From a virus, in IMG/VR virus record IMGVR_UViG_3300034106_000868, positions 1 through 28,721 of that record: 28,721 bases of DNA. One strand, 5' to 3'. Numbering within the stretch: the first letter of the stretch is position 1; every line of letters starts with the position of its first letter. The notes beneath the pieces were generated by a model. That model worked only from the letters and a program-made list of their open reading frames with translations, searched no databases and was not told the origin of the DNA. Both the position numbers and the translations under genes were made by a program. Positions 1 through 28,721 of this stretch are shown in pieces.

Positions 1-89
1 AACACTACCTCGCCGTAGAAGTCAGGACTCTTCTCGTTGACCTTGTTCTTGCTGTAGTTCAGCTTCCCGCTATTTGGATACTTGTTCAT
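1..89 (-). CDS. Small conserved phage protein, C-terminus cut by window edge
   Basis: The reading frame opens at the ATG at 89-87 and runs off the left edge, so only about 29 residues are visible. They begin MNKYPNSGKLNYSKNKV and continue to a SPDFYGE motif. The N-terminal pattern (NSGKL..SKNK..KSPDF.GE) is one I associate with small phage proteins encoded beside ERF/RecT-type recombination genes; its function is not known to me. The start lies 20 nt inside the end of the ERF gene, so this is the last visible member of the minus-strand operon and is probably translated by coupling. Confidence 0.6.
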   Translation of the reverse strand, partial: MNKYPNSGKLNYSKNKVNEKSPDFYGEVV

Positions 90-768
90 CGAAAGATTCC
101 TTGTAAGTTTTAAATGTCTTTGTAAGCTCTGGATAAGCCATACTGTCACGCTGCTCTACTATCTTGTAGATGTTGGCGTTCGTGCGCCAGACAGTCATCA
201 CATCTTCTTTGTTCTGAGCCATGTCCAGGGCAAAGACGGTTCCCTGTACAACAACGGATAGCCAATCATTCCAATCAGTATCTGGATCGGTTGTAACTTT
301 TATTCTCCACTGACTGTCCTTACCTTCCACAGCCTTAGGCGGCGGAGCTTCAGTAACTTTTGGCGTCGGCTTCGGTGGCGCTGCCACTGGCGCAGTCTTT
401 GTTGCTTGGTTACCATCGTCATCCTCCGTTGCGAGGGAGCAGGCTGCCATCAAACTATAACGGCGGGCATAGCTCAAAGCACTCCCGTAGCCCTGCGCGT
501 CATGCTTGATTGCTGGCATAAACAAGCTGCCAGCCGACAGTTGCTCGCCTGACTCGTGAATAAAAGTAGTAGATACCTTCACACCACCATCATGCTCATC
601 TGTCAGTTGCATGAGGTAGATACCGTTGTTGTTGAGCGCAGTAATCACCGCCTCGATACACGCCGACAGATCCGCATACTTAGAACGGAAATGTGGGTTG
701 GTACTAGATTTCAGAGCTGGGCCAAACTCTCGCTGCGCTTTTACTAGCGCCGATGCTATTTCTTTCAT
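70..768 (-). CDS. erf: ERF-family single-strand DNA annealing protein
   Basis: This 232-residue protein is a phage recombinase of the ERF superfamily, which anneals complementary single strands during recombination-dependent replication or genome circularisation. The diagnostic core is visible: HFRSKYADL at residues 26-34, then DAQGYGSALSYARRYSL at about 90-106, followed by the acidic LATEDDDGN at 112-120. Residues 121-150 are a Pro/Ala-rich linker and the C-terminal third is variable, as is usual in the family. The start has an AGGA box, and the ATG overlaps the upstream gene's stop as ATGA. The nuclease three genes upstream is the natural partner, together resembling a Red-type exonuclease/annealase pair. 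Confidence 0.93.
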   Translation of the reverse strand: MKEIASALVKAQREFGPALKSSTNPHFRSKYADLSACIEAVITALNNNGIYLMQLTDEHDGGVKVSTTFIHESGEQLSAGSLFMPAIKHDAQGYGSALSYARRYSLMAACSLATEDDDGNQATKTAPVAAPPKPTPKVTEAPPPKAVEGKDSQWRIKVTTDPDTDWNDWLSVVVQGTVFALDMAQNKEDVMTVWRTNANIYKIVEQRDSMAYPELTKTFKTYKESFDEQVSK

Positions 769-983
769 GTTGTTTCCTTAAGTGGTCTTCCTGCTTTTTT
801 GCGCGGTGTACCGTCTTTCTTTAATCCATACGGTGCTTCTTCAGATACTTTCCTGCGCATACGTTCTGCTTTGGTTAACTTTCTTTCTGTTAATACTTTT
901 ACCTCTTGCCGCAGTTCAAAAAACTTGAGCAGACTCTTTAAGCGACCCTCGTCTAGATCAATAATCCGTATCTCAAATTTCAT
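765..983 (-). CDS. Small basic protein with AT-hook-like C-terminus
   Basis: This is a 72-residue protein I cannot name. The N-terminal half is a plausible helical segment (MKFEIRIIDLDEGRL...). The C-terminal half is strongly basic and ends with GTPRKKAGRPLKETT, where the GRP core flanked by Lys/Arg resembles an AT-hook minor-groove DNA-binding motif. The start is preceded by AAGGTGA, and the stop overlaps the ERF start as ATGA, so the two are translationally coupled. Sitting between the nuclease and ERF genes, a DNA-binding accessory role in recombination is reasonable, but that is inference. Confidence 0.7.
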   Translation of the reverse strand: MKFEIRIIDLDEGRLKSLLKFFELRQEVKVLTERKLTKAERMRRKVSEEAPYGLKKDGTPRKKAGRPLKETT

Positions 984-992
984 GGCGTCACC

Positions 993-1139
993 TTAGTAGC
1001 AATTGGTTGTGCAGCTACTGCCGTAGCAGCATGTAGTACAAGTAGTGCAACGGCCTTGATTGCAGTAGGTGTTGTATGTGCATGATGCGTAAGCCATAGA
1101 TGCTGCACTGATTGCCCAAGCGGCGATTAAATATTTCAT
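993..1139 (-). CDS. Secreted cysteine-rich micro-protein (48 aa)
   Basis: This is a 48-residue gene. The protein starts MKYLIAAWAISAASMAYA, a good Sec signal peptide (Lys at 2, hydrophobic core 3-16, A-x-A site near 16-18). The mature part of about 30 residues has eight cysteines (C20, 26, 31, 34, 37, 38, 43, 47) and is otherwise Thr/Ser/Tyr/Gly/Asn-rich. Expression is supported by the ATGA overlap with the stop of the upstream nuclease gene. Export to the periplasm with disulfide bonding is expected. Function is unknown; superinfection exclusion or envelope modification are possibilities but not shown. Confidence 0.72.
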   Translation of the reverse strand: MKYLIAAWAISAASMAYASCTYNTYCNQGRCTTCTTCCYGSSCTTNCY

Positions 1140-2008
1140 GACTTCTCCTTTAAATAGGTTTGGTATTGATTACAGAATGGCGCTGCTTGACAGAAGCTTT
1201 CGCATCTAGTCCTGCCGCCTTCTCTTGTTTCTATGTAGTGTGATTCTTTTTGTTGTCCCGCAAATGCTGCTGCTTCTTCTTTGATCTCAAAGACTTTCTT
1301 CGCCCGCTTGCCACCTTCTTTCATAACAGCATAGGTGGTCTTCTTCTCCCACATTTCCTCTGACGTACACTGCGGCATCTTTCCACTGATGCTGGCAAAG
1401 TTAGCTTCGTTGTGCAGAGTCAGTCTACGGCGCACAAACTCTTCACGGTCTTCGTATGACCAAAGAGGAATATCAAGAGTAACTATCGGTGATTGTGGGT
1501 AGGTATCTTTTAGAGCTGCTTCCCTGCGCGACCAATCCCGCACGATGCCAATGATTTGTAGGCCAGCTACCTTATCGCCTTTCACGCTCTCAACTAGCCA
1601 CGCGTACAGGTTTAACTGGTTTATCCATTCCTGCTTCTCTTGCTGGACTGCCCACGCGGATGTCACCTTGTAGTCGGAAATAAGTACCTTGCCCCCTATC
1701 ATTTCTTGTAAATCTATAGCACCAGAAATAGACCAACCTTCAAACATAGTAAACAGGCGTTCTTCTACGATGTGGTGGTCATCCTTGCCATGCTCTAAGA
1801 TATTGTGAACCGCACTGCCAAACAGCGACCAGACCATATCTGCTGCGTCTTGCTCGATATCTTCTTGATGTTGTCTGCGGAGTAATACCAGTTGCGGTGG
1901 TGACAGTATCTCTGTGACGCTGATTTCACTGCTACCTTTACTGTATTGAGGTCTGCGGATTACGTTAACAAACGTCTCCGGCAGATTGAATTTATTTGTA
2001 AGTTTCAT
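1136..2008 (-). CDS. PD-(D/E)XK nuclease, RecB/Cas4-like exonuclease
   Basis: This 290-residue protein has the hallmarks of RecB/Cas4-type PD-(D/E)XK nucleases. GSAVHNILE contains the early His (H68), ISGAIDL contains D99, ISDYKV gives the D112-x-K114 pair, and QLNLYAWL at 131-138 is the family's QxxxY helix. Four cysteines (C214, then C269, C273 and C279 near the C-terminus) are spaced as in the iron-sulphur-cluster members (AddB, Cas4). I chose the ATG at 2008 over the frame's earlier start at 2164 because GGGAGGG lies about 6 nt upstream and the promoter at 2034-2062 lies inside the longer version. Probable role: 5'-to-3' resection feeding the ERF annealase. Confidence 0.87.
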   Translation of the reverse strand: MKLTNKFNLPETFVNVIRRPQYSKGSSEISVTEILSPPQLVLLRRQHQEDIEQDAADMVWSLFGSAVHNILEHGKDDHHIVEERLFTMFEGWSISGAIDLQEMIGGKVLISDYKVTSAWAVQQEKQEWINQLNLYAWLVESVKGDKVAGLQIIGIVRDWSRREAALKDTYPQSPIVTLDIPLWSYEDREEFVRRRLTLHNEANFASISGKMPQCTSEEMWEKKTTYAVMKEGGKRAKKVFEIKEEAAAFAGQQKESHYIETREGGRTRCESFCQAAPFCNQYQTYLKEKS

Positions 2009-2018
2009 ATACACCCTC

Positions 2019-2053
2019 CCTAGATGTAGTGCTATAATATGCCTAGATGTAGT
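2019..2053. promoter_or_regulatory. Direct-repeat operator pair CCTAGATGTAGT
   Basis: Two exact 12-bp copies lie at 2019-2030 and 2042-2053, 23 bp apart. One is in the promoter spacer and the other is just downstream of the -10 box. A near copy (CCTAGATATAG) at 3334-3344 sits just after the rightward promoter, suggesting one regulator controls both early promoters. Confidence 0.6.
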
Positions 2054-2062
2054 TCCTGTCAA
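2034..2062 (-). promoter_or_regulatory. Sigma70-like promoter of the leftward recombination operon
   Basis: Read on the minus strand, TTGACA (2062-2057) is followed by a 17-bp spacer and TATTAT (2039-2034). This gives a predicted start near 2027, about 20 nt ahead of the nuclease ATG. It is the best promoter match in this part of the window. Both the spacer and the start region contain a CCTAGATGTAGT operator copy. Confidence 0.8.
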
Positions 2063-2104
2063 CAGGTGTAGCAAATAAAATGTATGTGTTGCATTGCTGG
2101 AAAG

Positions 2105-2118
2105 TGGAAACTCTTCCA
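2105..2118. repeat. Palindrome TGGAAACTCTTCCA (copy of dispersed motif)
   Basis: This is one of seven exact TGGAA-N4-TTCCA sites in the window. It lies about 43 bp upstream of the leftward -35 box. Its core, ACTC, is the same as in the copy at 7189-7202. Confidence 0.7.
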
Positions 2119-2236
2119 GTAAGTTTATGATATTGTTGTAACGGGAAAGCCAGCCAGACTTCACTCTCCTTCAGTTGTGATCTCCTCCCTGGCTGGTGAG
2201 TACCTCTCGCTTGAGTCTTAAGGGAAGACTCTTCAG

Positions 2237-2260
2237 CCCCACTTCGGTGGGGTTCTTTTT
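2237..2260 (+). terminator. Intrinsic terminator with UUCG loop
   Basis: The stem CCCCAC/GTGGGG closes a TTCG tetraloop and is followed by TTCTTTTT. The T-tract is present only in the plus-strand reading. A second stem at 2213-2231 lies immediately upstream. What transcript it ends is unclear; no convincing plus-strand promoter is visible upstream. Confidence 0.75.
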
Positions 2261-2370
2261 CAAGACGCATGACCATTGTTGGACGCGAAAACGTAAAGCG
2301 GACTAACCCAGAAGCGGGAAGCCACAGAACACTAGGTCGCTGTGGTAGCAAGACGGGGAAACTCAGTGGT

Positions 2371-2386
2371 CAGCCGTGTTGGTGAA
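2371..2386. repeat. 16-bp direct repeat, copy 1
   Basis: CAGCCGTGTTGGTGAA is identical to 2543-2558, 172 bp apart. Both copies lie in the non-coding region, each next to a predicted stem. Confidence 0.7.
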
Positions 2387-2542
2387 ATTCAGCCGTAAGG
2401 CAAACAGAATGGGTCTGTTGACTCACAGTGCGAGTCGAGAAGTCAACCGGCATCTGGGGCCGTTCGCATACCAGTTCTAACACGCATGAGGATTGAAGGA
2501 CTATAGACCTGCCGGACGCGTTCCGACTTTAAGTGCAGTCCT

Positions 2543-2558
2543 CAGCCGTGTTGGTGAA
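2543..2558. repeat. 16-bp direct repeat, copy 2
   Basis: This is an identical copy of 2371-2386. A 13-nt part of the same sequence also occurs inside a gene at 4052-4064, which may be chance. Confidence 0.7.
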
Positions 2559-2686
2559 TGCGTAGGCTGATACGTCATGGACTGATCCTCAGCGTTGGGC
2601 AGATAAAGAACCCTTCCAAGCCGGAGATCAGCGCCGGCCACCAACAACCTGTTATCAAAGTATCAATCCGTTTTCGGAGGGATAGA

Positions 2687-2851
2687 ATGCAATACAACAG
2701 AGAGCTTATAGAAGACCTACGCGAGATAGCCATTCTGTACCACGCAAGCAGTCTGCTTTCTTACAAGTTGCAAGAAGTATTAGACCGCCACATCCCACAT
2801 CTTAGCGAAACCTGTATGGAAAGAGGCTGTGTAGATTACACGCTTGCATAA
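2687..2851 (+). CDS. Small hypothetical protein (54 aa)
   Basis: The start at 2687 is chosen because CGGAGGG lies 6-7 nt upstream; the frame stays open further 5' but without a ribosome-binding site. The 54-residue product begins MQYNRELIEDLREIAILY and looks largely helical and amphipathic, with two cysteines near the C-terminus. I recognise no family. It is isolated between non-coding stretches, and a strong terminator follows about 60 nt after its stop, so it may be the only gene of its transcript or be embedded in a longer regulatory RNA. Confidence 0.5.
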   Translation: MQYNRELIEDLREIAILYHASSLLSYKLQEVLDRHIPHLSETCMERGCVDYTLA

Positions 2852-2884
2852 AATAATTTCCTGATTTATTATCTGCTCGTCACT

Positions 2885-2984
2885 GTGCGGGCAGAGACAA
2901 TCAACCAAGCCCTCAAGCTTTGGTTCTTTCCCCGAAAGGGCGTGCCCGCACACGAAGAGCCAAACCTTGAGGGTTTTTCTTTTC
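2885..2984 (+). terminator. Complex terminator hairpin with GNRA loop and pseudoknot potential
   Basis: The outer stem CCCTCAAG/CTTGAGGG with extended pairing of the TTGGTTCTT side spans 2910-2973 and is followed by TTTTTCTTTT. Inside are two small hairpins: CCC-GAAA-GGG (a GNRA tetraloop) and CGTG/CACG, whose loop CCCGCA is complementary to TGCGGG upstream at 2886-2891. The full match GTGCGGGCA (2885-2893) with TGCCCGCAC (2943-2951) is nine base pairs, giving a pseudoknot. This is more elaborate than an ordinary terminator. Confidence 0.7.
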
Positions 2985-3300
2985 CGGTGACCGTACCTTC
3001 CCACGATAGCAACGAGCCTGCATGGGCTGCTGGGAGAGAAAACACTGGTAGAGGTCTAACCCGCCTGCTAACCACGCCACCTGTCAGTGAGGGATGGCAC
3101 AAGAGGGAAGGGCCAGTGGTGAGACATACCTTCCATCGAGATAATCGCTGCCTTCATGGTTTGCTAGTATCCAGCAGTACGGATATGGGCATGGAGTGAT
3201 AGTTCCCTAATCGCATGCTGCGCACTTAGGGGTGGGCTATCACCCATGGGGAACCTAGAAGCTGATGATGCAATAGATGGGATAAGACAGGAACTAACTG
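2985..3300 (+). other. Non-coding region with further RNA stems
   Basis: There is no recognisable gene here. Visible structure includes AGCC/GGCT around 3013-3030 nested in CCCA/TGGG, and a nested hairpin formed by GTGATAG (3196-3202) with CTATCAC (3237-3243) enclosing CCCTAA (3205-3210) with TTAGGG (3226-3231). With the upstream structured block this gives about 1 kb of putative structured RNA or regulatory DNA ahead of the rightward promoter. Confidence 0.45.
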
Positions 3301-3329
3301 TTGACACGTATAAGATTACATATTATTGT
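3301..3329 (+). promoter_or_regulatory. Sigma70-like promoter of rightward early genes
   Basis: TTGACA (3301-3306), a 17-bp spacer, then TATTGT (3324-3329); the -10 matches 4 of 6 consensus bases. The operator-like CCTAGATATAG follows at 3334-3344, directly before the AGGAGG ribosome-binding site of the first gene. Confidence 0.65.
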
Positions 3330-3352
3330 TCGCCCTAGATATAGGAGGTCAC

Positions 3353-3523
3353 ATGAAAGAAGGAGAGTGGATTAAGGATCATCTGCGGGAGTTTGCAGAT
3401 CGTTTGGAGCAGGCGGTAATAGAGCGAGAAAGAGAAAGAGCGGCAGTCATTTGCCACTACTACAGAGATTGGCAGGATAACCCTGCTGAGGCCATAGCTA
3501 CGGCTATATTAAAAGGAGAGTGA
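3353..3523 (+). CDS. Small charged phage protein (56 aa)
   Basis: The ATG at 3353 is preceded by a near-perfect AGGAGGT 4 nt upstream, so it is preferred to the in-frame ATG at 3326, which lies inside the promoter. The protein starts MKEGEWIKDHLREFADRL and is almost wholly a charged helix with an EREREREA-type run, ending AIATAILKGE. It resembles the small helical proteins common in phage early regions; no function is known to me. It is the first gene after the rightward early promoter, and its end runs into the ribosome-binding site of the next gene. Confidence 0.7.
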   Translation: MKEGEWIKDHLREFADRLEQAVIERERERAAVICHYYRDWQDNPAEAIATAILKGE

Positions 3524-3525
3524 AG

Positions 3526-4191
3526 ATGGATATGAAAGTCAAAGAAACATCGGTAGTTATTTCTGCACCCAATTTCCAAGCAGTCGATGTTCTGCTACAG
3601 GGTACAGCGCCGCTAGTCGTTGAGCGGTTTAGTAAGAAGGCAGAACTCATGGCTAAGATGGCAGAGGGTAAGTCTGCCGGTAGCAAGAAGGTTCGTGATG
3701 CCCGCGACTACGACAAAGAATCAGAGGCCGCACGTTACCGCTCAGAAGAAAACTGGGAAGGTATGAATGCTGCTGCTTTCCGCGCCGGTATGATCAGCGC
3801 ATGTCGTTTAGTAGGTTTTAAGATGACACTCGCCAAGCTATCAACATTCGTTGTGGCTGACGGCTTTGATCTCCAGGATGGTATCCCGCTCATCCGTATC
3901 TATGGCACCAGCGAAACTTATACAGCTCACACACGCAACGCAACAGGCGTGGTTGATGTACGTAGCCGTCCTATGTACCGCGAGTGGGCAGCACGTTTGC
4001 GTATACGTTTTGACTCGGATCAGTTCACAGCACAAGATGTCTACAACTTAGTCAGCCGTGTTGGGTTGCAGGTAGGTATAGGTGCAGGACGTCCTGACTC
4101 TAAGGCTTCGGCTGGCTGTGGTTTTGGTACGTTTGAAATTGTGCCTAACGACAAAGAGAAAGAAGTCCTAAAGAAATTTGGCATTAAGTAA
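3526..4191 (+). CDS. Conserved phage protein of unknown function beside the pentamer array
   Basis: This is a 221-residue protein (ATG at 3526, AAAAGGAGAG 6-7 nt upstream; a GTG two codons earlier is possible). It begins with a beta-rich part containing APLVVERFSKKAELMAKM, has a mid-region FRAGMISACRLVGFKM, and closes with a basic/Gly-rich segment around VGIGAGRPDSKASAGCGFG. I recall this layout (PL(I/V)...FS.K near the N-terminus, G(V/I)G..RP.....G.G.F near the C-terminus) from many phage genomes, always unnamed. The Gly-rich end is reminiscent of RRM/Cas7-like folds, but that is speculation. Its stop is doubled (TAATAA) and the GGYNN array begins at once. Confidence 0.8.
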   Translation: MDMKVKETSVVISAPNFQAVDVLLQGTAPLVVERFSKKAELMAKMAEGKSAGSKKVRDARDYDKESEAARYRSEENWEGMNAAAFRAGMISACRLVGFKMTLAKLSTFVVADGFDLQDGIPLIRIYGTSETYTAHTRNATGVVDVRSRPMYREWAARLRIRFDSDQFTAQDVYNLVSRVGLQVGIGAGRPDSKASAGCGFGTFEIVPNDKEKEVLKKFGIK

Positions 4192-4194
4192 TAA

Positions 4195-4768
4195 GGCTAG
4201 GTGTGGAGTGGCACGGTGGGGTGTGGTTGGGTTTGGTGCGTCACGGCAGGTCAGGCGAGGTTTGTTGGGGTATGGTGCGGCGCTGCGCGGACTGGTTCGT
4301 TGGGGCAGGTGCGTCGTGGTTCGTTGTGGTTTGTTGTGGCAACGTCAGGCATGGAGGGGTTCGTCAAGGCAGGCGGGGTTAGGCGCGGATAGGTGTGTTT
4401 TAGTAGGGTGTGGTGAGTTAAGGCAGGTGGGGAATGGCCTGGTAAAGCGAGGAGCGGTTTGGTGAGTTGAGGCAGGCCCGGTATGTTGCGGCGGGGTAAG
4501 TCACGGTTCGATGCAGTTCGGTAAGGCAGGTGAGGCGGGACAAGGTTGGGCACTGTGAGGTAAGGCAGGTATGACATGGTCTGGCGAGGTTCGGTGCGGT
4601 TCGTTACGGCAGGTGGGGTTAGGCGGCGCAAGGTGGCGTTAGGAGTGGTGCGGCAGGTATGGTTCAGTAGGGATGGGCTAGGCTAGGTGGGGTTTGATCA
4701 GGCACGGAAAAGCACGGCAGGTGAGGTGTGGCACGGAACGGTAGGGCGGGGTGAGGTACAGCAGGCAA
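4195..4768 (+). repeat. GGYNN pentamer array punctuated by GGCA tetramers
   Basis: The stretch parses without remainder into pentamers with consensus GGYNN (105 units from 4195 to 4763) and 11 tetramers: GGCA at 4245, 4304, 4368, 4422, 4471, 4525, 4564, 4608, 4652 and 4716, and AGCA at 4760; a final GGCAA follows. By hand count 68 of 105 pentamers are perfect GGY and 37 have exactly one mismatch in the first three bases; none has two. Positions 4-5 are free. Runs between tetramers are 7 to 12 pentamers long. The array starts 4 nt after one stop codon and ends just before the AAGGAG of the next gene, so it should be transcribed as about 570 nt of G-rich intercistronic RNA. Open frames within it follow from the composition and are not credited as genes. 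Confidence 0.9.
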
Positions 4769-4785
4769 ACTTTAAGGAGATCAAC

Positions 4786-5280
4786 ATGGAAGTAATGAAA
4801 GCAGAAGCACTAGCAGAAGAGCGCAAGCTATTGGAAAAGATTGCCAACAAGAATGGCGGTCTGTTGATGGTTGATGATGTACTGGATGAAGCTAGAAATC
4901 CTAAGTCAATCCTCCACAAACATTTCCAGTGGGATGATGACAAGGCCGCAGAAGCGTATCGCAAGATGCAGGCACGGCAGCTTATTCAGAAGTGCGTAGT
5001 CACCATAGAGAAGGCGCCAGACGTACCTATTCGTGCGTTCGTCAGTCTATCTACTGATCAGTATGAAGGCGGTGGTTATCGCCTGACATCTAATGTTCTT
5101 TCAGATGAACAGCAGAAAGGTCAGTTGTTGCATGACATGCACCTCACATTGTTGAAGTGGAAGAAGCAAGTAAATTTGTTGGACACAGAAACAGAAGAAA
5201 TCCTTGATCGTTTGGAGCGAGTCATCACCCGTCGCGTAAGTGATCGGCGCGGAAAGGAAATTGCAAATGAAGCCACGTAA
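4786..5280 (+). CDS. Conserved phage protein of unknown function (164 aa)
   Basis: The start is the ATG at 4786 with AAGGAG 7 nt upstream; the open frame extends back into the repeat array, but that part is array sequence. The product begins MEVMKAEALAEERKLL, followed by GGLLMVDDVLDEARNP and LHKHFQWDDDKAAEAYR, then QARQLIQ. This combination (dVl..Ar.P.S.Lh..F.Wdd..AA..yR..QAR.LI) defines a widespread phage family with no assigned function that I know of. The second half is helical and charged. It is followed by an overlapping gene (14 nt overlap). Lying just after the array, its translation could be influenced by that RNA. Confidence 0.8.
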   Translation: MEVMKAEALAEERKLLEKIANKNGGLLMVDDVLDEARNPKSILHKHFQWDDDKAAEAYRKMQARQLIQKCVVTIEKAPDVPIRAFVSLSTDQYEGGGYRLTSNVLSDEQQKGQLLHDMHLTLLKWKKQVNLLDTETEEILDRLERVITRRVSDRRGKEIANEAT

Positions 5281-5515
5281 CTACGTAGCCAGAGCGCAAC
5301 AGTCAGGCGCAGGCAGGCACAACAGTCAACACGCAGCCAGATTAAAAGAACAAGCCAAGAGAGCGTTACTGCACGAGGTAGAAGCCTTAAAACTTAACGA
5401 GCTTCATTCCACCTTTTATGGGATGCAGAACGAGCCAGTTCGGGAAATACGCAAACGACTAGACCCGCAACTAACGGCGCATGAGATCAGAGAGATCAAC
5501 AACGATAAGGACTAA
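5267..5515 (+). CDS. Small basic phage protein (82 aa)
   Basis: I place the start at the ATG at 5267 (GGAAAGGAAA upstream) rather than at 5240, because residues from MKPRNYVARAQQ onward resemble the short basic phage proteins that start with a K-RN-VA motif. The first 30 residues are rich in Arg, Gln, His and Asn; the rest is helical, with EVEALKLNELHSTFYGM and a C-terminal LTAHEIREINNDKD. Nucleic-acid binding is plausible from charge only. It overlaps the preceding gene by 14 nt and is separated from the next by 2 nt. Confidence 0.65.
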   Translation: MKPRNYVARAQQSGAGRHNSQHAARLKEQAKRALLHEVEALKLNELHSTFYGMQNEPVREIRKRLDPQLTAHEIREINNDKD

Positions 5516-5517
5516 TC

Positions 5518-6633
5518 ATGATCCAGTTCAACAGATACAAACTACCTGACGAGACGCACGATTTTTACGGGGCATTCGTCAACCTAGTAAACACATTGGC
5601 TGCTGAGATAAACGGTGATTGCCCACGCTCTATCGGCCTGCTGATGTCATTGGCGGAAAGGTTTCCACTGAACGACAGGATACCTGCGGTGGCTGCGCGC
5701 ATGTTCTACTGGGGCAAGGTCAGTTGGTCAACGATAGAAAGAATGATGCCAGCCAAGCTGCCTGCAAACTTCTTCTACAAGCAGGAGTTGGTCGGCTGTC
5801 TGGGGTTTGAACATTCAGCCCGCAAGTGGCGCATCACAGAGGATCAATGGCACTTGTATCAAGGATTTGCAGATGAATACGTAGACATTCCTGTTAGTGA
5901 TGAGATGGTTTCATACCGCCCGCGCAACAGTGGATTCTTCAGCACAATCGAGAACATCATAGCAGCGCACATCATCGCTGACTTGGAAGGTAAGCGGTTA
6001 GCGATAGACTTGAGTGGCAACTGGTGGGGGTACGATGAACCATTTGAAGATATCTTTGATAAAACATTTGAGTTCACTCGGGATGGAGTATTGCCCCAGA
6101 TTAGCTTTGATGGAATGCGTCATAAATGGATTCATGCTGACGATAAATTGGCGGCTAGTCTGGCTTATTTAAAACAGGATTACTACACAGCTATCGTAGA
6201 AGACATTGCCAAAATAGCGCAACCTATAACTAACATGGATAGTGCTGGCGTGATGTTTGTGCGCGGCGGTGACAAGCTACAGACTGAGACTATCCTGCCG
6301 CCTATGAAGTTTTTGCTGCGTGATCTCAAATGGATGGCGCGCAGGTGTGATGAGCGGTATGTCATATCGGATGACAAGCACGTAGGAGAATCGGTATCTG
6401 CGCTTGATTCATTTGTTGTGGACAAGAGTAACAAAATACATGGTGGGTATCACCACCACTATGGACGCAAGAGTAGCTGCAAGAACATCCTTAGCAACTA
6501 CATGACGATGGTAGAAGCGAAAGAAAACTTTAGCTGCCCGTCCGCTAATCTGGTGAATGCTGCCCAATGGAGCCGGAACGATAAAGATAACTACAGTTTT
6601 GCTAATCCGGTGTACCGATACCTATTGATATAG
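5518..6633 (+). CDS. Putative fucosyltransferase-like glycosyltransferase
   Basis: This is a 371-residue protein. GVMFVRGGDKLQTE at about 244-257, followed some 25 residues later by RYVISDDKHVGES (280-292), resembles the H-x-R-R-x-D-K ... YVA(T/S)DD pattern of GT-B fucosyltransferases (NodZ/FUT8, O-FucT-like). NSGFFSTIENIIAA near 137-150 could correspond to the N-terminal G-x-(G/F)..(Q/N) acceptor loop. An HGGYHHHYG segment near residue 314-322 is unusual. If the call is right, it would transfer a sugar from a nucleotide donor; candidate acceptors are phage DNA bases, a virion protein or host surface glycan. There is no base-modification gene next to it except the methyltransferase-like gene at 10287. 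The fold assignment is tentative. Confidence 0.45.
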   Translation: MIQFNRYKLPDETHDFYGAFVNLVNTLAAEINGDCPRSIGLLMSLAERFPLNDRIPAVAARMFYWGKVSWSTIERMMPAKLPANFFYKQELVGCLGFEHSARKWRITEDQWHLYQGFADEYVDIPVSDEMVSYRPRNSGFFSTIENIIAAHIIADLEGKRLAIDLSGNWWGYDEPFEDIFDKTFEFTRDGVLPQISFDGMRHKWIHADDKLAASLAYLKQDYYTAIVEDIAKIAQPITNMDSAGVMFVRGGDKLQTETILPPMKFLLRDLKWMARRCDERYVISDDKHVGESVSALDSFVVDKSNKIHGGYHHHYGRKSSCKNILSNYMTMVEAKENFSCPSANLVNAAQWSRNDKDNYSFANPVYRYLLI

Positions 6634-6642
6634 GGGAATGTT

Positions 6643-6747
6643 ATGGAAACATTTGAATACTTTACTTTGCTGGGGGGAATAATGATTGGCATGGGTGTGT
6701 TGTTGTTCATTATTGCGGCGTGTGTCGCATATTTACTTGGGGAATAG
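6643..6747 (+). CDS. Single-pass membrane micro-protein (34 aa)
   Basis: This short gene reads METFEYFTLLGGIMIGMGV and continues through a hydrophobic run (LLFIIAACVAYLLGE) to a TAG at 6745-6747. GGGGAA lies about 4 nt before the ATG. Residues 9-32 form one transmembrane helix. It sits tightly between two genes (9 nt after the upstream stop, 1 nt before the next ATG), which supports it being real. Function is unknown. Confidence 0.6.
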   Translation: METFEYFTLLGGIMIGMGVLLFIIAACVAYLLGE

Positions 6748-6748
6748 A

Positions 6749-7540
6749 ATGAATATTGGCTTAGACAAAATAAGAATAGACGGCGGGACGCAGAGTCGGG
6801 TGAAGATAGACGAGAACGTGGTAGCTCAGTACGCAGATGAAATGCTAAATGGAGATCAATTCCCGCCAGTCGTTTTGTTTCATGATGGCGTGGACTACTG
6901 GTTAGCAGATGGTTTCCACCGTTACTTTGCAAACAAGCGGATCAATTCACCTGGCATCAGCGCAGAAGTTAAAGATGGAAGCGTCAGAGACGCCATCCTG
7001 CACGGCATCAAGGCCAACAACAAGCACGGCCTACGTCCTACCAACGAGGACAAGAGAAAAGGCGTCATGACGATGCTGAAGGATATTGAATGGCAAGACT
7101 ACAGTAACCGCGATATCGCTGAAATCTGTGGCGTATCCCATACCCTTGTCAATGCCATAAGAAAAGAGTTGGAAGAAGGCAAGCCAAGTGGAAACTCTTC
7201 CACAGTTAAAGTAAATTCTAGGATAGCAAAACCTTCTGACCCTGCTGTGGAGTTTAACCAAGGTGAGATCGAGCGCGAGACATTACGTGCGGCGGCAGAT
7301 ACTTTGCAGAAAGAGAACGAGGATTTGCAGGACAAGCTGACAGTAGCAATGGCCTCTGGCACTGATGATGTAGAGAAGGAAAAAGCACAATCGATCATTA
7401 AAGATTTACGCGCACAGATCAGGCTTTTGGAGATAGAATTAAAAGCTGTCACCACTTCGCGTGACCAATTCCAAAGAGAGAATGCACAGCTTATGAAGCA
7501 GGTAGCTATGCAACAAAAGAGTCTTAAAAAATTAGCGTAA
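6749..7540 (+). CDS. ParB-like nuclease/HTH domain protein with coiled coil
   Basis: This is a 263-residue protein. Residues 1-90 form a ParB/Srx-like domain: GTQSRVKIDENVVAQYADEM, FPPVVLF, and the signature LADGFHRYFA (52-61). Residues 118-140 (NRDIAEICGVSHTLVNAIRK) are a helix-turn-helix. A Ser/Thr/Lys linker follows, and residues 170-263 are a long coiled coil. The ATG at 6749 follows GGGGAA; the frame's earlier start lies within the membrane micro-gene. Phage members act as transcription or replication regulators, sometimes with nuclease activity. It precedes the helicase and primase, so a replication role is likely. The linker coincides with a TGGAA-N4-TTCCA palindrome at 7189-7202. Confidence 0.85.
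   Translation: MNIGLDKIRIDGGTQSRVKIDENVVAQYADEMLNGDQFPPVVLFHDGVDYWLADGFHRYFANKRINSPGISAEVKDGSVRDAILHGIKANNKHGLRPTNEDKRKGVMTMLKDIEWQDYSNRDIAEICGVSHTLVNAIRKELEEGKPSGNSSTVKVNSRIAKPSDPAVEFNQGEIERETLRAAADTLQKENEDLQDKLTVAMASGTDDVEKEKAQSIIKDLRAQIRLLEIELKAVTTSRDQFQRENAQLMKQVAMQQKSLKKLA
7189..7219 (+). repeat. Dispersed palindrome plus AGTTAAAGTAA flank
   Basis: TGGAAACTCTTCCA (7189-7202) is followed by CAGTTAAAGTAAATTCT. The same palindrome-plus-flank arrangement makes up the 37-bp tandem repeat at 15542-15629. Here it lies inside the ParB-like gene and encodes its linker. Confidence 0.7.
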
Positions 7541-7584
7541 TCAAACCCAAGCCAGCGGGTTAGTGCTGGCAGCGAGAGGGATCA

Positions 7585-9060
7585 ATGGCATTAAATCTAC
7601 GCTCCTATCAGAAGCAAACATTAGTAGCTTTGCGTGAAGGATTTGCAAAGGGTAGGAAGGCACAAATACTGTACGCCCCTACAGGTGCAGGCAAAACAGA
7701 AATGGCTATCGCTCTGATGGCTGCGACACAAACCAAAGGAAACAAAGCGGCGATGTTATTAGACCGCGTGGTTCTTTGCGACCAGACCAGTAAACGTCTG
7801 GAGAAGTACGACATAGCGCATGGCGTCATGCAGGCAGGGCATTGGCGTTACAGACCCTACGAAAACATACAGGTGTGTTCAGCTCAGACTCTTGAGCGGC
7901 GTGGGTCATTTCCAGGATTAAATCTTCTGATCGTGGACGAGTGTCACCAAACCCGCGAGCAGACAGTCCAGTTCATCAAAGACAATCCCAATGTAAGAGT
8001 AATAGGTCTGACTGCTACTCCGTTCACGAAGGGCTTGGGGAAGATATACGACAACGTGGTCTCTGTTGTTACCACTAAGCAACTGGTAGATGACAAGGTG
8101 TTGGTTCCTCTGCGCGTATTCATAGCGAAAGAGATAAACATGGAAGGCGCGAAGAAGATCGGCGGCGAGTGGTCAACAGAAGAAACAACCAAGCGCGGCA
8201 TGGTCATTACAGGCGATGTGGTAGCAGAGTGGGTAAAGAAAACCCATGAGATATTCGGTCGGCCTCGCAAGACAATCGTGTTTGCATCAGGCGTGGAGCA
8301 TGGCGTTCACCTCGCCCGCAAGTTCCAAGAGCAGGGGCATAACTTCATCTGCATATCTTACAAAGATGATGACGAGTGGAAGAAGCAGGTTATCGAGGAC
8401 TTTAACAAGCCTGATACACAGATTACTGGCTTGATCGCTACGGATATTTTGACCAAAGGGTTCGATGTGTCGGACGTAATGATCGGCGTATCTGCTAGAC
8501 CATTTAGTAAGTCTTTGTCATCCCACATTCAGCAGATGGGCAGGGTCATGCGCGGGCATGATGATAAAGAATTTGCGGTGTGGCTAGACCATTCAGGTAA
8601 CTATCTTAGGTTCAGGGAAGACTGGGATAAAGTCTTTGAGGAAGGCGTAGAAGTTCTTGATGATGGAAAAGAGAAGGCCAAGAAGGAACCAACAGAAAAA
8701 GTAAAGGAGCAGAGTAAGTGCCCGCAATGCGCTGCTCTATGGCCTACGGGGTCGGATACTTGCTACAACTGCGGTCATGTCAAAGAGAAGAAGAATAAGG
8801 TGTTCTCTCTCGATGGCGAGATGGTCGAGCTGACTGGAAACATTTCCAGAGACAGCAAGCAGGAGTTCTGGAGTCAGATGGTCTGGTATATGCGCGTCCA
8901 GGGGTGGTCTAAAGGCAGAGCAGCTAACACATACAAGGATAAGTTTGGCGTCTGGCCTCGTGGCCTGCGGGACGATACTCCTGCGCTACCGTCTGATGAT
9001 ACGAGAAAGTTTATAGACAAGAAGTTAAAGCAGTTCTTGCGTAGTGTGGGGAGAAGATAA
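7585..9060 (+). CDS. SF2 DEAD/DEAH-box helicase with C-terminal zinc ribbon
   Basis: This 491-residue superfamily-2 helicase resembles phage SSL2/RadD-type enzymes. Walker A is APTGAGKT (31-38), the DEAH-box variant is DECH (118-121), motif III is TATP (143-146) and motif VI is QMGRVMRG (317-324). Residues 379-396 carry two CxxC pairs (C379/C382 and C393/C396), a zinc ribbon, then a helical tail. It should unwind or remodel DNA with ATP during phage replication. RBS-like GAGAGGG lies 4 nt before the ATG. The stop overlaps the next start (TAATG), coupling it to the primase. A hairpin GCCAGC/GCTGGC lies in the short leader at 7553-7572. Confidence 0.92.
   Translation: MALNLRSYQKQTLVALREGFAKGRKAQILYAPTGAGKTEMAIALMAATQTKGNKAAMLLDRVVLCDQTSKRLEKYDIAHGVMQAGHWRYRPYENIQVCSAQTLERRGSFPGLNLLIVDECHQTREQTVQFIKDNPNVRVIGLTATPFTKGLGKIYDNVVSVVTTKQLVDDKVLVPLRVFIAKEINMEGAKKIGGEWSTEETTKRGMVITGDVVAEWVKKTHEIFGRPRKTIVFASGVEHGVHLARKFQEQGHNFICISYKDDDEWKKQVIEDFNKPDTQITGLIATDILTKGFDVSDVMIGVSARPFSKSLSSHIQQMGRVMRGHDDKEFAVWLDHSGNYLRFREDWDKVFEEGVEVLDDGKEKAKKEPTEKVKEQSKCPQCAALWPTGSDTCYNCGHVKEKKNKVFSLDGEMVELTGNISRDSKQEFWSQMVWYMRVQGWSKGRAANTYKDKFGVWPRGLRDDTPALPSDDTRKFIDKKLKQFLRSVGRR
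8835..8848. repeat. Palindrome TGGAAACATTTCCA
   Basis: This is an exact TGGAA-N4-TTCCA site inside the helicase gene. It lacks the AGTTAAAGTAA flank. A related site with a 5-nt centre (TGGAAACGGTTTCCA) lies at 9124-9138 in the primase gene. Confidence 0.55.
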
Positions 9061-9905
9061 TGGACTTCATTCAATTTGCTCGCAGTCATGGCATCTTAAT
9101 CGACAATCTGCCGCCGCTCGGTGTGTGGAAACGGTTTCCAACAGAAGATCATCCACGTTCACGCAATGGCGCAGTGAAGTACATGGGCGATGTGGGTTTT
9201 GTTCAGAACCATGCGACAAGCACCGTCGTATCTATATGGAAGCCTGACTCTCCCATTACAACTAAAGTTAAATCAACCTACCTCGCGTCCATCCGTAATG
9301 CCGAGGATGAGCAGAAGAAGAAGCAGCATCAAGCTATGCAGAGGGCGGTAGGAATGCTTAACGGTAGTGGCATGAGTACGCATCCATATTTGGAAGCAAA
9401 GGGATTTAAGGACGAGCAGGGAAATGTACTGTGGCAGGACGGTAAGCCTGTTCTTCTGATCCCGATGCGGGTGGCAGGTAATCTGGTCGGTTTGCAGCAG
9501 ATAGATCAAGACGGCGGGAAGAAGTTCTTGTACGGACAGCGTACAAGTAACGCTGTGTTCACGTTCGATAACAAGGGTATGAATGTACTGTGCGAGGGCT
9601 ATGCTACTGCTCTGTCTGTTCGTCTGGCATTTAAGCAGATGAAACAGCGTTATACCCTGCACGTATGTTTCAGCGCAGGGAACATGGCTAAGGTGGCTGC
9701 TGGGCTTGAGGCGGGGCTTCTGATCGCAGACAACGATGCGTCTGGTACAGGGCAGCGCGTGGCAGAAGAAAGCGGTTGGAAGTATTGGCTGTCTGATCGT
9801 GTCGGCGAGGACGCTAACGACTTTCATCAACGGGTTGGACTGTTTCAGTTTACACAAAGCCTGACCCGCTCAATGCAAAATGTCGGTGCGGTTCGGCATA
9901 CCTAA
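9060..9905 (+). CDS. Toprim-domain phage primase (DnaG-like, no zinc finger)
   Basis: This 281-residue protein has a clear Toprim core: VLCEGYATALS at 176-186 carries the catalytic Glu, LIADNDASGTGQ at 221-232 carries the DxD-type metal site, and VGEDANDFHQ lies at 248-257. Upstream, LLIPMRVAGNLVGLQQID is the RNA-polymerase-like beta segment of DnaG-type primases. I see no CHC2 zinc finger at the N-terminus, and the C-terminal helicase domain of T7 gp4 is absent. It would synthesise primers with the SF2 helicase encoded immediately upstream (TAATG overlap). Its last 36 nt overlap the convergent minus-strand gene; no terminator is visible between them. Confidence 0.87.
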   Translation: MDFIQFARSHGILIDNLPPLGVWKRFPTEDHPRSRNGAVKYMGDVGFVQNHATSTVVSIWKPDSPITTKVKSTYLASIRNAEDEQKKKQHQAMQRAVGMLNGSGMSTHPYLEAKGFKDEQGNVLWQDGKPVLLIPMRVAGNLVGLQQIDQDGGKKFLYGQRTSNAVFTFDNKGMNVLCEGYATALSVRLAFKQMKQRYTLHVCFSAGNMAKVAAGLEAGLLIADNDASGTGQRVAEESGWKYWLSDRVGEDANDFHQRVGLFQFTQSLTRSMQNVGAVRHT

Positions 9906-10073
9906 CATTAGTGCGCCGTTGGTATGCGGCGCGATAGCACTAAGTGACTGCATGATCTCTATTCCTAGATTCAGGCATCTCTCACCCTCTCCCGACCAGT
10001 CAGAAACAACCCGCACGTTCCCATCCTCATCTTCTAAAATGTGGATGGAAAACGTGGCGGGGTGGTTATTCAT
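9870..10073 (-). CDS. Small phage protein (67 aa), last gene of the accessory operon
   Basis: A 67-residue protein beginning MNNHPATFSIHILEDEDGNV, with VVSDWSGEGERCLNLG in the middle. It resembles small phage proteins of unknown function with the pattern f.i.iled.dG.v.v. Its 5' end overlaps the stop of the upstream gene by 8 nt, and its 3' end overlaps the primase gene on the other strand by 36 nt, so transcription collides here. Confidence 0.65.
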   Translation of the reverse strand: MNNHPATFSIHILEDEDGNVRVVSDWSGEGERCLNLGIEIMQSLSAIAPHTNGALMLGMPNRTDILH

Positions 10074-10275
10074 GTGCGGATTCTAACTCATGGTAAAAAA
10101 CATACGTTGACCCTATTATGTTTGCATGAAGTTCCTGATCCAATTCTTTTGCATTGAAAATATCTACCAATACTCCTTCGTCTGTTGTCTGAATTTTGAT
10201 AGAGAATCCGCACACATCAATCCAAATTGCGCCCTCATCATTCATTTTGTAATGCCCATCATGTAATGTTTTCAT
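10066..10275 (-). CDS. Small conserved phage protein (69 aa)
   Basis: The start at 10275 is preceded by AGGAGATCACACA, a variant of the leader repeated through this operon, and is preferred over 10299. The product runs MKTLHDGHYKMNDEGAIWI, then DVCGFSIKIQTTDEGVLVDIF, a pattern of alternating beta strands known from other phage accessory regions (GAIWIDV.gFSI.I..T.EGv.VDi). Function is unknown. Confidence 0.72.
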   Translation of the reverse strand: MKTLHDGHYKMNDEGAIWIDVCGFSIKIQTTDEGVLVDIFNAKELDQELHANIIGSTYVFYHELESAHE

Positions 10276-10286
10276 TGTGTGATCTC

Positions 10287-10904
10287 CTAAAAATTCCATT
10301 GATCGGCCATTGCTTTCGCAATACCGGCGTACGTAGTTGACCGAATCTTCCAGCGGTCGGCACTGGGTGGGGTTTTATCCTGTCCATAGTTATCGCATTG
10401 GTTTGACCATCGCTCGACTACTTTACCGCTCGGCGTGGTGACTATGCGCCCTGCAATTCTGTTCGTCGGAACTAATAGCGGCAGGTTCTTTAACCACAAG
10501 CAGGTTTGTTTGCTGGCATCATCGCCGAACATATACGGCTGAATTATTTGATTCGGCTTTCTGATTTGTGTAGATATGCATCCCACAGGATTTTCAAGCG
10601 CAATGCGTTCTATCGGTGCGTCGAGTAGCAAGCGGATAAAGTCTAGAGCCTCATCGGTCAACGCTTGGCGGCCAGGCACCCGCTTATTCCAATGCAGACC
10701 GCTTGAACATAGATAGGTACAGGGCGGGTGGGCGATCATCAAATCCCAGTCATTGTCTAAGATATTGCGAACGTCACCCTTGTAATGGTCGCCCGAATTC
10801 AAGCTTTCACAATCCAGAAGGTCACAGGAGACGGCATAATGCCCGCGATCTAAGAAAGCATCGCGGACGGTTCCTGAATATTCACAGGCAATTAAGACTC
10901 TCAT
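10287..10904 (-). CDS. C5-cytosine methyltransferase-like protein
   Basis: This is a 205-residue protein from the ATG at 10904, chosen because it overlaps the upstream stop as ATGA. MRVLIACEYSGTVRDAF is the AdoMet-binding strand/loop, followed by SCDLL and GDVRNIL. HPPCTYL at 59-65 carries the Pro-Cys of motif IV, and ENPVG at 104-108 corresponds to motif VI. Then come IRKPNQIIQPYMFGD, TCLWLKNLP and a C-terminal TYAGIAKAMADQW. This compact family is widespread in phages and usually annotated as cytosine methyltransferase. It lacks a long target-recognition domain, so its specificity is unclear and it may be multi-specific or non-canonical. Likely roles are self-protection or host-system evasion. 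Confidence 0.78.
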   Translation of the reverse strand: MRVLIACEYSGTVRDAFLDRGHYAVSCDLLDCESLNSGDHYKGDVRNILDNDWDLMIAHPPCTYLCSSGLHWNKRVPGRQALTDEALDFIRLLLDAPIERIALENPVGCISTQIRKPNQIIQPYMFGDDASKQTCLWLKNLPLLVPTNRIAGRIVTTPSGKVVERWSNQCDNYGQDKTPPSADRWKIRSTTYAGIAKAMADQWNF

Positions 10905-11083
10905 TCGATTAACCCTTCCCAAATGCGGCAGTATCCTATCAGCCAACCGAATTGAAACTCGGTCAGGTTATCGCGGAGAATGAGATCGTCGGCACTATCA
11001 AAGGGCAGATCATTGTCGCGGCAGAAGCGCAACAGTTCGCGACTCATTACAATTGCTATAAATTCGTTTTTATCTTGTGTCAT
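10901..11083 (-). CDS. Small hypothetical protein (60 aa)
   Basis: From the ATG at 11083 (GAGGCGACC upstream) the product is MTQDKNEFIAIVMSRELL..., with CRDNDLPFDSADDLILRDNLT and FQFGWLIGYCRIWEGLIE at the C-terminus. It is acidic and mostly helical; I recognise no family. Its TGA overlaps the methyltransferase start, so the two are coupled. Confidence 0.62.
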   Translation of the reverse strand: MTQDKNEFIAIVMSRELLRFCRDNDLPFDSADDLILRDNLTEFQFGWLIGYCRIWEGLIE

Positions 11084-11090
11084 GGTCGCC

Positions 11091-11276
11091 TCAAATAGAT
11101 TTAAAGTAATCAATCCATGCATCTATGGTTTCCCAACTGATGCCGATGTTTGCGTCGTGTCCATCTTTTATCAACTGCAAAACCTGTCTGGCTTCGTCGT
11201 TTGTCAAACTATCGTCGCGCTCTTGAACGTCGGTAAAATGCCAGCTAATTGATATTTCGTCGGGTAATTGTGTCAT
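11091..11276 (-). CDS. Small acidic hypothetical protein (61 aa)
   Basis: Begins MTQLPDEISISWHFTDVQER; a central helix (SLTNDEARQVLQLIKDGHD) and a short C-terminal helix follow. The start is preceded by AGGAAATCAGACG, a one-base variant of the operon's repeated leader, which strongly supports this ATG. Function is unknown. Confidence 0.7.
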   Translation of the reverse strand: MTQLPDEISISWHFTDVQERDDSLTNDEARQVLQLIKDGHDANIGISWETIDAWIDYFKSI

Positions 11277-11290
11277 CGTCTGATTTCCTT

Positions 11291-11641
11291 TTAAGCTGCA
11301 TTATCTTCAACTTCAACCTTGTAACCCCGATTCATCCATGCTTCCATTTTCATGTTTCGGAACCAATCTGCAACGGTAGGGATTCTTCCGCCGCAGTCCT
11401 CTTTAACGTGCTGCTCACCTATATATCTAACTGGTACAACTTTTCCGTCTGAATTTGTAATCGTTTGCCCGAACACTCGTTCGCACTCAAATATTCCCTG
11501 CGCGTGGTGACGCAAGGCGCGGTGTCTAGCATCAGCAAACTGTTCTTTGGTGGCATCAAACCAAGCGTGAATCTCTGTGTAATCTTCTGGCTTTCCACCC
11601 CATTGTTTAACGGTGGTGAGTGCATGATGGTATGGGTGCAT
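11291..11641 (-). CDS. DUF6915-like phage protein
   Basis: A 116-residue protein starting MHPYHHALTTVKQWGGKPED, followed by IHAWFDATKEQFADARHRAL and RHHAQGIFECERVFGQTI. These His-rich helices and the C-terminal IGEQHVKEDCG..IPT..DW match the phage family I know as DUF6915. Function is not established; the conserved His/Asp/Glu residues could bind metal. The start has GGAG 8 nt upstream. It sits in the accessory operon with several other DUF-type small proteins. Confidence 0.82.
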   Translation of the reverse strand: MHPYHHALTTVKQWGGKPEDYTEIHAWFDATKEQFADARHRALRHHAQGIFECERVFGQTITNSDGKVVPVRYIGEQHVKEDCGGRIPTVADWFRNMKMEAWMNRGYKVEVEDNAA

Positions 11642-11643
11642 GA

Positions 11644-12060
11644 TTAGTTCTCCAATGTTAGGTCGAATGAATCGGTGTTGTACTCTGTGTATCTTGTGTT
11701 GACTTCCAATTTAATTTCTACTTTGTCATCAAAGTTAATTGTCATTTGTCCAAATCCACCATCGTTGTTGTACCAATCAATCTCCGTCTTTTGTAACTCG
11801 TCGTAACAATATGCTTCAAGCGCGTCAGCTATCGGCATTTCTTTTTCTTCGGTTTCAGTAATCCATTTATCATCTACCCAACTGCTTTTTTCCTCCGGAT
11901 AAATTACCGTCAGATCAATCTGCATCCGTTGATTGTCGGCGTTATAAATATCTACTGATTCAATCGAACCGCTATCACCCGAACCGTTGAAAGAAATGGT
12001 TATGCTGCTGGCTTCTGCTGCGCGGAGTTGTTCAAAAATAGTTTTAATGTGCTGGCTCAT
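11644..12060 (-). CDS. DUF6878-like acidic phage protein
   Basis: A 138-residue acidic protein. ITISFNGSGDSGSIESVDIY at about 20-39 and DWYNNDGGFGQMTINFD near 94-110 match the pattern (FdGSGDSGqIe ... W..NDG.fG...fd) of the family I recall as DUF6878. The high Asp/Glu content could suit a DNA-mimic or anti-defence role, but that is inference. The start is preceded by the exact leader AGGAGATCAGACG. Confidence 0.75.
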   Translation of the reverse strand: MSQHIKTIFEQLRAAEASSITISFNGSGDSGSIESVDIYNADNQRMQIDLTVIYPEEKSSWVDDKWITETEEKEMPIADALEAYCYDELQKTEIDWYNNDGGFGQMTINFDDKVEIKLEVNTRYTEYNTDSFDLTLEN

Positions 12061-12071
12061 CGTCTGATCTC

Positions 12072-12254
12072 CTATACGTTGGCTAAGTGTTTTGCTTTAA
12101 CGACTGCCTGCGCGAGCGTCTGAAAGCGCATTAACAGGCATACACGTTGGTCTGCATCGGTATCAAACAGCGCGACATTAAAACCCTTGTCAGTCTGATA
12201 AATGCGTGATTCAACGCCGTATTCTGTGTTTGTGTAGGCTGCTATTTGTTCCAT
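12072..12254 (-). CDS. Small hypothetical protein (60 aa)
   Basis: Product MEQIAAYTNTEYGVESRIYQ..., with KGFNVALFDTDADQRVCLLM and a C-terminal helix FQTLAQAVVKAKHLANV. A beta-hairpin followed by a helix is likely. The exact leader AGGAGATCAGACG precedes the ATG. I recognise no function. Confidence 0.7.
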   Translation of the reverse strand: MEQIAAYTNTEYGVESRIYQTDKGFNVALFDTDADQRVCLLMRFQTLAQAVVKAKHLANV

Positions 12255-12265
12255 CGTCTGATCTC

Positions 12266-12451
12266 CTAGTAAACAACTGAGTAAATAAAACCTGCGTCTG
12301 AGTTATATATTTCGCGCAAAAGCTCTGATCTTTCTGTCACCACAAGCCTGAAGTTTTTTGGAATTGTGATTAACCGTCTGATTACCTGCTCGGCGTGTCG
12401 TTTGTTTCTTGCGTGTCCTACTATTTCTCTGCCATCGAATATAGGGTGCAT
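12266..12451 (-). CDS. Small basic hypothetical protein (61 aa), first gene after internal promoter
   Basis: Begins MHPIFDGREIVGHARNKRHA, then a basic helix (EQVIRRLITIPKNFRLVV) and an aromatic C-terminus ending YSVVY. The exact leader AGGAGATCAGACG precedes its start. It is the first gene downstream of the promoter/operator at 12481-12528. Its stop lies within the leader of the next gene. Confidence 0.68.
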   Translation of the reverse strand: MHPIFDGREIVGHARNKRHAEQVIRRLITIPKNFRLVVTERSELLREIYNSDAGFIYSVVY

Positions 12452-12480
12452 CGTCTGATCTCCTGTATGTATTAGTTAAT

Positions 12481-12511
12481 CACGCTCACAACTATTGCAT
12501 TGTGAAGCGTG
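12481..12511. promoter_or_regulatory. Palindromic operator over the internal promoter
   Basis: CACGCTCACAA (12481-12491) and TTGTGAAGCGTG (12500-12511) are inverted copies with one extra base. They overlap the -10 region of the promoter at 12499-12528. Binding by a dimeric repressor is the obvious reading. Confidence 0.65.
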
Positions 12512-12528
12512 ACCCAGTTAATTGTCAA
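12499..12528 (-). promoter_or_regulatory. Internal sigma70-like promoter of the accessory operon
   Basis: On the minus strand, TTGACA (12528-12523), an 18-bp spacer and CACAAT (12504-12499; 4 of 6). It would give a start near 12492, about 40 nt before the ATG at 12451. Confidence 0.55.
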
Positions 12529-12533
12529 GCGTT

Positions 12534-12815
12534 TTAAATTGTCTGATCTCCTAATGCTTTTGATATTGCTGCGCGGGATTTGGCTAGTATGTCGCAGTTC
12601 ACTAAGCCTTCGTGCCAAACTGTTTGATCTAGTTCAATCTCAGCGCGTGATAGCAGGTCGCGCAGGGCTTCCAATAAATCAGGCGCGGCGGCGATTAGTC
12701 GGGCGTTTGCTTCACCCATCGGCGAGGGGTTGCATACTGTACATCCGTCAGCGTCAACGATAGCGCGATAACCTATGTGGGCGTTTTCAAGTCGATCTTC
12801 TATTAACCATTGCAT
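12534..12815 (-). CDS. Conserved small phage protein with EANARLIAAAPDLLEAL motif
   Basis: A 93-residue protein. The central CNPSPMGEANARLIAAAPD is a signature of a very common but uncharacterised phage family: a beta strand, a short Asn-Pro loop, then a long helix (LLEALRDLLSRAEIEL). The start at 12815 has AGGAG in a diverged leader (AGGAGACCAAATC). The last codons and stop are formed from a decayed copy of the operon's leader (AGGAGATCAGACAATT), so this gene runs into what looks like a dead gene start. Confidence 0.78.
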   Translation of the reverse strand: MQWLIEDRLENAHIGYRAIVDADGCTVCNPSPMGEANARLIAAAPDLLEALRDLLSRAEIELDQTVWHEGLVNCDILAKSRAAISKALGDQTI

Positions 12816-12829
12816 GATTTGGTCTCCTA

Positions 12830-13111
12830 TTAGTTAAGTTCTAAGGCGTGCTGCTGCGGTGTGAGTGCGTGGTTTGTAAAGTACAGTCGGCAGGTATAGC
12901 AGTCGGCGTGTAATCCGCTAACCTCGTCAACGGCAAAATGCGTTTTGTCTCCTTTAAAAGTCAGGGCGGCATCAGGTAGTTTCCAATAGTCGCGCATAAA
13001 TGCGTCTAGGTCGGCGGCTTCCTCGTCATTTAGTCCGGTATAGTCGGCGTTAATCAGCGCGGGCAGGTAGTGTGCTGCCAATGTCAGTTCGTAATAATCG
13101 TTTAATCGCAT
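12830..13111 (-). CDS. Conserved small phage protein (93 aa)
   Basis: Begins MRLNDYYELTLAAHYLPALI, followed by NADYTGLNDEEAADLDAFM, then DEVSGLHADCYTCRLYF. The pattern ..Yl.ALiN.DysGL.d.E...L..F ... DEVtGL.a.C.t.r.Y recurs in many phage accessory regions; function is unknown. The two cysteines CYTC could bind metal, but that is speculative. It is 3 nt from the upstream gene. Confidence 0.72.
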   Translation of the reverse strand: MRLNDYYELTLAAHYLPALINADYTGLNDEEAADLDAFMRDYWKLPDAALTFKGDKTHFAVDEVSGLHADCYTCRLYFTNHALTPQQHALELN

Positions 13112-13114
13112 GGT

Positions 13115-13315
13115 CTAGACCCCTAATAAGTGGGCAAATTCTTTGGGTTTATTTTCTTTCAGTTGAATTTCATAACCGAGGGCGCGGATTGTTTCCAGCG
13201 CGTGCGCGGTTATGGTCTTAGTTCCTGCCAGCTTTGCCAGTAATTGCGATTGCGTGCAAACTGGATATATTGTTTGCAGCCCATAATTTTTGTCGATGCG
13301 TATAGTTATTTTCAT
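13115..13315 (-). CDS. Small conserved phage protein (66 aa)
   Basis: Begins MKITIRIDKNYGLQTIYPVC, then SQLLAKLAGTKTITAHALET and IRALGYEIQLKENKP. I recognise the pattern (MKITIRIdRNYG...iYP.C..S.lLA.iAGTrT.t..tl...raLGY) from other phages, where it is unnamed; it looks like an alpha/beta fold. An AGGAG box lies about 9 nt upstream. Confidence 0.72.
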   Translation of the reverse strand: MKITIRIDKNYGLQTIYPVCTQSQLLAKLAGTKTITAHALETIRALGYEIQLKENKPKEFAHLLGV

Positions 13316-13329
13316 TTTATTAACTCCTG

Positions 13330-13758
13330 TTATGCGCGGATAAGGTATTCAACGCCGTCAAAATCAACAGAGTTATAATCCTGCTCGGCTTCTTTCGCGG
13401 CGGCTTCAAAGTCGATAGTGATATGCCTATAAGGCCAGTCTCCGCTCGTTAATTCTTTTGGCAGGTCGTAGCAGTCATCTATCAATTCTGTGATGTACTG
13501 GACAAAATAAGAGGCGCGGATAAGTTGCTCGCCATGTATCCAATCAGGTGATGATTCAGCCTCGGCGGCAAGCTCTCGCAAAGCGTCAAGCTCGCGGCCT
13601 TTATCTTCGTCGAAAGCAATCATATCAGCCTCGGTTATCTCTCCATCCGATAACTGCTGGACTAAATCAGATTGCTCATTCTCAAGTTCTTCGATGCGAG
13701 CTATAACGTCGCGGCTGTCAATTACTTCATTAGTGTTGTCGAGTGTAGTAGTAATCAT
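13330..13758 (-). CDS. Acidic conserved phage protein, possible antirestriction-type DNA mimic
   Basis: This is a 142-residue, very acidic protein. It begins with an SRDVIARIEELENEQSDLV helix and closes with WPYRHITIDFEAAAKEAEQ followed by SVDFDGVEYLIRA. The C-terminal pattern (WP..hId.e.AA..l..Dy..VDfDG..Y..R) is frequent in phage proteins and somewhat resembles the C-terminal part of ArdA-type antirestriction proteins, which mimic DNA by charge. Function is not established. The leader is AGGAGATTACACA. Confidence 0.68.
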   Translation of the reverse strand: MITTTLDNTNEVIDSRDVIARIEELENEQSDLVQQLSDGEITEADMIAFDEDKGRELDALRELAAEAESSPDWIHGEQLIRASYFVQYITELIDDCYDLPKELTSGDWPYRHITIDFEAAAKEAEQDYNSVDFDGVEYLIRA

Positions 13759-13770
13759 TGTGTAATCTCC

Positions 13771-13848
13771 TCAGATTGATAAAAGCAAAAACAAAAAAAA
13801 CCAAAGAATAAAAAAGCCAGTAATACCGGCGAGGATTTCGCTAATCAT
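13771..13848 (-). CDS. 25-residue membrane micro-protein
   Basis: The reading frame from the ATG at 13848 overlaps the upstream stop as TAATG and reads MISEILAGITGFFILWFFL followed by FLLLSI and TGA at 13771-13773. Nearly the whole chain is one transmembrane helix. Its stop lies inside the next gene's ribosome-binding site. The coupling on both sides supports expression; the poly-T/A run in the DNA, which gives the Phe/Leu codons, is a reason for caution. Confidence 0.45.
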   Translation of the reverse strand: MISEILAGITGFFILWFFLFLLLSI

Positions 13849-14039
13849 TAGTTGCTCGCTTTCTTTTTTAAATTAGTAATTATGTTGTCAATCATCCAGC
13901 CAAAATCAGAATACAAAGCACCATGTGAAGGGTCATTTAATGCAATTTCAATTTCAGCAATTGCATTAATCAATAAATTACGTTCGCGCATTAACGCTAA
14001 AAACTCGTTAGATTCGCGGTCTAGTAGTTTGCTTGCCAT
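13848..14039 (-). CDS. Small helical hypothetical protein (63 aa)
   Basis: Begins MASKLLDRESNEFLALMRER, then a helical middle (NLLINAIAEIEIALNDPSHG) and a C-terminal WMIDNIITNLKKKASN. AGGAGAG lies upstream of the ATG. I recognise no family; helical packing suggests a small dimer. Confidence 0.65.
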   Translation of the reverse strand: MASKLLDRESNEFLALMRERNLLINAIAEIEIALNDPSHGALYSDFGWMIDNIITNLKKKASN

Positions 14040-14069
14040 TGGTTCACTCTCCTAAAGTGGTGACTATCA

Positions 14070-14118
14070 AGTGATAATCCGCAAGCCCGCTAGTAATAAC
14101 GGGCTGGCAGGTATCACT
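14070..14118. other. Intergenic nested hairpin
   Basis: AGTGATA (14070-14076) pairs with TATCACT (14112-14118), enclosing AGCCCG (14084-14089) with CGGGCT (14100-14105). No T-tract follows on either strand, so it is not an ordinary terminator. It may be a processing or stability element between two genes of the operon. Confidence 0.6.
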
Positions 14119-14495
14119 TAGTCCATCCGGCTTTCAACGTAGGCGTTTATTCCAGCTTCATTCAACACTTTAGCGAAAGCGTATGCGTAGGCTTCCTTCT
14201 TTTGCAGGGATTGATTGAAAGCCTGGACAGATAACGCTATACCGCCGTAATACGATTTGCGCGCGCCACAATTCAGTTTTAAATATTTGGCGAATGAGCT
14301 AGTAGCAGGTTTAACTACAATAGAAGCAAACCCACAAACCCCATCCTCTACATAATATTGCTTTACTAGGGCGCTGCTATCGTTTAAAGGGTTAGCGCGT
14401 TGCTGAACTATCATCGGCTGAATTGTTGCGGATTCAACGGCAGCGTTGCCAGCATTGTGAGCGGCAGCATATAAAACGGCGGGATTGATTTTCAT
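14118..14495 (-). CDS. Conserved phage protein, first gene of the accessory operon
   Basis: A 125-residue protein beginning MKINPAVLYAAAHNAGNAAV, with PMIVQQ, then VEDGVCGFASIVVKP, YYGGIALSVQAFNQSLQKKE and a final AYVESRMD. I know this arrangement (A...A...aG..A.......PMiV ... DGVCGFA.v...P ... YGG......F.QS..rK.AYA.A.....aG..aY..SRMD) from many phages, with no function assigned. It is transcribed away from the terminase genes, so the 14496-14804 gap is a divergent control region. Confidence 0.78.
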   Translation of the reverse strand: MKINPAVLYAAAHNAGNAAVESATIQPMIVQQRANPLNDSSALVKQYYVEDGVCGFASIVVKPATSSFAKYLKLNCGARKSYYGGIALSVQAFNQSLQKKEAYAYAFAKVLNEAGINAYVESRMD

Positions 14496-14563
14496 TTTGT
14501 GATCTCCAGTTAATACACTCTCAGGTGAGTGCTAATCGTTAATGTAGCTGCTTTGTCCATCTA

Positions 14564-14596
14564 ATGCAATACCTCAATGGAATTAACGTATTGCAT
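14564..14596. promoter_or_regulatory. Inverted repeat in the divergent control region
   Basis: ATGCAATAC (14564-14572) and GTATTGCAT (14588-14596) are perfect 9-bp inverted copies separated by 15 bp. Read leftward, the left arm overlaps a weak candidate promoter for the accessory operon (TTGCAT, 17-bp spacer, TACATT). This is consistent with a repressor site. Confidence 0.6.
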
Positions 14597-14651
14597 GAGA
14601 GGTTCTTTAGCTAAAAGCATGCCAGCGCAAAACCTAGCAAATGCGTTGATC

Positions 14652-14702
14652 GGTGTAACATTTGTGACAGGTGTAACTGTTACAGGTGTAACAGGTGTTA
14701 CA
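14652..14702. promoter_or_regulatory. Cluster of GGTGTAAC operators upstream of the late promoter
   Basis: GGTGTAAC occurs at 14652, 14670 and 14685, with GGTGTTAC at 14694. They combine into palindromes TGTAAC-T-GTTACA (14672-14684) and TGTAAC-AGGT-GTTACA (14687-14702). They lie 30-80 bp upstream of the late -35 box, a typical place for activator binding. In an extended reading of the terminase frame they would encode Gly-Val-Thr repeats, but I favour operators. Confidence 0.65.
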
Positions 14703-14730
14703 TTATCAAATAAGCAATTTTGCTTAGACT

Positions 14731-14760
14731 TTGACTATTCTGTGGATGTTCCTGTATATT
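14731..14760 (+). promoter_or_regulatory. Late (packaging/head) promoter
   Basis: TTGACT (14731-14736; 5 of 6), an 18-bp spacer and TATATT (14755-14760; 5 of 6). The predicted start is near 14767, about 38 nt before the terminase small-subunit ATG at 14805. This argues against translation starting at 14577. A GC-rich stretch (14771-14788) forms the leader. Confidence 0.7.
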
Positions 14761-14804
14761 CTGGGCAATTCGGCGCGGCGCGCGCGGCAGATAATCGGTG
14801 CAAT

Positions 14805-15575
14805 ATGAAAACAATCACAAGGAAGCAAGCAAAGGAAGCTATACAGTCCAAAGGGCTAGAAGGTGCATTGCATCTAGGTAAATCCGGCCTTACAGCCAAA
14901 CAGAGACGATTTGCAGAGGGGATAGTATTAGAGGGTTTAACCGGTGCGGATAGTTACCGGCAAGCGTATAACGCGAAGGGCAAACCGAAAACAGTCGGGA
15001 ACCATGCCAGCGCGTTAAAACAGCATGATGGAATCCGGCGGGAAATGGACATGCTGGAACTACACAAACAAAGGGCTGCACAATATTCCATTGATTCAAT
15101 CAAGGCTTTGATTGTTTCAACACTAACTGACATCGCTGTAAACTCAGACCGAGACGCCGTAAGGGTAAGCGCAGTTAAGACGCTCGGAGTAATTTCCGGC
15201 GTTGACATGTTTAGGGAAACTAAGCGCATCGAGACGGTGAAAGATAGCGACGAGATACGCGAGCAGATACTAGGACAGCTTAAAACAATGATGCTCGGGT
15301 CAGGCGATGCGGTAGAAGTGGATGCAAACGACCTGCTATCAGAACTGACAGCCGCCGACCCTACCACCGCCCCACCCCCCGAAACTGTCGATGGGACTCC
15401 GGCTGACTCTATACATACTATTCCACTCGAACCATCCCAAGAATTTACCGATCCTACAGAAGACCCCCCGTCATCTCTAGATTCATCCACCCCCCAGGGG
15501 GATATATTTTTAGAAGATGAGGAAGGTTATCAAGATGCTACTGGAAGAGTTTCCACACTTAAAGTAAAGTCTTAA
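14805..15575 (+). CDS. terS: Terminase small subunit
   Basis: A 256-residue protein from the ATG at 14805 (ribosome-binding site weak). GLTAKQRRFAEGIVLEGLTG, followed by ADSYRQAYNAKGKPKTVGN and A..L.....IRREMDMLE, is the classic helix-turn-helix N-terminal domain of Terminase_2-type small subunits, which bind the packaging start site. A helical oligomerisation region follows (to about 150). The last 80 residues are acidic and Pro/Thr/Ser-rich, an unusually long tail. It would load the large subunit encoded at 16121. The end of the gene runs into a 37-bp tandem repeat that could be the recognition site. Confidence 0.85.
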   Translation: MKTITRKQAKEAIQSKGLEGALHLGKSGLTAKQRRFAEGIVLEGLTGADSYRQAYNAKGKPKTVGNHASALKQHDGIRREMDMLELHKQRAAQYSIDSIKALIVSTLTDIAVNSDRDAVRVSAVKTLGVISGVDMFRETKRIETVKDSDEIREQILGQLKTMMLGSGDAVEVDANDLLSELTAADPTTAPPPETVDGTPADSIHTIPLEPSQEFTDPTEDPPSSLDSSTPQGDIFLEDEEGYQDATGRVSTLKVKS

Positions 15576-15629
15576 GAGTGGAAGAGTTTCCAAAGTTAAA
15601 GTAACTTCTTAAGAGTGGAAAGATTTCCA
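15542..15629 (+). repeat. 37-bp tandem repeat carrying TGGAA-N4-TTCCA palindromes
   Basis: Three palindromes begin at 15542, 15579 and 15616, exactly 37 bp apart: TGGAAGAGTTTCCA twice and TGGAAAGATTTCCA. The first two are followed by a conserved flank (CTTAAAGTAA or GTTAAAGTAA, then TTCTTAAGAG or GTCTTAAGAG). The array starts within the last 12 codons of the terminase small-subunit gene and ends just before the next gene. Related palindrome-plus-flank is at 7189. Confidence 0.85.
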
Positions 15630-15630
15630 G

Positions 15631-15927
15631 ATGCTGCTTATTAACAGAAACATGACGGCGAGACGTAGGGAGATGTCGTTTGAAGAATGTGTGGAGAAGG
15701 ATATGACGCCGGCGCAGAGAGAAGTATTTTTGTGTATAGATGAGTGGTGGAAGAAGTACGGGTTCGGCCCGTCTATACGGGATATATGTAATGTTAGAGG
15801 TAAGGCTGGTATGGGGAATACGTCTGACATTATTAACCGGCTTGTGAAGATTGGCGTGCTGAAGAAGGTTAAAGGCGCTGGCAGGAGTGTGCGTCCGGTA
15901 TATATAAACTTTAGGACACTGGAATGA
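15631..15927 (+). CDS. LexA-N-like winged-helix protein
   Basis: A protein of up to 98 residues; the start is uncertain (15631, or internal ATGs at 15652 or 15673) because no clean ribosome-binding site is visible. MTPAQREVFLCIDEWWKKYGF, split as TPAQREVFLCID + EWWKKYGFGPS, then IRDIC, GMGNTSDIINRLVKIGVL and a GRSVRPVYI ending match the winged-helix DNA-binding domain of LexA (LT..Q.evl.fI..y....G..PS.rei....g..s...v...l..L...G.i). There is no peptidase domain. It probably acts as a late-region regulator. Confidence 0.72.
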   Translation: MLLINRNMTARRREMSFEECVEKDMTPAQREVFLCIDEWWKKYGFGPSIRDICNVRGKAGMGNTSDIINRLVKIGVLKKVKGAGRSVRPVYINFRTLE

Positions 15928-16130
15928 CTAAAGACGAACAGTTATTACTAGAGGCGTTTAGGCTTCTCTACACCGTGTATAAGGATCAGCATGGTCATAG
16001 AAAGTATTACCGGCCTGTGAGTATTTATCCTACGCTATCGAAAATACAGAACCGATTAGATAAGACTATCAGGCAAGAGTCCTTGTCTATAGCTAGATTA
16101 CGTGCAGAGGCTAATAGTCCGTGGACTTAA
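15924..16130 (+). CDS. Small hypothetical protein (68 aa)
   Basis: Begins MTKDEQLLLEAFRLLYTVYK, with a basic middle (DQHGHRKYYRPVSIYPTLSK) and a helical end. It overlaps the upstream gene as ATGA and the large terminase start by 10 nt. I recognise no family; its place between the two terminase genes is notable but gives no firm function. Confidence 0.6.
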   Translation: MTKDEQLLLEAFRLLYTVYKDQHGHRKYYRPVSIYPTLSKIQNRLDKTIRQESLSIARLRAEANSPWT

Positions 16131-17596
16131 GTGAACTGATAAGCAAGCTTCCGGCGAATGAGCAGGAGAAATTACTGGAGCAGGTAAGCCAGTACAAGGA
16201 TGCTGTCACGCGGGAGAAGGCTCAAAAGTCGTTTATGGCGTTCGTACATGAAATGTGGCCTGGGTTTATCCACGGTAGACATCATGCTCTTATGGCTAAG
16301 AAGTTTGAGGAGATAGCTGCTGGGAAATTGAAGAGGCTGATCATCAACATGCCGCCGCGTCATACAAAATCTGAGTTTGCCAGCTTCTTGTTACCTAGCT
16401 GGTTCTTAGGGAAGTACCCAGACAAGAAGGTTATCCAGACATCTAACACGGCTGAACTGGCTGTGGGGTTTGGTAGGAAGGTTAGGAACTTAGTTGATAG
16501 CGACCAATACGCAAAAATCTTCCCAGGCGTCGGTCTCCGTGCGGATTCCAAGGCGGCGGGACGTTGGGCTACTAGCCACGGTGGCGATTATTTCGCTATC
16601 GGTGTTGGCGGTACTGTTACTGGTAAGGGTGCTGACCTACTAATAATCGACGATCCTCATTCTGAACAAGAGGCGAAGCTGGCGCAAGGAGATCCTGGCG
16701 TCTTTGATAATGTCTACGAGTGGTATACCTCTGGCCCGCGTCAGCGTTTGCAGCCAGGTGGGGCAATTATTATTGTGATGACTCGCTGGTCGGACAAAGA
16801 TCTAACGGGAAAGGTGTTAAAAAGTGACGCAACAGACTGGGAAATTATAGAACTACCGGCAATTCTTCCATCTGGAAATAGCCTGTGGCCTGAATTCTGG
16901 CCTCTAGAAGAACTGGAAGCGTTAAAAGAAGAACTTCCGGTATACAAATGGAACGCTCAGTACCAACAAAAGCCTACGGGCGAAGAAGGTGCGCTAGTAA
17001 AACGTGAGTGGTGGAAGCGTTGGGATGGAGATAGAGCGCCTGCGTGTGAATTTATCATCCAAAGTTGGGATACTGCTTTTACAAAGAGTCAGCGGGCTGA
17101 CTATTCTGCGTGTACAACATGGGGCGTGTTCCACAAAGACGAGAATGAGAAGGATGTAAACATCATTTTGCTCGATGCGTGGAAAGATAAGCTGGAGTTT
17201 CCAGAGCTAAAGGCTAAGGCCAAGGAAATGTATGACGAATGGGAACCAGACTCCTGCATTATTGAGGCAAAAGCGGCAGGAGCTCCGTTAATATTTGAAT
17301 TGAGAAGGATGGGAGTGTACGTTCAGGACTACACGCCAACCCGTGGCAACGATAAGTTCGTGCGTTTGAACAGCGTGACTGACTTATTCTCATCCGGTAA
17401 AGTGTGGGCACCTGAGACTCGGTGGGCAGACGAGGTAATCGAGGAGATGGCAAGGTTTCCGAACGCAGAACACGATGACTTGGTGGATAGTTCTGTACAA
17501 GCATTAATGCGATTTCGGCAGGGCGGATTTTTGCGGCTTAATTCTGACGAAGAAGACGATCCTATCGAATTCCGTCGTAAGCGCGTTTACTACTAA
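16121..17596 (+). CDS. terL: Terminase large subunit (ATPase and nuclease)
   Basis: This 491-residue protein (GTG start) powers DNA packaging and cuts the concatemer. Walker A is the variant MPPRHTKS (77-84), Walker B is LLIIDDPHSEQEA (173-185) with the catalytic acid, and MTRWSDKDLTG (220-230) is the coupling motif. The RNase H-like nuclease has D317 in QSWDTAF, E382 in IIEAKAAG and an HDDLVDSS Asp pair near 452. The length is typical. It overlaps the previous gene by 10 nt; the portal gene follows 8 nt later. Confidence 0.95.
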   Translation: MDLSELISKLPANEQEKLLEQVSQYKDAVTREKAQKSFMAFVHEMWPGFIHGRHHALMAKKFEEIAAGKLKRLIINMPPRHTKSEFASFLLPSWFLGKYPDKKVIQTSNTAELAVGFGRKVRNLVDSDQYAKIFPGVGLRADSKAAGRWATSHGGDYFAIGVGGTVTGKGADLLIIDDPHSEQEAKLAQGDPGVFDNVYEWYTSGPRQRLQPGGAIIIVMTRWSDKDLTGKVLKSDATDWEIIELPAILPSGNSLWPEFWPLEELEALKEELPVYKWNAQYQQKPTGEEGALVKREWWKRWDGDRAPACEFIIQSWDTAFTKSQRADYSACTTWGVFHKDENEKDVNIILLDAWKDKLEFPELKAKAKEMYDEWEPDSCIIEAKAAGAPLIFELRRMGVYVQDYTPTRGNDKFVRLNSVTDLFSSGKVWAPETRWADEVIEEMARFPNAEHDDLVDSSVQALMRFRQGGFLRLNSDEEDDPIEFRRKRVYY

Positions 17597-17604
17597 GGAC
17601 TAAC

Positions 17605-20076
17605 ATGGCTACAAATTTTGACAAAGCTCTCTATCAGGCCCCACAGGGACTAGATTCTATGGAGGATATGGATGGGATTGAGATTGAAATCGAAGATCCT
17701 GAGTCTGTATCTATAGGAATAGGTGATATAGAGATTGAGATCGAGCCTGGCAAAGAAGAAGATGATGATTTTAATGCCAACCTAGCGGAGTTAATGGAAG
17801 ATAACGAGCTTCAAGAGCTGGCTGGTGACTTGTTGTCTGACTTTGATGACGATATTGACGCCCGCAAGGACTGGATGCAGACGTATGTGGACGGCTTAGA
17901 ACTACTGGGGATGAAGATTGAAGAACGATCAGAACCATGGGAAGGTGCATGTGGCGTTTATCATCCGCTGCTATCTGAGGCTCTTGTCAAATTCCAAGCC
18001 GAAACGATTATGGAGACATTCCCAGCTGCGGGGCCAGTTAAAACTAAGATTATTGGTAAGGAAACACCTCAAAAGAAGGAATCTGCTGAACGTGTGCAAG
18101 ACGATATGAACTATCAGCTCACCGAAGTCATGGTTGAGTACCGTCCAGAACACGAACGTATGGCATGGGGTCTAGGTTTATCAGGTAATGCGTTTAAGAA
18201 AGTCTACTTTGATCCTAGTCTAAATAGACAGGTGGCTGTATTTGTCCCAGCAGAAGATGTAGTAGTTCCTTATGGCGCTTCTAACCTAGAAACAGCAAAC
18301 CGTATGACCCATGTCATGCGTAAAACCAAGAATGAGTTGCGCCGCTTGATGGTTGCTGGCTTCTATAAAGACATTGACCTGCCAGAACCGCAGAATACGC
18401 TAGATGATGTAGAGAAAAAAATAGCCGAACGCATGGGATTCCGTGCTACGTCTGACGATAGGTACAAACTGCTGGAGATGCAGGTATATCTAGACTTGCC
18501 TGGCTATGAAGACAAAGACGATAAGGGCAAAGACACTGGTATAGGTCTTCCATACATTGTAACTATGGAAAAAACTTCTCAAGAGATTTTATCTATCAGA
18601 AGGAATTGGCATCCTGAAGATGAAACGTGCCAAAAGAGGAATCACTTTGTTCACTACCCATACATACCAGGCTTTGGCTTCTATGCCTTTGGCCTTATCC
18701 ATCTTATTGGTGCTTTTGCTAAGTCTGGTACTTCTATTATTAGGCAGCTTGTTGATGCTGGCACTTTATCGAACCTTCCTGGGGGTCTCAAGACTAAGGG
18801 AATGCGGGTCAAGGGAGATGACACTCCAATTTCTCCCGGCGAGTTCCGAGATGTGGACGTCGCGTCTGGAACCATCAGAGACAACATCCTCCCCCTCCCC
18901 TACAAAGAGCCAAGTCAAGTCCTCTTAGCGTTGATGAACCAGATCGTTGACGAAGGTCGGCGTTTTGCTGGCGCGGCAGACTTGAAGATTGCGGATATGT
19001 CTTCCAATTCACCAGTAGGTACAACACTGGCTATATTGGAGAGAACGCTTAAGGTAATGTCGGCAGTTCAAGCGCGTGTTCACTACGCGATGAAGCAAGA
19101 ACTGAAGTTATTGAAGGAAATCATTGCTGACTACACGCCGGAAGAGTACGACTACGATCCGGTTCAAGGTTCGCGCCGCGCTAAAAAGTCAGACTACGAC
19201 CATGTAGATGTAATCCCAGTTTCAGATCCTAACGCCGCCACTATGGCGCAGAAGGTTGTCCAATATCAGGCTGTCATGCAGATGGCGCAGGCCAATCCAC
19301 AGATATATGACTTGGTAGAGCTAAACCGCCAGATGTTGGAAGTCTTAGGTATTAAGAACATTGGTAAGTTGGTGCCAAGCGCGGAAGACTTTAAGCCTAA
19401 AGACCCAGTGCAAGAGAACATGAACATCCTTAATGGCAAGCCTGTTAAGGCGTTCATCTATCAGGATCACCAAGCGCACATCCAAGTACACCAGTCAGCT
19501 ATGCAGGATCCAAAGATCATGCAGATTGTTGGTCAGAACCCAAAAGCGCAGATGATAGGTGCGGCAATGATGGCCCATATCAACGAACACGTTGCTTTCG
19601 AGTACCGCAAGCAAATTGAGCAGCAACTGGGCATTCCTTTGCCAGAGATGGACAAAGAATTGCCAAAAGATATGGAAGTAGAAGTATCCCGCATGATGGC
19701 TATGGCAGGACAAAAACTGCTACAGAAGAGTCAAGCGGAAGCTGCACAAGCGCAGGCGCAACAAGCGGCTCAAGACCCGCTAGTTCAAATGCAGCAGCAG
19801 GAGTTGATGTTAAAGCAGAAAGAAGTGGAGTTGAAAGAGAAGAAACTGGCTATGGATGCAACTGCCAAAGCAGATGAGATCGAGCTAGAAAGAGAACGTA
19901 TCGAAGCCCAGAAGGAAATTGCTGGTATGCAGGTCGGCGCAAAAGTCGCTGCGGAGAAAGCAAGATTTGAGGGTGAGATGGAAATTAAAGGATTGGAAAT
20001 TGGCTCCAAAATAGCCAAAGACCAGATGGATATGCAACAAACAAAATCTAAACAACCTACCAAAAAAGGTGATTGA
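17605..20076 (+). CDS. Portal protein with long C-terminal coiled coil
   Basis: This is an 823-residue portal protein, the dodecameric channel through which DNA enters and leaves. Recognisable portal stretches are EPWEGACGVYHPLLSEAL, an EYRPEHERMAWGLGLSGNAF region, YIPGFGFYAFGLIHLIG and RQLVDAGTLSNLPGG. The large size and Gln/Ala/Glu-rich coiled-coil C-terminus (about 700-810) resemble portals of podovirus-like phages. The N-terminal 60 residues are very acidic with alternating Ile-Glu repeats, shared with the scaffold protein. AAGGA precedes the ATG. The gene lies in canonical order after the large terminase. Confidence 0.9.
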   Translation: MATNFDKALYQAPQGLDSMEDMDGIEIEIEDPESVSIGIGDIEIEIEPGKEEDDDFNANLAELMEDNELQELAGDLLSDFDDDIDARKDWMQTYVDGLELLGMKIEERSEPWEGACGVYHPLLSEALVKFQAETIMETFPAAGPVKTKIIGKETPQKKESAERVQDDMNYQLTEVMVEYRPEHERMAWGLGLSGNAFKKVYFDPSLNRQVAVFVPAEDVVVPYGASNLETANRMTHVMRKTKNELRRLMVAGFYKDIDLPEPQNTLDDVEKKIAERMGFRATSDDRYKLLEMQVYLDLPGYEDKDDKGKDTGIGLPYIVTMEKTSQEILSIRRNWHPEDETCQKRNHFVHYPYIPGFGFYAFGLIHLIGAFAKSGTSIIRQLVDAGTLSNLPGGLKTKGMRVKGDDTPISPGEFRDVDVASGTIRDNILPLPYKEPSQVLLALMNQIVDEGRRFAGAADLKIADMSSNSPVGTTLAILERTLKVMSAVQARVHYAMKQELKLLKEIIADYTPEEYDYDPVQGSRRAKKSDYDHVDVIPVSDPNAATMAQKVVQYQAVMQMAQANPQIYDLVELNRQMLEVLGIKNIGKLVPSAEDFKPKDPVQENMNILNGKPVKAFIYQDHQAHIQVHQSAMQDPKIMQIVGQNPKAQMIGAAMMAHINEHVAFEYRKQIEQQLGIPLPEMDKELPKDMEVEVSRMMAMAGQKLLQKSQAEAAQAQAQQAAQDPLVQMQQQELMLKQKEVELKEKKLAMDATAKADEIELERERIEAQKEIAGMQVGAKVAAEKARFEGEMEIKGLEIGSKIAKDQMDMQQTKSKQPTKKGD

Positions 20077-20078
20077 TT

Positions 20079-20270
20079 ATGGATAAGGCGTTTGAAATTC
20101 TTATTCAACAAGTAAGAGAGAAGCGTCAGCAGATAGTCGAGGCCGTTTCAACCAACTGTGCCAAAGACTATTCTGAGTACCAAAGACTTTGCGGCGAGAT
20201 TCGGGGTCTCTCGATTGCAGAGGGTTTTATATTAGACCTTGCAAAAACTATGGAGTTATCTGATGAATGA
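20079..20270 (+). CDS. Small head-module protein (63 aa)
   Basis: Begins MDKAFEILIQQVREKRQQIV, then TNCAKDYSEYQRLCGEIRGL, then helical to the end. Small helical proteins with the CAKDY.EYQ.LCGEIRGL pattern are found just after the portal in related phages; the role is not known. GGTGATT precedes the ATG, and its stop overlaps the next gene by 8 nt. Confidence 0.7.
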   Translation: MDKAFEILIQQVREKRQQIVEAVSTNCAKDYSEYQRLCGEIRGLSIAEGFILDLAKTMELSDE

Positions 20271-20664
20271 AATCGCAATCGCCACCGAAGACGGCGAGGT
20301 ATCAACTCTGCCACAAACAGCAGATGAGAAAGCGAAACAATTACCGGAACCAACTGGGTATCACATCCTAGTAGGATTGCCGGACAAAGAAGAAAAGTTC
20401 GATAGCGGCCTGTTAAAAGCAGACCAAACCATGAATCACGAACAGATTCTGGCTACCGTATTTTTCGTAATTAAGATGGGGCCAGATTGCTACAAAGACG
20501 CAAAACGGTTTCCAAATGGCCCATGGTGTAAGGAAGGGGATTTTATTCTCGCCCGTCCTAACACTGGTACTCGCTTAAAGATTCATGGTCGTGAGTTCCG
20601 ACTCATTAACGACGATGTAGTTGAAGCGGTTGTGGATGACCCTCGTGGTATATCTAGGGCTTAA
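20263..20664 (+). CDS. GroES/Cpn10-like phage co-chaperonin
   Basis: A 133-residue protein. After a 30-residue extension, GYHILVGLPDKEEKFDSGLL is the first beta strand and mobile-loop region of the Cpn10 fold. TVFFVIKMGPDCYKD is the V.avG.G..... strand. PWCKEGDFILARPNTGTRLK corresponds to the G(d)xVl....g..... core strands, and REFRLINDDVVEAVVDD closes the barrel. Phage co-chaperonins (T4 gp31 is the known case) partner host GroEL in folding the capsid protein. Being between the portal and scaffold genes fits that role. The start is the ATG at 20263 with GGAG 8 nt upstream. Confidence 0.75.
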   Translation: MNEIAIATEDGEVSTLPQTADEKAKQLPEPTGYHILVGLPDKEEKFDSGLLKADQTMNHEQILATVFFVIKMGPDCYKDAKRFPNGPWCKEGDFILARPNTGTRLKIHGREFRLINDDVVEAVVDDPRGISRA

Positions 20665-20678
20665 CAAAGGAGAAACAC

Positions 20679-21629
20679 ATGGCTACAAACAAAATGGATA
20701 TGGAAGACTTCAAGTTTCCAGATGAGAAGGAAGAAACATCTTCTTCTGCGGAAGAATTTGAGATAGAGATTGAAGACGATACTCCAGAAGAGGATCGTGA
20801 CCGGCAGCCTTTACCCAAAGATATAGTTGACGAGCTTGAAGATGATGAGCTTGAAGAATATAGCGAAGGTGTAAAGACTCGTCTAAAGCAGATGAAGAAA
20901 GTCTGGCACGACGAACGCCGCGAGAAAGAGCAGGCGCTACGAGAGCAGCAGGAAGCTATTGCGTATGCCCAGCGTATGATGGAAGAGAACAAAACCCTAA
21001 AAGGCAAGCTATCTGTAGGCGAACAAACATTTGTCAACACCTACAAAGGTGCTGCCGAAATGGAGCTGGATAACGCTAAACGGGATTACAAAGAAGCCTA
21101 TGACATGGGCGACGCTGATCGTTTGCTGGAAGCGCAAGAAAAGCTGTCATCGGCACAATACAAGTTGCAAAAAGCAAATGAGTATGTTCCGTCTAGACAA
21201 CAAGAAGAAGTTGATGTACAACCCGCAACTAATACAGTACCTCGTCCTGACCAACGAGCGATTGCGTGGCAAGAGCGCAATGAATGGTTCGGTAAGGATG
21301 AGGAAATGACTAGCTTGGCTCTGGGATTACATCAGAAGCTAGTCGCTCAATATGGGACGTCATACCCGTCCACAGATGAGTATTGGAAAAAAGTTGATGA
21401 CACTATGCGTCGTCGATTCCCAGAGAACTTTGGGGACAAGGAAGAGGAAGCCGCGCCACAAAAAACGCAGCGTTCCAAACCGGCCTCTGTCGTAGCTTCT
21501 GCTGATCGCAGCACACCCTCCAAAAAGGTGAAGCTGAAACAGTCGCAAGTCCTGATTGCCAAGAAATTAGGATTAACACCAGAACAGTACGTCAGAGAAA
21601 TGATGAAATTGGAGGCTTCAAATGGCTGA
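20679..21629 (+). CDS. Scaffolding protein
   Basis: A 316-residue, highly charged, mostly helical protein between portal and capsid genes. The acidic N-terminus contains EFEIEIEDDTPEEDRDR, echoing the portal. Residues about 70-180 are coiled coil (EREKEQALREQQEAIAYAQ and so on), and the basic C-terminus (SKKVKLKQSQVLIAKKLGL) would contact the capsid protein. This charge layout and position are those of phage scaffolds. AAAGGAG precedes the ATG. Confidence 0.8.
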   Translation: MATNKMDMEDFKFPDEKEETSSSAEEFEIEIEDDTPEEDRDRQPLPKDIVDELEDDELEEYSEGVKTRLKQMKKVWHDERREKEQALREQQEAIAYAQRMMEENKTLKGKLSVGEQTFVNTYKGAAEMELDNAKRDYKEAYDMGDADRLLEAQEKLSSAQYKLQKANEYVPSRQQEEVDVQPATNTVPRPDQRAIAWQERNEWFGKDEEMTSLALGLHQKLVAQYGTSYPSTDEYWKKVDDTMRRRFPENFGDKEEEAAPQKTQRSKPASVVASADRSTPSKKVKLKQSQVLIAKKLGLTPEQYVREMMKLEASNG

Positions 21630-22068
21630 GAATAGAACACCCCGAAATGTAGAAACACGCGTCCAAGCGGAACGCCCTAAGCAGTGGAAACCCGCAGAGC
21701 TTCTGCCAGAACCAGATAAGCTTCCAGGATATGCGTATAGATGGATTCGTGTTGGGCTGCAAGGAAATCCTGATCCCCGAAACTACTCTGCCAAACGCAC
21801 AGAAGGTTGGGAAGCAGTAAAGATTGAAGAGCAACCAGCATTTGAACTGCTAGTCGATGAGAACAGTCGATATAAAGACTGTGTTGAAGTCGGCGGATTG
21901 TTACTTTGTAAGACGCCACTTGAGTTTGTAGACCAGCGTAATAGTCACTATCTCAGGCAGTCTGCGGATCAGATTAAGGCCGTTGATAACAATCTAATGC
22001 GGCAAAACGACCCTCGTATGCCACTATTTAAAGAGTCAAAATCATCGACTACAAAAGGTAGTGGTTAG
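21622..22068 (+). CDS. Virion/head-associated protein (148 aa)
   Basis: Begins MAENRTPRNVETRVQAERPK, with YAYRWIRVGLQGNPDPRNYS, EGWEAVKIEEQPAF and GGLLLCKTPLEFVDQRN. The Y.yRWIRv...G..DprN.s.k..EGWE.Vk pattern recurs in marine and freshwater podovirus-like phages in the same position between scaffold and capsid. Function is unknown; likely a minor head or capsid-assembly protein. It overlaps the scaffold stop by 8 nt. Confidence 0.7.
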   Translation: MAENRTPRNVETRVQAERPKQWKPAELLPEPDKLPGYAYRWIRVGLQGNPDPRNYSAKRTEGWEAVKIEEQPAFELLVDENSRYKDCVEVGGLLLCKTPLEFVDQRNSHYLRQSADQIKAVDNNLMRQNDPRMPLFKESKSSTTKGSG

Positions 22069-22088
22069 AAAATTTATTGGAGTTAAAC

Positions 22089-22745
22089 ATGGCATATCCA
22101 ACTGTATCTAAGCCCTATGGGCTAAAGCCGATCAATTTGATCGGCGGTCAGGTGTACGCCGGTTCCATTCGTCAAATCCGAATTGCAAGCGGCTATGCCG
22201 TAAGCATTTACAATGGCGATGTGGTAAAGCTTGCTGCTGACGGAACTATCCAAAAGGATACCGGCACCAGCACAGCAACACCGGTTGGCATTTTTGTTGG
22301 TTGTAGTTTTACAAATCCAACAACAAGTCAAAAAACTTTTGCTCAGTCTTATACTGCAAGCACAGCAGCCTCAGACATCGAAGCGTTTGTAGTTGACGAT
22401 CCTGATATTCTGTTTAAAGTAGCAACTGTTTCAACTGGTACAACTGTAGCTTTCTTTAGCTCAGAGCTGGTTGGTTCAAATGCTGTTTTGGTACAGAACG
22501 CTGGTTCTAATACTTCTGGTGATTCTGCTGTTGGTATTTTTGGCGGTAACGTCGCAACTACAGCATCGTTCCCAATTCGTATTGTTGACTTTGTTCCTGA
22601 TACTTCTAATGGCTCAAACGGTTTCTGCGAGTTTATTTGTAAGTTTAATGCACCGTTCATGGTGTCAACCTTCACTAGCCCCGGCAATACTGTGGCTACT
22701 GTTGTTACTGGCGGTCATTCGTATCTGAATCCGACAGGCATCTAA
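22089..22745 (+). CDS. Virion structural protein (possible capsid decoration/stabilising)
   Basis: A 218-residue protein starting at the ATG at 22089 (GGAG upstream). MAYPTVSKPYGLKPINLIGG, followed by ASGYAVSIYNGDVVKLAADG and TPVGIFVGCSFTNP, is a conserved beta-rich sequence found directly upstream of the capsid gene in many aquatic phages. The composition is Ser/Thr/Ala/Val-rich, as expected for a surface beta protein. The exact role (decoration or minor capsid) is not known to me. Confidence 0.72.
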   Translation: MAYPTVSKPYGLKPINLIGGQVYAGSIRQIRIASGYAVSIYNGDVVKLAADGTIQKDTGTSTATPVGIFVGCSFTNPTTSQKTFAQSYTASTAASDIEAFVVDDPDILFKVATVSTGTTVAFFSSELVGSNAVLVQNAGSNTSGDSAVGIFGGNVATTASFPIRIVDFVPDTSNGSNGFCEFICKFNAPFMVSTFTSPGNTVATVVTGGHSYLNPTGI

Positions 22746-22756
22746 GGAGCTAAATC

Positions 22757-23665
22757 ATGGCTATTTCACGCGCACAACTATTGAAAGAGCTGCTCCCTGG
22801 CCTGAACGCTTTGTTCGGTTTGGAGTATGCCCGTTACGGCGAAGAGCACAAAGAGATCTACGAAACAGAGACCTCCGAGCGTTCTTTTGAAGAAGAAACA
22901 AAATTGTCTGGCTTTAGCGCCGCCCCTGTGAAAAACGAGGGCAGTGCAATTGCTTATGACAATGCACAAGAAGCGTTTACTGCACGCTACAACCACGAAA
23001 CTATTGCTCTAGGTTTCTCGCTGACCGAAGAGGCCATCGAAGATAACTTGTACGACAGCCTATCGGCTCGTTATACAAAGGGCTTGGCTCGTGCAATGGC
23101 GTACACAAAACAAGTCAAAGCTGCGGCAGTTTTGAACAATGGCTTTTCTTCCAGTTTCCCTGGCGGCGATGGCGTTGCTCTCTTCTCAACAGCGCATCCA
23201 TTAGTCTCTGGCGGCACTAACAGCAACACGCCAGCTACTCCATCTGATTTGAATGAGACTTCGTTGGAAAACGCAGTTATTCAAATTGCTGCATGGACAG
23301 ATGAACGTGATCTGTTGATTGCTTCTAAGCCACGCAAGTTGATTGTTCCATCAGCTCTCCAGTTCGTTGCTACTCGTCTGTTAGAAACCAGCCTCCGTGT
23401 TGGCACTAACGACAACGATATCAACGCGTTGAAGAACAATGGTTCGATTCCTGAAGGCTACACAATCAACCACTATTTGACTGATACAAACGCATGGTTC
23501 CTGACAACGGATGTTCCTAACGGTATGAAGCACTTTATTCGTACACCGTTATCGAACTCTATGGATGGTGACTTTGATACAGGCAATGTGCGTTACAAGT
23601 CTCGTGAGCGTTACTCTTTTGGATTCAGTGATCCACTAGGTATGTTTGCGTCACCTGGCGCCTAA
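22757..23665 (+). CDS. Major capsid protein (HK97-like fold, Mu gpT-type)
   Basis: A 302-residue protein. ETETSERSFEEETKLSGFSA is the E-loop/N-arm region, and ARYNHETIALGFSLTEEAIED followed by NLYDSLSARYTKGLARAM is the characteristic spine helix. FSTAHPLVSGGTNSN and LIASKPRKLIVPSAL lie in the P and A domains. Together these match Mu-type/HK97-like major heads. AAGGAG lies 8 nt upstream. A strong terminator follows at 23677-23703, which isolates the capsid transcript end, as is common for the highest-expressed phage gene. Confidence 0.88.
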   Translation: MAISRAQLLKELLPGLNALFGLEYARYGEEHKEIYETETSERSFEEETKLSGFSAAPVKNEGSAIAYDNAQEAFTARYNHETIALGFSLTEEAIEDNLYDSLSARYTKGLARAMAYTKQVKAAAVLNNGFSSSFPGGDGVALFSTAHPLVSGGTNSNTPATPSDLNETSLENAVIQIAAWTDERDLLIASKPRKLIVPSALQFVATRLLETSLRVGTNDNDINALKNNGSIPEGYTINHYLTDTNAWFLTTDVPNGMKHFIRTPLSNSMDGDFDTGNVRYKSRERYSFGFSDPLGMFASPGA

Positions 23666-23676
23666 TGTGGTGATAG

Positions 23677-23703
23677 AAAAAGGGGATGAAAGTCCCCTTT
23701 TTC
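23677..23703 (+). terminator. Terminator after the major capsid gene
   Basis: AAAAAGGGGA (23677-23686) and TCCCCTTTTT (23693-23702) form a perfect stem with a short loop, ending in a T-run. The A-run on the other side makes it usable in both directions. Confidence 0.85.
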
Positions 23704-23814
23704 CATAGTTTTATGCTATAAACTTACAAATTCCGGGATTTCCGGTATGGCAAACAGTCCCGGCTGACTACATGCAGATTGCCATTACCTAACTCGCATG
23801 TGAGGACAATCTAA
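23704..23814 (+). promoter_or_regulatory. Leader with hairpin after the capsid terminator
   Basis: A TATAAA (23717-23722) could be a -10 box, but no good -35 is present. CCGGGA (23733-23738) pairs with TCCCGG (23758-23763) to form a 5' hairpin. GAGGA lies about 10 nt before the next ATG. Confidence 0.35.
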
Positions 23815-24288
23815 ATGCCTTTATCAACCACCCAAAGTATTTGGCGATCTGGCGGCGGCGACACGACCCGTCAAGCCTATTGCGGTTCGATGTTAATGAC
23901 CGCCACTTTTTTTGATGCTAACGTATCTGTAACCAGCAATGCTGTAGTAGCTTCTGGTTTAAGTTCGCAAGTCATTCTTCCAGCTAATGCTGTAGTAACG
24001 GAAGTTACTATTACTAGCCCTATTACATCTGGCTCAATCAACATTGGTTATACAACCATTACTGGTGGTGTATCTGATGCAGCTTTCTACGCAAACACAG
24101 CGGCTGTTACAAGTAACCGCGTAATTGTTGTTGGCGGCGTAGGTAACGGCGCTGGTCTTGGCACTGTAGCTAATGCTTCTGTTAACACAGTATTGACAAT
24201 TGAAAGCGCAAGCTCAGGCGTTGGTTCTGTGGCTGGTTTTGTTACTTACTTTGTCACTGACTATTTGTTCGGTCAAGAGAACGTCTAA
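23815..24288 (+). CDS. Ser/Thr/Val-rich virion protein
   Basis: A 157-residue protein, MPLSTTQSIWRSGGGDTTRQ..., almost entirely small and beta-branched residues with many Asn/Gly turns, as in beta-sandwich decoration proteins. GAGGA precedes the ATG. I recognise no family. Its place right after the capsid gene makes a capsid-surface role plausible. Confidence 0.6.
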   Translation: MPLSTTQSIWRSGGGDTTRQAYCGSMLMTATFFDANVSVTSNAVVASGLSSQVILPANAVVTEVTITSPITSGSINIGYTTITGGVSDAAFYANTAAVTSNRVIVVGGVGNGAGLGTVANASVNTVLTIESASSGVGSVAGFVTYFVTDYLFGQENV

Positions 24289-24300
24289 TAGGGGGCCTAT

Positions 24301-24585
24301 ATGGCTATGCAAACAGACGTTAAGTCAACGCATTTAACATCGTCTGGCACTATTTTTAATGGTAGAGCGCGTTTAAAAAGCTCGTCTTTCAGAGGGAATG
24401 GTGGTGACGGTTTTGTTAAGTTTCGTGACGGAGGTTCTAACGGAACAATTTTTTGCGAGATTGACGTAGGAACAAACGATGTATTTACTATCTACGTGCT
24501 TTTGCCGGGCGAGGGTATGGTTTTTCCTACCAGCATTTACGCAGAAATGTCTAACGTAAGCGCAATAACAACATTCTATGGCTAA
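24301..24585 (+). CDS. Small virion-associated protein (94 aa)
   Basis: MAMQTDVKSTHLTSSGTIFN begins a beta-rich chain with GRARLKSSSF, GFVKFRDGGSNGTIFCEI and PGEGMVFPTSIYAEMSN. The pattern (D.....l..sgt...gr.r......... ....DG.s.GT......... .ip..G..f...iy....n....t.fYG) recurs in many tailed phages near head genes. It is likely a structural or decoration protein, but unproven. Confidence 0.65.
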   Translation: MAMQTDVKSTHLTSSGTIFNGRARLKSSSFRGNGGDGFVKFRDGGSNGTIFCEIDVGTNDVFTIYVLLPGEGMVFPTSIYAEMSNVSAITTFYG

Positions 24586-24832
24586 GACTCCGGCATGGCA
24601 GCGCAAGGAAGGAAAAGCTCCGTCGGGCGGATTAAACGCCAAAGGACGGGCGTCTTACAACGCAGCCAACCCGAAGAAGCCAGGCTTGAAAGCCCCTCAG
24701 CCAGAAGGTGGCTCACGGAAGAAATCATTCTGTGCGCGGATGGAGGGGATGAAGAGCAAGTTGACGTCCCCAAAGACAGCAAAAGATCCAGATAGCCGTA
24801 TTAATAAAGCATTGAGAAAGTGGAAATGTTAG
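24578..24832 (+). CDS. DUF6321-like small phage protein
   Basis: An 84-residue basic protein, MAKTPAWQRKEGKAPSGGLN then AKGRASYNAANPKKPGLK, RKKSFCARMEGMKSKL and DPDSRINKALRKWKC. This is a very characteristic phage family (A.aw.RkeGk.p.GGLNakGRasYn...pg..Lk.Pqp.GgsRr.SFCaRm.GMk.kLt...ta.DP.SRin.aLr.W.C) that I recall as DUF6321. Its conserved cysteines and charged residues suggest a structured protein, but function is unknown. It overlaps the genes on both sides. Confidence 0.83.
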   Translation: MAKTPAWQRKEGKAPSGGLNAKGRASYNAANPKKPGLKAPQPEGGSRKKSFCARMEGMKSKLTSPKTAKDPDSRINKALRKWKC

Positions 24833-25068
24833 ATATAAACGGACTATGGATGACTGTATTAAGTCTATTCACTGGTCTTTTTGCTTATATAGCGCATGAA
24901 AAGTTTGCTGAACTGGCGCGTATTACGATCTTGTTGAACAAGACTCGTGAGGAGATTGCCCGTGATAACGTCACTAATGCAGAAGTTGAACGGATTACAG
25001 ACCATATTGATCAACGCTTTAACAGGCTTGAAGCAAAAATTGATCAACTTATTTCCCAAAAAGGATAA
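24820..25068 (+). CDS. Membrane-anchored coiled-coil protein
   Basis: An 82-residue protein (ATG at 24820, or 24826). LWMTVLSLFTGLFAYIA (about 9-25) is one transmembrane helix, and the rest is a charged helix with an EVERITDHIDQRFNRLEAKI coiled coil. The layout resembles small phage proteins that may act in lysis or as a class III-type holin, but no catalytic partner is present in the window to support this. Confidence 0.55.
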   Translation: MEMLDINGLWMTVLSLFTGLFAYIAHEKFAELARITILLNKTREEIARDNVTNAEVERITDHIDQRFNRLEAKIDQLISQKG

Positions 25069-25071
25069 GTC

Positions 25072-25689
25072 ATGAAACACAAAGTAAAAAAATACGCTGG
25101 CAAAGATTCTAGTTTGGTTGAGATAGAAGAGCGTTCTACTAAAAGTCCCAGCGTAATAGCAGAAGAGTTAGCTAAAGGCCCGATGGACTATGCAACTATG
25201 GGTAAGCGAGCTGGTGCAACACCTGCCCGCTCAACAATGTCTGGCCCGGTAGAATACATCTCTGAATCTATTAAAGAAGATACAGAAAAAGAATCGCCGC
25301 GAGGTATAGCTTCTGGATTTAAGTCAGGCGAATCAAAGTTTGAGCGCGATGACAATGAAGTAAAGATGCCTGTAGTAAAGAAGAAGGCAGTAAAGAAAGC
25401 GCCTGCAACACAATCATCTCAGTCATTTCCTACTCGTGATAGAGATCGCGCTGATCAATCTTTCCCGCTTAAAACTGATGATAAAAAAGTTCCACCTCTT
25501 CGCAAGATTGGTGAAGCAATCATGGGCACGATGGAAAACAAACCATTCCGTTCATCTATGTACGACAAGATGAAAGGCCGCAAAGCCGGTGGCTCTATAA
25601 AAATGGCTTCTGGTGGCAAAGTTTCTAGCGCATCATCCCGTGGTGACGGTATAGCCCAGCGCGGTAAAACTCGCGGAAAGATGTGCTAA
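25072..25689 (+). CDS. Lys-rich phage protein with SASxRxDGIAxRGKTRG C-terminal motif
   Basis: A 205-residue, disordered-looking, strongly basic protein. It ends with MASGGKVSSASSRGDGI followed by AQRGKTRGKMC, the tag that recurs in the next gene. Similar tags occur in short proteins of other aquatic phages; their function is unknown. It could be internal virion protein or DNA-condensing. AAGGATAAG precedes the start. Confidence 0.68.
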   Translation: MKHKVKKYAGKDSSLVEIEERSTKSPSVIAEELAKGPMDYATMGKRAGATPARSTMSGPVEYISESIKEDTEKESPRGIASGFKSGESKFERDDNEVKMPVVKKKAVKKAPATQSSQSFPTRDRDRADQSFPLKTDDKKVPPLRKIGEAIMGTMENKPFRSSMYDKMKGRKAGGSIKMASGGKVSSASSRGDGIAQRGKTRGKMC

Positions 25690-26222
25690 TGGCTACCAGA
25701 ATGGATGATATGGATACAGCATTTCCATTACCTAAGCCTGGTAAACGTATTAGATTAGATGATGACGTTAAACCACTTCCTAATCCTAAACCTGCAAAAC
25801 CGGGTGAAATAGGAAAAACTGCTACTCCATATAAAAAATCTGGAACTAATGAAGGTACAGATCAATCATCTGCTGAAAAGAACTTGCGCCAAGATTTTGA
25901 AAACATGAAAGCTGATGAACGTCAAAAGAAAGCACGAGAAACTTTTGATAAAGCACCACCTATGAAGAAGGGCGGCAAAGTGAAAAAGTACGCAGATGGC
26001 GGCATGACACAGCAGCCTACGTATCCTTTCTATGGCAATCAGCCACAAGCTGGCGGTCAGAATGGCGGCACTAATCAGACGTTTAACATGCAGCCACAGG
26101 CTAATGCAGGCGCTCCTAATCCACAGCAACAACCTATGCAGACATTTAAGAAGGGTGGAAAAGTTTCCAGTGCTTCTAAACGTGCGGATGGAATTGCTAT
26201 AAGGGGTAAGACTCGTGCCTAG
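25689..26222 (+). CDS. Lys/Gly/Gln-rich protein ending in the shared RGKTR tag
   Basis: A 177-residue protein starting at 25689 (TAATG overlap). The Pro/Lys N-terminus is followed by MKKGGKVKKYADGGM and a Gln/Asn/Gly-rich middle, and the C-terminus FKKGGKVSSASKRADG + IAIRGKTRA repeats the tag of the preceding protein. KKGG and YADGG motifs also recur in the two following genes. Intrinsically disordered; function is unknown. Confidence 0.66.
   Translation: MATRMDDMDTAFPLPKPGKRIRLDDDVKPLPNPKPAKPGEIGKTATPYKKSGTNEGTDQSSAEKNLRQDFENMKADERQKKARETFDKAPPMKKGGKVKKYADGGMTQQPTYPFYGNQPQAGGQNGGTNQTFNMQPQANAGAPNPQQQPMQTFKKGGKVSSASKRADGIAIRGKTRA
26156..26169. repeat. Palindrome TGGAAAAGTTTCCA
   Basis: The rightmost exact TGGAA-N4-TTCCA site. 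It encodes the GGKVSS part of the shared C-terminal tag, so its presence could reflect codon choice; the paralogous tag at 25615-25633 lacks the exact palindrome. Confidence 0.5.
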
Positions 26223-26757
26223 CGTGAGTAAAAAGCAGGAAAGGTTTATGCAGGCGGTAGCTCACAACCCTGCGTTTGCCAAAAAGGCCGGTGTGCCGCA
26301 GAGTGTGGGTAAAGAGTTTACTAAATCAGGAGGCGGTATGGCTGAGTCAAAGAAGATGGTTAAGAAAGAAGTGTCGTTTATGAAGTCTAAAGGCGCTCCT
26401 AAGTCCATGATCAAACATGAGATGAGCGAAGCTGGCATGAAAAAAGGCGGCATGATGAAGAAGATGGCTAAGGGTGGATACGCTGATGGCGGTATGCCTA
26501 TGGTCATGAAAGACGGTCAAAAAGTTCCAGCGTTTGCTGCTGATGGCAAAGGCAAGATGGCTAAAGGCGGCATGGCTATGAAAAAGATGGCATCCGGTGG
26601 CATGACATCAATGGGCAAAGTAAAGACTGCTGCTCCTAGTAAAGACGGTGTTGCTATGAAAGGCAAAACCAAAGGCACGATGGTTAAAATGGCTGGCTCT
26701 ACCGGTATGAAAAAAGGCGGTATGGCTAAGATGAACAAAGGTGGACGGGCCTGCTAA
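26215..26757 (+). CDS. Met/Lys/Gly-rich repeat protein with SKKQERFM head
   Basis: A 180-residue protein from a GTG at 26215 (AGGGG upstream). The start VPSVSKKQERFMQAVAHNPA + FAKKAGVPQSVGKEFTKSG is a conserved phage motif also found as short stand-alone proteins. After about residue 60 it is a low-complexity repeat of K-G-G-M, MAKGGM and MKKMASGGM units. A variant (PSKDGVAMKGKTKG) of the shared tag is near the end. Function is unknown. Confidence 0.68.
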   Translation: MPSVSKKQERFMQAVAHNPAFAKKAGVPQSVGKEFTKSGGGMAESKKMVKKEVSFMKSKGAPKSMIKHEMSEAGMKKGGMMKKMAKGGYADGGMPMVMKDGQKVPAFAADGKGKMAKGGMAMKKMASGGMTSMGKVKTAAPSKDGVAMKGKTKGTMVKMAGSTGMKKGGMAKMNKGGRAC

Positions 26758-27179
26758 TGAGAGCCTCACGCGGTATGGGTGATATCAACCCATCTAAGAT
26801 GCCGGGTAAAAAGAAGATCACTCGCAAAGACAATCCTAATGAGGTTGAGACTTTTGCGGGTGGTGGTCTTTATGCGAATATCGCAGCCAAGAAGAAACGT
26901 ATCGCTTCTGGCAGTGGTGAGAAAATGCGCAGTCCTGGTTCTTCTGGCGCTCCAAAGAAGCAAGACTTTGCTAACGCAGCCAAGACCGCATCTTATGCTG
27001 AGGGTGGTAAGTCTAAGGTAAATGAGTCTGGCAATTACACCAAACCAGAGTTACGTAAGCGTATTTTTAACAGCATTAAAGCCGCCGCAGTGCAGGGTAC
27101 GGGCGCAGGGGAGTGGTCAGCTCGCAAGGCCCAGCTTATGGCTAAACGATATAAGGCAGCAGGTGGTGGTTATAAATGA
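26757..27179 (+). CDS. Basic phage protein with conserved C-terminal helical domain
   Basis: A 140-residue protein (TAATG overlap with the previous stop). The N-terminal half is basic and flexible, with AEGGKSKVNE. The C-terminal GNYTKPELRKRIFNSIKAAA, continuing VQGTGAGEWSARKAQLMAKR and YKAAGGGYK, is a compact helical domain common in phages (yTKP.LR.ri...IkA...gg..GqWSARKaQl....Y...GGGY). Function is unknown; nucleic-acid binding is likely by charge. Confidence 0.75.
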   Translation: MRASRGMGDINPSKMPGKKKITRKDNPNEVETFAGGGLYANIAAKKKRIASGSGEKMRSPGSSGAPKKQDFANAAKTASYAEGGKSKVNESGNYTKPELRKRIFNSIKAAAVQGTGAGEWSARKAQLMAKRYKAAGGGYK

Positions 27180-27409
27180 AAGCTCCGCAACAGTCGCTTA
27201 AAAATTGGGGTGATCAGAAATGGAGAACCAAAAGCGGAAAGCCATCGTCAAAGACAGGAGAGAGATATCTCCCGGAAAAGGCAATCAAGGCACTAAGCCC
27301 AGCCGAGTATGCTGCCACGACGAAGGCAAAGCGGGCAGGGAAGAAAGCAGGAAAACAGTTTGTAGCCCAGCCTAAAGGTATTGCTAAGAAAACAGCAGGG
27401 TTTAGATAA
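27176..27409 (+). CDS. Small basic phage protein, DUF5872-like
   Basis: A 77-residue protein, MKAPQQSLKNWGDQKWRTKS, then SKTGERYLPEKAIKALSPAE and YAATTKAKRAGKKAGKQFV. The kW.TKSGk.S..TGeRYLP..a...LS..EYAATT..KR.G...GKQf..QPk.iA.Kt pattern is a familiar phage family; I believe it is DUF5872 but am not certain of the number. It is very Lys-rich. It overlaps neighbours by ATGA and TAATG junctions. Confidence 0.76.
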   Translation: MKAPQQSLKNWGDQKWRTKSGKPSSKTGERYLPEKAIKALSPAEYAATTKAKRAGKKAGKQFVAQPKGIAKKTAGFR

Positions 27410-27576
27410 TGATTAAGAAATCTACGCCGAAGAAAATTGGTGGAATACGCACTAAAGAATTAGGTAAGCCGTCTGTAATTACTGCTGTTGAGAAGGCGTC
27501 TGCTAAACACAAAAAAAAGGTTGTTCTTAACAATATGAATGCGCGTAATAGCTTAAAGGCATATAGGAAAAAGTAA
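27409..27576 (+). CDS. Small Lys-rich protein (55 aa)
   Basis: The frame opens at the ATG overlapping the previous TAA (27407-27411) and closes with a TAA that overlaps the next ATG. The 55-residue chain, MIKKSTPKKIGGIRTKELG and on, has 16 lysines and no clear domain. The TAATG coupling at both ends is the main evidence for expression. Confidence 0.6.
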   Translation: MIKKSTPKKIGGIRTKELGKPSVITAVEKASAKHKKKVVLNNMNARNSLKAYRKK

Positions 27577-28181
27577 TGCTCAGATACGCCTACATCCATT
27601 GCAAACCTGATGGAACCCCATTTTATGTGGGGAAGGGCGCTTTACGTCGTGTAAAGAATTTATCTAATCGTAATCCGCACCATAAAAGAATTGTTGCAAA
27701 ATACGGCAAAGAAAATATTCTTATGGGAATGATGGATTGTTCCTCTCATGAAATTGCATACAGTCTTGAAATGGGGATAATTAAATGCTTAAAACGTATG
27801 GGCGTTCAATTATCTAACTTAACTGCTGGTGGGGATGGTGGCAAAGATCCAAGCAATGAGACTAGATTAAAACTTTCATCAGCGGCAAAAAAACGTGGCA
27901 TTAGTCAAGCGACTAGAGATGCGGTTTCAAAAGCAAAAAAAGGTGTTCCTTTAACAGAAGAGCAAAAAGAAAAAGTTTCAAGTTCTATGAAAGGTATAAT
28001 TTTCACAGAACAACATAGAAATAATATTAGTATTTCTGCAAAAAAACGTGGCATTTCTGCTGAAGTTTTAGCAAAAGCTCATAAGGCTTCACGAGGCAGA
28101 GTACAAAGCCCAGAAGAAAGAGCAAAACGTATAGCTTCAATTAAAGCTACATTGGCTGCCAAAAAAGCTTTAAGGGTATAA
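27576..28181 (+). CDS. GIY-YIG homing endonuclease with NUMOD3 repeats
   Basis: A 201-residue protein. The N-terminal GIY-YIG domain is a variant: YAYIHC at 4-9, FYVGKG at 16-21, basic R24/R25, NPHHKRIV at 33-40 and the catalytic Glu region (SLEMGIIKCL, E65). From residue 90 there are four NUMOD3-type basic helical repeats (e.g. RLKLSSAAKKRGIS, RDAVSKAKKGVPLTEEQKEK, RNNISISAKKRGIS, KAHKASRGRVQSPEER) that bind the target DNA. Such free-standing enzymes spread by cutting alleles lacking them. It is more AT-rich than its neighbours, a sign of insertion. It sits in the middle of the structural module. Confidence 0.85.
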   Translation: MLRYAYIHCKPDGTPFYVGKGALRRVKNLSNRNPHHKRIVAKYGKENILMGMMDCSSHEIAYSLEMGIIKCLKRMGVQLSNLTAGGDGGKDPSNETRLKLSSAAKKRGISQATRDAVSKAKKGVPLTEEQKEKVSSSMKGIIFTEQHRNNISISAKKRGISAEVLAKAHKASRGRVQSPEERAKRIASIKATLAAKKALRV

Positions 28182-28183
28182 CA

Positions 28184-28721
28184 ATGCCATATACAACAAG
28201 CACAACTAGTTTTAACCCGACGCTAAACGATATTGTTGAAGAAAGTTTTGAGCGTTGCGGATTAGAGCTGCGTACTGGCTACGACTTCCGCACAGCGCGC
28301 CGCAGTCTTAATCTGTTACTGACAGAGTGGGCCAATCGCGGTATTAACTTGTGGACTATTGAAACTGGCACCATTCCTTTGATACAAGGTCAGTATATTT
28401 ATGACCTGCCTAACGATACTGTTGATCTTATTGAACATGTTATTCGCACCTATCCTGACTCTGAAGCGAATCAAACGGACATTAATATTAATAGGATAAG
28501 CGTATCTACGTATTCGACGATACCTAATAAATTAACGCAAGGTCGCCCGATACAGGTTTGGATAAACCGTCGTTCGGGGCAGACGTCGGACGCAGTTGGT
28601 GCAACAACAAAGGTGCCACAGATATATTTATGGCCTTCTCCAGACCAAGGAACAGTAACAGCTCCATTCTATTATTTTGTTTACTATCGCCTGCGCCGTA
28701 TGGTGGATGCTGGTAACGGTG
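28184..28721 (+). CDS. Head-tail adaptor, P22 gp4 / T7 gp11-like, right end missing
   Basis: The visible 179 residues start MPYTTSTTSFNPTLNDIVEE and continue with FERCGLELRTGYDFRTARRS, LNLLLTEWANRGINLWTIE and YIYDLPNDTVDLIEHVI. The N-terminal helices and this order (..d.i.eAfeRcG.e.rtg..l..AR.SLNllltEWaNrGiNLWt) match the head-completion/tail-tubular adaptors of podovirus-like phages. The frame is open to the window edge. It is the main evidence that the virion is short-tailed. Confidence 0.82.
   Translation, partial: MPYTTSTTSFNPTLNDIVEESFERCGLELRTGYDFRTARRSLNLLLTEWANRGINLWTIETGTIPLIQGQYIYDLPNDTVDLIEHVIRTYPDSEANQTDININRISVSTYSTIPNKLTQGRPIQVWINRRSGQTSDAVGATTKVPQIYLWPSPDQGTVTAPFYYFVYYRLRRMVDAGNG

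What the first reader, a model, noticed from the sequence alone, without database searches (positions are those of the whole stretch)
4195..4768. A 569-nt array written entirely in GGYNN pentamers
The whole stretch between two plus-strand genes parses into 105 pentamers and 11 tetramers with no leftover base. By hand count 68 pentamers have perfect GGY and 37 have a single deviation at one of the first three positions. None has two, and with about 12% mismatch per position several doubles would be expected if mismatches were independent. Base 3 is never G. Bases 4-5 vary freely, so it is not a simple copy repeat: a pattern is being maintained while sequence identity is not. That implies selection for spacing and a GG mark every 5 nt, for example by a protein or RNA that reads it, or a synthesis mechanism that writes it. 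I cannot match it to a named element.
Basis: seen in the sequence. Interest (0 to 1): 0.95.

Follow-up and report, generated by a model that had tools for sequence, protein, structure and literature searches.

The report
Phage guide-RNA array, VIPR system
The odd five-letter repeat is a string of eleven guide-RNA cassettes belonging to VIPR, a recently described CRISPR-like weapon that phages use against rival mobile elements; the system is already known, but this copy shows where each guide begins and ends and which genes two of its guides match.

Summary
Window 4195-4768 parses into 106 pentamers and 11 tetramers: 69 perfect GGYNN, 37 with one deviation, none with two. It is the vrRNA (guide) array of a VIPR system, described in a 2026 preprint (PMC13142463). 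The gene just upstream (3520-4191) is a Vipr: a profile of its family finds only SUSP1 Vipr in the PDB (E 2.6e-6), and its predicted fold matches Csm-complex RAMP chains.

The GGCA tetramers cut the array into 11 guides of 7-12 NN dinucleotides. Read by the published 1-nt-skip rule, guide C3 matches the integrase gene of a probable phage satellite 24/24, and C2 matches phage family-A DNA polymerase genes 22/22 in three contigs. For 400 related guides on 66 contigs chosen by integrase protein, the 1-nt rule gives 82 hits at E<1e-3; other spacings and shuffled guides give none. 456 of 457 integrase hits put the skipped base at the codon wobble position.

Bases 4-5 therefore do not vary freely: they are the message. 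Published: the system and its code. New here: this member, GGCA as guide separator, no SUSP1-type tail, a clade-specific accessory gene, and targets.

The parts
3520..4191 (+). vipr gene: 223-aa RAMP-fold protein that should bind the GGY marks
   Evidence: phmmer to PDB 36pp_D SUSP1 Vipr E 9e-4; family profile without SUSP1-type members E 2.6e-6; AlphaFold2 model pLDDT 79.8, top Foldseek matches Csm-complex chains E 1e-5; phrog_4652, unknown function
4195..4768 (+). vrRNA array: 106 GGYNN pentamers and 11 tetramers, 11 guide cassettes
4195..4248 (+). cassette C1: TA GT GT AC GG GT TG TT GC AC + GGCA; no target found
4249..4307 (+). cassette C2: CA GA TT GG AT GC GC GC CT TC GG + GGCA; matches phage family-A DNA polymerase genes 22/22 in L213, L215, L217 (peptide QEFGIAAALSG), sense strand
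   Evidence: DNA_pol_A E 2.5e-16 for the L215 protein
4308..4371 (+). cassette C3: GC GT TC GT TT GT AA CA AT GG TC AA + GGCA; matches tyrosine integrase gene of L187 24/24, antisense strand
4372..4425 (+). cassette C4: GG TA GC TA GT TT AG GT GA AA + GGCA; best match 16/20 in an integrase gene of L351, suggestive only
   Evidence: null maximum 16
4426..4474 (+). cassette C5 + GGCA; no significant target
4475..4528 (+). cassette C6 + GGCA; no significant target
4529..4567 (+). cassette C7 (7 units) + GGCA
4568..4611 (+). cassette C8 + GGCA
4612..4655 (+). cassette C9 + GGCA
4656..4719 (+). cassette C10 (12 units) + GGCA; best match 20/24 with the 16-base core fixed by the search, not convincing
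4720..4763 (+). cassette C11 + AGCA
4786..5280 (+). candidate vap (VIPR accessory) gene, 164 aa, phrog_15946, unknown function
   Evidence: linked to vipr and array in nearly all family loci, including cyanophage, Mycobacterium and Gordonia phages and a Rhodoplanes plasmid, and no match in the SUSP1-type locus L252; only insignificant winged-helix matches

Best explanation
The array is the guide-RNA array of a VIPR (Viral Interference Programmable Repeat) system carried by an uncultivated tailed phage. It is probably transcribed with or after the upstream vipr gene. Vipr subunits should line up on the RNA, each gripping one GGY, leaving one NN dinucleotide per subunit to pair with DNA; the target is read as NNxNNxNN, skipping one base per step. 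GGCA tetramers separate consecutive guides of 7-12 dinucleotides. Two guides match genes of other mobile elements (the integrase of a probable satellite, a phage DNA polymerase) with the skipped base on the codon wobble position, so synonymous changes would not give escape. Binding would block transcription of those genes, possibly helped by the protein at 4786-5280. Shown here: the grammar, cassette structure, Vipr homology and predicted fold, gene linkage and 1-nt-skip targets. Published for the relative SUSP1 (PMC13142463): RNA expression, the RNP, DNA binding and repression. Inferred: expression, processing at GGCA and repression in this phage.
For: Vipr homology and RAMP fold. A DNA scan for the grammar alone returned 120 loci; 76 of the 95 with a clear array also carry a Vipr-like gene, 75 of these on the same strand and 75 within 1 kb, against one marginal hit (E 0.008) in 206 control loci. 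C3 hit 24/24 including 8 of 8 bases outside the searched core; C2 hit 22/22 in three contigs including 6 of 6 outside the core. Control on 66 integrase-selected contigs: 82 hits at E<1e-3 for skip 1, none for skips 0, 2, 3, 4, none for reversed or shuffled unit order. 456 of 457 integrase hits are antisense with the skip at codon position 3. The A of GGCA matches targets at chance (7 of 32), while first and middle units match 92%, so GGCA is a separator.
Against: No RNA or binding data exist for this phage. The SUSP1-type structured 3' tail is missing. Nine of the eleven window cassettes have no confirmed target in what could be searched. The L187 and PolA contigs were found by skip-1 patterns; only the second set (L343-L408) was chosen without guides. 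Host and target host are unknown, so a shared host is not shown. C7 has 7 repeats and C8, C9, C11 have 8, below the published 9-16.
Confidence: 0.93

Rival explanations
1. Same Vipr-guide complex, but in this clade it acts on mRNA rather than on double-stranded DNA.
For: 456 of 457 integrase matches are antisense to the gene, so the guide could pair with its mRNA.
Against: The C2 guide (DNA polymerase) and the L009 guide (ParB-like gene of L020) have the same sense as the target gene and could not pair with its mRNA. DNA binding and strand-independent repression are published for SUSP1 (PMC13142463).
Confidence: 0.08
2. A binding-site array for a regulatory RNA-binding ring protein of the TRAP type, with no guide content.
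For: Periodic triplets with 2-nt spacers resemble TRAP sites (own knowledge).
Against: GGY is not NAG; the neighbour is a RAMP-fold protein; the spacers match target genes exactly.
Confidence: 0.01
3. A slippage or tandem-duplication product, or a replication or DNA-structure element.
For: Repeat-like, G-rich and intergenic.
Against: Units are not copies of each other; homologous cassettes conserve the spacers; the vipr-array-vap module is absent as a block from close relatives.
Confidence: 0.01

Closest known systems
VIPR of Escherichia phage SUSP1 (type II; PMC13142463), compared here through phage Alf5, locus L252
   Same: Vipr RAMP protein, GGY/NN guides, 1-nt-skip code with the skip at wobble positions, targets on competing mobile elements including a satellite.
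   Different: Alf5 has four separate guide tracts of 10-16 units without GGCA separators, and the preprint reports a structured 3' tail. Here there is one continuous array of 11 guides split by GGCA, no tail, and a different accessory gene.
Other array architectures named in the preprint (staggered overlapping vrRNAs, hammerhead-interspersed arrays)
   Same: Variable array architectures across seven VIPR types.
   Different: No Rfam match, so no hammerhead, in the window. Matches stop at GGCA, so no overlap was seen. The supplement was not readable, so this clade may be one of the published types.
Class 1 CRISPR-Cas (Csm3/Cas7)
   Same: RAMP fold and RNA-guided reading with skipped bases.
   Different: No direct repeats with long spacers; non-contiguous dinucleotide guides; one small protein; phage-borne.
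TIGR-Tas
   Same: Phage-encoded RNA-guided array.
   Different: No Nop-domain Tas protein; the neighbour is a RAMP.

Membership tests
VIPR | Vipr protein, a RAMP homologue with SUSP1 Vipr as relative | tested here: met
   profile E 2.6e-6 to 36pp_D; Csm-complex fold matches
VIPR | Adjacent non-coding tandem repeats of GGY alternating with hypervariable NN | tested here: met
VIPR | Guides of 9-16 repeats | tested here: inconclusive
   7 of 11 window cassettes have 9-12 units, C8, C9 and C11 have 8 and C7 has 7
VIPR | Targets read with a 1-nt skip | tested here: met
VIPR | Targets lie on competing mobile elements | tested here: met
   C3 on the integrase of a satellite-like contig; L009 guide on the ParB-like gene of VIPR-bearing relative L020; that they compete in one host is not shown
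VIPR | Minimal locus with an accessory vap gene | tested here: met
   linked gene 4786-5280; its function was not established
VIPR type II (SUSP1 clade) | Invariant structured 3' tail after each guide | tested here: not met
   guides run directly into GGCA and the next guide
VIPR | vrRNA expressed and bound by Vipr; RNP binds DNA and represses | not testable with these tools
   needs experiment; published for SUSP1
Class 1 CRISPR-Cas | Array of direct repeats with long unique spacers | tested here: not met
TIGR-Tas | Nop-domain Tas protein beside the array | tested here: not met
   no Pfam match for either neighbour; the neighbour is a RAMP

The most novel reading that the evidence does not exclude
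This clade is a distinct VIPR architecture not separately described: tail-less arrays of many guides in which GGCA tetramers punctuate 7-13-unit guides, with its own accessory protein, whose guides repeatedly read conserved catalytic-motif codons of integrases (and, in C2, a polymerase motif), and in which close relatives differ by whole cassettes. That would imply a boundary or processing signal as small as 4 nt and some way of acquiring or exchanging guides.
Probability: 0.4. Interest if true: 0.8.

Novelty: new member of a known kind. Interest (0 to 1): 0.62.

Why it matters
It gives independent support for the 1-nt-skip code in a Vipr lineage only 22% identical to the SUSP1-type Vipr, locates guide boundaries from sequence alone, and shows which genes such phages aim at. 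Homologous arrays lie in culturable Mycobacterium and Gordonia phages now annotated only as hypothetical proteins, so guide processing and guide turnover can be tested in laboratory strains.

Tried and rejected
The first search of 437 cassettes against loci already fetched showed no skip preference, because few targets were in that set. The C10 core scan gave only partial matches. Rfam: no match in the window. Promoter and terminator scan: nothing at the array itself beyond what shuffles give. Pfam, NCBIfam and PADLOC: no name for vipr or the vap candidate. Fold search of the vap candidate: best E 0.27, winged-helix regulators, not significant. BLAST of the L187 integrase gene in the phage collection: no match. 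TRAP-like sites and slippage were considered and rejected.

Full report
Observation. The window is a 28,721-base virus record. Between 4195 and 4768 GG recurs every 5 nt far above dinucleotide shuffles (55 against 24.2 +/- 4.2). The stretch parses into 106 pentamers and 11 tetramers with no leftover base; 69 pentamers are perfect GGY, 37 deviate once, none twice (3.8 expected, P 0.008), and base 3 is never G. Tandem Repeats Finder sees only a two-copy 19-nt repeat there.

Identification. The upstream gene 3520-4191 matches one solved protein, SUSP1 Vipr (36pp_D; E 9e-4). That led to PMC13142463, a preprint of April-June 2026 describing VIPR: a RAMP protein plus vrRNAs of alternating GGY/NN whose NN bases pair with DNA while one target base is skipped per step. 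An alignment of 20 family members without any SUSP1-type sequence finds only SUSP1 Vipr in the PDB (E 2.6e-6). The AlphaFold2 model (pLDDT 79.8) matches CRISPR effector RAMP chains, mostly of Csm complexes (E from 1e-5, TM about 0.4).

Generality. 95 contain a clear array; 76 of those also encode a Vipr-like protein, 75 on the same strand and 75 within 1 kb, whereas 206 control loci of 2.16 Mb gave one marginal hit. In 64 loci fetched by the Vipr protein an array lies beside it in nearly all. Named relatives with GGCA-punctuated arrays are Cyanophage Cy-LDV1, Mycobacterium phage Donkeykong, Gordonia phages ODay and Pipp, and a Rhodoplanes serenus plasmid. Phage Alf5, whose Vipr matches a 51-aa fragment of SUSP1 Vipr 100%, has four separate tracts without GGCA.

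Anatomy. GGCA cuts the window array into 11 cassettes of 7-12 units. In the family the commonest spacing between tetramers is 8-13 units counting the tetramer; a sister clade (such as L049) also has shorter, irregular spacings. Target matches begin at the first unit after a GGCA (92% of bases), stay at 92% through the middle, fall to 72% in the last unit, and the A of GGCA itself matches at chance (7 of 32). GGCA therefore separates guides and is not part of the pairing. No tail follows the guides.

Targets. Scans with 8-unit cores of three window cassettes gave, for C3, a 24/24 match in L187, and for C2, 22/22 matches in L213, L215 and L217; C10 gave none. The L187 gene is a tyrosine integrase on a 9.8-kb contig that also has AAA, HNH, prohead protease and HK97-type capsid genes but no recognised large terminase or tail gene, like a capsid-forming satellite. 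The C2 gene is a family-A DNA polymerase (Pfam E 2.5e-16 for L215); the peptide QEFGIAAALSGD looks like polymerase motif A (own knowledge). In both, the skipped base is the third codon base.

Controlled test. 66 further contigs were chosen by the L187 integrase protein, not by guides. 400 cassettes gave 82 hits at E<1e-3 with a 1-nt skip and none with skips of 0, 2, 3 or 4, none with reversed or shuffled unit order or with each dinucleotide reversed. The hits at E<0.01 come from 24 distinct cassettes, fall on several integrase sites including the HGFR..FRDWA active-site region, and 456 of 457 hits inside the gene (E<0.1) are antisense with the skip at the wobble base. Hits on homologous integrases are not independent of each other. 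A guide of L009 matches the ParB-like gene of L020, another VIPR phage, 22/24.

Evolution. Among six phages with 96-99% identical Vipr, shared cassettes keep their order but whole cassettes are present or absent. In 75 homologous cassette pairs positions 4 and 5 change at 6.4 and 7.7 percent, close to positions 1 and 2 (4.4, 5.6), while position 3 changes at 12.6, mostly between C and T. The gene at 4786-5280 accompanies vipr and the array throughout this clade, and close relatives L253, L255, L258 and L259 share the flanking genes but lack vipr, array and this gene together, so the module is gained or lost as a block. Its function is open: fold search gave only insignificant winged-helix matches.

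Verdict. The array belongs to a known kind of system, made public as a preprint in 2026.

Noticed in passing
L187 (IMGVR_UViG_3300031825_000208), 1-9810: Probable capsid-forming phage satellite: P4-type integrase, AAA protein, HNH, prohead protease, HK97-type capsid; hit in its integrase by guides from several VIPR phages.
   Followed up: partly
L253, L255, L258, L259: Close relatives of the window phage lacking the vipr-array-vap block; L253 and L255 carry a protein of about 378 aa (MYYVKRFLDYIFDLIGY...) at that place.
   Followed up: partly
L247, L248, L249, L250, L251: Vipr-like genes and GGCA-punctuated arrays in Cyanophage Cy-LDV1, Mycobacterium phage Donkeykong, Gordonia phages ODay and Pipp and a Rhodoplanes serenus plasmid, all annotated as hypothetical proteins.
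   Followed up: partly
L134:7605-8944, L086:6301-7010, L085, L108, L107, L069: Very long arrays almost without tetramers (268 and 142 units) and arrays with other delimiters (GGCG, CGCA, GGAC), suggesting several punctuation schemes.
   Followed up: no
window 25072-26757: Three consecutive lysine- and glycine-rich ORFs end in similar motifs (DGIAQRGKTRG, DGIAIRGKTRA, DGVAMKGKTKG).
   Followed up: no
window 15542-15629: A 37-nt tandem repeat of 2.4 copies, 88% alike, at the end of the ORF 14577-15575.
   Followed up: no
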